Assembly (NCBI RefSeq): GCF_000759435.1
Contig: NZ_JRJG01000019.1
Coordinates: 1 to 59,188, forward strand
Reading direction: 5' to 3'
Source: Hoeflea sp. BAL378
GTDB taxonomy: Bacteria > Pseudomonadota > Alphaproteobacteria > Rhizobiales > Rhizobiaceae
DNA length: 59,188 bases
Positions 1-59,188 of the stretch are shown piece after piece. Each line of letters opens with the position of its first letter. The stretch's first letter is position 1. The position numbers were made by a program, and so were the translations under genes. The notes beneath the pieces are model-generated. The model was not told where the DNA came from. It saw only the letters and a list, made by a program, of their open reading frames with translations, and searched no databases.

Positions 1-64
1 GCGCGGCGGGCAAATCAAGCGGCGCCGGCCGCGGCAGGCCCGGCAGGTGGGCGGCCGTGTCGGG

Positions 65-400
65 TCAGGCGAGAAAGAAGCCGCTCGCGAACGCCACCTG
101 CAGCACCACCACGCCCGAGCACAACGACCAGCCGGCGGCCACGAGCACCAGCACCGCGTAGAGCGCCAGCGACACCCGGCCATGGCGCCAGTTCTCGAAG
201 CCGTTGACCAGCAGCAGGCGCGGACCGACCATCGCCGCCAGAAGCAGCTCCGCCCCCAGTCTGACGGGACCACGCGCGTCCGGACGCGGCGCCGGCTCAC
301 GCCATCCGGTGAGCCGGACGACCTCGAGAACGACCCAGGACGTGGCGAAACCGGTGGCCATGGCAAAAATCGCGGTGAGGATGTCGAGCATGTAAATCAT
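65..400 (-). CDS. small membrane protein, unknown function
   Basis: Protein of 111 residues that I do not recognise. Hydrophobic stretches lie at about residues 5-27, 47-66 and 75-110, separated by an Arg/Pro/Asp-rich loop, so it is probably an inner-membrane protein with three or four spans. No catalytic motif is visible. The start is ATG at 400. A second in-frame ATG at 391 is equally possible and neither has a clear Shine-Dalgarno. It is divergent from the gene at 506, and the roughly 105 bp between them must hold both promoters. Small membrane proteins of this type are common in Rhizobiales (inference). Confidence 0.6.
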   Translation of the reverse strand: MIYMLDILTAIFAMATGFATSWVVLEVVRLTGWREPAPRPDARGPVRLGAELLLAAMVGPRLLLVNGFENWRHGRVSLALYAVLVLVAAGWSLCSGVVVLQVAFASGFFLA

Positions 401-505
401 TGGTTAACCATGCCGGGTTCAAGGTTGATGTCCGTTCCCCCGTCAAGCAAGCGCCGTGCCGCGGCTTGATGGCCCATTCTGGCACAGAGATCCGACTGGT
501 TGGCC

Positions 506-1246
506 ATGCCTGACACTCCCTCCGCCCCGCGGCTTGACCATGTCCCGCTGCTGTCGCCCAGGTTCGTCTGGAAGATCACCGCGGTGGTGGCGGTCCTGTG
601 CGTGGTCACCCTCGCGATCGCCATGACCGGCAGGATGATCGGCAAGAACATCTCCCGCGCCGGCAACACGTCTGAGACGACGCTGCATGAAATCGTCATC
701 GGCAATGATGTGCTGCGCCTGCCGGCGAACGTGATCCGCTTTGAAAGCCAGCGGGTCTCCGGCGTCCAGAACGCCGTCGACACCTATTTCTCCTGGCCGG
801 GCATGAACGGCTACAGCGAGACCAGCCGCGATATCTTCAACCAGACCGGATCGGCCGACGGGCTGATCTTCGCCCGCATCGCCCAGGCGACGATGTCGCG
901 CGACATGTCGGGCCGTTTCACGCCGATCTACAAGAGGCTGACGGACGGGGCGCCGGTGGCGGGCCCGAGCGGGCTTGACTCTTTCCGGCTCCGCTCCGGC
1001 GCCGGCTACGCCAACGAACTGATGTATGTCGAACGCAGCGGGAGCACCGAGCCCTACGCCATAAGGTGCCTGGTCGAGGATGAAGCCCAGGAACCAGAGT
1101 TCAACACGCGGACCGGCTGCCAGCGCGACATCTCGATCGGCCAGGACCTGTCGGTCACCTACCGGTTCTCCATCGATCTTCTGCCGCACTGGCGCGAGAT
1201 CGAGCGCGATGTCCGCAGCCGGATCGAGCAGGCGCTGGTCAGGTGA
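506..1246 (+). CDS. membrane-anchored protein, unknown function
   Basis: Protein of 246 residues with one hydrophobic segment near the N terminus (about residues 22-44) followed by a soluble domain, so probably an inner-membrane-anchored periplasmic protein. The soluble part has a Cys-containing segment (residues about 190-207) in which two cysteines could pair, but no known enzyme motif. The start is taken at ATG 506; a TTG two codons upstream (500) is an alternative. Its last 8 bases overlap the convergent DUF3126 gene. I do not recognise the family; the coding frame is clear from length, composition and lack of competing ORFs of comparable quality. Confidence 0.6.
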   Translation: MPDTPSAPRLDHVPLLSPRFVWKITAVVAVLCVVTLAIAMTGRMIGKNISRAGNTSETTLHEIVIGNDVLRLPANVIRFESQRVSGVQNAVDTYFSWPGMNGYSETSRDIFNQTGSADGLIFARIAQATMSRDMSGRFTPIYKRLTDGAPVAGPSGLDSFRLRSGAGYANELMYVERSGSTEPYAIRCLVEDEAQEPEFNTRTGCQRDISIGQDLSVTYRFSIDLLPHWREIERDVRSRIEQALVR

Positions 1247-1445
1247 GGTCGACGTCCAGGATGGCCATCGAGAAATTGTAGGACAGGTCGCCGTCCTCGT
1301 CGTCGCGGAACACGATGCCGAGGAACTCGTCGCCGAGATAGACTTCCGCCGAATCATCCTTGCGTGGACGCGCCTTGACGACAATGCTCTGGTTGAAAAT
1401 GCGCTTGAAATAGGCGTCCAGCTTCTTGATTTCGTCGGGCTTCAC
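1239..1445 (-). CDS. DUF3126 family protein
   Basis: Small acidic protein of 68 residues that matches the DUF3126 family known mainly from Rhizobiales. The pattern is an N-terminal helix starting MKPDEIKKLDAYFKRIF, a basic strand region (VVKARPRKDD) and an acidic C-terminal part containing YLGDEFLGIVFRDDEDGD. Function is unknown. It lies immediately downstream of cysE on the same strand (118 bp gap) and overlaps the convergent gene by 8 bases. The ATG at 1445 is preceded on its strand by a GGAG-type ribosome site. Confidence 0.8.
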   Translation of the reverse strand: MKPDEIKKLDAYFKRIFNQSIVVKARPRKDDSAEVYLGDEFLGIVFRDDEDGDLSYNFSMAILDVDLT

Positions 1446-1563
1446 GGTGCTCTCCTGGGCAATTGGTATCGGCGCGCTTTTGGCACGGACGGCAGGCTAA
1501 ATCAAACCCGAGTTCGTGTTTTTGCCGGATTGCGCCTCGTGCGCCCGGGCAGGTGGGCCGGCT

Positions 1564-2388
1564 TCAGATGCCGGAAGCCAGCATCTGGTCCATTGCGCGC
1601 GAAGGCTCCTCGCATCCCGCGGTTCCAACGACGCGCGCCGGAACGCCCGCCACGGTGGAGTTCGGCGGAACCGGCTTGAGGACCACGGATCCGGCCGCGA
1701 TCCGGCTGCAATGGCCGATCTCGATGTTGCCGAGCACCTTGGCGCCGGCGCCGATGAGAACGCCGTCGCGGATCTTGGGATGCCGGTCGCCGCTTTCCTT
1801 GCCGGTGCCGCCGAGCGTGACGCCCTGCAGGATGGAGACATTGTCGCCGATGGTGGCGGTCGCGCCGACCACGAGGCCGGTGGCGTGATCGAGGAAGATG
1901 CCCTTGCCGATCCTGGCTGCCGGATTGATGTCGGTCTGGAAAATCTCCGAGGACCGGCTCTGCAGATAGAGCGCCAGGTCGACGCGCCCGCGGTTCCACA
2001 GCCAGTGGGCCAGCCGGTGAGTCTGGATCGCGTGGAAGCCCTTGAAGTAGAGCACCGGCTGGATGAAGCGCGAGCAGGCCGGATCCCGGTCATACACCGC
2101 CTGGATGTCGACGCGCAGCACCGAGCCCCATTCCGGCCAGTCGGCCAGCATTTCGAGGAACGTCTGCCGGAGCAGATTGGCCTGCAGGTCGGGATGGTCG
2201 AGACGCTCGCAGACGCGGTGAATCACCGCCTCCTCGAGCGACGGCTGGTTGAGAATGGTCGAATACAGGAACGCCGCCAGAAGCGGATCCTGTGCCACCG
2301 AGCGCTCGGCTTCCATGCGGATCGAGTCCCAGATCGGGTCGATCGCCTTGAGGGATTCTCCCACGCGCACGCCTGAATTCGCTGCCAT
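1564..2388 (-). CDS. cysE: serine O-acetyltransferase
   Basis: Cytoplasmic enzyme that acetylates L-serine with acetyl-CoA to O-acetylserine, the committed step of cysteine synthesis. The 274-residue protein has the helical SATase N-terminal domain (about residues 10-150, including IWDSIRMEAE and a helix ending in HRLAHWLWNRGR) and a left-handed beta-helix of hexapeptide repeats (about 160-250) with the conserved HATGLVVG, GVTLGGTGK and VVGVPARVV-like segments (here VAGVPARVVG). Length is normal. ATG at 2388 was chosen because a GGAGG ribosome site lies 7-8 bases upstream; the open frame extends further upstream but with shadow sequence. It is divergent from the enoyl-CoA hydratase gene. Confidence 0.95.
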   Translation of the reverse strand: MAANSGVRVGESLKAIDPIWDSIRMEAERSVAQDPLLAAFLYSTILNQPSLEEAVIHRVCERLDHPDLQANLLRQTFLEMLADWPEWGSVLRVDIQAVYDRDPACSRFIQPVLYFKGFHAIQTHRLAHWLWNRGRVDLALYLQSRSSEIFQTDINPAARIGKGIFLDHATGLVVGATATIGDNVSILQGVTLGGTGKESGDRHPKIRDGVLIGAGAKVLGNIEIGHCSRIAAGSVVLKPVPPNSTVAGVPARVVGTAGCEEPSRAMDQMLASGI

Positions 2389-2461
2389 TGCCGCCTCCGG
2401 GCTGGTTTGCAATCCCCCCGAAGATAAGACACAAAGCAAAAAAAACAAATGGCGGGATGAA

Positions 2462-3268
2462 ATGGACGAAAAAAATACCTTTGCCGACGGCGCCATCCTG
2501 GCCGCCGTCGCGGACACCGGGATCGGCCGGCTGACCCTCAACCGCGCCGAAAAGCGCAATGCACTCAATGATTCGATGTGGCGCGCCCTGCCCACGGCGC
2601 TGGCCTGGCTGGTGGAGCCCGGCGCTGCCCGCGTGGTCGTCATCGAGGGCGCGGGCGGCCGCGATTTCTCGGCCGGCGCCGATATCGGCGAGTTCGGGAC
2701 GCTGCGCAAGGACGCAGGCACCGCGCGCGACTATGAGAGCGCCAATTCGGCGGCGTTCGCTGCGATCCGCACCTCGCCGGTCCCCGTCATCGCGGCGATC
2801 CGCGGCATCTGCTTCGGCGGCGGCTTCGGCATCGCCGCGGCGGCCGACCTGAGGCTCGCCGACGAGACCGCCCGCTTCGCCATTCCCGCGGCCCGTCTCG
2901 GCCTCGCCTATCCGCCCGATGCGGTGCAGGATCTGGTGCGCGCGCTCGGCGACCAGCGCGCGCGCCACGCGCTGTTTTCCGCGCAGGAAATACCGGCCCG
3001 GACGGCGTTCGACTGCGGCTGCCTTTTCTCGCTCTGTCCGGCAGACGAACTCGAAGCGGCGGTCACCGCCCTCGCCCTGGCCATCGCCAGCGCCGCGCCG
3101 TTGTCGGTCCGCGCCTCAAAGGCCGCGATCGCAGCGCACGCGACGCCCTCACAGGGGAGCCAGCAGCAGGCGGCAAGGCTCGCCGCCGCCACCTTCGACA
3201 GCGCCGATTACGCCGAGGGCCGCCGCGCCTTCATGGAAAAGAGGAAAGCCGCCTTCACCGGGCGGTGA
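2462..3268 (+). CDS. enoyl-CoA hydratase/isomerase family protein
   Basis: Crotonase-fold protein of 268 residues. The N-terminal part shows the family pattern LTLNRAEKRNALN (about residues 25-37), the first oxyanion-hole segment FSAGADIGEF (about 70-80) and the second glycine-rich segment ICFGGGFGIA (about 118-127). Such enzymes hydrate or isomerise enoyl-CoA thioesters in fatty-acid or aromatic catabolism; the exact substrate cannot be told. The catalytic Glu positions of classical ECH are not clearly conserved, so an isomerase or decarboxylase-type member is possible. ATG at 2462 follows a GGCGGG site. The gene is convergent with the hydrolase pair at 3255-4954, overlapping by 14 bases. 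Confidence 0.85.
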   Translation: MDEKNTFADGAILAAVADTGIGRLTLNRAEKRNALNDSMWRALPTALAWLVEPGAARVVVIEGAGGRDFSAGADIGEFGTLRKDAGTARDYESANSAAFAAIRTSPVPVIAAIRGICFGGGFGIAAAADLRLADETARFAIPAARLGLAYPPDAVQDLVRALGDQRARHALFSAQEIPARTAFDCGCLFSLCPADELEAAVTALALAIASAAPLSVRASKAAIAAHATPSQGSQQQAARLAAATFDSADYAEGRRAFMEKRKAAFTGR

Positions 3269-4163
3269 GCGCCGCGGTCCGGCCTTCGAGCGTGTCGAGG
3301 AAGCCCAGCACCGCGTCGTTGAAGGCGTCGTTGCGGTCGCCCGCGACCATGTGGCCGGCGCCCGACACATCCACGAACGCGGCATGCGGAACCATCTCGC
3401 GAAAGGCCTCGACCGCCTCTTCCGTCACCAGTTCGGATTGTTGCCCGCGCACCAGCAGCACCGGACATTGAAGGCTCCGCGCCGCCGCGATCATATCCTG
3501 CTGGATGGCCTCGCCGCCGGTGTTGATGGTGCGCGGCCCGTCGATGAAGGCCGGGTCCCAGTGCCAGCGGTAGCGGCCGTCGGCGCCCTTGCGCAGGTTC
3601 TTGGCCAGGCCCTCGAGCGAGCGCCGGGGCGGCCGGTTGGGCAGATAGGCGGCGATGGCCGCGGCCGCCTCTTCCAAGGTCGCGAAGCCCTCGCGCATCC
3701 GCGCCGCCATGAAGCCCTGGACCTTGCTCACCCCGTCGGCATCCATGTGCGGCGTGATGTCGACCAGCACCAGCCCGGCGATGAGCCCCGCCCCGCCGCG
3801 ATGGCTGGCGAGCAGGCCCGAAATGCCGCCCAGCGACGCCCCCACCAGCACCGGCGCCGCGCCGCAAAGGGCCGCGATGTCGCGGCAGACCGCGACGGTG
3901 TCGTCGGCGTAATCCTCGGTGGCATAGGCCAGGTCCCCGACCCATTCGCTGCCGCCGTGGCCGCGCTGGTCGATGGTGAAGGCCGTGTGCCCCGAATCGG
4001 CGATGCGCCGCGCCGCGCCACCCCAGGCGTGGCGTGTCTGCCCGCCGCCATGCAGCAGCAGCACCGGATTGCCATGCTCGACGCCGCGGGGCTCGTGCAG
4101 GTCGCCGGCGAGCCGGTTGCCGGAATGTCCGTGGAATTCCACGGCCCTCTTGAGGTTCTTCAT
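3255..4163 (-). CDS. alpha/beta hydrolase
   Basis: Alpha/beta-hydrolase of 302 residues. The oxyanion segment LLLHGGGQTRHAW lies at about residues 35-47, the RGHGGS motif at about 67-72, and the nucleophile elbow GASLGG puts the catalytic Ser at residue 110. The acid lies within the segment after LLVRGQQSELV and the catalytic His in SGAGHMVAGD (about 268-277). There is no signal peptide, so it is cytoplasmic. Substrate unknown. Its ATG overlaps the stop of the upstream hydrolase gene (4160-4163, ATGA), so the two are translationally coupled. Confidence 0.88.
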   Translation of the reverse strand: MKNLKRAVEFHGHSGNRLAGDLHEPRGVEHGNPVLLLHGGGQTRHAWGGAARRIADSGHTAFTIDQRGHGGSEWVGDLAYATEDYADDTVAVCRDIAALCGAAPVLVGASLGGISGLLASHRGGAGLIAGLVLVDITPHMDADGVSKVQGFMAARMREGFATLEEAAAAIAAYLPNRPPRRSLEGLAKNLRKGADGRYRWHWDPAFIDGPRTINTGGEAIQQDMIAAARSLQCPVLLVRGQQSELVTEEAVEAFREMVPHAAFVDVSGAGHMVAGDRNDAFNDAVLGFLDTLEGRTAALTAR

Positions 4164-4954
4164 GCCGGCCGTCCCGCTTCGATCTCGTCATAGAAGGCGA
4201 GCACCGCGGCCTTGAACACCTTGTCGCCGACGGCAAGCATGTGGTCGCGCCGGGGTATGTCGACGAATCTCCCGTCAGGCAACAACCGTGCGAGTTCCTC
4301 GGCCGACCCGGCGATGTCGTCCCTGGTGCCGACGCCGATCAGCACAGGCATGGTCAGGCGCGCCAGATCCTCGCGGCTGACAAGCGTCCGCGAGGTGCTG
4401 ATGCAGGCGGCGAGCGCCAGCCGGTCGCTCTTCGTCTGCTCGGCGAAGGCGCGGAACATTCGGCCCCGTTCGTCGCTGACATCGTCGAGCGAGGGCGCGC
4501 GCAGGGCCGCGGCGATCGGATCCCAGTCGCCGACCCCGTCGACCATGCCCATGCCGAGACCGCCGAACACCAGCGACCGGACAAGCTCGGGCCGGGCGAG
4601 CGCCAGGAACGCCGAGATCCGCGCGCCCATGGAATAGCCCATCACATGGGCCGAACCGATTCGGAGCTCGTCCAGCAGCCCGGCAGCATCCGCCGCCATG
4701 GTCTCGGGGTGGTAGGCTTCGGGATCATGCGGCTTGGACGATTCGCCGTGGCCGCGATTGTCAAGCGCGATCACCCGGTAGCCCGCCTGCTCCAGCGTCT
4801 TGAACCAGCCCGGGAACACCCAGTTGACATGTGCGGTGGAGGCAAAGCCGTGGATCAGCAGCACCGGCGCGCCCTCGGGGTCTCCCGCCTCATACCAGGC
4901 GATATCCATGTCGCCGGACGTGAAACGTCCGGCCTGCAAACGATCGAGATTCAT
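4160..4954 (-). CDS. alpha/beta hydrolase
   Basis: Second alpha/beta-hydrolase, 264 residues. Visible motifs are LLIHGFASTAHVNW (oxyanion hole, about 32-45), DNRGHGESSKP (about 65-75), the nucleophile elbow GYSMGA with Ser108, an acid in the GTRDD segment and the catalytic His in RRDHMLAVGD near the C terminus. The cap region resembles small-molecule ester or haloperoxidase-like hydrolases; no substrate can be assigned. It is the first gene of a two-gene operon with the hydrolase at 3255-4163 (4-base overlap) and is divergent from the zinc-finger gene at 5132. Confidence 0.88.
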   Translation of the reverse strand: MNLDRLQAGRFTSGDMDIAWYEAGDPEGAPVLLIHGFASTAHVNWVFPGWFKTLEQAGYRVIALDNRGHGESSKPHDPEAYHPETMAADAAGLLDELRIGSAHVMGYSMGARISAFLALARPELVRSLVFGGLGMGMVDGVGDWDPIAAALRAPSLDDVSDERGRMFRAFAEQTKSDRLALAACISTSRTLVSREDLARLTMPVLIGVGTRDDIAGSAEELARLLPDGRFVDIPRRDHMLAVGDKVFKAAVLAFYDEIEAGRPA

Positions 4955-5131
4955 CTGATGTCCCTTTCACACCCTACCTAACCCAATCGGCGGCCGTTGC
5001 AAATGTCGCGCCGCGGCATCCGTGATCGGGCGCGGCTCCCGCCCGGGGAAAACAGCCGATTCCGCGCTACACATTTGCCGGTGGTGCGTATATGGTCTCG
5101 CCACATCGAGATCGACGCGACGGAGACAGGC

Positions 5132-5377
5132 ATGGCCGACCATAAAATCCCGCATTTCCAGAATGATGCGGGCCATTCCGCCATCGAGATTGGCGTCAGG
5201 GAATTCATGTGCGTGGGCGCCAATCCGCCCTACGACCATCCGCACATTTTCCTTGATATGGGGTCGGACGTGGAAAAAGTCTGCCCCTACTGCTCGACGC
5301 TGTACAAGTTCAATGCCGCCCTGGCCGACGACCAAACGGTGCCGGCCGGCTGCGCGTGGAAGTACAAGGCGGCCTGA
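5132..5377 (+). CDS. CHCC-type zinc-finger protein (NDUFS6-like)
   Basis: Protein of 81 residues matching the zf-CHCC family, the bacterial counterpart of the mitochondrial complex I subunit NDUFS6. The zinc ligands are Cys27 (FMCVGANPPYDHPH), His36 or His38, and Cys51/Cys54 (VCPYCSTLYKF), a normal full-length arrangement. It probably binds zinc and associates with NADH dehydrogenase, but that is inferred from the family. ATG at 5132 is preceded by GGAGACAGG. The upstream 177 bp separate it from the divergent hydrolase pair; the FAD monooxygenase follows 32 bp downstream and may be co-transcribed. Confidence 0.88.
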   Translation: MADHKIPHFQNDAGHSAIEIGVREFMCVGANPPYDHPHIFLDMGSDVEKVCPYCSTLYKFNAALADDQTVPAGCAWKYKAA

Positions 5378-5409
5378 CCGGAATTATCGGGACGGACCCG
5401 GAGGGCACA

Positions 5410-6582
5410 ATGCCTGCCCACACCATCACCATTGTCGGGGCGGGAATCGCCGGGCTCACCACCGCCCTCACCTTCGCGGGCAAGGGCTATGAGGTCGACA
5501 TCGTCGAACAGGCGGAGACGCTGAGCGAGCTCGGCGCCGGCCTGCAGATTTCCCCCAATGCCAGCCGGATCCTGATCGACCTTGGCCTCGGCGACGCGCT
5601 GGCCGGGGCGATGATCCGCCCCGAGGAGATCTCGCTGGTGTCGGGCCTGTCGCTGCGCAAGATCGCCCATGTGCCTTGCGGCGCCTTCGCCGCGCAACGA
5701 TGGGGCGCGCCCTACGGCGTGATGCACCGCGCCGACCTGCAGGCGATGCTGCTGCGGGCGGTCGAGGCCGAACCCCGCTGCAGATTGCATCTTGGCCAGC
5801 GCATCGAGGACGGCGAGATCGCCTCAATGCACGCCCGCTTCGGCCAGCCGGCGCTGACAGTCGGTGCCGACGGCGTCTGGTCGCAGACCCGCCGCCTGGT
5901 TCCCGGCGCCTTGGTGCCGAATTTTTCCGGCCTGGTGGCCTGGCGCTTCATGATGCCGGACGACAGCGGCCGCGCGGTGCTGGACAAGCGCAACGTGACG
6001 GCCTTTCTCGGTCCCAACGCGCATCTGGTGGCCTATCCGGTGGATGGCGGCCGGGCGATCAACATGATCGCCATCACCCGGGGCATGGATCCGGGACGGA
6101 CCTGGGCGCAGCGCGAGGATCCGTCCGATCGCAGGGTCCTGCTGGACGCCTTCGCGGGCTGGCATCCCGATCTGCTGTCGCTGTTCCGCCAGGCGCCGCA
6201 AATGACCTGGTGGCCGCTGTTCGGCGTGCCCGACGGCCGATGGAGCAACGATGCCGGCACGATCCTGATCGGCGACGCGGCCCATGCCATGACCCCCTTC
6301 GCGGCCCAGGGCGCGGCGATGGCGATCGAGGACGGCTACGAGCTGGCGCAGGCCTTTTCGGCCGCGCCCGCCAGCGCCAGGGGCCGGGCCTTGGCGGACT
6401 ACGAGACCCACCGCCGGGCCCGCATCGGCCGGGCCCGGAAGCGCGCCGCCTTCAACAAGTTCGCCTATCATGCCCGCGGCCCGGTGCGGCTCGGGCGCGA
6501 CCTGGTGCTGGCCGTCAAGAGCCCGCAGAGCCTGGCGCGCGACCTCGACTGGCTCTACGGCTACCGCGCCGCGGGCCTTTAG
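5410..6582 (+). CDS. FAD-dependent monooxygenase (salicylate hydroxylase-like)
   Basis: Flavoprotein hydroxylase of 390 residues (PHBH fold). The FAD-binding motif is VGAGIAGLTTA (about residues 9-19), followed by the acidic ribose-binding residue in VDIVEQAE. The DG motif appears as GADGVWSQTRR (about 155-165), and the second FAD site is IGDAAHAMTPFAAQGA (about 282-297). The family oxidises aromatic or related substrates with NAD(P)H and O2; substrate unknown. ATG at 5410 was chosen over the longer frame because MPAHTITIVG starts directly before the Rossmann strand and a GGAGGG site lies upstream. It ends convergently with the next gene (4-base overlap). Confidence 0.9.
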   Translation: MPAHTITIVGAGIAGLTTALTFAGKGYEVDIVEQAETLSELGAGLQISPNASRILIDLGLGDALAGAMIRPEEISLVSGLSLRKIAHVPCGAFAAQRWGAPYGVMHRADLQAMLLRAVEAEPRCRLHLGQRIEDGEIASMHARFGQPALTVGADGVWSQTRRLVPGALVPNFSGLVAWRFMMPDDSGRAVLDKRNVTAFLGPNAHLVAYPVDGGRAINMIAITRGMDPGRTWAQREDPSDRRVLLDAFAGWHPDLLSLFRQAPQMTWWPLFGVPDGRWSNDAGTILIGDAAHAMTPFAAQGAAMAIEDGYELAQAFSAAPASARGRALADYETHRRARIGRARKRAAFNKFAYHARGPVRLGRDLVLAVKSPQSLARDLDWLYGYRAAGL

Positions 6583-7313
6583 TCCCGAACACCGTCCCCG
6601 TTGTGCAGCCTCAGGCTGGCCGTAAGCAGGCCGGGCAACGGCGTCCACCAGCCGGTCGTGAGCCCCGCCTGCCGGAGCACCGCCGCAGTCCAGACATTGC
6701 AGCCGGCCAGCGCATTGAAGGAGCCTTCCGCCTCGTAGAACAGGTCGTATTCGCCATAGGACGAGTCCGGCACGACGATGCGACGCCCGCCGCCGTCGAG
6801 GCTGAAGCTCGCAAGCACCGCCCGCACCAGGGCCTCGAAGGACGCCTCGTCGAGTTCGAGTTCGGTGACCGAGGGGTGAGCCGGATCGATGTCGCCGCCA
6901 AGACCGATATGCATGACCGAGCGGTCGAGCGTCAGCGCCTTGAACAACGGGCCCGGCTTGAGTTCGGACCAGGTCGGCGTTTCGATGTAGAAGGCGCGGC
7001 TGCCCCATCCGGCGAGAACATAGGCGACGCCGGGCTGGCCCGGATCGAGACCGTCTCCGGCCATGAAGCCGAATCGCTCGACGATGTCCGGGCTGGCCGG
7101 CAGCGCCAGATCGGTATGGATTGCCGACGACAGGACCAAGACCGTGCGGGTGGCCGGCTGGCTTGGCTCGCCGGCGGCCTGCGCACCGGCGCCGGACGGC
7201 AGAAGCGGCCGCGGCAGCAAGGTGCCGAGGCCGAGCGCGACCGCTGTAATCAGCACCGCACCGAACAGATACCGCACTGCCCGGAACCGCGGGGGCGCGG
7301 CTCCCGAAGCCAC
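6579..7313 (-). CDS. TIGR02117/DUF2459 family protein
   Basis: Protein of 244 residues with a hydrophobic N-terminal segment (about residues 13-34) that is either a signal peptide or membrane anchor, so the rest is expected in the periplasm. The conserved pattern of the DUF2459 (TIGR02117) family is visible: SSAIHTDLALP, GWGSRAFYIETPTW, and GCNVWTA with a conserved cysteine (about 201). Biochemical function is unknown. The start is GTG at 7313 with a poor ribosome site; a GTG at 7277 is an alternative. The gene lies only 10 bases after aapP on the same strand and may be read with the aap operon. Confidence 0.78.
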   Translation of the reverse strand: MASGAAPPRFRAVRYLFGAVLITAVALGLGTLLPRPLLPSGAGAQAAGEPSQPATRTVLVLSSAIHTDLALPASPDIVERFGFMAGDGLDPGQPGVAYVLAGWGSRAFYIETPTWSELKPGPLFKALTLDRSVMHIGLGGDIDPAHPSVTELELDEASFEALVRAVLASFSLDGGGRRIVVPDSSYGEYDLFYEAEGSFNALAGCNVWTAAVLRQAGLTTGWWTPLPGLLTASLRLHNGDGVRD

Positions 7314-7323
7314 GGGAGCCGGC

Positions 7324-8121
<798 letters not shown>

Positions 8122-8136
8122 GGTTGTAGTCCCCTG

Positions 8137-9270
8137 TTATCGTTTGTGCCCGGTGTCCAGACGCCGCTCCATATAGGCGGAGTAGCGCGACATGCCGAAG
8201 CAGAAGATGAAAAAGACGAATGCGGCGAAGACGAAGCCCGTCGCCGGCGTCTGGGGCGAAATCCAGTTCGGATCGGTCATGTTCTGCTGGACGATGCCGA
8301 GCAGATCGAACAGGCCGATGATCAGAACCAGACTGGTGTCCTTGAACAGCCCGATGAAGGTGTTGACGATGCCCGGGATGACCATCTTCAGCGCCTGCGG
8401 CATGATCACCAGCCGTGTGCCCTGCCAGAAGGTCAGCGCCATGGCGTTGGCCGCCTCGTACTGGCCCTTCGGGATCGCCTGCAGGCCGCCGCGGATCACC
8501 TCGGCCATGTAGGCCGACGAGAACAGCGCCACGCCGATCAGCGCGCGCAGCAATTTGTCGAACGACACCCCGTCGGGCAGGAACAGCGGCAGCATCACCG
8601 AGGACATGAACAGAACCGTGATCAGCGGCACGCCGCGCCAGAACTCGATGAAGATGACGCAGAACATCTTGACGATCGGCATGTCCGACCGGCGTCCGAG
8701 CGCCAGCAGGATGCCGAGCGGGAAGGACACGACGATGCCGACGATGGCGACGACCAGCGTCACCAGCAGGCCGCCCCAGAGCGGCGTTTCCACCGGCTGG
8801 AGCCCGAACTGGCCGGTGAGCAGGATGAAAGCCAGCACCGGGAAGACGATCAGCAGGTAGAGGGCGTTCTCCCGCTTGTAGGGAACCGACGGAATGGCGA
8901 TCGGCACCAGGCCCGCGATCAGCAGCAGGCCCGACAGGTTGACCCGCCACCGCTCTTCCAGCGGATAGCGGCCATACATGAACTGGCCGAACTTCGCCTC
9001 GACAAAGGCCCAGCAGGCGCCCGCGCCCGGGACGATGCAGTCTTCCCGGCTTTCGCCATCCCAGACCGCGCTGATGAACGCCCAGTCGACGACCGGCGGG
9101 ATGATCCAGATGAGGAACAGGAAGGTCAGGATCGTCAGCACCGTGTCGCGCGGGGTGGCGAACAGGTTCTCCTTGAGCCACCCGCCGACCCCGCCCACCG
9201 CCATCGGCGGCGGCGTCTTCGGGCTTTCCTGGGTGCGCACATAAGCGATTGATTTTGTGTTGTGATCCAT
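8137..9270 (-). CDS. aapM: general L-amino acid ABC transporter, permease
   Basis: Inner-membrane permease of 377 residues, partner of AapQ. About eight to nine hydrophobic segments are visible, starting near residue 40 with [19 protein letters not shown]. The HisMQ-type C-terminal permease domain holds the EAA loop (about [22 protein letters not shown], in part) that docks the ATPase. The extended N-terminal half, with the periplasmic loop containing [10 protein letters not shown], is typical of AapM. It starts 3 bases after the aapQ stop, so the two are tightly linked, and is followed after 15 bases by aapP. Confidence 0.95.
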
Positions 9271-9273
9271 GGC

Positions 9274-10479
9274 TCAGCGCTCCACCAGTGCGACACTGGA
9301 GTTAAACCAGTTCATGAAGGCCGAGGTCAACAGGGACAGGGTCAGGTAGACCAGCATGGTGATCGAGATGACCTCGACCGCCTGTCCGGTCTGGTTGAGC
9401 ACCGTCCCGGTCACCGACACGAGGTCCGGATAGCCGATGGCCACCGCCAGCGAGGAGTTCTTGGTGAGGTTGAGGAACTGGCTGGTCAAGGGCGGGATGA
9501 TCACCCGCATGGCCTGCGGCACGATCACCAGCCGGCTCGTCAGGTTGGGCCTCAGGCCCAGCGCATAGGCGGCTTCGGTCTGGCCATGCGACACCGCGAG
9601 AATGCCGGCGCGCACGATCTCGGCGATGAAGGAGGCCGTGTAGAGCGACAGGCCGAGCAGCAGCGCCATGAATTCGGGCTGGATCACCCAGCCGTCGACC
9701 ATGTTGAATCCCTGCAGGGTGGCGTATTCCAGCGACACCGGCATGCCGGTCACAAAGAACACCAAGAGCGGCAATACGATCAGCAGGCCGAGCCCGGTGA
9801 GGAAGACCGGAAACTGCTGCCCTGTCGCCATCTGCCGCTTCCTGGCCCAGCGGCCAAGCACGAACCAGAAGATCAGCACGGCGATCAGCGTGAACAGGAT
9901 GAAGGAGGACCCCGCCTCGGGCACGATGCGCGGGAGATAGAGCCCGCGATTGTTGAGGCTGAAGGCGACATTGGCGCCGGGCTCGAGCCCCATCGCCCTG
10001 GGCGAAGGCAGGATCGACAGGACCGCCTTGTACCAGAACAGTAGCTGCAGCAGCAGCGGAATGTTGCGCAGCGTTTCCACATAGACGGTGGCGAATTTCT
10101 GCACCAGGTAGTTCTTCGACAGCCTGGCCAGGCCGACGATGAAGCCGATTACGGTGGCGAAGAAGATGCCGATGGCAGCCACGACCAGGGTGTTGCCGAG
10201 GCCGACGAAAAAGGCCCGAAGATAGGTGCTGTCATTGGTGTAGGGGATGAAGGACTGGCCGATGTCGAAGCCGGCGCGTTCACCGAAAAAGTCAAACCCG
10301 GAGGCGATGCCCGCCCGCGCCAGGTTGTTCACGGCATTGGAAACCCCGATATAGACCATGGCCATGACGGCGATGATCAGCAATGCCTGGAAAACAAGGC
10401 CGCGCGCCTTGGGATCATTCATAAAAGATACGCGGCCGGAATCATCAGCGCCCGCTGAGACGCCTTCTTGATGAGCCAT
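9274..10479 (-). CDS. aapQ: general L-amino acid ABC transporter, permease
   Basis: Inner-membrane permease of 401 residues. The first hydrophobic segment follows ARGLVFQ at about residues 28-45, and the HisMQ-type domain in the C-terminal half carries the EAA loop around QTEAAYALGLRPN and the cytoplasmic VIVPQAMRVIIPP segment. Together with AapM it forms the membrane channel. ATG at 10479 is preferred (GGGGA site seven bases upstream) over an in-frame TTG at 10491. A 141-bp gap with a strong hairpin separates it from aapJ. Confidence 0.95.
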   Translation of the reverse strand: MAHQEGVSAGADDSGRVSFMNDPKARGLVFQALLIIAVMAMVYIGVSNAVNNLARAGIASGFDFFGERAGFDIGQSFIPYTNDSTYLRAFFVGLGNTLVVAAIGIFFATVIGFIVGLARLSKNYLVQKFATVYVETLRNIPLLLQLLFWYKAVLSILPSPRAMGLEPGANVAFSLNNRGLYLPRIVPEAGSSFILFTLIAVLIFWFVLGRWARKRQMATGQQFPVFLTGLGLLIVLPLLVFFVTGMPVSLEYATLQGFNMVDGWVIQPEFMALLLGLSLYTASFIAEIVRAGILAVSHGQTEAAYALGLRPNLTSRLVIVPQAMRVIIPPLTSQFLNLTKNSSLAVAIGYPDLVSVTGTVLNQTGQAVEVISITMLVYLTLSLLTSAFMNWFNSSVALVER

Positions 10480-10582
10480 GTCTGTCCCCAACTCTATACG
10501 TCCGGTTCTTGTGGCCGGATCGTTAGTTAACCTGACGCAACTGCGCCCGGTTTCTGGCCTCTCCAGGGAAAGGCCGGAGAAA

Positions 10583-10604
10583 GCGGGCTTCCGAGGAAGC
10601 CCGC
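10583..10604 (-). promoter_or_regulatory. intercistronic stem-loop between aapJ and aapQ
   Basis: Perfect 10-bp inverted repeat, arms 10583-10592 and 10595-10604, in the 141-bp gap between aapJ and aapQ, with a smaller hairpin (GGCCT...AGGCC) next to it. The minus-strand RNA would form a GC-rich stem without a long U-run. Such stems after a binding-protein gene usually protect the upstream message or attenuate read-through, giving more binding protein than permease. The structure is seen; the role is inferred. Confidence 0.55.
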
Positions 10605-10620
10605 CAGTTTTTCGGCTCTG

Positions 10621-11643
10621 TTAGCGGATCGGCGGTGCGTACTGCAGGCCGCCCTTCGACCAGAGCGCGTTCACGCCACGGCCGATTGCCAGCGGAGTGG
10701 AAGCGCCGACATTGCGCTCGAACACTTCGCCGTAGTTGCCGACCTGCTTGATGACGTTGTAGGCCCAGTCGTTTCCGAGCCCGATCGGCTCGCCGAAGGC
10801 GCCTTCCTTGCCGAGCAGACGCATCACGTTGGGATCGGTCGAGTTCATCATCTCGTCGACATTGGCCGAGGTGATGCCCATTTCTTCCGCGTTCAGCATG
10901 GCGTAGTGGACCCACTTGACGACGGCGAACCACTGATCGTCACCCTGACGTACGGCAGGTCCAAGCGGCTCCTTGGAAATGACTTCCGGCAGAACCATGT
11001 GCTCGTCCGGCGCGGTCAGGCCGAGGCGGATCGAATACAGGCCCGACTGGTCGGTGGTGTAGACGTCGCAACGGTTGGCGTCGTAGGCGGCGTTCACTTC
11101 CTCGAGCTTTTCGAACACGACCGGATTGTAGGTCATGTCGTTGGCCTTGAAGTAGTCGGTGAGGTTGAGCTCGGTGGTGGTGCCGGTCTGCACGCAGACC
11201 GATGCGCCCGAAAGCTGCAGCGCGGAGTTCACGCCGAGCGACTTGCGCACCATGAAGCCCTGACCGTCGTAGTAGTTGACGCCGGCAAAGTTGAGGCCGA
11301 GCTGCGTGTCGCGGCTCATGGTCCAGGTGGTGTTGCGCGACAGGATGTCGATCTCACCCGACTGAAGCGCGGTGAAGCGTTCCTTGGCCGACAGCGGGCT
11401 GAATTTCACAGCCTTCGCGTCGCCGAACACTGCAGCGGCGATGCCGCGGCACAAATCCACATCCAGCCCTGACCAGTCGCCCGCATCGTTGGGAGCGGAA
11501 AAGCCGGCGAGGCCGGTGGAAACGCCGCACTGGACGAATCCCTTTGCCTTGACATCATCCAGCGTCGCGGCGGAAGCCGCGCTGGCTCCCATGCCTGCAA
11601 CGGCGGCGACGCCAACGACAGCCGACAGAATCTTATTTTTCAT
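10621..11643 (-). CDS. aapJ: general L-amino acid ABC transporter, periplasmic binding protein
   Basis: Solute-binding protein of 340 residues. The N terminus MKNKILSAVVGVAAVAGMGA is a Sec signal peptide with likely cleavage after ASA (about residue 25). The mature part has the type-3 SBP fold, with GFVQCGVSTGLAGFSAPN at its start (in part), the segment SGEIDILSRNTTWTMSRD, and C-terminal NDWAYNVIKQVGNYGEVFERN. A pair of cysteines (SVCVQTG and NRCDVYTT) may form a disulfide. ATG at 11643 is preferred to the upstream TTG at 11652. It heads the aapJQMP operon and is divergent from metC. Confidence 0.96.
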   Translation of the reverse strand: MKNKILSAVVGVAAVAGMGASAASAATLDDVKAKGFVQCGVSTGLAGFSAPNDAGDWSGLDVDLCRGIAAAVFGDAKAVKFSPLSAKERFTALQSGEIDILSRNTTWTMSRDTQLGLNFAGVNYYDGQGFMVRKSLGVNSALQLSGASVCVQTGTTTELNLTDYFKANDMTYNPVVFEKLEEVNAAYDANRCDVYTTDQSGLYSIRLGLTAPDEHMVLPEVISKEPLGPAVRQGDDQWFAVVKWVHYAMLNAEEMGITSANVDEMMNSTDPNVMRLLGKEGAFGEPIGLGNDWAYNVIKQVGNYGEVFERNVGASTPLAIGRGVNALWSKGGLQYAPPIR

Positions 11644-11739
11644 TTGATACAACCTTTTTTTCTGTTGCCCTGTTTGAGGTGCGACAAAAGCGGCAGGGGC
11701 GATGTGCTCGCTCCTCTGCCGATGCCTTTTGCACCACGA

Positions 11740-11769
11740 TATACCATGCCGAAATCAACCGAGGGTCAA
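11740..11769 (-). promoter_or_regulatory. candidate aapJ promoter
   Basis: On the minus strand a TTGACC hexamer (11764-11769) and a GGTATA hexamer (11740-11745) are 18 bases apart, about 97 bases upstream of the aapJ start. This is a good fit to a sigma-70 type promoter. The 338-bp divergent region 11644-11981 between aapJ and metC otherwise holds an inverted repeat at 11795-11822 and no ORF that I can support. Confidence 0.4.
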
Positions 11770-11794
11770 GCCTTCAATGTCCTAAAATCGACAA

Positions 11795-11822
11795 CTTGGC
11801 GAAAATGGAAGCATTCGCCAAG
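11795..11822. promoter_or_regulatory. 9-bp inverted repeat upstream of aapJ, candidate operator
   Basis: Perfect inverted repeat CTTGGCGAA / TTCGCCAAG with a 10-base spacer (arms 11795-11803 and 11814-11822). It lies about 25 bases upstream of the candidate aapJ -35 element and 160 bases upstream of metC. Position and dyad symmetry suggest a binding site for a dimeric regulator; which one cannot be told. Confidence 0.4.
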
Positions 11823-11981
11823 CAATTGCCGGCATGGCCAGGGTAGATCCGCCCTCCCCGCACCCGGCATCGCCCTGCCGCCGAGGTCGCGAAGCAGGCT
11901 GCGCCCGGCCTTTCTTGTGATTGCCGGCAACTCGCGTTAAGCCTGCGGTGACAGCAATCCCGCCAACAGACCGGACATCAG

Positions 11982-13169
11982 ATGAGCAAGACCGACAGAC
12001 CCTCTTCCCACGGAGTGAACACCCGCCTGGCCCATTCCGGCCATGACCCCAAGAGCTTCTTCGGCTTCGTCAACCCGCCCGTGGTCCATGCCTCGACCGT
12101 GCTCTTCCCCGATGCGGCGACGATGGTCTCGCGCGACCAGAAATACACCTACGGCACCCACGGCACGCCGACCACCGACGCGCTCAACACGGCGATCGAC
12201 GAACTGGAGGGATCCGAGGGCACGGTCGCGGTTCCCTCTGGCCTGGCGGCGGTGACGCTGCCCTTCATGGCGGCGCTGAGCGCCGGCGACCATCTGCTGG
12301 TGGTCGATTCCGTCTATTCGCCGACGCGCAATTTCTGCGCCGGCATGCTCGCACGCTTCGGCATCGAGACCACCTATTACGATCCCGCGATCGGCGCCGG
12401 CATCGACAGCCTGATGCGCCCCAACACCAAGCTGGTGCACACCGAGGCGCCGGGATCGAACACCTTCGAGATGCAGGACATCCCGGCCATCGCCGAGGTC
12501 GCCCACGCCCACGGCGCGCTGGTGTCGATCGACAACACCTGGGCGACGCCCCTGTATTTCAAGCCGCTCGATCACGGCGTCGACATTTCCATCCATGCCG
12601 CCACCAAATATCCCGCCGGCCATTCCGATATCCTGATCGGCACGGTGTCGGCCAACAAGACCGCCTGGCCCGCGATCAAGCGGACATTCTCGATGCTCGG
12701 CATCTGCGCCGGTCCCGACGACGCCTACATGACCCTGCGCGGCCTGCGCACCATGGGGATCAGGCTGGCGCGCCACCAGGAAAGCGCGCTCACGATCGCC
12801 CGGGCGCTCGAGACCATGCCCGGCGTTGCCCGCGTGCTGCATCCGGCGCTCGAGAGCTTCCCCGGTCACGCCCTGTGGAAGCGCGACTTCTGCGGCTCGA
12901 GCGGCATCTTCTCGATCGTTCTCGACGTGGCCGACCCGGCGCGGCAGCAGAGAAAGGCGCATGCCTTCCTCGACGCGCTCGAGATCTTCGGCCTGGGCTA
13001 TTCCTGGGGCGGCTACGAAAGCCTGGCGGTCCACGCCAATCTCAGCGACCGGACCATCGCCCTGCCGCCCAAGGAAGGGCCGGTGATCCGGCTGCAGATC
13101 GGGCTCGAGGATGTCGAGGACCTGATGGTCGACATCGAGCGCGGTCTCGCCGCCGCCCGCTCCGCCTGA
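11982..13169 (+). CDS. metC: cystathionine beta-lyase
   Basis: PLP enzyme of 395 residues of the Cys/Met metabolism family that cleaves cystathionine to homocysteine, pyruvate and ammonia for methionine synthesis. Visible features are YGTHGTPTTDAL near residue 58, the cofactor Asp in VSIDNTWATP, and the PLP lysine K209 in HAATKYPAGHSD. The C-terminal part includes FGLGYSWGGYESL, typical of bacterial MetC. It is upstream of and divergent from aapJ, an arrangement known in rhizobia. It ends 24 bases before the convergent histidine kinase gene. Confidence 0.93.
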   Translation: MSKTDRPSSHGVNTRLAHSGHDPKSFFGFVNPPVVHASTVLFPDAATMVSRDQKYTYGTHGTPTTDALNTAIDELEGSEGTVAVPSGLAAVTLPFMAALSAGDHLLVVDSVYSPTRNFCAGMLARFGIETTYYDPAIGAGIDSLMRPNTKLVHTEAPGSNTFEMQDIPAIAEVAHAHGALVSIDNTWATPLYFKPLDHGVDISIHAATKYPAGHSDILIGTVSANKTAWPAIKRTFSMLGICAGPDDAYMTLRGLRTMGIRLARHQESALTIARALETMPGVARVLHPALESFPGHALWKRDFCGSSGIFSIVLDVADPARQQRKAHAFLDALEIFGLGYSWGGYESLAVHANLSDRTIALPPKEGPVIRLQIGLEDVEDLMVDIERGLAAARSA

Positions 13170-13193
13170 GGCGGGAGCCGCCGGCGCGTCACA

Positions 13194-15425
13194 TCACGGG
13201 GCGACCCGCGGCAGCGTGATGACAAACCGCGCGCCGGACCGGTACGACGAATCCAGCACGATCGTGCCGCCATGGCTTTCCGCGATCCTCCGGCACAGGG
13301 CCAGCCCCAGCCCGGAGCCGGAATAGAGCCGCTCGTCGCGATGCAACCGCTTGAACACGCCGAAGATGCTGTCGGCATGCTGCGGAGCGATTCCGATGCC
13401 GTTGTCGGCGACGGTGATGCTGACGGCGGTGTCGCCGACCTCGACATCCACCCGCACCTCCACCGGCCTGTCGGCCATCCGGTATTTGATCGAATTGGCG
13501 AATAGGTTCTGCAGAAGCTGGATCATCAGGTTGAGATCGGCATGCAGTTCGGCGTCCGTCTCGGCGATCAGGCGCGCCCTTGCCTCGCTGGCATGGACGG
13601 CAAGATTGCTCCAGGCCTCGGCCACGGCTTCCGAAAACCGGAAAGTGCTGGGCCGGATCGATTGATAGGCGAGCTGGGAATATTCCAGCAGGCTCGAAAT
13701 CATCTGCTCCATGGCCTTGGCGCGATCGGAGATATGCGCGGAGAACACCCCGAGCTCGTCGGTCTTTCCGCTGCTGACGTCTTCGGCGATCAGGTCGGCG
13801 AACAGCCGCACCTGCCGGAGCGGCGCCTTGAGGTCATGCGAGATCATGCCGGCGAACTGTTCGAGCGCGTCATTGCGCGCCGCCAGCTCCCGTGTCTGAT
13901 GCGCGATCTGCTCCCGCGCCTGGTGGCTTTCGGTGATCTCCCGGCCGACGGATACGAGCTCGATCGGCTTGCCGTCCTCGTACACCATCAGATTGGTCCA
14001 CAGATACCAGCACTGCCTCCCGGCGGCATCCACCATCGGCCGCTCGAGCGTCTTCATCGGCGCCTCCGGGGTGAGGCTCGAGATCTTCGCCAGCACCTCC
14101 TGGCGGGCGTCGGGCGCCACGAACTCCATGAATTTCCGGCCCACCATCTCCTCGGGCCGGCGGCCGGAAAAACGGGCATAGTTCTCGTTGACATAGGTCA
14201 GCGTCGTGTCGGGCTTGGCGCGGCTGATGATGTCGGGAAGACTGCGAACCAGGGATTCGAATTCCGTCCGCTTGCGCTCGAGTTCCGCCTCGGTATCGAT
14301 GCGAAGCGTGATGTCCTCGCCGAAGGACAGGATCATCGGATCGGCCGTGCCGCCCATCAGCTCCATCCGGATCCTGCACACGTAGATCGATCCGTCCTTG
14401 CGCCTGTGCCGCGTGTCGATGTTGAGCGCCCTGATCTTCCCCGTCAGCAGCGGCTGCATCTTCTCGGTCAGTTCGGCGGGCGAATAGTCGGCATTGAGCT
14501 GCCGCACGTCCATGGCCCGCAGTTCCTCCAGGCTGTACTGGAGATTGTCGCAGGCCGCCTTGTTGGCATAAACGATCCTGCGTTCTTTGGGGTTGACGAG
14601 GTAGATCTCCTGCCCCACGCCCTCGAGAATGAAGCCCAGCCGTTCGGCCTCGGATCTCGCGCGAACCAGGGGGGTGACATCGGCGCGCAGGGCGACCCGG
14701 TAATTGTCGGCGGTCACCCGGTCCTCGATCTGCACCCACTGATCCGCGCCGACCCGCTGCACATAGGGCTCGATCGGATTGTTGTGGAGATCAAGGCGCT
14801 GACGGATCCAGTCCTCGCGCTGCTGGGGCGTCTCGCCGGCATCGGGATAGCGGCCGGATTCGACGGCTTCCCGGAGGATCGCCTCGAAGGTCCTGCCGAT
14901 CGCGATGCTGGGCTTGAAGGCCTCGTGCATGTTGCGGTAGGCGCTGTTGCAGATCAGCAGCCGGTCGGCCTGGTCATAGATCGCGAAGCCGTGCGAAATC
15001 GATTCGAGAGCCGACGGGAAGAGCTGGTCGATATCCGCCGGATCGGTCTCGCGGGCGGGCGTCTCGGAGACAGGGCGCACCATCGACACCAGTCCCGCGC
15101 CCGCGCCGTCCTGAGGCGAAACCGGGAGCTGCCTCAGCTCGGCAGCGAGAACCGACCCGTCCTTGCGTTGCAGCCTTACATTTCGGCAGATCCATCCTTC
15201 ATTCGCGTCCCAGGCCGACGCTGCCCGCTCCGGGTAGAAGCCCCCCTCGCCCGGCACTTCCAGCCGGGTCGGGTCCATGCCAAGAAGCTCCGCTTCGGCG
15301 TATCCGAGAACCTCGATCGCGGCCTGATTGACGGCGGTGATGCGGCCACGCCTGTCCGTTGCCAGAACCGGGTCCGGGAACGTCTCGTAGAGCGCCTTTA
15401 TCAGCTTGCCGGCCGAAGACTGCAT
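13194..15425 (-). CDS. multi-PAS sensor histidine kinase
   Basis: Soluble histidine kinase of 743 residues without membrane segments, so it senses a cytoplasmic or membrane-permeant signal. Four PAS-like domains can be traced at about 8-125, 135-260 (PAS_7 type, with SISHGFAIYDQADRLLICN), 258-385 and 388-505, the third and fourth with PAC-type tails (RRKDGSIYVCRIR). They are followed by a HisKA domain with phospho-acceptor His530 in MISHDLKAPLR and a HATPase domain with N box ANSIKY (about 641), G1 DNGIGI (about 674) and G2 GSGLGL (about 704). It is the last gene of a cluster with a receiver protein and a LuxR-type regulator. PAS ligand unknown. Confidence 0.9.
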   Translation of the reverse strand: MQSSAGKLIKALYETFPDPVLATDRRGRITAVNQAAIEVLGYAEAELLGMDPTRLEVPGEGGFYPERAASAWDANEGWICRNVRLQRKDGSVLAAELRQLPVSPQDGAGAGLVSMVRPVSETPARETDPADIDQLFPSALESISHGFAIYDQADRLLICNSAYRNMHEAFKPSIAIGRTFEAILREAVESGRYPDAGETPQQREDWIRQRLDLHNNPIEPYVQRVGADQWVQIEDRVTADNYRVALRADVTPLVRARSEAERLGFILEGVGQEIYLVNPKERRIVYANKAACDNLQYSLEELRAMDVRQLNADYSPAELTEKMQPLLTGKIRALNIDTRHRRKDGSIYVCRIRMELMGGTADPMILSFGEDITLRIDTEAELERKRTEFESLVRSLPDIISRAKPDTTLTYVNENYARFSGRRPEEMVGRKFMEFVAPDARQEVLAKISSLTPEAPMKTLERPMVDAAGRQCWYLWTNLMVYEDGKPIELVSVGREITESHQAREQIAHQTRELAARNDALEQFAGMISHDLKAPLRQVRLFADLIAEDVSSGKTDELGVFSAHISDRAKAMEQMISSLLEYSQLAYQSIRPSTFRFSEAVAEAWSNLAVHASEARARLIAETDAELHADLNLMIQLLQNLFANSIKYRMADRPVEVRVDVEVGDTAVSITVADNGIGIAPQHADSIFGVFKRLHRDERLYSGSGLGLALCRRIAESHGGTIVLDSSYRSGARFVITLPRVAP

Positions 15426-15462
15426 GTCAGGTCAAGACCCAGGTGGGCAACTCAGGGTCGCC

Positions 15463-15900
15463 TCATGAGAAATCTTCCGCGCAGTTGTCAGAGAGCTGGT
15501 TGCGCGTGTATTCCGCAATGATGAAGGAGATCGTGGTTCGATCGATCTCGCTTTTGCCGATCCGGAAGTCGACCCCGAATTCCGGGAACTCCTGGAAATA
15601 GCTGCCGCTGATGTCCGACGAGATGATCCCGATCGGCCCGATGAAGCCGGCTTCCCGCAATTGGGGCGCGGTCTCGCGGAAATCATTGTTCGGCACCAGC
15701 CGGTTGTCGAGAAACACGATGTCGATGCCGCCGGCCTTGACGCTTTCGACGGCCGAGGCGATGTCGGCCACGTAGTCGAGTTCAAGCGGCGGCCCGTCGA
15801 CCTTGTCCAGTGTCCGGCGCAGCAGCAGGTGCTCGGCCGGGTCGTCGTCAACCAGCAGGATTTTCATCGGTTGCTGAGGCTGATCAGAATTCATTGCCAT
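15463..15900 (-). CDS. single-domain response regulator
   Basis: Stand-alone receiver domain of 145 residues with no output domain. The acidic pocket is in LLVDDDPAEH (Asp18-20), the phosphorylatable Asp65 in VFLDNRL and the conserved Lys116 in FRIGKSE; the switch Ser/Thr is in GIISSD (Ser94/95). ATG at 15900 or at 15894 (better spaced from AGGGG) may be used. It sits 5 bases after the LuxR-type gene and 37 bases before the histidine kinase, which is its likely partner. With no effector domain it may pass phosphate on or act by protein contact (inference). Confidence 0.88.
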   Translation of the reverse strand: MAMNSDQPQQPMKILLVDDDPAEHLLLRRTLDKVDGPPLELDYVADIASAVESVKAGGIDIVFLDNRLVPNNDFRETAPQLREAGFIGPIGIISSDISGSYFQEFPEFGVDFRIGKSEIDRTTISFIIAEYTRNQLSDNCAEDFS

Positions 15901-15905
15901 TTCCC

Positions 15906-16595
15906 CTAAGCTATCAAGCCGCTGCGCAACGCCGAAGCCACCATCTGGGCCCGGTTGACGACATGCAGCTTTCGCAGAACCGCGGCGATGTAGGAATTTA
16001 CGGTGTGTTCGGACAGGCCGAGAATGATCGCGATTTCGGCCGATGTCTTGCCTTCCGATGTCCAGCGGACAATCTGGATCTCGCGGTCATTGAGCCCGGT
16101 GATCGAGTCCAGTGACAGTATAACCTCATAATAGCGCTGGAAAATCAGCGCCGCATCAAGCGCGATCAGGGCCAGCTCGCCGCGGTCGGGCTCGCCGGCG
16201 TCACCGAACATGACCAGGCAGTAGCGCCTCGCCGCAACGGTATGCAGCGGAACGGCGATGGCGGACCGGGCGTTGCCGGCCCCGACAAGGTCGGAAGGCT
16301 GGGCCAGCAGGTCCATGAAGAACGGCGCGGTCGCGAGCTTGGAGCGCAGCACCACAGGATCGGCGGCGCCCACCGACTTCCCGTTTGTCTTGCCGAGCGA
16401 CGAATCGGGCAGATTGTGCAATGCGTGCGGGCTGAGAAGATTTACGCCTTCGTCGTCGCCGGAAACCTCCGATAGAACGAAGTATAGAAAGTTCTGATTT
16501 ATGACCAGCGCCTTGAACAACCGGAAAAAGTCCATCCGATTGACGGCGCGATCCAGTTCCGGGCCAAGGTGATAAGCTGCATCCGGCATCAACAT
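15906..16595 (-). CDS. LuxR-family transcriptional regulator
   Basis: Transcription factor of 229 residues. The C-terminal LuxR helix-turn-helix (about 165-225) is clear: LNDREIQIVRWTSEGKT, AEIAIILGLSEHTVNSY and KLHVVNRAQMVA. The N-terminal 150 residues form a GAF/autoinducer-like sensory domain (SAIAVPLHTVAARRYCLVMFG), but canonical acyl-homoserine-lactone residues are not evident, so quorum sensing should not be assumed. It is the first gene of a three-gene cluster with the receiver and the histidine kinase and may be their regulator or output. Confidence 0.85.
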   Translation of the reverse strand: MLMPDAAYHLGPELDRAVNRMDFFRLFKALVINQNFLYFVLSEVSGDDEGVNLLSPHALHNLPDSSLGKTNGKSVGAADPVVLRSKLATAPFFMDLLAQPSDLVGAGNARSAIAVPLHTVAARRYCLVMFGDAGEPDRGELALIALDAALIFQRYYEVILSLDSITGLNDREIQIVRWTSEGKTSAEIAIILGLSEHTVNSYIAAVLRKLHVVNRAQMVASALRSGLIA

Positions 16596-17015
16596 AGCGC
16601 CTCTCTCGAATCAGAAACTCTCATAATCAAGCAACATCGCATATACTCCCTGTTCTGCAAAACGATGCCCCTCCCTCCGCGCCGCGCACGGACACGCGAC
16701 GGTCGACTCAACAGGAAATTTCAGGATGCTCCCACTGGGGTCGTGAAAGGGCGGTGATCTGCCTCCTGCCCGATCCCGCGCGCCGCCCGCCTGCACCCAT
16801 AGGCGGCAGGCCCCTACCAAGCCGCCACCACTTCAGGCTGAAGGAAGCAACACGGTTTTACAAGGAAAAGCAACAGCAAAGCAGCGCGACATGTCCCGTA
16901 TCGGCACAATAATCCGCTTTTGCAGGCAGGTATCGAAAGGGTTGAGCAGCAACATGTCGACCGGTCTTCCCGAAAGCGGAAGAGAACCGGTCCCCGGCAT
17001 GGGCTTTTGGGAAAA
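16596..17015. other. 420-bp intergenic region without a supported gene
   Basis: The region between the LuxR-type gene and tRNA-Arg contains only short frames with atypical composition and no family resemblance. It should hold the promoter of the signalling cluster. Near its end, at 16960-16991, is an interrupted inverted repeat (ACCGGT...TTCC / GGAA...ACCGGT) that resembles the short ACCGGTT-centred intergenic elements often found in rhizobia; this resemblance is weak. Nothing else is seen. Confidence 0.5.
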
Positions 17016-17092
17016 TGGCGACCCCTGCAGGATTCGAACCTGCGACCGTCGGCTTAGAAGGCCGGTGCTCTATCCAGCTGAGCTAAGGGGCC
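17016..17092 (-). tRNA. tRNA-Arg (anticodon TCT)
   Basis: A 77-nt cloverleaf on the minus strand including an encoded 3' CCA. The acceptor GGCCCCT pairs with AGGGGTC (one G-U), the D arm is GCTCAGCTGGATAGAGC, the anticodon loop CTTCTAA gives anticodon TCT, and the T arm contains GGTTCGAATCC. The outermost anticodon-stem pair is a C-A mismatch (positions 27/43), which is tolerated. It lies 46 bases downstream of the NDUFS4-like gene on the same strand and may be co-transcribed with it. Confidence 0.95.
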
Positions 17093-17138
17093 GATCGCGT
17101 GCCGCACGGGCGGGCCCGGTCAGCCTTGTCGGATACTG

Positions 17139-17444
17139 TCAATGGGTCCAAGGCTGGCGGCGGTCATAGCGGAAATTGTCGGCATAGGCGACGCGCCGGC
17201 GCTTGCTTTCCTTGGGCTCGATGACGCGGAACGCCAGCCCGTTGCGCACGGCATAGGCCACGGCCGCGTCGCGGGTCTCGAACCTGAGATGGATCTGGCT
17301 GTTCATGTCGGCCGACGACGTGTAGCCCATCATCGGATCGATGGCGCGGGGCTTTTCCGGCTCGAACTCAAGCACCCAGTCCTGGCACTTGGCCTTTCCG
17401 GACTGCATGGCTGTCTTTGCGGGACGGTAGATTCTCGCGGTCAT
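17139..17444 (-). CDS. ETC complex I subunit (NDUFS4-like)
   Basis: Protein of 101 residues of the ETC_C1_NDUFA4/NDUFS4 family, an accessory subunit of NADH:ubiquinone oxidoreductase in alphaproteobacteria and mitochondria. The start MTARIYRPAKTAMQSGKAK, the core PMMGYTSSADMNSQ and the C terminus DNFRYDRRQPWTH are all diagnostic. ATG at 17444 matches the usual family start; the frame continues upstream with no family similarity. It binds the peripheral arm of complex I at the inner membrane. It is followed by tRNA-Arg on the same strand. Confidence 0.92.
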   Translation of the reverse strand: MTARIYRPAKTAMQSGKAKCQDWVLEFEPEKPRAIDPMMGYTSSADMNSQIHLRFETRDAAVAYAVRNGLAFRVIEPKESKRRRVAYADNFRYDRRQPWTH

Positions 17445-17877
17445 GTCCCAAGTCCCCTTCATGGCGGCGCCCGCCCGAAAAGGCGGATCACGGCGCCTTG
17501 CTGTCTCGTGTCCGCATCCGCGGACACTCCCATCACGACCGGCGCGGACGCATGTCCTGCTCCGGCCACCATGGCTCCAAACCACCTGCGCCGCGTTCAA
17601 ATCCCGCTGATTTCCGCGTGGATTGTTCTGCGACGCCCCCCGCTCAATGCCCGGATGCACAGCCAAAGTCAAGCCGGTTTGTCGCGCCGGACCGCGGCCT
17701 TGACGACCCCTCCGGGATGGGCAACCGACGGGTTTTGCGCCCTTTCGCGAAGGGCCTCGTCCGATCCCGCCGGGGTTGTGACCGGCGCCGCCGAAGTGCT
17801 AGGTGGCGGACAGATCAACACACCGGCACCGCGCGGGGCCAGCCGCGCACGATGCCGTTCGGGCGACGGGGCGATGC
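17445..17877. other. 433-bp intergenic region without a supported gene
   Basis: This is the divergent region between the NDUFS4-like gene and the M20 amidohydrolase gene. Several short open frames cross it, but none has family resemblance, a good ribosome site or consistent codon use. Short hairpins are present (for example CCCTTTCGCGAAGGG near 17740). It presumably contains both promoters; I could not pick convincing -35/-10 pairs. Confidence 0.45.
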
Positions 17878-19020
17878 GTGACGCGTGAACTTGAAACGAT
17901 CATCGGGCTGCGGCACTGGCTGCACGCCCATCCGGAACTCTCCCGGCAGGAGACCAACACCGCGCAGCATCTGCGCCGGTTCCTGCAGGACCATGCGCGA
18001 CCCGATGCGATTCTGGACCTCGACGGCGCGGGGTTTGCCGCGATCTATGACGGCGCCGCCCCCGGCCGCACCGTGCTGCTCCGCTGCGAACTCGACGCCC
18101 TGCCGATCCACGAGGTCAATGCCGACATCGGCTACCGCTCCGTCTATGACGGCGTCGGCCACAAATGCGGCCATGACGGGCATATGGCGATCCTGGCCGG
18201 CGTGGCGCTGAGCCTCGTCGACCGGCCCGCCCGCGGCCGCGTCGTGCTCCTGTTCCAGCCCGACGAGGAAACCGGGTCGGGCGCGCGCCAGTGCCGCGCC
18301 CATGACAATTTCGCCCGGATCGAGCCCGACTACGTCTTCGCCCTGCACAACCTGCCGGGCTATCCCGGAGGCCAGGTGATCTGCCGCGCCGGCGCCTTTT
18401 CCTCGCAGGTCAAATACGCCGCCGTCCATTTCGCCGGCAGGGAAGCCCACAGCGCGCAGCCCGAAACCGGCGCCAGCCCGTCCTTCGCCCTGGCGCGGCT
18501 GATGCTGAAGGCGCCCGACATCCAGGCGAAATACGACCGGCCCGACAACTACGCCCTCGCGGTTCCCGTCTTCACCCGGATGGGCGTGCCGGCCTCGGGA
18601 ATCTGCCCGGCCAAGGGCGAGGCCCATTTCACGCTGCGCGCGCCCGACCGCGCCACGGTCGAGGCGATGTGGAGCGATCTCGCCACGGAAGCGCGTGCGC
18701 TTGCGGCGGACCACGGGCTCGCGGTGGAGTTCGAGACCAGGGAGGAATTCGCGGCCACCGCCAATGGGCAGGTGTCGCACGACATGATCAGGGAGGCCGC
18801 CGCCCGGCTCGGCCTCGGCTTCACCGCCCTTGACCGCCCGTTCCGGTGGGGCGAGGATTTCGGCGAGCTCACGGGGCAGTATGAAGGCGCCATGTTCGGC
18901 CTGGGCGCGGGGCTCGACCGGCCCGATCTGCACAACCCGGATTATGACTTTCCCGACGAGATCCTGGAACCCGGCATCGCCATGTTCTCCGAACTGATCG
19001 CGATTGCGCTGTCGCGATAG
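17878..19020 (+). CDS. M20-family amidohydrolase
   Basis: Metal-dependent amidohydrolase of 380 residues (AbgB/HipO/IAA-amino-acid hydrolase class). The N-terminal segment IGLRHWLHAHPELSRQE, the CGHDGHMAIL metal-binding motif (about 95-104), DEETGSGARQ and the His pair further on (ALHNLPGYP; REAHSAQP) are conserved; the C-terminal GxxxxLHNPDYDFPD-like segment carries the last ligand. It would hydrolyse N-acyl amino acids or similar amides. A GTG start at 17878, after a GGGG-containing site, fits the family length; an in-frame ATG at 17803 would add 25 residues of low-quality sequence. The gene stands alone between two tRNA loci. Confidence 0.85.
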   Translation: MTRELETIIGLRHWLHAHPELSRQETNTAQHLRRFLQDHARPDAILDLDGAGFAAIYDGAAPGRTVLLRCELDALPIHEVNADIGYRSVYDGVGHKCGHDGHMAILAGVALSLVDRPARGRVVLLFQPDEETGSGARQCRAHDNFARIEPDYVFALHNLPGYPGGQVICRAGAFSSQVKYAAVHFAGREAHSAQPETGASPSFALARLMLKAPDIQAKYDRPDNYALAVPVFTRMGVPASGICPAKGEAHFTLRAPDRATVEAMWSDLATEARALAADHGLAVEFETREEFAATANGQVSHDMIREAAARLGLGFTALDRPFRWGEDFGELTGQYEGAMFGLGAGLDRPDLHNPDYDFPDEILEPGIAMFSELIAIALSR

Positions 19021-19058
19021 AGCTCTTCTGCAAACAGCAAGATTTTCAAGGGATTGAA

Positions 19059-19135
<77 letters not shown>

Positions 19136-19318
19136 ATGCTCGTGCATTTCGCGCTCAAGAAGTTCATTTGAGCGATACCGTACATGCACAAATTCAAAGT
19201 CTTACAGCGACCTCTGTGCATCCGGAGGGATGCGCGGCGCTGCAAGGCGTGCTCCGGATACACCGGAACGCCATGCCCCGCAACTCCAAATCGCCCGATA
19301 CTCGGGCTCGCCGGCAAA

Positions 19319-19792
19319 TCAGCGGGCGATGGTCCCGTGGCGGGCGATGTCGCCGACCGCGATGCCGTCCCGCTTGGCGGTGCCTGCGTTCAGTTCGAGC
19401 ACGTAGCGCACCGGTCCGGGCGAGGCGACGATCGCCTCCGAGAAAGGCGTCGTGCCTTCCGCGATCCCGACGATGGTCCCGTCGTCGTCGATGAACAGCA
19501 TGTCCAGCGACAGGGGCGTGTTCTTCATCCACATCAGCACCTGGCGGGTCTGGTCGAACCGGAACAGCATGCCGTGGTCGGCATCCATGCTCTGCCTGTG
19601 CATCAGCCCGCTGGCGCGGGTCTGAGGCGTCACCGCGAGTTCGACGCTGAAGGACACTTCGCCGCTCCGCGTCGTGATCACCAGCGGCTCTGCATCCGTC
19701 GGCAGCACCGTCGGCGCGCCGGAGGCCAGCGCGCTCGCCACCGACATCCAGACGGTCAGCAGCAGGGAGAGGAGATGCGGAAGGAAGCGCAT
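19319..19792 (-). CDS. DUF192 family exported protein
   Basis: Protein of 157 residues with a signal peptide (MRFLPHLLSLLLTVWMSV, cleavage near residue 24) and a DUF192 domain. Conserved segments include QTRASGLMHRQSMDADHGMLF, VLMWMKNTPLSLDMLFID and VLELNAGTAKRDGI. Function is unknown; the family is small, exported and beta-rich. The ATG at 19792 is 5 bases from the stop of the cold-shock gene, so both are in one operon, an association that I know as common in Rhizobiales. Confidence 0.88.
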   Translation of the reverse strand: MRFLPHLLSLLLTVWMSVASALASGAPTVLPTDAEPLVITTRSGEVSFSVELAVTPQTRASGLMHRQSMDADHGMLFRFDQTRQVLMWMKNTPLSLDMLFIDDDGTIVGIAEGTTPFSEAIVASPGPVRYVLELNAGTAKRDGIAVGDIARHGTIAR

Positions 19793-19797
19793 CCGAA

Positions 19798-20373
19798 TCA
19801 GTGGGAATTCTGGATCGGGGACGCCATGTCGGGATGGATCTCGGCGGCCATCAGGCCCTTGTCGCCATCCCCGTAGCGCACCAGCACGACCTGGCCGGGG
19901 CGCAGTTCCGCCAACCCGTAGCGCCTGAGCGTCTCCATGTGGATGAAGATGTCCTCGGTCCCCTCGCCCCGGGTCAGGAAGCCGAATCCCTTGGTGCGGT
20001 TGAACCATTTGACGATGGCGCGTTCAAGCCCGCTCGACGGCTTGACCTGGACATGGGTGCGCACCGGCGGCAGTTGCGACGGGTGGACGGCGGTGGAGGT
20101 GTCCATCGAGATGATGCGGAAGGTCTGGTAGCCGCGTTCGCGCTTCTGGATCTCGCAGACGATGCGGGTTCCCTCAAGCACGGTCTGGTAGCCGTCCCGG
20201 CGCAGGCAGGTCACATGCAACAGCACATCTTCCATGCCGTTGTCGGGGACAATGAAGCCGAAGCCCTTGGCCACGTCGAACCACTTGATAACGCCGGTGA
20301 TCTCAATCAGGTCCACCGCGTCAGCATGGGCTTCCGCTACCGCCTCGTTCTTGTCAGAGGACCTTTCCCCCAT
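19798..20373 (-). CDS. double cold-shock-domain protein
   Basis: Protein of 191 residues with two cold-shock (CSD) domains in tandem, at about 25-90 and 118-182. The first has [18 protein letters not shown] with the RNP1 motif KGFGFI and a divergent RNP2 (DVLLHVTCL); the second has [18 protein letters not shown] with RNP1 KGFGFL and RNP2 DIFIHME. It should bind single-stranded RNA or DNA and act as an RNA chaperone. ATG at 20373 has a GGAGAG site upstream. It is the first gene of an operon with the DUF192 protein. The 287-bp region upstream to 20660 holds its promoter but no other gene. Confidence 0.9.
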
Positions 20374-20660
20374 CCGGATAACTCTCCGATACGCGCCACA
20401 TGGAATTAAGTGATTCTCGATTAAAACATTAACATTGTATTGCGCGCACAGTGCAAGCCCCGACGCAAAACTTGTTGAACCATCCACGGCTATTGCTTGC
20501 GACGCCGGCGGGTTCCACTTTAACACAACATGAGCATGCCCCCAACACGGGCCGCGGCCTGGCGGCGGCCGCAAAAAACCGGACCGATCCATCGTCCCGC
20601 CATTGCCTCGCCGCCGAATCCGCCTATCGTTCTGCCGAACCAGCAACATGAGGGAAAAAG

Positions 20661-21101
20661 ATGCGTTATTTGCACACGATGGTCCGGGTCACAGATGTCG
20701 AGGCGTCGCTCGATTTCTATTGCAACAAGCTCGGACTTGAGGAGATCCGCCGCCACGAAAGCGAGGCGGGCCGCTTCACGCTGATCTTTCTCGCCGCCCC
20801 CGACGACAAGGAGCGCGCGCTGGCCGACAAGGCGCCAATGGTGGAGCTGACCTACAACTGGGATCCGGAGGAGTACACCGGCGGCCGCAATTTCGGCCAC
20901 CTCGCCTATGCCGTCGACAATATCTACGAGCTCTGCCAGCACATGATCGACAACGGCGTGACCATCAACCGGCCGCCGCGCGACGGGCACATGGCCTTCG
21001 TGCGCTCGCCGGACGGGATCTCCATCGAGCTTCTGCAAAAGGGCGATCCGCTCGAACCGGCGGAGCCCTGGGCGTCGATGAAGAACACCGGCGCCTGGTA
21101 A
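20661..21101 (+). CDS. gloA: lactoylglutathione lyase (glyoxalase I)
   Basis: VOC-fold metalloenzyme of 146 residues that converts the methylglyoxal-glutathione hemithioacetal to S-lactoylglutathione. The four metal ligands are visible as His5 ([10 protein letters not shown]), Glu62 (MVELTYNW), His80 (NFGHLAYAV) and Glu123 (GISIELLQ), matching the Ni-dependent bacterial type. ATG at 20661 is preceded by AGGGAAAAAG. It stands alone. A GC-rich inverted repeat (GGGCCGG...CCGGCCC, about 21110-21136) follows its stop but lacks a T-run. Confidence 0.93.
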
Positions 21102-21358
21102 GCCAAGCAACGGGCCGGTCTTGGCCGGCCGGCCCGCAAAGCTGTGACAGGCTGGCGCAAGGCTCACGCAACCATCGCCGGCTAAACTCCCGAATATGTC
21201 ATGGTTTCGCCGTATTTACGCCGCATCGCATGACCTTAATCTACACTCCCGTTTGTCCGGCAGACACCGGATTTGTGCGTTTACAACTGCATCACAAATG
21301 GGTACGCACCTTTAAAGGCCCTCGGGCCTGACATGACTTGAGACAGGGGCTCCATAGA

Positions 21359-22570
21359 TTGCTGACGGGCGGGAAAAATTCAGTCAGGCGCTACTCTGGC
21401 GGCCACATCATCTTGCTGGCCGGCGTGGCGGTTGTTCTGACGGGATGCGTCTCTGCCGGCGATCCTTCCATGTATGCCACCCAGGGCTTCGCGCCGGGAT
21501 CTTCCAGCTTCGTTGACATGAGCAGCGCCGACCAGTCGGATGCGCTGATGATGGCGACCAGAGCCGAAGGCATTCCGGTTCCCACGCCCTCTCCCGCCAC
21601 AACCGCCGCCGATTCGTCCCAGCAGGCAGCCGCGCAGGACCAGGCAGCACCAGGCCAGCCGATGGTGATGGCCGAGACGTCGGTCGATGCGCTGAACCAG
21701 GGCATCATGCAGAGCCAGCCGGCCCAGCCCGCCGCCAATCTCTACAGCGCCCAGGCCCCGGCCCCGCAAGTCGCAGCCCAGGCTGCAGCCCCGCAGGCCA
21801 CGGCGCCCCAGGACGCCGCGTCGCAAACCGTTGCAAGCGATCCGGCGCAGGTCGCGCTCCGCATGGCCTCGGCCGAACTGACGCCCGCCATCCCCGAGCC
21901 CGGCGCCGAGCAGGCCGCCGCCCAGCCGGACGTCCAGGAACTGGCGGTCGTCGCGCCGCCCAAGAAGCAGTCCATTTTCGCCCGCCTGTTCGCGCAGCAG
22001 CCGAAATCGACCAAGAAGGCGCCCTCCGGCACGCAGAAGCGCCTGGTCTCGGCCAAACCCGCGCCGGTTGTCGTGGCTTCCGCCGCCGGCGGCACCGAGT
22101 CGGCGCTGCCAGGCGTGCGCATGTCCAACGTGTTCACCGTCGGCGACGGCGAGGCCGAATCGGATGATTATGACGGCCCGGTCCAGTTGGCCTCGGCCGC
22201 AGGCCTCGCCCGACTGGCGCCCAACGGCCTGCACCTGCAGACCGAAAAGGTCGAAGTCGGCTGTTTCAAGCCCGAGCTGGTCCGCGTTCTCAAGAACATC
22301 GAGCGCCATTACGGCCGCTCGCTCGTGGTGACGTCGGGCTACCGCAGCCCGAAGCACAATCGCCGCGTCGGCGGCGCGTCCGGATCGCGGCACACCTCCT
22401 GCGAGGCCGCCGATATCCAGATCGACGGCGTGTCGAAATGGCAATTGGCCAAGTATCTCCGCTCCATGCCGGAGCGCGGCGGCGTGGGCACCTACTGCCA
22501 CACCGAATCGGTCCATATCGATGTCGGCACGCCGCGTGACTGGAACTGGCGCTGCCGCCGCCGCAAATAA
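21359..22570 (+). CDS. lipoprotein with D-Ala-D-Ala carboxypeptidase-like (M15/DUF882) domain
   Basis: Envelope protein of about 403 residues. A signal peptide ends in the lipobox LTGC (VVLTGCVSAG), so it should be a lipoprotein. A long Ala/Gln/Pro-rich low-complexity region (about residues 70-200) is followed by a peptidase M15A-like domain with CFKPELVRVLKNIERHYG, VTSGYRSPKHNRRVGG, SRHTSCEAADIQIDG (metal His and Asp) and ESVHIDVGTPRDWNWRC (last His). It probably acts on or binds peptidoglycan. TTG at 21359 is chosen because AGGGG lies nine bases upstream; TTG at 21338 is an alternative. No ATG start is available before the signal peptide. Confidence 0.8.
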   Translation: MLTGGKNSVRRYSGGHIILLAGVAVVLTGCVSAGDPSMYATQGFAPGSSSFVDMSSADQSDALMMATRAEGIPVPTPSPATTAADSSQQAAAQDQAAPGQPMVMAETSVDALNQGIMQSQPAQPAANLYSAQAPAPQVAAQAAAPQATAPQDAASQTVASDPAQVALRMASAELTPAIPEPGAEQAAAQPDVQELAVVAPPKKQSIFARLFAQQPKSTKKAPSGTQKRLVSAKPAPVVVASAAGGTESALPGVRMSNVFTVGDGEAESDDYDGPVQLASAAGLARLAPNGLHLQTEKVEVGCFKPELVRVLKNIERHYGRSLVVTSGYRSPKHNRRVGGASGSRHTSCEAADIQIDGVSKWQLAKYLRSMPERGGVGTYCHTESVHIDVGTPRDWNWRCRRRK

Positions 22571-22800
22571 CCTTTCCTCCGTCTTTTTGAAACTCTCCCC
22601 TCGTCCTCCCGGTGACCGGGCGACCGCGTGAGCCTGTCCGGGTGAAACCCGCGGTCAGGCGGCAAGAGAATCCGGGTCCCGCGCGCTCGTTGCCTGCATC
22701 CGTTCGCTCGTCGGGGGCGCGATCGCCCATGACTTTTCCCTCCCTTTAGGCCCCGCTTTGGAAAGATGACATTTTTTTATCGGAGACCCCAATTAAGCGC

Positions 22801-22829
22801 TTGCGGTCGCAAAGCGGTCTGACTATAAG
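22801..22829 (+). promoter_or_regulatory. promoter of tRNA-Glu
   Basis: TTGCGG (22801-22806) and TATAAG (22824-22829) are separated by 17 bases, followed by a GC-rich discriminator GACGCCC and the tRNA 16 bases later. This is a strong fit to a stable-RNA promoter. The rest of the 274-bp region from 22571 holds nothing that I can identify. Confidence 0.65.
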
Positions 22830-22844
22830 ACGCCCACATTGTAC

Positions 22845-22919
22845 GCGCCCTTCGTCTATCGGTTAGGACGCCAGATTTTCATTCTGGAAAGAGGGGTTCG
22901 ACTCCCCTAGGGCGTACCA
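22845..22919 (+). tRNA. tRNA-Glu (anticodon TTC)
   Basis: A 75-nt cloverleaf with encoded CCA. The acceptor GCGCCCT pairs with AGGGCGT (one G-U at the end), the anticodon stem CCAGA/TCTGG encloses TTTTCAT giving TTC, and the T arm is GGGGTTCGACTCCCC. It is convergent with recJ; the ~195 bp between them hold no supported feature. Confidence 0.96.
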
Positions 22920-23115
22920 CAATATTCAAGCACTTCGCTTGGTTGCTTCATCCAAATTGCGAGTATGGGTTCACGCCGGGCGCGCGCTTTTCCGCGCTTG
23001 CCACGCGCCTGCGCGCGGCATCGCAAGCCCAGGCTACTCCGGCACGGAATGGTGATGCTGCGCGGCCTGCAGGGTGCCAGGGAACGCGATGGCGCCGCTG
23101 CCGTGGGGCAACCGC

Positions 23116-24915
23116 CTATCGGGCGAAAGCCGCGTCCACGACCCGCATCTGCACCCGGCGCACGCCCTGCCAGTGATCGGCCGAAATGGTGCCCGCGACG
23201 TGAAACATCGTCCCCCGGCCTCCCAGCAGCGCCGCTCCCATCTCGGTGTCGGCGGCGCGGAAGGCGATGCCGTTGAGCTTGCCTCCGTCCGCCCCCGACA
23301 GGGTGAGCTTGATGTGATTCTCGCCCACCACGCGCGCGTCGCTGAGCGTGTGCGCGGGCACGGCGAAGACCGGTTGCGGATGGCCGGCGCCATAGGGCCC
23401 GGCGCGTTCGATCATGTCGATCAGATCCAGCGTCGCCCCGGACGCCGAAATCGCGCCGTCGATCTTGAGCCGGTGCGCCGCGGTGAGGCCGGCGACGGTG
23501 TCGGCGGCGTTCTCCTCGAAGAACGCGCGCAATTCGCCCAGCCTGGCCTTCTCCACGGTGATTCCCGCCGCCATGGCATGGCCGCCGCCCTTGACCAGCA
23601 GGCCCGTCTCCACCGCCTTGCGCACCAGCCTGCCGATATCCAGTCCCGGAACCGAGCGGCCCGATCCGGTGCCCTTGCCGTTGCCGTCGAAGGCGATGGC
23701 GAAGGCCGGCTGCCGGTAGCGCTCCTTGAGCCGCGCCGCGAGCAGCCCGACCACGCCAGGATGCCAGCCGTCGCGCTCGGTGACGATGATCGCCGGTCCC
23801 GCGCCGCTCGCCATCTCGACGGCGGCTTCGGCGTCGGCTTCCGCCAGCATCGCCGCCTCGATCGCCTGGCGTTCCCGGTTGAGCTGCTCGAGCCGCTCGG
23901 CGATGACTTCGGCTTCGGCCGGGTCGTCCAGCGTGAGCAGGCGGCTGCCCAGCGCCGCATCGCCGATCCGGCCGCCGGCATTGATGCGCGGGCCGATCAG
24001 ATATCCCAGATGGTAGGGCGTGACCGGGCCGTTGACGCCGGCCCGCTGGGCCAGGGCGGCCAGCCCGGCATTGCCGAGCGTGCGCGCCGCAAGCAGCCCC
24101 TTGACCACGAAGGCCCGGTTGAGCCCCTTGAGCGGCACCACGTCGCAGACGGTGGCCAGCGCCACCAGGTCGAGGCAGGCGAGCAGATCGAAGCTGGCGG
24201 CCCGCGCATCGCCCTTCTGGCGCAGCAGCCGCAGCGTGCCGGCAAGCACCATGAACACCACGCCGCAGGCGCACAGATGCCCGAGCCCGGACAGATCGTC
24301 CTCGCGGTTGGGATTGACCAGCGCATGGGCGCGAGGCAGTTCGCTCGCCACCTGGTGGTGATCGATCACCACCACGTCGACGCCGCGCCGCGCGGCTTCC
24401 TCGAGCGACTCATGGCTGGTGGAGCCGCAATCGACAGTGATGATCAGTTTGGCGCCGCGGTCGATCAGCTCGCCGATGGCTGTCGGGTTCGGCCCGTAGC
24501 CTTCAAAAATCCGGTCGGGAATGTAGATTTCGCTCTGAAGATCGAAATGCCGCAGGAAGCGCTGCATCAGCGCCGAGGAGGTGGCGCCGTCGACATCGTA
24601 GTCGCCGAACACCGCCACGCGCTCGCCGCGGGCGATCGCCGCGGCGATGCGGGCTGCGGCCTTGTCGCAGTCTGTGAGGCTCGAGGGATCTGGCATCAGC
24701 GATTTGATGGTGGGGTCGAGGAAGGCCACCGCGTCGCCCATGGCGACGTCGCGACCGGCCAGCACCCGCGCGATGACATCGGGAAGCCCCTTGGTCTGGG
24801 CGATCGAAATCGCCTTGTTCTCGCCGGCCAGATCGAGCCGCGCGATCCATTTCTGCCCGGAGAGCGATTGCTCCACGCCGAGAAAGGCCCGCTCGGATGC
24901 GCTGCTGCCTGCCAT
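23116..24915 (-). CDS. recJ: single-stranded-DNA-specific exonuclease RecJ
   Basis: 5'-3' single-strand DNA exonuclease of 599 residues used in RecF-pathway recombination and mismatch repair. The DHH-family motifs are present: FGDYDVDG (103-110), the GPNPTAIGELI helix, a VDCGS segment and VVIDHHQ with Asp-His-His at 185-187. The DHHA1 domain contains GGGHAMAAG at about 470-480, and an OB-like C-terminal domain follows. ATG at 24915 is preferred over TTG at 24924. It is downstream of glpX and hom on the same strand with gaps of about 150-190 bp. Confidence 0.94.
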   Translation of the reverse strand: MAGSSASERAFLGVEQSLSGQKWIARLDLAGENKAISIAQTKGLPDVIARVLAGRDVAMGDAVAFLDPTIKSLMPDPSSLTDCDKAAARIAAAIARGERVAVFGDYDVDGATSSALMQRFLRHFDLQSEIYIPDRIFEGYGPNPTAIGELIDRGAKLIITVDCGSTSHESLEEAARRGVDVVVIDHHQVASELPRAHALVNPNREDDLSGLGHLCACGVVFMVLAGTLRLLRQKGDARAASFDLLACLDLVALATVCDVVPLKGLNRAFVVKGLLAARTLGNAGLAALAQRAGVNGPVTPYHLGYLIGPRINAGGRIGDAALGSRLLTLDDPAEAEVIAERLEQLNRERQAIEAAMLAEADAEAAVEMASGAGPAIIVTERDGWHPGVVGLLAARLKERYRQPAFAIAFDGNGKGTGSGRSVPGLDIGRLVRKAVETGLLVKGGGHAMAAGITVEKARLGELRAFFEENAADTVAGLTAAHRLKIDGAISASGATLDLIDMIERAGPYGAGHPQPVFAVPAHTLSDARVVGENHIKLTLSGADGGKLNGIAFRAADTEMGAALLGGRGTMFHVAGTISADHWQGVRRVQMRVVDAAFAR

Positions 24916-25062
24916 TGAAATCAACCTGTCATCGGGCGCCGCGCCACCATGGCCGCGCCGGAGACACTGCTCATAGACTAAAGACGGCGGTCCGGCAAAA
25001 CCGGAGGCGATGACGTGGCGCGGGAAGCGGCCGGCACAGGCGAACCCGGCCGGCCTTTCGGC

Positions 25063-26049
25063 TCAGTTGAACTTTTCGAGGTCCTGATGCCGGGCCTTGA
25101 TTTCGCGCACGGTGCGCGAGGAAGACCGCATCACGATGGTGTGGGTGATGATCGCGTCCGGCGTGAACCGCACGCCCTGCAGCAGGTTGCCGTCGGTCAC
25201 GCCGGTGGCGGCAAACAGCACGTCGCCGCTGGCCATCTCTTCCATGCTGTAGATCCGGCGCGGATCGGAGATCCCCATCTTGGAGGCGCGGGCAAGCTTT
25301 TCCTCGGTGTTGAGCTGAAGCCGGCCCTGCATCTGGCCGCCGATGCAGCGGAGGGCGGCGGCCGCCAGCACGCCCTCGGGCGCGCCGCCGATGCCGAGAT
25401 AGATATCGATGCCGGTCTGGTCGGGATCGGTGGTATGGATGATGCCGGCGACGTCGCCATCGCCGATCAACCGGATCGCAGCGCCGGTTGCGCGCACTTC
25501 CTCGATCAGGCGGGCATGCCGCGGCCGGTCGAGAATGCAGGCCGTGACCTGGCTCACATGCACGCCCTTGGCGCGGGCGACAGCGTGAAGATTGTCGGTC
25601 GGGCTCGCGTCAAGCGCCACGGTGTTGGGCGGATAGCCCGGACCGATGGCGATCTTTTCCATGTAGACGTCGGCGGCGTAGAGCAGGCTGCCCTTCTCGG
25701 CGATGGCGATCACCGCCAGCGAGTTGGGCAGGTTCTTGGCGCAGATGGTCGTGCCCTCGAGCGGATCGAGCGCGATGTCGACCTTGGCACCCTCGCGGTT
25801 GCCCACTTCCTCGCCGATATAGAGCATCGGCGCCTCGTCGCGCTCGCCCTCGCCGATCACCACAACGCCGTCGATCGGCAGCCGGTTGAGTTCCGAGCGC
25901 ATGGCATCGACGGCCGCCTGGTCCGCAGCCTTCTCGTCACCGCGCCCGCGAAGCCGCGCGGCGGCGACGGCGGCGCGTTCGGTGACCCGCGCGATCTCGA
26001 GTGTCAGAATACGGTCGAGGCCGCTTGAGTCTGTGGATGGTCCTGCCAT
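25063..26049 (-). CDS. glpX: class II fructose-1,6-bisphosphatase
   Basis: Metal-dependent phosphatase of 328 residues that removes the 1-phosphate of fructose 1,6-bisphosphate in gluconeogenesis. GlpX signatures are VVVIGEGERDEAPMLYIGE (about 62-80), the metal and phosphate site DPLEGTT (95-101), the GPGYPPNTVALD segment and GGAPEGVLAAAAL. Length is normal. It follows hom on the same strand (186-bp gap), as in several related genomes. Confidence 0.95.
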   Translation of the reverse strand: MAGPSTDSSGLDRILTLEIARVTERAAVAAARLRGRGDEKAADQAAVDAMRSELNRLPIDGVVVIGEGERDEAPMLYIGEEVGNREGAKVDIALDPLEGTTICAKNLPNSLAVIAIAEKGSLLYAADVYMEKIAIGPGYPPNTVALDASPTDNLHAVARAKGVHVSQVTACILDRPRHARLIEEVRATGAAIRLIGDGDVAGIIHTTDPDQTGIDIYLGIGGAPEGVLAAAALRCIGGQMQGRLQLNTEEKLARASKMGISDPRRIYSMEEMASGDVLFAATGVTDGNLLQGVRFTPDAIITHTIVMRSSSRTVREIKARHQDLEKFN

Positions 26050-26235
26050 GGTCCGGGTTCCCTCAGGGTATGTCGTTGGCTGGTCTTACAGCCATGAAAC
26101 CTAGCAAGGCAATGTGAATCCTGCATTAAAAGCCATTGTTTTTTCACGATTTTGGCATGTTCCAAGCCTAAATCGATTAGACGGCTTGCAGCCGGTCGCC
26201 GCCGGGCACGCGGCGCGGCAACGGGCAAGGCGGCC

Positions 26236-27558
26236 TCAGCTTTCGCGGGTGCGCTCGATGCGGATCACCTGCGGCTCGCCCGACAGGTAGCCCTCGCCCT
26301 TGATCGCGCCGACCGCGGAACGGACCTTGGATTCGGTCGTGGCGTGGGTCACGAGAATCACCGTTTGCGGGCCTTCGGCCGACCCGGCCGGCCGTGCCCG
26401 CTGCACGATCGATTCGAGCGAGATGCCGTTGTCGGCCATCTTCGTGGCGATCGAGGCGAAGACGCCAGCCCGGTCGTCGACCTTGAGCGAAATGAAATAT
26501 CCGCCTTCATGGCTCTGGATCTGGGCGCGGGTATAGGGCTCGAGCTTGGCCGCGGGCCGCCCCAGCGCCGGCGCATGCTGATGGCCGGGCCGGCTCTTGG
26601 CGATGTCGGCGATGTCGCCGAGCACGGCGGACGCGGTGGCGTCGCCGCCGGCGCCCGGACCCGACAGCATCAGTTCGCCCAGGATATCGGCCTCGATCGT
26701 CACGGCGTTGGTGACGCCCTCGACCTGCGCGATCATCGAGCCCTTGGGCACCATGGTCGGATGCACCCGCTGTTCGATGCCGGTCGCGGTTCTCAGCGCC
26801 ACGCCGAGCAGCTTGATGCGGTAGCCGAGCTCGTCGGCGGCATGGATGTCGTCGATGGAGATGTTGGTGATGCCCTCGACATAGACCTCGTCGGCGGCGA
26901 TCCGCGTGCCGAAGGCAAGGCTCGTCAGGATCGACAGCTTGTGGGCGGTGTCGTAGCCCTCGATGTCGAAGGCCGGATCGGCCTCGGCGTAGCCCAGCCG
27001 CTGGGCTTCCGCCAGGCATTCGGCAAAACCCATGTTCTCGCGCTGCATCCGCGTCAGGATGTAATTGCAGGTGCCGTTGAGGATGCCGTAGATGCGCGTG
27101 ACCGAATTGCCGGTCAGCGATTCCCGCATCGCCTTGATCACCGGAATGCCGCCCGCCACCGCCGCCTCGAAGTTCAGGAGCACTCCATTGGATTCGGCGA
27201 GCATCGCCAGCTCCACGCCGTGCCGAGCCAGCATCGCCTTGTTGGCGGTGACCACATGGCGTCCGGCGCCGAGCGCCGCGGTCACGGCCGCATGCGCCGG
27301 GTCGCCCTCGCCGCCGATCAGTTCCACCAGCACATCGATGTCGGCGTCGCGGGCCATGGCCACCGGGTCGTCGAACCAGGCCACGCCCTCGAGGCTGATG
27401 CCGCGGTCGCGGCTTCTGTCGCGCGCGCTCACCGCGGTGATCAGGATTTCACGGCCGCAAATGTCCGACAGCAGATTGTGGCGGGCGGTGATCGCACGAA
27501 ACAGTGCTGCCCCGACGGTTCCTAATCCTGCAATGCCGATTTTGAGGGCATCAGTCAT
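26236..27558 (-). CDS. hom: homoserine dehydrogenase
   Basis: Oxidoreductase of 440 residues that reduces aspartate semialdehyde to homoserine, the branch point to threonine and methionine. The N-terminal Rossmann motif is GIAGLGTVGAALF (about 8-20). The catalytic region contains GTCNYILTRM and AEADPAFDIEGYDTAHKLSIL (in part), with the active-site Lys in AHKLSIL. A C-terminal ACT domain (about 350-425, GGYFISLKVDDRAGVFA) gives feedback control, probably by threonine. It is 99 bp downstream of the aminotransferase gene on the same strand; both serve the aspartate/alanine amino-acid network. Confidence 0.95.
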   Translation of the reverse strand: MTDALKIGIAGLGTVGAALFRAITARHNLLSDICGREILITAVSARDRSRDRGISLEGVAWFDDPVAMARDADIDVLVELIGGEGDPAHAAVTAALGAGRHVVTANKAMLARHGVELAMLAESNGVLLNFEAAVAGGIPVIKAMRESLTGNSVTRIYGILNGTCNYILTRMQRENMGFAECLAEAQRLGYAEADPAFDIEGYDTAHKLSILTSLAFGTRIAADEVYVEGITNISIDDIHAADELGYRIKLLGVALRTATGIEQRVHPTMVPKGSMIAQVEGVTNAVTIEADILGELMLSGPGAGGDATASAVLGDIADIAKSRPGHQHAPALGRPAAKLEPYTRAQIQSHEGGYFISLKVDDRAGVFASIATKMADNGISLESIVQRARPAGSAEGPQTVILVTHATTESKVRSAVGAIKGEGYLSGEPQVIRIERTRES

Positions 27559-27657
27559 GTTTGCTATCCACTCTGCCTGATCATTGTCCGAAAATGCCCG
27601 CGCGGTAGCGCGGACCGAAGATGTGCACGGGCGGTTTAGCGGCGGGGGGCCGGAGGG

Positions 27658-28881
27658 TCAACGCCGGGCGGACAAAGACACCACATTCTCGGAGCCGCCG
27701 CCGTCGGTGACGGTGGACAGGAACCGCTTGATGTTGCGCGCCGCCTGGCGGATGCGGTGCTCGTTCTCGACCAACGCGATGCGGACGTGCTCGTCGCCAT
27801 GTTCGCCGAAGCCGATGCCCGGCGCCACGGCCACATCGGCCTTCTCGACCAGCAGCTTGGAGAACTCGAGCGATCCGAGGTGCTTGAACGCCGGGGGGAT
27901 CGGCGCCCAGGCGAACATGGTGGCCGGCGGTGGCGGCACTTGCCAGCCGGCCTTGCCGAAACTGTCGACCAGCACGTCGCGGCGGCGCTTGTAGATCGTG
28001 CGCACCTCGGCAATGTCCGAGCCGTCGCCGTTGAGCGCGGCGGTGGCCGCCACCTGGATCGGCGTAAAGGCGCCGTAGTCGAGATAGGATTTCACCCTTG
28101 TCAGCGCCGACACCAGCCGCTCGTTGCCGACCGCGAACCCCATGCGCCAGCCGGGCATGGAGAAGGTCTTCGACATCGAGGTGAACTCGACGCAGATGTC
28201 GATCGCGCCCGGAACCTGCAGCACCGACGGCGGCGGCGTGTCGTCGAAATAGATCTCGGCATAGGCCAAGTCGGAGAGCACGATGATGTTGTGCTTCTTG
28301 GCGAAGGCCACGACGTCCTTGTAGAAATCGAGCGTGGCGACGTAGCTCGTCGGATTGGACGGGTAATTGAGAATGAGCGCCAGCGGCTTGGGGATCGAAT
28401 GCCGGACCGAGCGTTCGAGCGCCACGAAGAAACTGTCGTCGGGCACGACGTCGAGCGAGCGGATCACGCCGCCCGACATGATGAAGCCGAAGGCGTGGAT
28501 CGGGTATGTCGGGTTCGGGCAGAGGATCACGTCGCCGGGCGCGGTGATCGCCTGCGCCATGTTGGCAAAGCCTTCCTTCGAGCCCAGCGTGGCCACGACC
28601 TGGGTTTCGGGATCGAGCTTGACGCCGAAACGGCGCTGGTAGTAGCCCGCCTGGGCCCGCCTCAGGCCGGGTATGCCCCGGGATGTGGAATAGCGGTGCG
28701 TGCGCGGATCCCTGACCGCCTCGCACAATTTGTCGACAATCGCCTGGGGCGTGGGCAAATCGGGATTGCCCATGCCGAGGTCGATAATGTCGGCGCCCCC
28801 TGCCCGCGCCGAGGCCTTCAGGCGGTTGACCTGCTCGAACACATAGGGCGGAAGTCGGCGGACCTTGTGAAATTCTTCCAT
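27658..28881 (-). CDS. AlaC/LL-diaminopimelate-type aminotransferase
   Basis: PLP-dependent class I/II aminotransferase of 407 residues. The start resembles AlaC and DapL enzymes (EEFHKVRRLPPYVFEQVN), DLGMGNPDLPTP lies near residue 35, NYPSNPTSY (about 175) holds the cofactor Asn, and the Schiff-base lysine is K238 in SMSKTFSMPGWRMGF. In alphaproteobacteria these proteins are annotated as LL-diaminopimelate or alanine aminotransferases; activity here is likely alanine/glutamate transamination but is not proven. It is the first gene of a same-strand run with hom and glpX. Confidence 0.85.
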   Translation of the reverse strand: MEEFHKVRRLPPYVFEQVNRLKASARAGGADIIDLGMGNPDLPTPQAIVDKLCEAVRDPRTHRYSTSRGIPGLRRAQAGYYQRRFGVKLDPETQVVATLGSKEGFANMAQAITAPGDVILCPNPTYPIHAFGFIMSGGVIRSLDVVPDDSFFVALERSVRHSIPKPLALILNYPSNPTSYVATLDFYKDVVAFAKKHNIIVLSDLAYAEIYFDDTPPPSVLQVPGAIDICVEFTSMSKTFSMPGWRMGFAVGNERLVSALTRVKSYLDYGAFTPIQVAATAALNGDGSDIAEVRTIYKRRRDVLVDSFGKAGWQVPPPPATMFAWAPIPPAFKHLGSLEFSKLLVEKADVAVAPGIGFGEHGDEHVRIALVENEHRIRQAARNIKRFLSTVTDGGGSENVVSLSARR

Positions 28882-28961
28882 GGAATTCCCCGGAATGGCG
28901 GGCAGCAGCCTTACTGCCCTGATTTCAGCGGTTTGCGTCCAAAAACGTGCGAACGCAAGTT

Positions 28962-29486
28962 CTAATTCTCGATCTGCTGCTGGGTGTCCCTGCCATGGTT
29001 GGCGGCCAGCGCGCGAAGCTCTTCGAGCCGCGCCTGATATTGGGCCCGGGCGTCGGGCGTCGCCGCCCGGGCCCGGAGCAGTTCGGCCATTTCCGCCTCC
29101 GCCGCGAGCTTTTCCGCTTGCGTCATCTGCGTGGTGGCGGCCTTCGGCATGTGGCCGAACTTCGGATAGACGCCGGTCTGGCTCGCGCCGGTTTCGACGA
29201 ATTCCTTGGTCTCGACCGGCGTGGTCTTCTCGATTGGAATGACCGAGGTAAAGCCGGGATTGCGCCGGACGACGGTGGGCGCCGCGGCGGCCGTCTCCGG
29301 CGCGCTCGCCGGTGCCGCCCCCGCCTCAGCCGTCACGCCCGCGGGCGCAGCTTCAGGCGCGGTCGCCGACTCGGGCAGGACGGCAGTTGTCGCCCGGGGT
29401 GCTGCATCTTCAAGCGAAGCTGTCTGACACCCGGCGATAAAAATTCCTGCAAACACGGCAAAGGCTGCGCGATGGATCGGTATCAT
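28962..29486 (-). CDS. predicted lipoprotein, unknown function
   Basis: Protein of 174 residues with a lipoprotein signal peptide (FAVFAGIFIAGC, lipid-modified Cys at about residue 20). An Ala/Pro/Glu-rich linker (about 25-75) leads to a polar C-terminal part with a helical region rich in Ala, Glu and Arg (TQAEKLAAEAEMAELLRAR). ATG at 29486 is chosen because it directly precedes the signal peptide. No known domain recognised. It is divergent from phaC. Confidence 0.65.
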   Translation of the reverse strand: MIPIHRAAFAVFAGIFIAGCQTASLEDAAPRATTAVLPESATAPEAAPAGVTAEAGAAPASAPETAAAAPTVVRRNPGFTSVIPIEKTTPVETKEFVETGASQTGVYPKFGHMPKAATTQMTQAEKLAAEAEMAELLRARAATPDARAQYQARLEELRALAANHGRDTQQQIEN

Positions 29487-29559
29487 GGCACTGTATATTC
29501 CGGTCTCCACCAAATGGTGGTCATGACATCGACAAAAAAAGCCCTTATCAAGAAGGGAT

Positions 29560-29587
29560 GGATGCTTGGATCTTCAGTCAAGCATCC
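29560..29587 (+). promoter_or_regulatory. inverted repeat in the phaC leader
   Basis: Perfect 9-bp inverted repeat GGATGCTTG / CAAGCATCC with a 10-base spacer (arms 29560-29568 and 29579-29587), about 70 bases upstream of the phaC start. A smaller CCCTT/AAGGG stem at 29542-29557 precedes it. It could be an operator or a leader RNA stem-loop; no T-run follows, so it is not a terminator. Confidence 0.4.
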
Positions 29588-29655
29588 CAACCAAGCCGAT
29601 TTAAGGCAGAAGACAGGCCGGACGCAAGCTCCGGCGCACAGGAGGAGGCTTCCAT

Positions 29656-31491
29656 ATGCCGGACAAGGGCAAGAGCGCGACCGCGGACGACAAGCCCGAG
29701 GGCGTGACATCCCTCGCCGATGCCTATGTCGTCAAGGATCCCGAAGCCTTCGCCCGCAATGTCGCGCGCATGCTCGAGGAACTGGGCAAGGCCGCCGCAG
29801 CCTGGGTCGAGCCGCGCGAGAAAGGCGAGGTCGCCGACACCGTCTCCGAACCCATGACCGACATGGTCAAGACCTTCTCCAAGGTCGGCGAATACTGGCT
29901 CTCCGATCCCAAGCGCGCCATCGAGGCGCAGACGTCGCTGCTGACCGGCTATTTCGACATGTGGAGCGAATCGATCAAGCGCCTGTCGGGCGAGGACAGC
30001 TCACCCCGGCCGAAGACCACCGACAAGCGCTTTTCCGATCCGGACTGGGAGAACAATCCGTTCTTCGAATTCCTCAAGAACGCCTATTTCATCACCTCGG
30101 ACTGGGCCAACAAGCTGGTCGCCGAGAGCGAGGGGCTGGACGAGCACACCCGCCACAAGGCCGGCTTCTACATGCGCCAGATCACCAGCGCGCTGTCGCC
30201 CGCCAATTTTCTGGCAACCAACCCCGAGCTCTACAAGGAAATGGTCGCGTCGAACGGCGCCAACCTGGTGCGCGGCATGCACATGCTGGCCGAGGACATC
30301 GCCGCCGGCAAGGGCGAGTTGAAGCTCAGGCAGTCCGACGCTTCGATGTTCAAGGTGGGCGAGAACATCGCCGTTTCGCCAGGCAAGGTCATCGCCCAGA
30401 ACGACATCTGCCAGATCATCCAGTACGAGCCGCAGACCGAGACCGTGCTCAAGCGTCCGCTGATGATCGTCCCGCCGTGGATCAACAAATTCTACATCCT
30501 CGATCTCAACCCGAAGAAATCCTTCATCAAATGGGCGGTCGAGCAGGGCCACAGCGTGTTCGTGATCTCCTGGGTCAACCCGGACAAGCGCCACGCCACC
30601 AAGGACTGGGACGCCTATTCGCGCGAGGGCATCTCGTTCGCGCTCGACACCATCGAACAGGCGACCGGCGAGCGCGAGGTCAACGCCATCGGCTATTGCG
30701 TGGGCGGAACCCTGCTCGCCGCAACGCTGGCGCTGCACGCCCAGCAGAAGGACAGGCGCATCGCCACGGCGACGCTGTTCACCACGCAGACCGACTTCAC
30801 CCATGCGGGCGATCTCAAGGTCTTCGTCGACGAGGCGCAGATCGCGTCGATCGAGAGCGCGATGGAAAGGAACGGCTATCTCGACGGCTCGAAGATGGCG
30901 ACCGCCTTCAACATGCTGCGCGCCTCCGACCTGATCTGGCCCTATGTTGTCAACAACTACCTCAAGGGCAAGGATCCGATGCCCTTCGACCTTCTCTACT
31001 GGAATTCGGATGCGACGCGGATGCCCGCGGCCAACCATTCCTTCTATTTGCGCAACTGCTACCTCGACAACAATCTGTCGAAGGGGAAGATGAAGCTTGC
31101 GGGCAAGACGCTCAATCTCTCCAGGGTCAAGATCCCGGTCTACAACCTCGCCGCCAAGGAGGACCACATCGCCCCTGCCCGCTCCGCCTATGTCGGCGGA
31201 CGGCTGTTCGGCGGCGACGTGACCTATGTGATGGCCGGCTCCGGCCACATCGCCGGCGTCATCAACCCGCCGGACGCGGGAAAATACCAGTTCTGGTCGG
31301 ACGGCCCCAGGGACGCCGATTTCGACGACTGGGTCAAGGGCGCAAAGGAAACGCCGGGCTCCTGGTGGCCGCACTGGCACCAGTGGATCCGCTCCCACTC
31401 CGACGACGAGGTTCCGGCGCGCAAGCCCGGCGGCGACAGGCTCACGCCGATCGAGGACGCGCCGGGCTCCTATGTCCGCACCCGGGTCTGA
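29656..31491 (+). CDS. phaC: class I poly(3-hydroxyalkanoate) synthase
   Basis: PHA polymerase of 611 residues that joins (R)-3-hydroxyacyl-CoA units into storage polyester on granules. The N-terminal PhaC_N domain (about 95-270) is followed by the alpha/beta-hydrolase catalytic domain. The lipase-like box GYCVGG has the catalytic Cys348, and the other triad members are Asp503 (AAKEDHIAP) and His531 ([12 protein letters not shown]). Length is normal for class I enzymes that need no PhaE or PhaR subunit. ATG at 29656 follows an AGGAGGAGG site. No phaA, phaB or phasin gene is next to it. Confidence 0.96.
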
Positions 31492-31578
31492 CGGCAGCCA
31501 CTGCGTAAGCCGCCGCTGACGCTTGAGGCGCCGCTCCGGCAGGTAGGCGGGCGAGTCAAAACCTGCTAACGGCCGGCG

Positions 31579-32304
31579 ATGACATTCGATCCGCCCTTGA
31601 TCCCAGCCACGCTGGTGCGCCGCTACAAGCGCTTCCTGTTCGACGCCGAACTCGCCACCGGCGAGAGGATCACCGGGTTCTGCCCCAACACCGGCTCGAT
31701 GCTCGGCCTGACGGCGCCCGGATCGCGCTGCTATCTCGCCCGACACACGGTGGGCCCGACGCGCAAGTTCAGCCACGCGCTCGAACTGGTGGAGGCCGAC
31801 GGCACGCTGGTGGGCATCAACACCGGCAGGCCCAACCGGCTGGTCGAGGAAGCGATCGCCGCGGGCCTGATCGGCTCGCTGGGCCAGTATGCCGAGCGCC
31901 GGCGCGAGCAGAAATACGGCATCAACTCGCGCATCGACATCCTGCTCCGCGACCCCCTGCGCGGCGTCGCCTATGTCGAGGTCAAGAACGTGCATTACCG
32001 ACGGGAGGCCGGCCTCGCCGAATTTCCCGACAGCGTCACCAGCCGGGGCGCCAAGCATCTCGAGGAAATGGGCGACATGGTCGAGGCCGGCCACCGCGCC
32101 GTCATGGTCTATCTCATTCAGCGCGACGACATCGACCGCTTGCGCATCTGCCGCGACCTGGATCCTGCCTACGCGGCGGCATTTGACCGCGCCATGAAAC
32201 GCGGGGTTGAAGCTTGCGCAATACGATGCAAGATCACATCTCATGAAATACGCGCTGAATCGCTGGTCCCCGTTGAGGAAGCCTGCCTAAACAGCGTAGT
32301 ATGA
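31579..32304 (+). CDS. sfsA: SfsA family DNA/RNA nuclease
   Basis: SfsA-family protein of 241 residues. Conserved parts are the start [16 protein letters not shown], the segment AHCPNTGSM-like [11 protein letters not shown], the basic stretch [15 protein letters not shown], and the nuclease-like core SRIDILL...[11 protein letters not shown] followed by [16 protein letters not shown]. The family was named for sugar-fermentation stimulation in E. coli and has a DNA-binding fold and a PD-(D/E)XK-like site; its physiological role is uncertain. It is followed 47 bases later by map. Confidence 0.92.
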
Positions 32305-32351
32305 CACTCACCCGGCGCGAGCCGGCCGCGACAGGACAAAGCGAGCCTTAC

Positions 32352-33179
32352 ATGGTTACCTATATCGACGCTGCTTCGGCTCCGATGAAGAACACCGGCC
32401 AGATCCGGCTCTACGGCCCCGACGGCTTTGACGGCATGCGCAAGGCGAGCCAGATCACCGCCAGGTGCCTGGACGAACTGGTCGAGCGTGTCGTCCCCGG
32501 CGTGACCACCAACGAGATCGACCGCTTCGTCTTCGAATTCGGCATGGACCACGACGCCCTGCCCGCCACGCTCAACTACCGCGGCTACACCAAATCCTGC
32601 TGCACCTCGATCAACCACGTCGTCTGCCACGGCATCCCCAACGACAAGCCGCTGCGCGAGGGCGACATCGTCAACATCGACGTGACCTATGTGGTCGACG
32701 GCTGGCACGGCGATTCAAGCCGCATGTATCCGGTCGGCCCGATCAAGCGCGCCGCCGAGCGCCTGCTCGAGATCACCCAGAATTCGCTGATGCTGGGCAT
32801 CGCCGCAGTCAAGCCGGGCGCCCGCACCGGCGCCATCGGCCAGGCCATCCAGACCTACGCCGAGGCCGAGCGCTGCTCGGTGGTCAGGGATTTCTGCGGC
32901 CATGGCGTGGGCCAGTTGTTCCACGACGCCCCCAACATCCTGCATTACGGCCGCGCCGAAGAAGGCCCGGAAATGCGTCCGGGCATGATCTTCACCATCG
33001 AGCCGATGATCAATCTGGGCCGGCCGCACGTCAAGGTCCTCTCCGACGGCTGGACGGCGGTGACCCGCGACCGGTCGCTGACCGCGCAATACGAGCACAC
33101 CGTCGGCGTGACCGAGGAGGGCTGCGAGATCTTCACCCTGTCGCCCGCCGGGCTCGACCGCCCCGGCCTGCCCGCATGA
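32352..33179 (+). CDS. map: type I methionine aminopeptidase
   Basis: Essential enzyme of 275 residues that removes the initiator methionine. The pita-bread fold shows [34 protein letters not shown] with the two metal-binding Asp residues, [18 protein letters not shown] with the metal His, and TIEPMINLG with the metal Glu; a final Glu follows in [15 protein letters not shown] at 32352 ([16 protein letters not shown]) matches the family start; an ATG at 32301 would add 17 residues. Its stop overlaps the radC start (ATGA). Confidence 0.95.
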
Positions 33180-34021
33180 CATCACGCCGCCGCCCAGACC
33201 TGTTTGAAAAGGGTCTTGAGGATGGTGGCTTGCATGAGGGGAACGCGGACGACGCGCCCCAGGACGAGCGCAGCTTCTTCGCCGAACCCCGCCAGGGCAA
33301 GACCCGCGGCCAGGCGCTGGCGGCGGACCCGCCGCTGGAGGCCGGTGGCGCGGAACATTATCACGGCCATCGCGACCGGCTGCGCCAGCGCTTTCGCGAC
33401 AGCGGCGACCGGGCGCTGGCCGATTACGAACTGCTCGAGCTTCTTCTGTTCAGGCTGATTCCCCGCCGCGACACCAAGCCGATCGCCAAGGCGCTGCTCG
33501 CCCGCTTCGGGTCGCTCCCGGAAGTGCTGGGCGCGCCCGCCCATCTGCTCACCGAGGTCAAGGGCGTGGGCGACAGCGTCGCCACCGATCTCAAGCTGGT
33601 GGCCGCCATCGCCCACCGCATGCTCAAGGGCGACCTCAAGGGCCGCCAGGTGCTGGCCTCCTGGTCGTCGGTGATCGAGTATTGCCGCGCGGCCATGGCG
33701 TTCGAGGCGCGCGAGCAGTTCCGGGTGCTGTTTCTCGACAAGAAGAATGCGCTGATCGCCGACGAGGTGCAGCAGACGGGAACCGTCGACCATACCCCGG
33801 TCTATCCGCGTGAGGTGGTCAAGCGCGCGCTCGAGCTCTCCGCCACCGCGATCATCCTGGTCCACAACCATCCGTCCGGCGACCCGACGCCCTCGCGCGC
33901 AGACATCGAGATGACCAAGCTGATCGTCGACACCGCACGCCCGCTCGGCATCACCGTGCACGACCATATCATCATCGGCAAGGACGGGCATGCGAGCCTC
34001 AAGGGGCTGAAGCTGATCTGA
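33176..34021 (+). CDS. radC: RadC family JAB-domain protein
   Basis: RadC-like protein of 281 residues. After a variable N-terminal region (about 1-55) there is a helix-hairpin-helix part ([17 protein letters not shown]) and a JAB/MPN+ domain with the metalloprotease-like motif [17 protein letters not shown]. The historic link to radiation repair was not confirmed for E. coli RadC, so function is uncertain. The ATG at 33176 overlaps the map stop by 4 bases, so the pair is translationally coupled. It is convergent with the photolyase gene, 5 bases apart. Confidence 0.92.
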
Positions 34022-34026
34022 TCAGG

Positions 34027-35589
34027 CTAATATTCGGCCCGCATCTCCGGACCGTCGAGAAACCGGTGGGAATCGGCCCTGATCTCTTCAAGCCGCTCCG
34101 GCGCCATCTTGCCGAGCGAGCCCATGATCAGGCCCATGCGGTGGTTCTGCCTCAGGACGCGCTCGTTGACCGAGAGGAAGTTCCAGTAGAGGTAATTGAA
34201 CGGACAGGCGTTTTCGCCGGTCTTCTGCTTCACGTCGTACCGGCAGCCCGCGCAGTAGTCGCTCATCTTGTTGATATAGGCGCCCGACGCCGCATAGGGC
34301 TTGGATGCGAGGAAGCCGCCATCCGCATAGAGCGCCATGCCCACCACATTGGGCATTTCCACCCATTCATAGGCGTCCCAGTAGACGATGAGGAACCATT
34401 CCTGCACCTCCTTCGGATCGATCCCGGCGAGCAGGCAGAAATTTCCGAGGATCATCAAGCGCTGGATGTGATGGGCATAGGCATTGGCCTTCGTCTCGGT
34501 GATCGCCTGATGGAGGCAGTTCATCGCGGTGTCTCCGGTCCAGAAGAAGCCGGGCAGCTTGCGCGTCGCATCGAGCGCATTGGCATCGGAGTAGTCGGGC
34601 ATCTTCAACCAGTAGACCCCGCGGATAAACTCGCGCCAGCCGATGATCTGGCGCACGAACCCCTCGACCGCATTGAGCGGCGCCTTTCCGTCACGCCACG
34701 CCGCCACCGCCCTGTCGCAGCATTCGCGCGGGCCGAGGAGACCGCAATTGATCAGCGCCGACAGATGGCTGTGAAACAGCAGCGGCTCGCCCTGCTTCAT
34801 CGCGTCCTGCCAGTCGCCGAAGCCGGGCAGCGCCTCCGCAATGAACCAGTCGAGATAGGCAAGCGCATCGGCCCGCGTCACCGGATGATCGAACGGCTCC
34901 AAGCCGCCGAAATGGTGGGCGAACGCGCGCCCGGCCAGGTCGAGCACCGCCAGAGTGGTTTCGTCGGGAGGAAAGGAAGGCCGCGCCGGTATCGTGACGT
35001 CACCCGGCAATGCCTTGCGGTTGTCTGTGTCATAATTCCACTGCCCGCCCTCGGGCTCGCCGTCGACCATCAGATATCCGGTGCGCTTGCGCATTTCGCG
35101 ATAGAAATACTCCATCCGGAGCGATTTGGGCTGCTGGCCGCGATCATTGACGGCCCAACTGACAAAATCCTCGTGGCTTGCCAGGAACCGCGTGTCGGAG
35201 CGGATCTCGAGATCGACACTGAGTTCCTCGCGCCAGGTCCGGGCGGCGTCGAGCACGCGGGCCTCGGACGGCTCGGTCATCACCACCCGGCCGGCGCCAT
35301 TGCGCGCGACAGCCTGAGCCAGCGCGGCGCCGAATTCGCCCGGGTTGCCGTCCGCGTCGAGCCGCAGGTAATCGACCTCGAAGCCCTCGGCGCGCAGATC
35401 GTCGGCGAAATGGCGCATGGCTGAGAACAGGAACGCGATCTTCTTCTTGTGGTGGCGGACCGAGGTCGCCTCGCCCATCACCTCGGCGAGAAAAATCACA
35501 TCCTGGCCGGGCTTGGCATCGACGAGGCTCGACAGGTCGCGCGAGAGCTGATCGCCGAGAACGAAACGCAGCACCTTCGTGTCGCTCAT
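34027..35589 (-). CDS. phrB: iron-sulfur bacterial cryptochrome/photolyase (FeS-BCP, PhrB type)
   Basis: Cryptochrome/photolyase-related protein of 520 residues, start SDTKVLRFVLGDQLSRDLSSL. It belongs to the FeS-BCP class, whose Agrobacterium member PhrB repairs (6-4) photoproducts. Four cysteines fit the [4Fe-4S] ligands: Cys358 (AMNCLHQ), Cys446 and Cys449 (DYCAGCRYD) and Cys462 (ENACPFNY). Their spacing (88, 3, 13) is what I know for PhrB. The FAD-binding helical region spans about 230-470 and an N-terminal Rossmann domain may bind a lumazine antenna. ATG at 35589 follows GGGAGACTTC. It stands alone. Confidence 0.92.
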   Translation of the reverse strand: MSDTKVLRFVLGDQLSRDLSSLVDAKPGQDVIFLAEVMGEATSVRHHKKKIAFLFSAMRHFADDLRAEGFEVDYLRLDADGNPGEFGAALAQAVARNGAGRVVMTEPSEARVLDAARTWREELSVDLEIRSDTRFLASHEDFVSWAVNDRGQQPKSLRMEYFYREMRKRTGYLMVDGEPEGGQWNYDTDNRKALPGDVTIPARPSFPPDETTLAVLDLAGRAFAHHFGGLEPFDHPVTRADALAYLDWFIAEALPGFGDWQDAMKQGEPLLFHSHLSALINCGLLGPRECCDRAVAAWRDGKAPLNAVEGFVRQIIGWREFIRGVYWLKMPDYSDANALDATRKLPGFFWTGDTAMNCLHQAITETKANAYAHHIQRLMILGNFCLLAGIDPKEVQEWFLIVYWDAYEWVEMPNVVGMALYADGGFLASKPYAASGAYINKMSDYCAGCRYDVKQKTGENACPFNYLYWNFLSVNERVLRQNHRMGLIMGSLGKMAPERLEEIRADSHRFLDGPEMRAEY

Positions 35590-35712
35590 GAAGTCTCCCG
35601 GCGGGCTGTGATTTGCGGACCCTGAAGGGCCACTTGTTGCGACCGTCTACGCGGATGTGCAGGACATGGATCGCCCTGGGACCATTGCGCGCCGGCCTCG
35701 GCAGCAAATGGC

Positions 35713-35749
35713 CGACAAACGAAAACGCCGGAGCAAGGCCCCGGCGTTT
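35713..35749 (-). terminator. rho-independent terminator of tig
   Basis: On the minus strand a 9-bp stem (AAACGCCGG / CCGGCGTTT; plus-strand arms 35723-35731 and 35741-35749) with a 9-base loop is followed by TTCGTTTG. It lies 27 bases after the tig stop codon. Confidence 0.75.
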
Positions 35750-35775
35750 GAAGTCTGGTGCGGATCGGACCGGTC

Positions 35776-37197
35776 TTATTCGGACGCGGCTTCGTCCTTC
35801 TTGGCGGCCTTCTTCTTGGCCGGGGCCTTCTTCTTGGCGGCCGGCTTTTCCTCGGCTTCCGCCTCGTCGTCGGCCATCAGCTCTTCCTTGCTCACGGTCT
35901 TGTCGGTCACGTCGATGACGGTGAGCATGTGGTCGATGGTCTTTTCTTCGAAGATCGGAGCGCGCAGCGAGGCGACGGCGCCGGGGGTCTTCTGGAAATA
36001 TTCGTAGATTTCCTGTTCCTGGCCGGGGAACTTGCGGACCTGTTCGAACAGCGAGCGCTGCAGCTCTTCATCGGAGACCTGCACGCCGGCTTCCTCGCCG
36101 ATCTTCGACAGCACCAGTCCGAGACGGACGCGGCGCTCGGCCAGCTTGCGGTATTCCTCGCGGGCTGCCTCCTCGGTCGTGTCCTCGTCCTCGAAGGTCT
36201 TGCCGCTGTCGGTGAGTTCCTGGTTGATCTGGCGCCAGATGCTCTCGAATTCGGCGTCGACCAGCTTGGAGGGCGATTCGAACTTGTGGGCTTCGTCGAG
36301 CTGGTCGAGGATCTGCCGCTTCAGCTTCTGGCGGGTGACCTGGCCATACTGGCTTTCGATCTGCGAGCGGACGATCTCGCGCAGCTTGTCGGCCGAATCG
36401 AGGCCGAGCGTCTTGGCGAGCTCGTCATTGACTTCGAGCGCGCCCGGAGCCGCGACCGCCTTGACGGTGATGTCGAACTTGGCTTCCTTGCCGGCCAGGT
36501 GTGCTGCCTGGTATTCCGCCGGGAAGGTGACCGTGATCTCCTTCTTGTCGCCGGCCTTGAGGCCCACGAGCTGCTCTTCGAAGCCCGGGATGAACCGGTT
36601 CGAGCCGATCACCAGCTCGGCGTCCTGGTCGGCGCCGCCTTCGAAGGGCTCGCCGTCGCGCTTGCCGAGATAGTCGATCGTCACCTTGTCGCCGTCGGCG
36701 GCCTTGCCGTCCTTGGGCTCATAGGTGCGGCTGTTCTCGGCCACGCGGAGCACCTGCTCCTCGACTTCGTCGGCGGGCACGTCAACGACTTCGCGCACGA
36801 CCTTGAAGCCCGACATGTCGGCCACGTCGAAGGCCGGAATGACTTCGTAGGCGATGGTGAATTCGAAATCGGCGGCGCCGTTGAGGATCTGGTCGGCTTC
36901 CTTCTCGTCCTCGGTCATCGAGATCTCGGGCTGGGTCGCCGCCCGCTCGCCGCGCTCGGACAGGATCGCGGTCGGCTTCTCCTGGATCATCTCGTTGACG
37001 AGCTGCGCCATGATCGACTTGCCGTAGATCTTCTTCAGATGCGAGATCGGCACCTTGCCAGGCCGGAAACCCTTGATCTGCATCTTGCCCTTGGCTTCGG
37101 CAAGCTTCTCGTTCATCTGCGAATTCATGTCCGCAGCGGGAACGACAACCTTCAATTCGCGCTTCAGCCCTTCGGCAAGCGTTTCGGTAACCTGCAT
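35776..37197 (-). CDS. tig: trigger factor, ribosome-associated chaperone
   Basis: Chaperone of 473 residues that binds at the ribosome exit tunnel. The N-terminal ribosome-binding domain (1-110) contains the signature [17 protein letters not shown]. The FKBP-type PPIase domain (about 150-245) has [20 protein letters not shown] and [11 protein letters not shown]. The C-terminal chaperone arms extend to about 440 and end in a Lys/Ala-rich tail. ATG at 37197 with AAGG eight bases upstream is preferred to TTG at 37203. It is a single-gene unit with its own terminator. Confidence 0.96.
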
Positions 37198-37379
37198 GTT
37201 CAAACCTTCATTTCCTCGCGACTGCGACCGTTCGGGTTGGCCCCGCGACTGGGCCGGTTATCCGGCGTCGCCTGTGGCATTTTTCAGTTCAGGCCCCGAA
37301 CCGGATCAACCGGCAGGACGCCTCTTCGTGTTTGCCCGGTCATCCGGCGCCGATGCGGCGGCCGGACTGGACACTAATC

Positions 37380-37464
<85 letters not shown>

Positions 37465-37514
37465 TCTTGGGTCGCAAAACACCGCTCGCGCGAGGCGACC
37501 CTGAACGCGGTCGC

Positions 37515-37542
37515 TCTATATCACCCGTTTGGCGGCGATCAA
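37515..37542 (-). promoter_or_regulatory. promoter of tRNA-Leu
   Basis: On the minus strand TTGATC (37537-37542) and TATAGA (37515-37520) are 16 bases apart, about 50 bases upstream of the tRNA-Leu 5' end. This fits a sigma-70 promoter; the long leader includes an inverted repeat (GGTCGC...GCGACC, about 37471-37500). Confidence 0.5.
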
Positions 37543-37612
37543 AGGAAAAATGACCTTGTCCGTCAGGGTTTTTGGCCCGAACCCCGCCCGAACGCGAATT
37601 GTAGCCGGCTTT

Positions 37613-38221
37613 TCAGTAGAGCGGCTCTTCGTACAGCGTCTCGCCATCGATCATCAGCCGCGCGATCTGCGGCGCGCCATCCGGCGAGATCCTGACCGCG
37701 ACCGTCGTCCGGCCCTGGTTCTGGGCCTTCTCGATCTCGAGGCCTTCGCCTTCGGGCACATAATAGCGTTCGATGCCGAATTCGAGCCGGCCGATCGCGT
37801 TCAGCCCGCCCGAGGGCTGGGCCACCGTGACCCGGACCGGCAGCGACTTGAGGACCACCTCCTCGGCGGCAACGGTCTCCGGCCTGGAAAAGCTTGCAGA
37901 CCGGGCGACGAAGGCGCCGTCCTCGCCCGGCGCCAGCGTCAGCCAGACCGGGATAGTGGTGTCCCTGTCGGGCCAGGGGCCGGTCACCAGGGTCTCGTCG
38001 ATGGAAGACAGGTCGGTGTAGCCGAGCCGGACATAGTCGCCGCGCATCAGGTCGCGCGGATCGACCGGCTCGGTCTTGAGCAGGATTTCGCGGCCGTCCC
38101 TCAGGATCGCGGCGCGCTGCTCGATCGCCAACGCCAGGGTTCCGATGAGAACCACGGCCGAAACGAGAGCGGCGAGATAGGGGTTGAGCGGCCGCCTGAG
38201 CATCTGTCCCGGACCCGTCAT
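37613..38221 (-). CDS. GDYXXLXY-domain membrane protein
   Basis: Protein of 202 residues with one N-terminal membrane segment (about 15-35, YLAALVSAVVLIGTLALAIE) and a periplasmic domain holding the family signature GDYVRLGYTDLS (about 61-72). Function is unknown. Families with this signature usually sit next to DUF2157/DUF4401 membrane proteins, as here. Its ATG at 38221 overlaps the stop of the DUF2157 gene by 4 bases (ATGA), so the two are co-translated. Confidence 0.85.
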   Translation of the reverse strand: MTGPGQMLRRPLNPYLAALVSAVVLIGTLALAIEQRAAILRDGREILLKTEPVDPRDLMRGDYVRLGYTDLSSIDETLVTGPWPDRDTTIPVWLTLAPGEDGAFVARSASFSRPETVAAEEVVLKSLPVRVTVAQPSGGLNAIGRLEFGIERYYVPEGEGLEIEKAQNQGRTTVAVRISPDGAPQIARLMIDGETLYEEPLY

Positions 38222-39330
38222 GGCCGCGCCTCCCCTTTCTTGAAGCGTTTTTCGATCTTCGTCACCGCGAAAGCCATGACGGCCAGCGCCACGCCGCCCA
38301 AAAACAGGAAGCCGAAGCTTCCGAGCAGCGATCCCAGCGTTTCGCCGACCACGTAGAGGGTCTCGCAGGCGAAGGCGAAATAGGCAAAGCGCCGCACCAG
38401 CCGGTTCTCGCCGCCGGCGACCGCGAGCACCGCCACGCTGACGACCAGGATGAAGGCGGCGAGCGCCATCTCGACGCCGAGTCCCGGATCGACGAGCGAC
38501 ACCTGGATCAGCCCCAGACCGGACAGCAGCATGACCGCGCCATAGGCCGACACCGCTCCATGCCGGGAGATGGTCCCCGTCAACGGAGACGGCGTGAAGG
38601 ATCCGGCGCCGAACGCGACGGCGCCGAGCGCGGCCAGAACATAGCCCGGCTCCAGCTCCGTCGTTTCGAAGATGACCCACATCACCCAGGAGATGAGCAG
38701 CAGGGCGCTCAGATGCCCGGCAATCGCCGAACGCGACCGCCAGGCCGCCACGCCCACGGCGAACGCCAGCGCCAGCACCGTGGCGTAGCTGGAGAGATCC
38801 TGCGGGTTGGTCCCGGACCCGGAGAACAGGTCCTGGACGGCAAGCAGATATCCAAATCCCAGGAGCCCGGCGCCGGCCGCGGCCATCGCCGAGGCGAAGG
38901 CGAACGACACCACCAGCGCGCCCACGGCCCAGGTCAGCATGAAACCCGTTTCGTCGCCGCTCAAATGATACATCTGCGCCACGAGCGCGATGCCCGCGCC
39001 ATAGCACAGAAGCGTGAACACCAGCGCCGCCTCGGCGACCCAGGGAGCACCCCTCCGCACCGCCACCGCGGCGGCGGCAAGACCGGCCATGAGGAGTATC
39101 AGCAGCGCGATTACCCGCGTGGCCCGCGGGATCACCTCCCAGTTGGCGGCGATCAGCGCGATCACCGCGGCGCCGAACAGCACCGCCGCAAGCACCGCCA
39201 GGACCGCGGACAGGCTGAACCCGGTGTACCGCCGGTCATGATCGGCCAGGAGCACCTGGGCCTGTCCCGGGGCCAGAAGCCCGCTGCGGGTCCACTGATC
39301 GAGCTCGCGGGACAAATACCTTCGTAGCAT
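38218..39330 (-). CDS. DUF2157 membrane protein
   Basis: Integral membrane protein of 370 residues. The cytoplasmic N terminus MLRRYLSRELDQWTRSGLL is the DUF2157 start, followed by about ten to twelve hydrophobic segments from residue 40 onward. The N-terminal domain covers about 1-150; the rest resembles the DUF4401-like half that often accompanies it (weak). Role unknown, perhaps membrane stress or envelope sensing. ATG at 39330 was chosen because it begins the family sequence; the frame extends upstream without similarity. First gene of a two-gene operon. Confidence 0.85.
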   Translation of the reverse strand: MLRRYLSRELDQWTRSGLLAPGQAQVLLADHDRRYTGFSLSAVLAVLAAVLFGAAVIALIAANWEVIPRATRVIALLILLMAGLAAAAVAVRRGAPWVAEAALVFTLLCYGAGIALVAQMYHLSGDETGFMLTWAVGALVVSFAFASAMAAAGAGLLGFGYLLAVQDLFSGSGTNPQDLSSYATVLALAFAVGVAAWRSRSAIAGHLSALLLISWVMWVIFETTELEPGYVLAALGAVAFGAGSFTPSPLTGTISRHGAVSAYGAVMLLSGLGLIQVSLVDPGLGVEMALAAFILVVSVAVLAVAGGENRLVRRFAYFAFACETLYVVGETLGSLLGSFGFLFLGGVALAVMAFAVTKIEKRFKKGEARP

Positions 39331-39507
39331 CGGGCGATTCCTTCGTTCGCGGCGTCCGCACCGGAGCCTACACCAACCGCAAATCCGCACAATGAGCGTG
39401 GAAATGGCACTGTGCCTGTTTTATATGTGAGCCCTGCACAGCTTTGAGGCAAAAGCCACCGGATCACCCCTTAGCCATGCAATTTTGGAATGGCTTCCAT
39501 GAGTTTA

Positions 39508-39541
39508 TTGCACTGCACAAATCGATTGAATGCCCCTATAT
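39508..39541 (+). promoter_or_regulatory. promoter of DUF1127 gene 1 with LysR-type box
   Basis: A 34-base element TTGCACTGCACAAA-N13-CCTATAT, ending 61 bases before the ATG at 39603. The first 13 bases fit a T-N11-A LysR-type binding motif with partial dyad symmetry (TTG...CAA), and CTATAT is a likely -10. The same element with the same spacing occurs upstream of the two other DUF1127 genes. Confidence 0.65.
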
Positions 39542-39602
39542 TCAAAACATCGGAACGCCACGGTGGTGAGCCGAAAAACAGCGGGACTGAAGGAGATAGA
39601 CC

Positions 39603-39743
39603 ATGAAACTGATCCGCTCCTACGCCAGCTGGCGGAAATACCGCGAAACCTGCGTCGAGCTGAACAGGCTCTCGGAACGTGAGTTGAGCGACATCGGCAT
39701 GTCAAGGGGCGATATTCCACTCGCCGCACGGCGCGCCCTGTAA
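39603..39743 (+). CDS. DUF1127 family mini-protein 1
   Basis: Basic protein of 46 residues, MKLIRSYASWRKYRETCVEL at its start, with the DUF1127 core RLSERELSDIGMSRGDI. Members are short helical arginine-rich proteins found across alpha- and gammaproteobacteria; those in Agrobacterium and Rhodobacter affect RNA turnover, phosphate and stress responses (family knowledge). ATG at 39603 follows GGAGATAG. The gene lies behind the LysR-box promoter and directly upstream of a three-hairpin small RNA, with which it is probably co-transcribed. It is too short for most automatic ORF lists. Confidence 0.9.
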   Translation: MKLIRSYASWRKYRETCVELNRLSERELSDIGMSRGDIPLAARRAL

Positions 39744-39758
39744 GAGTTTTACGAATTC

Positions 39759-39880
39759 GGAGCGGCCTCCTCCTCCTCCCAAAGCCGCTTCGATGTGACT
39801 GACGTTCATCCTCCTCCCGAGCGTCAGTCTCCCAAAATGGCGCCCACCGGATCCTCCTCCCCCGGTGGGCGTTATTTTTT
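39759..39880 (+). ncRNA. CcsR/cuckoo-like small RNA, three hairpins with CCTCCTCC loops
   Basis: Directly 3' of DUF1127 gene 1 there are three consecutive stem-loops, each exposing a CCTCCTCC anti-Shine-Dalgarno motif. Hairpin 1 has arms 39759-39766 and 39784-39791; hairpin 2 has arms 39797-39807 and 39819-39829 (11 pairs); hairpin 3 has arms 39841-39850 and 39862-39871 (10 pairs) and ends in TTATTTTTT, so it doubles as terminator. DUF1127 gene plus CCUCCUCCC hairpins is the layout of the CcsR RNAs of Rhodobacter and the cuckoo family of alphaproteobacteria. Transcription from the promoter at 39508 and processing from the mRNA 3' part are inferred. Confidence 0.8.
39841..39880 (+). terminator. 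rho-independent terminator (third hairpin of the small RNA)
   Basis: Ten-pair stem CGCCCACCGG / CCGGTGGGCG with loop ATCCTCCTCCC followed by TTATTTTTT. It ends the DUF1127 gene 1 / small RNA transcript. Confidence 0.85.
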
Positions 39881-40041
39881 GTCCGGACGCCAGGTCCGGC
39901 CCCCTTCCCCACCCCTTCTCTTCCGAAGAATCTGTCCCTCGCCGAAACATGGCCGGCTGAGGGCTTCATTACGGCTTAACCTTTATGAACAAGGTTTTGT
40001 TAAGACGCATTGCAGAAACCGCATGGCACCTTTGCGTTATC

Positions 40042-40075
40042 TTGCACTGCACAAAACGACCTGACGCTCCTATAT
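40042..40075 (+). promoter_or_regulatory. promoter of DUF1127 gene 2 with LysR-type box
   Basis: TTGCACTGCACAAA-N13-CCTATAT, identical in the conserved parts and in spacing to the promoter at 39508. It ends 54 bases before the ATG at 40130. Confidence 0.65.
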
Positions 40076-40129
40076 CAAGGTCAACAAACACGGGGCTGAT
40101 TTGCAGCCCAAATCGAAAGGAAGAAGACC

Positions 40130-40273
40130 ATGAATATCCGCAAGGCCTACAAAGACTGGCGCGATTATCGCAACACAGTCAACGAACTGTCCCGCATGTC
40201 CGAACGCGAACTCAACGACCTCGGCATCTCCCGCGGCGACATCCCCTTCGTGGCCCGCCGTCCCGGCCACTGA
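40130..40273 (+). CDS. DUF1127 family mini-protein 2
   Basis: Basic protein of 47 residues starting MNIRKAYKDWRDYRNTVNEL with core MSERELNDLGISRGDIPFVA. It is clearly a paralogue of the 46-residue protein at 39603: same length, same RExxxxLxRxSERELxDxGxSRGDIP pattern. ATG at 40130 follows GAAAGGAAGAAG. It is followed by its own terminator and not by CCTCCTCC hairpins. Function as for the family; redundancy with genes 1 and 3 is likely. Confidence 0.9.
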   Translation: MNIRKAYKDWRDYRNTVNELSRMSERELNDLGISRGDIPFVARRPGH

Positions 40274-40315
40274 AGACTGACATTTCTGCCCGGCGCGAGC
40301 CGGTTAGATCAAACG

Positions 40316-40347
40316 GCGCCCTGGAGACAGGGCGCTGTTTCTGTTTA
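40316..40347 (+). terminator. rho-independent terminator of DUF1127 gene 2
   Basis: Eight-pair stem GCGCCCTG / CAGGGCGC with loop GAGA, followed by TGTTTCTGTTTA. It lies 43 bases after the stop codon at 40273. Confidence 0.75.
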
Positions 40348-40485
40348 TGCCCCCGCCAAACCGTTGAAACGGATCGCAGTCTGGAAGCAGGCGCAGCCGC
40401 CTCGCTGCCTGAATTTTCGGCAGGCCTGCGAATTGCCCCGCCCGTTAACCAGCCATTCCGGCCATGCATGCCTGACTTGTGATTA

Positions 40486-40519
40486 TTGCGCTGCACAAAT
40501 CGACAGCAAACGCCTATAT
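40486..40519 (+). promoter_or_regulatory. promoter of DUF1127 gene 3 with LysR-type box
   Basis: TTGCGCTGCACAAA-N13-CCTATAT, one difference in the box from the two upstream copies and the same 34-base length. It ends 66 bases before the ATG at 40586. The rest of the 312-bp gap after gene 2 holds no ORF that I can support. Confidence 0.65.
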
Positions 40520-40585
40520 GACGGGCATCAGATTGATCACAACTTATTCAGCGCCCCAGGGGGGCGCCTACACGAGGAGACCGCC

Positions 40586-40732
40586 ATGAAAATTCTCAGC
40601 AGAGCACGCAGCTGGATGAAAACCCGCCAGACCGCTCAGGAACTCGCCAACCTGTCCAACGAAACGCTCGCCGACATCGGCCTGACCCGTTTCGACATCG
40701 ACAACGTGGCTCGCGGCATTCGCACCCGCTAA
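40586..40732 (+). CDS. DUF1127 family mini-protein 3
   Basis: Basic protein of 48 residues starting MKILSRARSWMKTRQTAQEL with the more divergent core NLSNETLADIGLTRFDIDNV. It belongs to the same DUF1127 family but to a different branch than the two upstream copies, as the SERExL and SRGDIP motifs are replaced by SNETL and TRFDID. ATG at 40586 follows GAGGAGACC. Same promoter type as the other two, and a strong terminator after the stop. Confidence 0.9.
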   Translation: MKILSRARSWMKTRQTAQELANLSNETLADIGLTRFDIDNVARGIRTR

Positions 40733-40755
40733 GGGCCTTCGACATGACCGTTCGT

Positions 40756-40787
40756 AACGGCGTCCGCTTGGACGCCGTTTTCGTTTG
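40756..40787 (+). terminator. rho-independent terminator of DUF1127 gene 3
   Basis: Ten-pair stem AACGGCGTCC / GGACGCCGTT with loop GCTT, followed by TTCGTTTG. It lies 23 bases after the stop codon. Confidence 0.8.
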
Positions 40788-40845
40788 TGCGGGCTGCGGC
40801 ACAAACATCTTTGAGACCGGACCGCGTCCGTGGTAAACGGGCGCC

Positions 40846-42282
40846 ATGACCAAGCCTAGCTCTTCCCCATCCCCCATCCATGTCATCGGCGGCGGCCTGG
40901 CCGGATCCGAAGCCGCCTGGCAGATCGCCCGGCGCGGCCTGCCCGTGGTGCTGCACGAGATGCGGCCGGTGCGCGGCACCGACGCCCACAAGACCGACAG
41001 CCTGGCCGAGCTCGTCTGCTCCAATTCCTTCCGATCCGATGACGCGGAAAACAACGCCGTCGGCGTCATCCATGCCGAGATGCGGCTCGCGGACTCGCTG
41101 ATCATGGCCTGCGCCGACCGAAACCAGGTGCCCGCCGGCGGCGCGCTCGCCGTCGACCGGGAAGGCTTTGCCCAGGCCGTCACCGACGCCATCGCCGCCG
41201 AGCCGCTGATCGAGGTCGCGCGCGAGGAGATCACCGGCCTGCCGCCCGCCGACTGGGACCAGACCATCATCGCCACCGGCCCGCTCACGGCGCCGGCGCT
41301 CGCCGAGGCGATCAGCGCCGAGACCGGCCAGGATGCGCTGGCCTTCTTCGACGCCATCGCACCCATCATCCACACCGATTCGATCGACATGTCGGTCTGC
41401 TGGTTCCAGTCGCGCTACGACAAGGTCGGTCCCGGCGGCACCGGCAAGGACTACATCAACTGCCCGATGGACAAGGACCAGTACGAGGCCTTCGTCGACG
41501 CGCTGGTGGCCGGCGACACCACCGGCTTCAAGGAATGGGAAGGCACGCCCTATTTCGACGGCTGCCTGCCGATCGAGATCATGGCCGAGCGCGGACGCGA
41601 GACGCTGCGCCACGGCCCGATGAAGCCGATGGGCCTGACCAATGCCCACAAGCCCGACGTCAAGGCCTATGCGGTGGTGCAGTTGCGCCAAGACAATGCG
41701 CTGGGCACGCTGTACAACATGGTCGGATTCCAGACCAAGCTGAAATACGGCGCCCAGGCCGAGATCTTCCGGCTGATTCCAGGCCTCGAGAACGCCGAAT
41801 TCGCCCGGCTCGGCGGCCTGCACCGCAACACCTATCTCAATTCGCCGCTGCTGCTCGACGGAACGCTGCAGCTCAAGTCCCGCCCGGGGCTGAGATTCGC
41901 CGGACAGATCACCGGCTGCGAAGGCTATGTCGAAAGCGCGGCGATGGGCCTGCTCGCCGGACGCTTCGCCGCCGCCGAGCGCCTGGGCGAGGATCTCGCG
42001 CCGCCGCCGCAAACATCGGCCTTCGGCGCGCTGCTCAACCACATCACCGGCGGCCACATCCTCAGCGACGACGAGCCCGGCAAGCGTTCGTTCCAGCCGA
42101 TGAACGTGAATTTCGGCCTGTTTCCGCCGCTCGACCCCGGCGCGATCCTCCGCCCCGAGGGCGGTGGCCGGTTCCGCGGCAAGGACAAGGCCAAGGCCAA
42201 GAAACAGGCGATGGCCCGCCGCGCGCTCCAGGACTTCGCCGCATGGCTTGAAGGCACGAGCGTCCGGCAGGCCGCCGAGTAA
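40846..42282 (+). CDS. trmFO: FADH2/methylene-THF-dependent tRNA m5U54 methyltransferase
   Basis: Flavoprotein of 478 residues that methylates U54 in the T loop of tRNAs with methylene-tetrahydrofolate as carbon donor. The FAD motif is [14 protein letters not shown] (about 13-26), followed by [17 protein letters not shown] and the characteristic [19 protein letters not shown]. Catalytic cysteines of the family lie in LVCSNSF and further in the [14 protein letters not shown] segment (about 365-378). ATG at 40846. It is convergent with the sterol desaturase-like gene, 34 bases apart. Confidence 0.95.
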
Positions 42283-42290
42283 CTGCCGGC

Positions 42291-42322
42291 GTCTATTCGT
42301 CTATTCGTCTATTCGTCTATTC
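42291..42322. repeat. four tandem copies of an 8-bp unit (GTCTATTC)
   Basis: GTCTATTC is repeated four times without change between the convergent genes trmFO and the sterol desaturase-like gene. The last copy contains the stop codon and the final Glu codon of the desaturase gene on the minus strand. Perfect short tandem repeats of this kind can change copy number by slippage. Confidence 0.9.
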
Positions 42323-43294
42323 CGCCGCAGCCACCGGTGCGTGGCCTGGCACGGGCGTTCCCGCGCCCGGCAGGCCGGGCATTCCGGCCGATTCTGGATG
42401 TTTGGCGACGTAATCTGCCTTAAGCTCCTCCGATCCCTTGCGCGACCCGTCATGGCTCCAGCCCGGCGGGGCGAACAGATAGGCGAGCCGCTCGGTGATG
42501 GTCAGGCCCGGCTGAAACGCATCGCGGAACATGTCGGTCCACTCGTGAAACGCCACCTTGACCGGATTGAAGCTGCCGATGTTCTTGACGATGCCGTAGC
42601 GCGGCATGTCCTCGTCGAGCTCGGGCACGAAGCTGCCGAACATCCTGTCCCAGATGATCAGCGTGCCGGCATAGTTGGAATCGAGATAGCGCGGGTTGGT
42701 AGCGTGGTGCACCCGGTGGTGCGAAGGCGTGTTGAAGATCCATTCGATCGGCTTCCACATCCGGCCGATCGCCTCGGTGTGAATCCAGAACTGGTAGACC
42801 AGGTTGAGCCCGCCGACGAACAGCAGCAGAACCGGATGGAAGCCGATCAGCGCCAGCGGAATGCGCAGGATGAACATGCCGGTGAAGGTGCCGGTCCAGC
42901 TCTGTCTCAGCGCGGTCGACAGGTTGTAGTGCTGCGAGGAATGGTGGTTGACGTGCTCGGCCCACACCCAGCGGCAGCGGTGGGCGATGCGGTGGTACCA
43001 GTAATAGCGCAGATCATCGAGGATGAAGCAGAGCGCGATGGCCCACCAGGACGTGCCGAAATCATAGATCCGGAACTGCCAGGCCCACATCAGCACGCCG
43101 AACGCCACGAAGCCCAGAAGCAGGCCGGACACCACATTGCCCACGCCCATCATCAGCGAGGTCGCGGTATCGCGCGTCTCGTAGTCGCCACGGCCCTTGA
43201 AGTAGCGGATGACGAACAGCTCGAGCAGGATCGCGATCACGAAGAACGGGATCGCCATCTGCGTCACATCCGGAAAATCCTTGAGATCAGGCAT
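42317..43294 (-). CDS. sterol desaturase/fatty acid hydroxylase family membrane protein
   Basis: Integral membrane di-iron enzyme of 325 residues. Four or more hydrophobic segments are visible (about 12-30, 48-72, 82-94, 135-168). The histidine boxes are complete: HRIAH (101-105), HVNHH (114-118), an isolated His in WIHTE (about 171) and HHRVHH (192-197). It would hydroxylate or desaturate a lipid; the substrate is unknown. ATG at 43294 has a GGAGGAGGGG site just upstream. It overlaps by 8 bases the stop of the small membrane protein gene upstream, so they form an operon. Confidence 0.9.
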   Translation of the reverse strand: MPDLKDFPDVTQMAIPFFVIAILLELFVIRYFKGRGDYETRDTATSLMMGVGNVVSGLLLGFVAFGVLMWAWQFRIYDFGTSWWAIALCFILDDLRYYWYHRIAHRCRWVWAEHVNHHSSQHYNLSTALRQSWTGTFTGMFILRIPLALIGFHPVLLLFVGGLNLVYQFWIHTEAIGRMWKPIEWIFNTPSHHRVHHATNPRYLDSNYAGTLIIWDRMFGSFVPELDEDMPRYGIVKNIGSFNPVKVAFHEWTDMFRDAFQPGLTITERLAYLFAPPGWSHDGSRKGSEELKADYVAKHPESAGMPGLPGAGTPVPGHAPVAAAE

Positions 43295-43745
43295 GGTCCC
43301 CTCCTCCGGCCCCGCCGAATTGCGGGCTCGCCAGCACGAAGCTGCCGCACAGCCACAGCGACACTTCGGCGGCCTCCTCGCTGTTCTGGAACACGTATTC
43401 TCCGCCCTTGAGGGTGGAATCATGGAATTTGATCTTCAGTCCCGGCTGGCCCTCGAGCGGCGTCACCGAGGCCGTGCCCGGCAGGATCAGCCGCGCCACG
43501 TAGTGGCGCCCCATGGTCTGCAGAAAACCGACCTTGCCGTCCGCCAGCCTGAGGAAGCAGGCCTTTGCATCACGGGTCATCGTCACCGAGCGGATCGCCT
43601 CGTCGGGAAAGGCGCGGGCGAACTCCACGATGGCTTCGCCCGGGTCGCGCGTATCCGTCTGACGTGATCCGCCGGTGAAATGCACGGCCGCAATCACCAT
43701 CAGCACGCCGAAGGCGACCACCACAACCAAAACACCAAGACTCAT
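43287..43745 (-). CDS. membrane-anchored protein, unknown function
   Basis: Protein of 152 residues with an N-terminal membrane anchor (MSLGVLVVVVAFGVLMVIAA) and a soluble, probably periplasmic domain (about 25-150). No known domain recognised. ATG at 43745 is preceded by GGAGGGAG. Its last 8 bases overlap the sterol desaturase-like gene, so it may be a partner of that enzyme (inference). Confidence 0.65.
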   Translation of the reverse strand: MSLGVLVVVVAFGVLMVIAAVHFTGGSRQTDTRDPGEAIVEFARAFPDEAIRSVTMTRDAKACFLRLADGKVGFLQTMGRHYVARLILPGTASVTPLEGQPGLKIKFHDSTLKGGEYVFQNSEEAAEVSLWLCGSFVLASPQFGGAGGGDHA

Positions 43746-43883
43746 GTTCTCCCTCCGCATTGACGCAGCTCCCGGTCGCGTCAACGCGTCCGACTATGCC
43801 GTGCCTCAAATCGTTCTGCAAGCCGTGGCGATGACGGATCCCGCAGGCCCGCGCGGCGGCGCCCGCCGCCAGACCAGGAGTGA

Positions 43884-44768
43884 TCAGAGCCGGCCGCGCC
43901 GCGCGGCCTGCCACAGGCGCCATTGCCTGCGCCATTGCGGCGGCTGAAGCGGGATCGTAAGACTGTCCGCGCCGCGTTGTTCGGCGCGCGCCAGAACCGG
44001 CTCGACCAGCGCAACCGGCAGATAGGCGGGAAACAGGTGGCCCGGCAGGTGCGCCAGCGCCGCCTTCGCCTTGTCGAGATGCTCCCGTCCGATTCCCGCA
44101 AAGGCCCGCACGGCGTTTGTGAGCGCCGGTTTGTTCTCACCCCCCAGAAACCTGTCGCGGTCGAGCCCGGTCGCAGCCAGCAGATCGCCCGGCACGAACA
44201 CCTGCCCCCGCGCCCGGGTGATCGGCAGCAGCATCAGATGCCCCGCCACCGCCTGGGCCACGCCGGCATGACCGCTGGCGGTGGCCGTCTCCGCGGCGAT
44301 GGCCGGATCGAGGAGGAAGGCCGACATCTGCAGCAAGGCCGAAGCGGTTTCGCCGGCATAGCCTTCATAGCTCAGCCGGTCGGGCATCGGGTCGTCATAG
44401 AGATCGAAGGTCCGCGCCTCGCACATGGCAATCAGCGGCGCCGTCGGCAGGGCGCGGCGCCCGATCACCGATCCCAACGCGGAGGCCAGCGGATGGCCCG
44501 ACGCCTCGCCGCCGCGGTCGCCCGAAAGCACCTCGCGCCACCATTGCAGCCGGATCTCGCCCGGCATCGGGTCGCGCACCCGGTCGCGGATCGCAGCGAT
44601 CTCGGCATTGAACAGCATCAGCACCAGCAGGTCGTCGCGCGCCGCCTCCGGCATCAGCAGCAGCGCCAGGTAGCGGTCGATGTCGGCCGCGCGGAGATCG
44701 GCCAGCATCTGCCGGCGCGCCGCCGGCGAAAGGGCGCCCGATGGACCTGGCCCGGTCACCGGGATCAA
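43884..44768 (-). CDS. squalene/phytoene synthase family protein (NDUFAF6-like)
   Basis: Helical protein of 294 residues of the squalene/phytoene synthase superfamily. Conserved segments include RYLALLLMPEAARDDLLVLMLFNAEIAAI, RLQWWREVL and the SYEGYAGETAS region; the paired Asp-rich motifs of true prenyl synthases are only partly kept. This fits the branch that includes the mitochondrial complex I assembly factor NDUFAF6, so a non-catalytic role is possible. No carotenoid gene is nearby. Its ATG overlaps the stop of the Mth938-like gene (44765-44768), so it is co-translated at the end of the secDF operon. Confidence 0.85.
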   Translation of the reverse strand: MIPVTGPGPSGALSPAARRQMLADLRAADIDRYLALLLMPEAARDDLLVLMLFNAEIAAIRDRVRDPMPGEIRLQWWREVLSGDRGGEASGHPLASALGSVIGRRALPTAPLIAMCEARTFDLYDDPMPDRLSYEGYAGETASALLQMSAFLLDPAIAAETATASGHAGVAQAVAGHLMLLPITRARGQVFVPGDLLAATGLDRDRFLGGENKPALTNAVRAFAGIGREHLDKAKAALAHLPGHLFPAYLPVALVEPVLARAEQRGADSLTIPLQPPQWRRQWRLWQAARRGRL

Positions 44769-45151
44769 ACGGCGATCAGCGCGGCGGCGACCGCACGTGA
44801 TTCGGCGAGCATCACATTGTAGGTCCGCACCGCCGCCCCCGTGCTCATCGGGTCGGAGGAGACATTGGCGGCGCGCAAAGCCGCCCTGAGGTCGGCGGGC
44901 AGCGGCCGGATCGACAGGCCGGTTCCCACCAGCAGGAATTCGATCTCCCCGGTTTCCGCCATCACCTTGTCAAACAGCGCGGGCGTCAGCGCGGCCTCCT
45001 CGCCCGCCGCCCAGCCGTAAATGCCGGACGGCAGGCAGAGGATCGATCCGCGATGCGACATGTCGGCGAACCGGAATCCGCCATTGCCATAGGCCTCGAT
45101 CGGCGCGCGGCCCGGAAAATGCGCCTCGCGGATCTCGATTCCACGCGCCAC
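44765..45151 (-). CDS. Mth938-like/DUF498 protein (NDUFAF3-like)
   Basis: Protein of 128 residues of the Mth938 (DUF498) family, homologous to the mitochondrial complex I assembly factor NDUFAF3. Family segments are IEAYGNGGFRFADMSHRGS, LCLPSGIYGW, LLVGTG, LSIRPLPADLRAALRAA and MSTGAAVRTYNVMLAE. The start is GTG at 45151, three bases after the secDF stop codon, so it is read from the secDF message. The gene order secDF-DUF498-NDUFAF6-like is conserved in Rhizobiales. Confidence 0.9.
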   Translation of the reverse strand: MARGIEIREAHFPGRAPIEAYGNGGFRFADMSHRGSILCLPSGIYGWAAGEEAALTPALFDKVMAETGEIEFLLVGTGLSIRPLPADLRAALRAANVSSDPMSTGAAVRTYNVMLAESRAVAAALIAV

Positions 45152-45154
45152 CGG

Positions 45155-47725
45155 TCAGGCCGTGCTCTTGTCGGCGATGCCCGGCGCGGTTTCGGCCTCG
45201 TCCTCGGCATCCATTCCGGCGCGGAAGGTGTCGGACCTGAGCTTGAACAGGATCAGCACCGGCGCGGCGATGAAGATCGAGGAGTAGGTGCCGATCACCA
45301 CGCCGAAGATCATGGCGAAGGTGAAGGAGCGGATGACTTCGCCGCCGAACAGGAACAGCGCGATCAGCGCCAGCAGCGTCGTCACCGAGGTCAGGATCGT
45401 GCGCGGCAGCATCTGGTTGATCGACAGGTCCAGCAGCGCCGGCAACGGCATCTTCTTGTAGCGCCTCAAGTTTTCGCGGACACGGTCGTACACGACCACC
45501 GTGTCGTTGAGCGAGTAGCCGACGATCGTCAGCACCGCCGCGATACTCGACAGGTTGAACTCTATGCCGGAGATGACGAAGATGCCGATGGTCAGCACCA
45601 CGTCGTGCACCGTGGCGATGATCGCGCCCAGCGCGAACTGCCACTCGAACCGGAACCAGACATAGACCAGGATCGCCAGCAGCGAGGCGATGACCGCGAT
45701 GGTGCCGGCCTGCGCCAGTTCGCCCGACACCGTCGGACCGACAACCTCCACGCGCCTGATGTCGTAGCTTTCCTCCAGTTCGCCGCGCACCAGGGTGATG
45801 GCCGTCTGCTCGGCGTTCTCGCCGCCGCCCTGCGCCTGCAGCCTGATCAGCACTTCGCGGGGCGAGCCGAATTCCTGCGCCTGGATCTCGCCCAGATTGA
45901 GCTCCGACAGCCGCGCCCTTATGTCGCCGACGTCGGCATTGCCCTCCTTGGCCTGAACCTCGATCATCGATCCGCCCTTGAAATCGATGCCGTAATTCAT
46001 GTTGATGGTGGCAAACAGCACCATCGCGATCACCGAGGTCGCCGCCGAGAAAACGAAGGTGAAGCGGCGGAGCTTCATGAAGCGGAAGGTGAAATCGCGG
46101 ATGATCGCATCCAGCGCGCCTTTCGGCATCGACTTGGGCCGGCTGCGCCGCACCCATTCCGCCACCAGCCACCGGGTCAGGGTGAAGGCGGTGAAGACGG
46201 TGGTGACGATACCCACGGCGAGCGTCACGGCGAAGCCGCGCACTGGTCCGGTGCCGAGATAGAACAGGATGATCGCGGCGATCAGCGTGGTTACGTTGGC
46301 GTCGAGGATGGTGGAGAAGGCCTTGCTGAAGCCGGCGTCGATCGCCTGGATCAGCGATCGCCCGGCCCTGTGCTCCTCGCGGATGCGCTCGTAGATCAGC
46401 ACGTTGGAATCGACCGCCATGCCGACGGTGAGCACGATGCCGGCGATGCCCGGCAAGGTCAGCGTCGCTCCCAGCAGGGTCAGGACCGCGATGATCATGA
46501 CCACGTTGGCGATCAGCGCCAGATTGGCGAAGAAGCCGAGCATGCCGTAGGCCACGAACATGAACGCCACCACCAGAACGGCGCCGATGATGCCGGCGAT
46601 TTCGCCGGCGGCGACCGAATCGGCGCCGAGACCGGGGCCGACGGTGCGCTCTTCGATGACCGTCAGCGTCGCCGGCAGGGCGCCGGCGCGCAGCAGGATC
46701 GCCAGGTCATTGGCGCTCTGGACATCGAAATTGCCGGAGATCTGGCCGGTGCCGCCCAGGATAGGCTCGCGGATCACCGGCGCCGAGACCACCTGGTCGT
46801 CGAGCACGATGGCGAACGGCAGGCCGACATTTGCGGTCGTGGCCTGGCCGAAGCGCTGGCCGCCCTTGGAATCGAAGCGGAAAGAGACGACCGGTTCGTT
46901 GGTGCGCTGGTCGTAGCCGGCCTGCGCATCGACGAGGTTTTCGCCCGACACCAGCACGGTGCGTTCCACCAGATAGGGGATCGGCGGATCATCGGTCGAA
47001 TAGAGCACTTCGGAACCTGCCGGCGGCCGGCCCTCGATGGCCTCCTGCACCGGCACCGAGGTATCCACCATCCGGAACGCCAGCTTGGCGGTCTGGTTGA
47101 GCAGGTTCTTCAGCCGCTCCGGATCGGAAAGCCCCGGGACCTGCACCAGGATCCGGTCGACGCCCTGGCGCTGGATCACCGGTTCGGTGGTTCCCAGTTC
47201 GTCGATGCGCTTGCGCACCACCTCGATCGACTGCGCGACCGCCGAGGACACGCGGTAGGTGATGCCCTCATCTGTCAGAAGAATGCGCAACTGACCCGGC
47301 TGGGGTTCCTCGATGGTGGCTTCCGCCACCGTGCCGCCGCCGAACAATCCCGAATTGACCGGCTGGGTAAGCTCGTTCAGCGCCGTCTTGGCCTCGTCGA
47401 CGCGGGCGTCGTCGCGGATGCGGACCTGCACCATCTGGCCGGTTCCCGAAAGCCCCGTATAGCCGATGCCGGCGTCGCGCAGCAGCCGCCGCACGTCGTC
47501 GACCGTCGTCGTCAACCTGTCCTTGATGATGTCCTGGCGATCCACCTGCAACAGCATGTAGGAGCCGCCCTGAAGGTCGAGACCGAGGGTGAGTTTCTTG
47601 GAAGGCGCCCAGTCCGGCAGGCTGTCGGCCTGCTGCTGGCTCAGAAGGTTCGGAAAGGCGAAAACCACGCCGGCGAGAACCGCAAGCCAGATCAGGGTTG
47701 TTTTCCAACGGGAGAAATAAAGCAT
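45155..47725 (-). CDS. secDF: protein translocase subunit SecDF (fusion)
   Basis: Inner-membrane Sec accessory protein of 856 residues in which SecD and SecF are fused. It uses the proton gradient to pull exported proteins from SecYEG. The SecD half begins with a membrane segment and GLDLQGGSYMLLQVD (about 48-62), has the P1 periplasmic domain and membrane segments containing GMAVDSNVLIYERIREE (about 435-450). The SecF half starts near residue 545 and has FKGGSMIEV, the VGYSLNDTVVVYDRVREN motif and a last membrane bundle. It follows yajC (93-bp gap). Confidence 0.96.
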   Translation of the reverse strand: MLYFSRWKTTLIWLAVLAGVVFAFPNLLSQQQADSLPDWAPSKKLTLGLDLQGGSYMLLQVDRQDIIKDRLTTTVDDVRRLLRDAGIGYTGLSGTGQMVQVRIRDDARVDEAKTALNELTQPVNSGLFGGGTVAEATIEEPQPGQLRILLTDEGITYRVSSAVAQSIEVVRKRIDELGTTEPVIQRQGVDRILVQVPGLSDPERLKNLLNQTAKLAFRMVDTSVPVQEAIEGRPPAGSEVLYSTDDPPIPYLVERTVLVSGENLVDAQAGYDQRTNEPVVSFRFDSKGGQRFGQATTANVGLPFAIVLDDQVVSAPVIREPILGGTGQISGNFDVQSANDLAILLRAGALPATLTVIEERTVGPGLGADSVAAGEIAGIIGAVLVVAFMFVAYGMLGFFANLALIANVVMIIAVLTLLGATLTLPGIAGIVLTVGMAVDSNVLIYERIREEHRAGRSLIQAIDAGFSKAFSTILDANVTTLIAAIILFYLGTGPVRGFAVTLAVGIVTTVFTAFTLTRWLVAEWVRRSRPKSMPKGALDAIIRDFTFRFMKLRRFTFVFSAATSVIAMVLFATINMNYGIDFKGGSMIEVQAKEGNADVGDIRARLSELNLGEIQAQEFGSPREVLIRLQAQGGGENAEQTAITLVRGELEESYDIRRVEVVGPTVSGELAQAGTIAVIASLLAILVYVWFRFEWQFALGAIIATVHDVVLTIGIFVISGIEFNLSSIAAVLTIVGYSLNDTVVVYDRVRENLRRYKKMPLPALLDLSINQMLPRTILTSVTTLLALIALFLFGGEVIRSFTFAMIFGVVIGTYSSIFIAAPVLILFKLRSDTFRAGMDAEDEAETAPGIADKSTA

Positions 47726-47818
47726 GTCGCTCTCGGTTCATCCTCGGGGACGAATTAGGGTGGGTAAAACGGCGCTCGGTCAGACGGACAGGAGAGTCCT
47801 CATGTCCGTCCTTTGCGG

Positions 47819-48148
47819 CTATTCCTTGGCGGGCTCGCCCTTGACGCGGACATCGGCGATCAGGCTGCGCACCAGCCGGACCTTGACGCCGTCGGCGATC
47901 TCGACTTCCAGCTCGGCGTCGTCGATGACCTTGGTGACCTTGGCGATGATGCCGCCGCCGGTGATGATCTGGTCGCCGCGCCGCACATTCTTGAGCATTT
48001 CCTCGCGCTTCTTCATCTGCGTGCGCTGCGGCCGGATGATGAGGAAATACATGATCACGAAGATCAGCAGGAATGGCAGGATCGACATCAGGATCTCGCC
48101 GCCGCCGCCGCCGAGGGCGGACTGGGCATAAGCCGGGGTCACAAACAT
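47819..48148 (-). CDS. yajC: preprotein translocase subunit YajC
   Basis: Small Sec accessory protein of 109 residues. A membrane segment (ILPFLLIFVIMYFLIIRPQ, about 24-42) is followed by the characteristic RPQRTQMKKREEML and VRRGDQIITGGGIIAKVTKV. The glycine-rich N terminus is exposed to the periplasm. ATG at 48148 has AGGAG upstream. First gene of the yajC-secDF-DUF498-NDUFAF6-like operon. Confidence 0.95.
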   Translation of the reverse strand: MFVTPAYAQSALGGGGGEILMSILPFLLIFVIMYFLIIRPQRTQMKKREEMLKNVRRGDQIITGGGIIAKVTKVIDDAELEVEIADGVKVRLVRSLIADVRVKGEPAKE

Positions 48149-48209
48149 AAAAAACTCCTTGAGGGTAAGCTTGGAGGAGAGCCCGCAAGGCTCCCCGACA
48201 GTCGAGCGG

Positions 48210-48237
48210 AATATAGTGGCAAGATAGCCGATTGCAA
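48210..48237 (-). promoter_or_regulatory. candidate promoter of the yajC-secDF operon
   Basis: On the minus strand TTGCAA (48232-48237) and TATATT (48210-48215) are 16 bases apart, about 62 bases upstream of the yajC ATG. It lies in the 303-bp divergent region 48149-48451 to the DUF815 gene, where nothing else is identified. Confidence 0.5.
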
Positions 48238-48451
48238 CGCAAACATGGCGGCCCGGAAGCCGATTTGCCCGCTAAATAAGCTTTTCCGCTCCCTCCTGCC
48301 GTGCTACCGGCTTGGGTGCATGTCCCGGCCGGGCGATCTCGCCCCGGCGACGGGCCATGCGCCCCTGAAGTCCCGATCGGCCCTGGCGCGTTCGTTCCGA
48401 CCCATACCGCCACGCGCGCCCGACCGACCCCTCACCAGCCCGGACCATCGC

Positions 48452-49321
48452 ATGCAAGACGAAACCGCCCGCCAGATCCTCGCCGAACTCGCCCGCCTCG
48501 CCAAAGCCGTGGAGGCGCTCGTGCCCGTCCCGCCCGCATCAAACGATTTCGATGCGGCCGACTGCTTTGTCTGGGAAGCCGACAGCCATCGCCTGGCGCC
48601 GGTGCCGCGGCCGAACCGGATCGCCATCACGCTGATCAAGGGCGTCGACCATGTCCGCGACATCCTGGTCGACAACACCCACCGCTTCGCCAAGGGCCTG
48701 GCGGCCAACAATGTGCTGCTGTGGGGCGCGCGCGGCATGGGCAAGTCATCGCTGGTCAAGGCGGTGCACGCGGCGCTGGCCGACGAGCCCGGCCTTCCGG
48801 CGCCGCTCAAGCTGATCGAGATCCATCGCGAGGACATCAACTCCCTGCCCGCGCTCATGGCCCTGCTCCGGCCCGCGCCGGCGCGGTTCATCCTGTTTTG
48901 CGACGACCTCTCGTTCGATCATGACGACACCGCCTACAAGTCGCTCAAGGCGGCGCTCGACGGCGGCATCGAAGGCCGGCCGGACAATGTGCTGCTCTAC
49001 GCCACTTCCAACCGCAGGCACCTGCTGCCGCGCGACATGATCGAGAACGAGCGCTCCACCGCCATCAATCCGAGCGAGACGGTCGAGGAGAAGGTCTCGC
49101 TGTCCGACCGCTTCGGCCTGTGGCTCGGCTTTCACAAATGCTCCCAGGACGAGTATCTGGAGATGGTGGCGGGCTACGCCGCCCATTTCGGGCTTGATGC
49201 GGACCCGGACGCGATCAGGGCCGAGGCGCTGGAATGGTCGACCACCCGCGGCGCCCGCTCGGGCCGCGTCGCCTGGCAGTTCATCCAGGATCTGGCCGGC
49301 CGTCTCGGCAAGGCGATCTGA
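48452..49321 (+). CDS. DUF815 family AAA-type ATPase
   Basis: P-loop ATPase of 289 residues. An N-terminal region (1-75) precedes Walker A WGARGMGKSSLVK (about 90-102), the Walker B-like ILFCDDLSFD (about 150-159) and a sensor segment LLYATSNRRHLLPR. Family members are of unknown function. ATG at 48452 (MQDETARQILAEL) was chosen because the family sequence starts there; the longer frame upstream has no similarity and the ribosome site is weak. It is convergent with nlpD and shares a bidirectional terminator. Confidence 0.85.
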   Translation: MQDETARQILAELARLAKAVEALVPVPPASNDFDAADCFVWEADSHRLAPVPRPNRIAITLIKGVDHVRDILVDNTHRFAKGLAANNVLLWGARGMGKSSLVKAVHAALADEPGLPAPLKLIEIHREDINSLPALMALLRPAPARFILFCDDLSFDHDDTAYKSLKAALDGGIEGRPDNVLLYATSNRRHLLPRDMIENERSTAINPSETVEEKVSLSDRFGLWLGFHKCSQDEYLEMVAGYAAHFGLDADPDAIRAEALEWSTTRGARSGRVAWQFIQDLAGRLGKAI

Positions 49322-49358
49322 CCCGCATCGGCGGTTCGCGCCGACCGATGCTCCAACG

Positions 49359-49393
49359 AAAAAAGGCCGGCGCCCGAAGTGCCGGCCTTTTTC
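49359..49393. terminator. bidirectional rho-independent terminator
   Basis: Symmetric hairpin AAAAAGGCCGGC / GCCGGCCTTTTT with a 9-base loop, lying 37 bases after the DUF815 gene stop and 20 bases after the nlpD stop on the other strand. The A-run on one side and T-run on the other suit both directions. Confidence 0.8.
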
Positions 49394-49413
49394 CGCTTTC
49401 GCCTGGAGGGGCG

Positions 49414-51102
49414 TTATTCGAGATATTTGGTCGGATCGACCGGGGTGGCGTTCTTGCGCACTTCGAAGTGCAGCCGCGGCGTCTTGGCCACGCCCGACAT
49501 GCCGGAGCTGGCGATCACCTGGCCGCGGACCACCTTGTCGCCGCGGGTCACGTTCAGGCTGTTGGCATGGGCGTAGACGGTGACCAGGCCATCATCATGC
49601 CGGAGCAGGACGGTCTTGCCGTATTCCTTGAGGCCGTCGCCCGAATAGATCACCACACCGTTCTCCGCGGCCTTGACCGGGGTGCCTGTCGGCAGCGAGA
49701 TGTCGATGCCGTCGTTGCGCTTGCCGTTCTCGCTCTTGGCGAAGCCGGTGATCACCTGGCCGCGCGCCGGCCAGCGGAACTTGTCGATGCCGGTCGCGGC
49801 CGGGGCGATCGAAGCCGTGTCCGACTTGGCCTTGTCGGCCACGCTGTCGGCCGCAGCCACCGGCGGCGTATAGGGCTTGGGCGCATCGGCACTGGGGACC
49901 GAGGCGGTGGTGGTCGACCGGTCGACCGTCTCCGCGCCCGCGGCCGGAATGACAAGCGACTGGCCGATGCGGATATTCGCCGTCGTCAAGGAATTGGCCT
50001 GCTTGAGCGCATCCACGCTCACGCCGTGCTTGCGGGCGATCTTGCTCAGCGTGTCGCCGCTCGCAACGGTGTAGGCATCCTTCGCAGCGCCGTCTGCCTT
50101 GGAATTGGGTGCGGTCGATGCAAGCGACTGCGGCGAAGCATCCTGGCCGTTGGGGCTGCGCAGCGTCGGGGCCGACGGCAGCACCGCCACGTCCTGGCGC
50201 GGTGCCGGCGCGGGCATCGGAACCCGGTCCTGCTTGGCCTCGCCGCGCAATCCGGTGCCGGAATTGGAGCCGAGCGTCTTCGGATTGCTGTCGGGCGCCG
50301 ACACCGGAGCCTGGCGGGAATACACGTAGACGGGGATCAGCAACTGCCGTCCGGCCGAGACGCGGGACGCGTCATCGATGCCGTTGGCCTTCAGGATCTC
50401 CTCGGCGGGAACGCCGTAGCGCTTGGAGAGATTGTAGATGGTCTCGCCCGGGCCGAGCGTGATCCGGGTTCCACCCGTCGTCGTCCAGCCGGCGCCCTGC
50501 GGCGCGGTGCCGGTCACGATCGGATCGGGCGCCATCACCTGCTCGTTGCTGGCGTAGTTCGGGTTCACCGGCACGGCAGAAGTCAACTGCTGCGGACGTT
50601 CCGGAAACGGCTGGCTTGTCTGTGTCTGGGCGCGGGCGGTCTGGGTCGCCGTGCTCGGCGCGGCCAGCACCGGCTTCGGCGACGGCAGGGCCTGACGCGC
50701 GACCGAAGACGACTGTTGCGATCCGATCAGACCCGACGACGATGCCGAGGCGCGGGCCGCCGATCCCGGAACCGAGCCGGTGGCGGTCGGATCATAGCCT
50801 GCCTGCGACGGGGAACGGTAGTCCCCCGGGAAGGCCTGGGAGACCGAAGCGGGCGCCTGCGGATAGGTACCGGTTTGCTGATAGCCCCCGTTGGACACAT
50901 TCGGCGTGTTGCCGATCCCGGCCATGGGGGCGAGTGACGATGAGGACGGCGCGGGGACCGAAGCCGTCAACAACTGATCCGTGTTGCGGTAGGCGAACCG
51001 GCTCGCATCCGAACTGCAGGCCGCGGCGGACCCGGCCAGAAGAGCGACGCCGAGCAAGCGGGTCACCGAAACACCTGGAACGACAGTTTGTCTGAGACGC
51101 AT
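49414..51102 (-). CDS. nlpD: NlpD-type LysM/LytM lipoprotein
   Basis: Envelope lipoprotein of 562 residues. A signal peptide ends in a lipobox (GSAAAC, Cys about 29), followed by a Ser/Pro/Gln-rich region. Two LysM domains bind peptidoglycan (LGPGETIYNLSKRYGVPAEE... and VASGDTLSKIARKHGVSVDAL...), and a C-terminal M23/LytM domain (about 450-560) follows. In the LytM domain the first zinc His of HxGxD is replaced (NDGIDIS), as in E. coli NlpD, so it is probably an amidase activator and not a hydrolase. The position after surE and pcm supports NlpD. ATG at 51102. Confidence 0.9.
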   Translation of the reverse strand: MRLRQTVVPGVSVTRLLGVALLAGSAAACSSDASRFAYRNTDQLLTASVPAPSSSSLAPMAGIGNTPNVSNGGYQQTGTYPQAPASVSQAFPGDYRSPSQAGYDPTATGSVPGSAARASASSSGLIGSQQSSSVARQALPSPKPVLAAPSTATQTARAQTQTSQPFPERPQQLTSAVPVNPNYASNEQVMAPDPIVTGTAPQGAGWTTTGGTRITLGPGETIYNLSKRYGVPAEEILKANGIDDASRVSAGRQLLIPVYVYSRQAPVSAPDSNPKTLGSNSGTGLRGEAKQDRVPMPAPAPRQDVAVLPSAPTLRSPNGQDASPQSLASTAPNSKADGAAKDAYTVASGDTLSKIARKHGVSVDALKQANSLTTANIRIGQSLVIPAAGAETVDRSTTTASVPSADAPKPYTPPVAAADSVADKAKSDTASIAPAATGIDKFRWPARGQVITGFAKSENGKRNDGIDISLPTGTPVKAAENGVVIYSGDGLKEYGKTVLLRHDDGLVTVYAHANSLNVTRGDKVVRGQVIASSGMSGVAKTPRLHFEVRKNATPVDPTKYLE

Positions 51103-51208
51103 AACTCTACCCAATCAACGCAGTACCAACTGAGATGATTAAAGCGCGTTAGTGTTACTCATCGGTTAAAGCGGCGCGAATCTGTGTATTTTGATGCAGA
51201 TTTAATGG

Positions 51209-51862
51209 TTACAGCGCCAGCGCCAGGCCGGGCGTGAACGGCCGGTAAGGCACTTCGAACAGGTCCTCCCGTTCAAACCGGCTGCCGATCTTGGTCAGCC
51301 GCGCCATATGCGCCGTTCCGCCTTCGGACATGATCGGCGCGAGCATCACCCCTCCTGAGGCGAGCTGGTCGATGAACGGGCGCGGCATGCCGTCAAAAGC
51401 ACAGGTTGCAATGATCCGGTCGAAGGCGCCCTCGCCGTTCATGCCCTTGGCGCCGTCCGCCTGGCGGGCGATCACGTTGGAGATGCCCAGATGGGCGAAC
51501 CGCTGCTGGGCAAGCTGGACGAGCGTCTTGTAGCGGTCGACCGTCACCACCCTTTCGACCATGCGGGCGGCGACCGCGGCCAGAAAGCCGCTGCCGGTGC
51601 CGACATCGAGCATCCGCTGGCCGGGTTCGATCGCCAGCGCCGAGAGCAGCCGCGCCACCAGGTCGGCGCTTTCGGCGAATCCGCCGCAATCGATCGGCAG
51701 CAGCCGGTCCTGATAGGCTGCATCGGCATAGGCCGCGGAGACGAACAGGGTGCGCGGGGTCTGCTCGAGCGCGGTCAGCAGCGCCTTGTCGGCCAGGCCT
51801 TCGGCCCTGAGCCGCAGATACAGGCTGGCGAATCCCTCCTTCTCCAGGAGCCGCACATTCAT
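51209..51862 (-). CDS. pcm: protein-L-isoaspartate O-methyltransferase
   Basis: SAM-dependent repair enzyme of 217 residues that methylates isoaspartyl residues in damaged proteins. Motif I is MLDVGTGSGFLAAV (about 84-97), preceded by the family segment RTLFVSAAYADAAYQDRLLPI and CGGFAESADLVARLL in place of the usual TIS-type substrate loop. It starts 3 bases after the surE stop, so surE and pcm are coupled. The 106-bp gap to nlpD holds no gene. Confidence 0.92.
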   Translation of the reverse strand: MNVRLLEKEGFASLYLRLRAEGLADKALLTALEQTPRTLFVSAAYADAAYQDRLLPIDCGGFAESADLVARLLSALAIEPGQRMLDVGTGSGFLAAVAARMVERVVTVDRYKTLVQLAQQRFAHLGISNVIARQADGAKGMNGEGAFDRIIATCAFDGMPRPFIDQLASGGVMLAPIMSEGGTAHMARLTKIGSRFEREDLFEVPYRPFTPGLALAL

Positions 51863-51865
51863 GCG

Positions 51866-52624
51866 TCAGTCTTCCAGCGCCGCGGCCAGTCTCTCCTGCA
51901 CCGCATGGTTGGTCAGGTCCAGCTTGAGCGGCGTCACCGAGACATAGCCCTGCGAAATGGCCTTGATGTCGCTGTTGGCCTCCGGCGAGAAATCCCGGCG
52001 GCCGAATTTCAGCCAGAAATAGGGAAAGCCGCGCCCGTCATGGCGTTCCTCGATCGACAGCCCATGGGTCATCTGCCCCTGGTCGGTGACGATCACGCCC
52101 TTGACCTCGTCAACCGCGCAATTGGGAAAATTGACATTGAGCAGCGTGCCGGGCGGCAGATCGATGGCGACCAGCTTCTTCAGCAGCGCCGGCGCCAGCG
52201 TCTCGGCGACGTCCCAGGGCAGGATCCTGCCGTCGGAAAAGGTATAGGCCTGGCTCATGGCGATCGAGCGGACGCCGAGCAGGGTCCCCTCCATCGCGCC
52301 GGCGACGGTACCCGAATAGGTCACGTCGTCGGCCACGTTCTGGCCCCCGTTCACCCCGGACAGCACCAGGTCCGGGCCCGGATCCATCAGCCGCCGGATC
52401 GCCATGATGACGCAATCGGTGGGCGTGCCGCGAAGCGCGAATTTCTTGTCGCCCACCTTGCGCAGCCGCAGCGGCTCGGACAGGGTCAGCGAATGGGCAA
52501 GCCCGCTCTGGTCGGTCTCGGGCGCGACGATCCAGACATCGTCGGAGAGCGTGCGGGCGATGCGCTCAAGCACCTCAAGTCCCTCGGCATGAATGCCGTC
52601 GTCATTGGTGATGAGTATGCGCAT
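51866..52624 (-). CDS. surE: 5'/3'-nucleotidase SurE
   Basis: Metal-dependent nucleotidase of 252 residues. The metal site [19 protein letters not shown] at the N terminus is diagnostic, as are [18 protein letters not shown] and [22 protein letters not shown] (in part). ATG at 52624 ([10 protein letters not shown]) with AGGGA seven bases upstream is preferred to TTG at 52630. It lies between serS (26-bp gap) and pcm (3-bp gap), the usual order in Rhizobiales. Confidence 0.95.
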
Positions 52625-52650
52625 GGCCAAATCCCTTTGAATACGAAGTT

Positions 52651-53934
52651 CTATGCCTGCTTCTCAATCCTGGTGAGCCCGCCCATATAGGGCCGCAAGG
52701 CCTCGGGCACGGTGATCGAACCGTCGGCGTTCTGGTAGTTTTCCATCACCGCGATCAGGCAGCGGCCGACGGCGACGCCCGAGCCGTTGAGCGTGTGGAC
52801 GAAGCGGGTGGCCTTGTCGCCGGGCTTGCGGCAGCGCGCATTCATCCGCCGCGCCTGGAAATCGCCGCAGACCGAACAGGACGAGATTTCGCGGTAGGCT
52901 TCCTGGCCCGGCAGCCAGACCTCGATGTCATAGGTCTTCTGCGCGCCGAAGCCCATGTCGCCGGTGCACAGCACGATGGTGCGGAAATGCAGGCCGAGGC
53001 GCTTGAGCACGTTTTCCGCGCTCGCCGTCATGCGTTCGTGTTCTTCGAGCGAGGTTTCGGGCGTCGTCACCGACACCAGCTCGACCTTGGTGAACTGGTG
53101 CTGGCGCAGCATCCCGCGCGTGTCGCGGCCCGCCGATCCCGCTTCCGAGCGGAAGCACGCCGTCTGCGCGACATAGCGCTTGGGCAGGTCCTCGTCCGTA
53201 AGGATCTCGCCCGCCGCCATATAGGTCAGCGGCACTTCGGCGGTCGGAATCAGCCAGCGGCCGTCGGTGGTGCGGAACAGATCGTCGCCGAATTTGGGCA
53301 GCTTGTCGGTGCCGTAGGCGGCGGCGTCATTGACCATCAGCGGCGGATTGACCTCGGTGTAGCCATGCTCGCCGGTGTGCAGGTCGAGCATGAACTGGCC
53401 CAGCGCCCGCTCCAGCCGCGCAAGGCCGCCGGTCAGGATGGTGAAGCGCGCGCCCGACATCTTCGCCGCGCGCTCAAAATCCATCATGCCCAGCGCTTCG
53501 CCGAGTTCGTAATGTTCCTTGGGCTTGAAGCCGAGGTCCGGCTTCTCTCCGACCTTGCGTACCTCGACATTGCCGCTCTCGTCGGCGCCGTCAGGCACTT
53601 CGTCGAGCGGAATGTTGGGCAGCACCGAGAGCGCATATTTGAGCGCCTCGTCCAGCTCGCGCTCTTTGGCCTCTCCGGCCTGGAGTTCGTCCTTGATCGT
53701 GGCGACCTCGGCCTTGAGCGCGTCGGCGGTGGCCTGGTCCTTGGCGGCCATGGCCTTGCCGATGTCCTTCGACGCGAGGTTGCGGCGCTCCTGCAGCGCC
53801 TGCAGCATGCCGACATGGCTGCGGCGCGCCTCGTCGAGCGCCACCAGGCGGTCCGCCTGCGGCTCGGCGCCGCGCCTGGCGAGCGCCGCGTCAAGAGCTG
53901 CGGGATTGTCTCGTATCCACTTGATGTCAAGCAT
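52651..53934 (-). CDS. serS: seryl-tRNA synthetase
   Basis: Class II aminoacyl-tRNA synthetase of 427 residues. The N-terminal coiled-coil tRNA-binding arm covers about 25-105. Motif 2 is [21 protein letters not shown] (in part, about 265-285), and motif 3 is [19 protein letters not shown] (about 383-401). Start [15 protein letters not shown] is typical. It follows tatC with a 77-bp gap on the same strand, and is followed by surE. Confidence 0.96.
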
Positions 53935-54011
53935 GGCTGGTTCCGGTACTCGAATGACGGCGCCAGCGCCGCGGCCGCTTCAGGTCGCGGTCGCGGCATT
54001 CACCCGGGAGT

Positions 54012-54851
54012 TCAGGCGTCGGCTTTGGGTTCGGCCTCGCCGGACGAACCTGTCTCGCCGGCCTCCGCCAGGGCCGCTCTCGCAGCGCGCTGGCGCTCCA
54101 CGAGTCGGGCGCAATAGATGGCAATCTCGTAAAGAAGGATGGTTGGCAGCGCAAGCCCGATCTGGGAGACCGGATCCGGCGGCGTCAGGATCGCGGCGGC
54201 GATGAAGGCCGCGACAATGGCGTATTTCCGCTTCTCCTTGAGCCCCTCGCTGCTGACCAGGCCGACGCGCGCGAGCAGCGTGGTCACCACCGGCAACTGG
54301 AACACCAGGCCGAAGGCGAAGATCAGCGTCATGATCAGCCCGAGATATTCCGACACCTTGGGCAGCAGCATGATCGAGGCTTCGCCCTCACCGCCGGTCT
54401 GCTCCATCGACAGGAAGAACCACATCACCATCGGCGTGAAGAAGAAATAGACCAGCGCCCCGCCCATCAGGAACAGGATCGGCGACGCGATCAGGAACGG
54501 CAGGAAGGCGCCGCGTTCGTTCTTGTAGAGCCCGGGGGCCACGAACTTGTAGATCTGCGCCGCGATCACCGGAAAGGCGATCACCAGGCCGCCGAACATG
54601 GCGATCTTGATCTGGGTGAAGAAGAATTCCTGCGGCGCGGTGTAGATCAGTTCGATCTTGCGGTGATCGAGCCCCGCCCATTGCACCGCCCAGGTGAAGG
54701 GAATCACCAGGAGGTTGAACAGCGGTTTCGCGAACGCGAAGCACAACAGGAACGCCAGGAAGAAGGCGCCGATCGCCCACATCAGGCGATTGCGCAGTTC
54801 CATCAGGTGCGCGAGCAAGGGCTGCGGCTTGTCTTCGATATCGTCGGTCAC
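54012..54851 (-). CDS. tatC: Sec-independent protein translocase TatC
   Basis: Polytopic membrane protein of 279 residues, the twin-arginine receptor core. The start contains PLLAHLMELRNRLMWAIGAF with the conserved Glu-Leu-Arg patch, and six membrane segments follow up to about residue 250. Conserved pieces include YKFVAPGLYKNERGAFLPF and FGLVFQLPVV. GTG start at 54851 overlaps the tatB stop by 4 bases (GTGA). It is the third gene of tatABC. Confidence 0.96.
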   Translation of the reverse strand: MTDDIEDKPQPLLAHLMELRNRLMWAIGAFFLAFLLCFAFAKPLFNLLVIPFTWAVQWAGLDHRKIELIYTAPQEFFFTQIKIAMFGGLVIAFPVIAAQIYKFVAPGLYKNERGAFLPFLIASPILFLMGGALVYFFFTPMVMWFFLSMEQTGGEGEASIMLLPKVSEYLGLIMTLIFAFGLVFQLPVVTTLLARVGLVSSEGLKEKRKYAIVAAFIAAAILTPPDPVSQIGLALPTILLYEIAIYCARLVERQRAARAALAEAGETGSSGEAEPKADA

Positions 54852-55585
54852 GCCTGGCCCTCGCCCTGCTTGGGTTTCCTGGCGCGCGGAGCCGGCTTGG
54901 CGGGGCTCGCCGCCGCGCTATCTGCGGCGGCTGCCTTGGGCTTGGACGCGGGCTTCGCTGCCGCGGCTTTGGCGGGCGGAGCCTTGGCGGCGGGAGCCGC
55001 GGGCTTGGCGACACTGGCCGGTTTGGAAGCGGCAGCGGGCGCCTTGACTGACGCCGGCTTGGCCTTGGAGGCGGATGCCTTCGCGGCAGCCTTCGGCTCA
55101 GCCGCCGGTTTGGCGTCCTTGCCGGCGGAGGCCGACCCGGCCTTCGCTGGCGGCTTGGCCCCTGCCCCCGAAGCGGCGGGAGCCGCTTCGGTCGATTTGA
55201 TCTCGGGCGGGCTGTCCGGGAGCTTCATGGTCGCGTCCGGAATCTCCGTCTTCGGTTGCCATGCCGGGGCCGCAGGCGGTGCGTTGACCGATTTCTCGAG
55301 ATCCGAGCGAATGGACTTCGCCGAATCCTTCAAAGGGTTCACCGCGTCGCGGATGGTCTGCATCGGGTTGAGCTTGCGGGCGTCGTCCAGCGTTTTCTTG
55401 ACGTCGTCCAGTTCCGCCTCGCGCAACGCCTCGTCGAACTGGCCGCGAAACTCGTTGGCCATGCCCCGGAGCTTCTTGGTGGTCCGCCCGAAGGCGCGCA
55501 ACATAGGCGGCAGGTCTTTCGGACCGACCACGATGATCAGCACAATGGCAATGACCAGGAGTTCTGGCCAACCGATGTCGAACAT
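54848..55585 (-). CDS. tatB: Sec-independent protein translocase TatB
   Basis: Twin-arginine translocase subunit of 245 residues. The N-terminal membrane helix MFDIGWPELLVIAIVLIIVV with the conserved Glu8 and Pro, followed by GPKDLPPMLRAFGR, is diagnostic. An amphipathic helix covers about 25-75, and then a very long Ala/Lys/Pro-rich tail (about 120-245) ends with RARKPKQGEGQA. Rhizobial TatB proteins are often long, but the tail here is low-complexity. Between tatA (40-bp gap) and tatC (4-base overlap). Confidence 0.95.
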   Translation of the reverse strand: MFDIGWPELLVIAIVLIIVVGPKDLPPMLRAFGRTTKKLRGMANEFRGQFDEALREAELDDVKKTLDDARKLNPMQTIRDAVNPLKDSAKSIRSDLEKSVNAPPAAPAWQPKTEIPDATMKLPDSPPEIKSTEAAPAASGAGAKPPAKAGSASAGKDAKPAAEPKAAAKASASKAKPASVKAPAAASKPASVAKPAAPAAKAPPAKAAAAKPASKPKAAAADSAAASPAKPAPRARKPKQGEGQA

Positions 55586-55625
55586 TCAGGCGTCTCCTCA
55601 CCCGTCAGGGCAACGGGATGGGATG

Positions 55626-55826
55626 TCAGTGACGGTTCTTGTTGTCTTCCGGCTTGTTCTCGACGATCTTCGTTTCCGGCGCAGGCTCGTCCTCGCCCAT
55701 GCCCTTCTTGAAACTCTTGATCCCCTTGGCGACGTCGCCCATCAGTTCCGGAATCTTGCCGCGACCGAACAAAAGCAGCACGACGACCAGAACGATAAGC
55801 CAATGCCAGATACTGAATGAACCCAT
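55626..55826 (-). CDS. tatA: Sec-independent protein translocase TatA
   Basis: Pore-forming twin-arginine translocase subunit of 66 residues. The short N-terminal helix [19 protein letters not shown], the [24 protein letters not shown] hinge and amphipathic helix (in part), and the acidic tail are typical. ATG at 55826 with AGGAGAG upstream is preferred to the longer frame. First gene of tatABC; the lone ABC ATPase gene ends 39 bases upstream. Confidence 0.95.
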
Positions 55827-55865
55827 GATACTCTCCTGTCTGCATCCCACCCTGATGTAAGGTGT

Positions 55866-56960
55866 TTAGCTGTTTCTTTCAAACACCAAAATGTCACGCG
55901 CGTTGACGGTCACCGAAACATCGCGGACGCCGGCCCTTAGATGACCAGCGCGAATGCGGGCGTCAATTGGACTTTCGCCGCCAGCAACCGCCAATGTCAC
56001 AAGTTCCTCGACTCCGAGGAACCGCCGGGCCACCACACGCGCCGAAACGCCGCAGGGCGTCTCTGTGACTTCGATCCCCGGCAGCCTTATGGCAATCGAG
56101 ACCTCCGCGCCATCGGAAAAACCATCCGCCCGGACCGGACCGACCGGCGTCTGCGCCATTCCACCCGACACCGATCCTTCAAACACGTTGATTTCGGAAA
56201 AGAAACCGGCGGCGAACAGATTGACCGGGCGGTGGTAAAGATCCTCGGCCGTGCCCACCTGCACCAACCCGCCGTTTTTCAGAAGCGCGATCCGGTCGCC
56301 CATGCGCATGGCTTCCTCGGCGTCGTGGGTCACCACCACCGCCGTGGCGCGGGCTTCGCGCAGGATCGCCAGGGTTTCGGCGCGTACGCTGTCCTTGAGC
56401 CGCGAATCCAGGCCCGAGAACGGCTCGTCCATCAACAGCACCGCCGGTCGCGGCGCCAGCGCCCGGGCGAGCGCCACGCGCTGCTGCTCGCCGCCCGACA
56501 GCGAATGCGGGTAATTGTCGGCGTAATGGACCATCCCAACGCGGTCGAGCGCCGCCAGCGCCTCGCGCCGCGCATCGGCCGAGGTGAGCGCTGTCAGCCC
56601 GAAGCGGACATTGTCGAGGATCGTCAGGTGCGGAAACAGCGCGAAGTCCTGGAACATGAGCCCGATGCCGCGCCGCTCGGGCGGCAGGTTGACCGAGGGG
56701 CCGGCGATTTCCCGGTCGTTGAGCAGCAGCCGGCCGCTTTCAAGCGGCTCGATGCCGGCGGCGATGCGCAGCAGCGTCGTCTTGCCCGATCCGGAGGGGC
56801 CCAAGAGACACAGGACCTCGCCCGGCTCGGCCGCGAGCGTGACGCCGCGCAGCGTCTGCAAGTCGCCATAGCTGTGGTGAACATCCTCGAACGCCAGGCG
56901 CGCGGCGAATGTCACCCCTGCCGTCCTGCGCGCGTTCGCCGCTCTGATCTGCTGTCTCAC
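55866..56960 (-). CDS. orphan ABC transporter ATP-binding protein (FbpC/PotA-like)
   Basis: Importer-type ABC ATPase of 364 residues. Walker A is GPSGSGKT (54-61), the Q-loop GLMFQDFALFPH is at about 100-111, the signature LSGGEQQR at 154-161 and Walker B VLLMDEP at 174-180. The switch His is in VVVTHDAEEAM. A C-terminal TOBE-like regulatory domain (about 265-360) follows. The family imports ferric iron, spermidine, sulfate and similar solutes. No permease or binding-protein gene is adjacent, so the partner is unknown. GTG at 56960 has AGGGG nine bases upstream. It sits between scpB and tatA, which are usually neighbours. Confidence 0.88.
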   Translation of the reverse strand: MRQQIRAANARRTAGVTFAARLAFEDVHHSYGDLQTLRGVTLAAEPGEVLCLLGPSGSGKTTLLRIAAGIEPLESGRLLLNDREIAGPSVNLPPERRGIGLMFQDFALFPHLTILDNVRFGLTALTSADARREALAALDRVGMVHYADNYPHSLSGGEQQRVALARALAPRPAVLLMDEPFSGLDSRLKDSVRAETLAILREARATAVVVTHDAEEAMRMGDRIALLKNGGLVQVGTAEDLYHRPVNLFAAGFFSEINVFEGSVSGGMAQTPVGPVRADGFSDGAEVSIAIRLPGIEVTETPCGVSARVVARRFLGVEELVTLAVAGGESPIDARIRAGHLRAGVRDVSVTVNARDILVFERNS

Positions 56961-57020
56961 CTGGCAGGACCCCTGCTGTCAGCCTGTGTGGGGCGCCGGG
57001 CGACGCCCGGCGATGCAGGC

Positions 57021-57779
57021 TTAGTCCTCCGCTTCACCCATCGGAGTCAAGAGACCAAGCTCTTCAAGGTCCATCTGGGTGAGCGGATCCTCATCCTCGG
57101 TCAGGTCGTCATTGGCGGGCAGGACCGGCGGCTGGAAGTTGGACGGCACCCGTCCCGACAGCAGGCCCGCGCCCTTGAGTTCGTCCATGCCCGGCAGGTC
57201 CCTGAGCTCCTCGAGGCCGAAATGATCGAGAAACGCCTGCGTGGTTCCATAGGTCACCGGGCGGCCCGGGGACCGGCGGCGGCCGCGCATCCGCACCCAG
57301 CCGGTTTCCAGCAGCACGTCGAGCGTGCCCTTGGAGGTGGCGACGCCGCGCACGTCCTCGATCTCGGCGCGGGTCACAGGCTGGTGATAGGCGATGGTCG
57401 ACAGCACCTCGAGGCCCGCGCGCGACAGTTTCTTGACCTCGGTCTCCTCCTGGCGGATCAGGAAGCCGAGATCGGCGGCGGTGCGGAATGCCCAGGCGTC
57501 GCCGACCCTCACCAGGTTGACGCCGCGATGGGCATAGCTCTCGGCCAGACGCCGGATCACCACGCCCACCGGCGCGCCCTGCGGCAGCTTGGCCGCGATC
57601 AGGCTTTCGGCGACCGGACCGCTCGAGGCGAAGATCAGCGCTTCGGCGATGCGCTCGGCCTCGAACAGCGCGCGTTCGCGGAGCGCATCCAGGCCCTCGG
57701 TGGTCATCTCGTCATCCTCCGCGTGGTCGGCCTGGCCGTCATAGGCCCTCGCCGCACCGTAACCGGGATCCATCGTCAT
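57021..57779 (-). CDS. scpB: segregation and condensation protein B
   Basis: Protein of 252 residues that forms a dimer of winged-helix domains and joins ScpA and SMC in chromosome condensation. Family parts are ERIAEALIFASSGPV, LSRAGLEVLSTIAYHQPVTRAEIEDVRG (in part) and GRPVTYGTTQAFLDHFGLEEL. The N terminus has about 25 extra polar residues; the later ATG at M25 (MTTEGLDAL) could also start translation. Its ATG overlaps the scpA stop by 4 bases. Confidence 0.93.
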   Translation of the reverse strand: MTMDPGYGAARAYDGQADHAEDDEMTTEGLDALRERALFEAERIAEALIFASSGPVAESLIAAKLPQGAPVGVVIRRLAESYAHRGVNLVRVGDAWAFRTAADLGFLIRQEETEVKKLSRAGLEVLSTIAYHQPVTRAEIEDVRGVATSKGTLDVLLETGWVRMRGRRRSPGRPVTYGTTQAFLDHFGLEELRDLPGMDELKGAGLLSGRVPSNFQPPVLPANDDLTEDEDPLTQMDLEELGLLTPMGEAED

Positions 57780-58639
57780 GGCTTGCTCCCTGCGCTTGCG
57801 GCGGCCTGGAGCGGTCGCCGCATGAAGATTGGTTGGAAGGCGCCGTCCTGGCGGATTTCAAGCCGCCCTTCCCGCACCATTTCGAGGCTTGCCGCAAAGG
57901 AACTGGCGATTGCGGTCACCCGTTCCTCGGGATCGGACAGATAGCGGATCAGGTACTGGTCCAGCGCCATCCAGTCCTTGAGTTCGCCCATCAGCCGGAA
58001 CAGGATGACGCGGGCATCGGCCAGCGACCAGACCCGCCGCCGCGCGATGGTCACCTGGGTGACGGTCTGGCGCTGCTTCTGCGCGGCATAGGCGGTCAGC
58101 AGATCATAGAGCGTCGCATCGAAACTCGAGGTCTTGTCGGTCACCATCGGCTCGGGTTCGCCGCGGGCGAAGACGTCGCGTCCCAGCCGGTTGCGGTTGA
58201 CCAGCCTTGTCGCGGCTTCGCGCATCGCCTCAAGCCGCTTCAGCCGGAACGCGAGCTGCGCCGCCATCTCCTCGCCGCTGGGCTCCTCGCCCTTGGGGCT
58301 GTGCGGTATCAGGAGGCGCGACTTGAGATAGGCGAGCCAAGCGGCCATCACCAGGTAGTCGGCGGCGAGTTCCAGCCTGAGCGCGCGGGCCTGTTCGACA
58401 AAGACCAGATACTGCTCGGCCAGCGCCAGGACCGAGATCTTGGCGAGATCGACGCGCTGGGTGCGCGCCAGATGCAGGAGCAGGTCCAAAGGTCCCTCAA
58501 AGCCGTCGACGTCGATCACCAGCGACGGGTCGCCGATCGCCCGGTCGATCTTGACGTCATCCCACATGGCGTCCATGGGCGTCTTGCCCGTGGAAGCCCT
58601 GTCAGGTCCGCCGCTGTTCTGCCGGTTGCCGTTGCTCAC
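57776..58639 (-). CDS. scpA: segregation and condensation protein A
   Basis: Kleisin subunit of the bacterial SMC complex, 287 residues. The conserved N-terminal part is VDGFEGPLDLLLHLARTQRVDLAKISVLALAEQY (in part, about 44-77), followed by AADYLVMAAWLAYLKSRLLIP. The C-terminal winged helix that contacts SMC is near the end. GTG start at 58639 (MSNGNRQNSG); the family core starts about 40 residues later. First gene of scpAB. The preceding 328 bp hold a terminator and a palindrome but no nagZ gene. Confidence 0.93.
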   Translation of the reverse strand: MSNGNRQNSGGPDRASTGKTPMDAMWDDVKIDRAIGDPSLVIDVDGFEGPLDLLLHLARTQRVDLAKISVLALAEQYLVFVEQARALRLELAADYLVMAAWLAYLKSRLLIPHSPKGEEPSGEEMAAQLAFRLKRLEAMREAATRLVNRNRLGRDVFARGEPEPMVTDKTSSFDATLYDLLTAYAAQKQRQTVTQVTIARRRVWSLADARVILFRLMGELKDWMALDQYLIRYLSDPEERVTAIASSFAASLEMVREGRLEIRQDGAFQPIFMRRPLQAAASAGSKP

Positions 58640-58819
58640 GCCTGCCGCCTTTCACCCTCAAGAAGCCGCCATCATCCTGTCGACTTCGTTGTGCGAGGAC
58701 GCCTCGCCGCCCGTGCCGCGCCTCCGCAACGCGCGCTCACGCGGAATGCGCGCCACGCGCCCTCCGTGACATCGCATCCTATGGCGGGAATTGCACCTGT
58801 TAGGTGGCGAAATCCCCAG

Positions 58820-58833
58820 AAAGCACGTGCTTT
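58820..58833. promoter_or_regulatory. 14-bp perfect palindrome upstream of scpA
   Basis: AAAGCACGTGCTTT, a perfect palindrome without spacer, 181 bases upstream of the scpA start. It may be a binding site for a dimeric regulator of scpAB. No T-run follows, and it is too short to form a terminator. Confidence 0.4.
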
Positions 58834-58907
58834 GCCTGATTCGCTCATGGACCCAATGGTAGCCGAACCGGCCGCGATTGACAGGATCGCGCCCTGCGGG
58901 CGGTCCC

Positions 58908-58940
58908 TCAAACGCCAAAGCCGCGCCGGAGGGGCGCGGC
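58908..58940 (-). terminator. probable terminator of the SPOR-domain gene
   Basis: On the minus strand an 8-pair stem GCCGCGCC / GGCGCGGC with a 5-base loop is followed by TTTGGCGTTTG. It lies 27 bases after the SPOR gene stop codon and so separates that gene from scpAB. Confidence 0.6.
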
Positions 58941-58967
58941 CAGGCGAACGTGATGCGGCGACAACGC

Positions 58968-59188
58968 CTATCGCGAGACGAAGCAGCTTCCGCCGGCGGC
59001 CTTGTAGCGGGCGCACAAGGCGTTGGCTTCTTCGCGGGTTCCGGCGGGGACTCTCACCCGGTGGAAGACGCCCTTGCCGGGAATGTCGGCCCGCTGGATG
59101 TCGACGCCCTTGCCGCCGATGATCGCATTGTAGCGGCTCGACAAGGTGCGCCAGGAGGCCTGCGCGCCCTCCTCGCTCGGCTGCGAGG
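58968..59188 (-). CDS. SPOR-domain protein (C-terminal part, runs off the window)
   Basis: Partial reading frame of 73 codons plus two bases at the window edge; the N-terminal part lies outside. The visible C terminus is a SPOR-type peptidoglycan-binding domain: WRTLSSRYNAIIGGKGVDIQ, ADIPGKGVFHRVRVPAG, TREEANALCARYKAAGGSCF and stop. Two cysteines near the end (ALCARYKAAGGSCF) could form the disulfide seen in some SPOR domains. In relatives this gene sits between argS and nagZ, and encodes a long division- or envelope-related protein with one membrane anchor (family knowledge). Confidence 0.85.
   Translation of the reverse strand, partial: SQPSEEGAQASWRTLSSRYNAIIGGKGVDIQRADIPGKGVFHRVRVPAGTREEANALCARYKAAGGSCFVSR

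Follow-up and report, generated by a model that had tools for sequence, protein, structure and literature searches.

The window, which is the full 59,188-nt stretch of contig NZ_JRJG01000019.1 from Hoeflea sp. BAL378 and to which all coordinates refer, hosts at 39752-39877 a member of the ar14 (alpha-r14, NfeR1 or "cuckoo") family of small RNAs (sRNAs). This copy of a family known from rhizobia and related bacteria is unannotated, and protein-only annotation would miss such an RNA, as the original prediction remarked. We consider it highly probable that this ar14 RNA derives from a DUF1127 message, probably under LsrB-type control, is released by cleavage and acts in trans, blocking translation through loops with an anti-Shine-Dalgarno (aSD) sequence. 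Family membership, structure, covariation, gene order, the promoter common to the DUF1127 genes and the presence of an LsrB orthologue in the genome are all directly observed.

An Infernal search with the Rfam models, suggested as a check in the original prediction, returned a strong match to ar14 (RF02344) on the plus strand at 39752-39877. The match scores 104.9 bits, compared with a gathering score of 58.8, covers model positions 1-123 of 123 and is, besides four tRNAs, the sole Rfam match at the gathering threshold in the window. Our own covariance model, R1, assigns 125.1 bits to the same RNA, the window being one of its 39 training rows. All sequence-level features of ar14 that we examined were found in the window RNA. 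Its parts are the following:

39752..39877, plus strand: ar14 (alpha-r14) small RNA with three hairpins, from RF02344, our covariance model R1 and covariation
39767..39783, plus strand: extended anti-SD loop a, CTCCTCCTCCTCCCAAA, from fold and alignment
39808..39818, plus strand: anti-SD loop b, ATCCTCCTCCC, from fold and alignment
39851..39861, plus strand: anti-SD loop c, ATCCTCCTCCC, from fold and alignment
39834..39881, plus strand: hairpin 3 and T-run, probable intrinsic terminator of the DUF1127 gene and the sRNA, from fold and sequence

Three consecutive stem-loops are present in the minimum-energy fold where they had been proposed. They form 10 pairs (39757-39766/39784-39793), 11 pairs (39797-39807/39819-39829) and 17 pairs (39834-39850/39862-39878; 16 in the centroid), compared with 8, 11 and 10 pairs in the earlier count. 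The fold energy is -63.7 kcal/mol, compared with a mean of -40.1 for shuffled sequences (z -6.1), and none of 200 shuffles is as good. All three hairpin loops contain CCUCCUCC. They also share CCTCCTCC, in agreement with the motif first noticed; it is present in every loop, with three overlapping copies in loop 1, and in two further copies elsewhere in the window when both strands are considered. The T-run that had been seen at the end of the last hairpin lies at 39875-39880. The pattern scan for terminators, which permits loops of 3-8 only, did not list hairpin 3.

To follow the evolution of the three hairpins, we aligned 39 members of the family: the window RNA, three from two genomes of the same genus, 30 top-scoring loci and five other matches from the same GTDB family. 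In this alignment, which is biased to high scorers, 22 of the 26 consensus pairs show two-sided compensatory changes, and on each of the five measures used, all 500 shuffles fall short of the alignment. Overall, 97.9% of the cells are paired, with far lower values in both controls. Conservation ranges from 82 to 100% in the CTCCTCCTCCC columns of the loops, and identity averages 77% in stems and 56% in linkers. Column conservation and covariation therefore indicate that the loop motif stays and the stems vary with compensation. This bears out the original idea of conserved loops on variable stems, for which a lack of covariation would have been fatal.

The conserved loops also bear on whether the hairpins act in cis only, ending and stabilizing the DUF1127 mRNA, with C-rich loops that have no target in trans. 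The third hairpin, as a terminator-like stem followed by a T-run, would suit such a role. However, a cis-only role does not account for loop columns that are kept while stems change by compensation. Moreover, the RNA occurs without the ORF, since, of the 49 named loci that have classed matches, 21 contain at least one copy lacking DUF1127 ahead, and the family member NfeR1 is a trans-acting RNA according to the published passages on it. Altogether, an exclusively cis-acting function seems very improbable.

The original prediction placed the hairpins behind a DUF1127 gene, and the gene at 39603-39743 is indeed a clear PF06568 member. It is the first of three, and the ar14 match begins 9 nt past its stop codon. 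The order is DUF1127 gene 1, ar14, DUF1127 genes 2 and 3, and then trmFO:

39488..39503, plus strand: possible degenerate LsrB/VtlR site GAATGGCTTCCATGAG, from visual comparison with the exact ar15 sites
39508..39541, plus strand: promoter of the DUF1127-ar14 unit, TTGCACTGCACAA, from a pattern match and a sigma-70-type scan
39603..39743, plus strand: DUF1127 gene 1, 46 aa, PF06568 at 53.6 bits (cut-off 23.3), with the SD AAGGAGA at 39590-39596
40130..40273, plus strand: DUF1127 gene 2, 47 aa, PF06568 at 63.6 bits, with its own promoter copy at 40042-40075
40586..40732, plus strand: DUF1127 gene 3, 48 aa, PF06568 at 45.7 bits, with its own promoter copy at 40486-40519

The promoter at 39508-39541 contains CTGCAC (-35-like), N17 and CTATAT (-10-like). 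The pattern CTGCACAA-N14-16-CTATAT has three matches in the window and none in 100 shuffles, and in the form CTGCACAA-N15-CTATAT it is the promoter common to all three DUF1127 genes. Of the four copies of the extended element TTGCNCTGCACAA in the 5.48-Mb genome, three stand ahead of the DUF1127 genes of the window. We rejected the fourth copy as a promoter, as it sits inside an ORF of 438 aa (weakly ZIP-like, under the Pfam cut-off). By scanning with the sigma-70 consensus, we found that 39508-39541 is the only promoter-like site on the plus strand of 39300-40900, and that no sigma-70-type promoter lies between 39543 and 39752. The likely source of the ar14 RNA is the promoter upstream of DUF1127 gene 1, whose core spans 39513-39541. 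The simplest reading of the sequence is that gene and sRNA share one message of approximately 330 nt, the RNA probably being made as the tail of a message for a tiny protein.

The same layout, with a DUF1127 gene, hairpin RNAs and a terminator at the end, is described for the CIN1 locus (CcaF1-CcsR1-4) of Rhodobacter sphaeroides in passages of PMC10253847, and the original prediction had drawn this parallel. The locus could accordingly be a CcsR-type unit as in Rhodobacter, driven by RpoH, processed by RNase E with the aid of the DUF1127 protein, and directed at C1 and stress genes. However, the same passages give CcsR an RpoHI/RpoHII promoter and four RNAs, whereas the window has one three-hairpin ar14 and a promoter common to three genes that is sigma-70-like (in a comparison with the sigma-70 consensus only); in addition, the Rfam match is ar14. 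We hence regard a CcsR-type unit as unlikely. Of the CcsR/cuckoo identity originally proposed, the cuckoo part stands and CcsR is a looser parallel.

The likely regulator of the unit is LsrB. In passages of PMC10746234, LsrB activates nfeR1 via a TGCA-N6-GCAT site. The LsrB orthologue VtlR is an activator of AbcR sRNAs and of small proteins in Agrobacterium and Brucella, among them DUF1127 proteins in Brucella, as reported in parts of PMC12595884 and PMC7486931; the regulon also includes VrsA, of approximately 300 nt (PMC7486931). The passages on the VtlR regulon do not mention joint expression of an ar14 RNA and a DUF1127 gene. An LsrB orthologue is present in the genome of Hoeflea sp. BAL378: a LysR gene next to trxB, whose match to A. 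tumefaciens LsrB (PDB 9HH1) has an E-value of 5.7e-157. On its contig (C167; locus L127), trxB, lsrB and two ar15/AbcR sRNAs lie in a row, and the two sRNAs 3' of lsrB (97.3 and 93.3 bits) have exact LsrB-type sites, GCAT-N3-TG-N3-T. AbcR/alpha-r15 (RF02345) resembles the window RNA in its aSD loops and LsrB control, both in print, but is a separate Rfam family, with two aSD motifs and Hfq-binding described in print.

GCAT-N3-TG-N3-T is exact before DUF1127 gene 3 as well as before both ar15 copies (4 to 5 of 1,000 shuffles are as good). Before DUF1127 genes 1 and 2 it has one mismatch, which is not significant, as 83 and 107 of 1,000 shuffles, respectively, do as well; for gene 1, no site in the 45 nt upstream of the promoter scores better. 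The Brucella VtlR motif CAATGCAGCCATGCA was rejected as support, with three window matches at up to three mismatches when 2.4 are expected by chance. The region upstream of DUF1127 gene 1 (39440-39560) also comprises the element TTGCACTGCAC. Judging from the orthologue, the sites and the published regulons together, LsrB/VtlR control of the DUF1127-ar14 unit is likely.

In the mechanism that we propose, a promoter located ahead of the 46-codon DUF1127 gene and probably under LsrB/VtlR control would drive transcription of a single message of approximately 330 nt that would terminate at the third hairpin. Cleavage near 39750 would then release a three-hairpin RNA of approximately 125 nt. Its three exposed loops, which resemble the anti-SD sequence of the ribosome, would pair redundantly with the ribosome-binding sites of mRNAs in trans, from transporter and metabolic genes, and block their translation. 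We infer transcription, processing and repression for the window RNA from the papers on NfeR1 and CcsR.

NfeR1 of S. meliloti (RF02344) is the closest model. It has three hairpins with variable stems and the motif CCUCCUCCC unpaired in each, exactly as the motif is unpaired in each of the three window hairpins, and it is under LsrB-type control, which is likely in the window unit too. In the passages of PMC10746234, its three redundant aSD motifs silence translation; they are reported to pair with translation-start regions, and its main predicted targets are transporter mRNAs. Since the window RNA has the same loops, it in all likelihood works like NfeR1: the most probable action is in trans, with its anti-SD loops base-pairing to ribosome-binding sites. 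The titration of ribosome-binding sites that was originally suggested agrees with these data on NfeR1. The other suggestion, titration of a CsrA-like or Hfq-type protein, was rejected after evidence was sought and none found, and passages of PMC8844928 contrast NfeR1 with the Hfq-binding AbcR sRNAs. The window RNA and NfeR1 also differ. Loop a is longer in the window RNA, and NfeR1 is described with its own promoter, whereas in the window a DUF1127 ORF lies between promoter and RNA and a scan with the sigma-70 consensus found no promoter directly before the RNA.

To identify candidate targets, we looked for SDs that the loops could pair with. The pattern GGAGGAGG-N3-9-ATG has 40 matches in the genome, compared with six for the reversed pattern; since G-rich SDs commonly precede genes, this difference is no proof of targets. 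ORFs were read at 30 of the 40 sites, and 15 are 110 codons or longer. A Pfam scan of nine of these 15 ORFs, a selection made by eye, identified two periplasmic binding proteins. Within the window, perfect GGAGGAGG SDs precede phaC (29641-29658, plus strand) and a fatty-acid hydroxylase gene (43292-43307, minus strand), both candidate targets. The start region of the hydroxylase gene (start 43291, minus strand) forms the strongest predicted duplex of the seven tried (-29.2 kcal/mol), followed by DUF1127 gene 3 (-23.8 kcal/mol) and phaC (start 29656; -23.6 kcal/mol). The median is -11.5 kcal/mol for the first ATGs of 64 window ORFs of at least 250 codons, many of which are not genes.

These energies also bear on autoregulation, in which the loops would pair with the SDs of the three linked DUF1127 genes as main targets. 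The duplexes of gene 1 (-15.5 kcal/mol) and gene 3 exceed the median of the 64 ORF starts, which are mostly unproven. Gene 2, however, reaches only -10.0 kcal/mol, weaker than that median, and the fatty-acid hydroxylase gene is stronger than gene 3, with phaC about equal to it. Autoregulation as the main role is therefore unlikely, and it would in any case add to trans action rather than replace it. In the published passages, NfeR1 silences ntrB through an 8-nt aSD interaction. The likely ntrB of this genome (beside ntrC; below the cut-off of the NR(II) model) gives a weak -11.9 kcal/mol at its first possible start, the start codon being uncertain. Because this pairing is weak, the regulon may differ from that of NfeR1.

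We measured the distribution of ar14 with two draws of genomes, both under stricter filters that lose weak matches. Within the GTDB family of the window, 194 of 199 sampled genomes have a match (E <= 0.001), 184 of them over the cut-off. In the class-wide draw, seven of 142 genomes match, including that of the window, which is the only one to pass the cut-off. Both draws bear out the occurrence of ar14 in Rhizobiaceae and close families. The genome of Hoeflea sp. BAL378 itself has two ar14 matches, the window RNA and a 38.1-bit match below the cut-off on another contig (C80:39533-39678, plus strand; L002:1468-1646). This second RNA has two CCTCCTCCC loops and no other credible Rfam match. It adjoins a LysR gene other than the trxB-linked one, has TTGCAATGCAGCATGA directly upstream and has counterparts in genomes of the same genus (L123 and L126). 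It is possibly an undescribed aSD RNA of the genus.

We then compared gene order by searching the window and 80 named trmFO loci with the model built from the 39 members. Of the 94 matches, 83 were classed, after dropping that of the window, a partial one (L083) and nine weak rows (E > 1e-6, two on the minus strand); 31 of the 80 loci have no classed match. DUF1127 genes at these loci were found with a profile built on ORFs of at least 35 codons. Thirty-four copies in 29 loci are DUF1127-coupled, starting 0-44 nt after a DUF1127 stop; 21 copies in 12 loci are tandem, within 160 nt behind another ar14; and 28 copies in 21 loci are free, with neither ahead, although copies at least 160 nt behind another ar14 were counted as free and some may belong to the transcript of the first copy. 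Coupled copies occur in Phyllobacterium, Mesorhizobium, Aminobacter, Brucella rhizosphaerae, B. endophytica, Oricola, Aurantimonas, Aureimonas and Roseibium, and free copies in Rhizobium, Sinorhizobium, Ensifer, Shinella and kin. Six tandem ar14-like RNAs (42-50 bits with our model) lie behind one DUF1127 gene in Aurantimonas (L066:3085-3890), an array that recalls CcsR1-4, and another locus has four (L079). Pararhizobium haloflavum has both a free and a coupled ar14 at its trmFO locus (L065:2935-3556), and in another genome an ar35 sRNA (54.9 bits; L007:2362-2505) lies approximately 0.75 kb from a solo ar14.

On a quick, single-gene, unrooted TrmFO tree, where L038 (no match) and L065 (both layouts) were left unlabelled, the layout labels need two changes over 49 labelled rows, compared with a mean of 15.7 when shuffled (none of 500 shuffles as low). 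Nineteen of the 20 free rows form one clade (SH-aLRT 91, no star), and the remaining row is a Bauldia MAG without DUF1127 at the locus. The window and Oricola are coupled and fall outside the free clade, within a starred set (97) together with it. Because the rows beyond this set also have the coupled layout, it is more parsimonious to assume that coupling was lost. The tree thus suggests that DUF1127 coupling may be the older state and the free arrangement of Rhizobium and Sinorhizobium derived, and that the ORF separating promoter from sRNA may have disappeared to give the solo NfeR1-type genes.

A DUF1127 remnant that lacks a start codon is found in one of 37 leaders. Between promoter and ar14, L015 (1240-1500, turned) has a DUF1127-like piece (24.1 bits, E 9.3e-07) in one open frame with no ATG, GTG or TTG start before the last codon, whereas L008, of the same genus, has an intact 46-aa DUF1127 ORF, with promoter and ar14 that align closely with those of L015. 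None of 740 shuffled leaders gave a match, and all four coupled controls did. The other 36 leaders have no DUF1127 trace, as expected after a clean loss or if the ORF never existed. When compared among the named loci, promoter elements differ between layouts: TTGC-N2-TGCA is found in 13 of 20 free and seven of 28 coupled loci (random-window rate 0.03), T[TC]GCACTGCA in 12 of 20 and 0 of 28 (rate 0.00), and TGCA-N6-GCA in 10 of 20 and 17 of 28 (rates 0.06 and 0.04). This difference in promoter type between clades weakens the claim that one promoter was simply kept. We give even chances to the view that the free NfeR1-type genes of Rhizobium and Sinorhizobium descend from an LsrB-driven message for DUF1127 that carried the sRNA in its 3' UTR and lost the ORF but kept promoter and sRNA. 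The window would then be the old coupled form with the promoter element of the clade, and L015 the same loss half done.

Taken as a single copy, the window RNA adds little, since NfeR1 has already revealed what it is and what it probably does. In our literature search, which excluded the original cuckoo paper, where the coupling may be discussed, no paper treats NfeR1 and DUF1127 together. The locus joins, in apparently one transcript, two published stories, that of LsrB/VtlR and aSD sRNAs and that of VtlR and DUF1127 proteins. Its value lies in comparison, through which the origin of NfeR1 becomes testable and, with it, the question of how an sRNA can lose the protein gene that accompanies it. 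If this origin is true, loss of the ORF would be a further way for sRNAs from 3' UTRs to become independent, beside the gain of an internal promoter.
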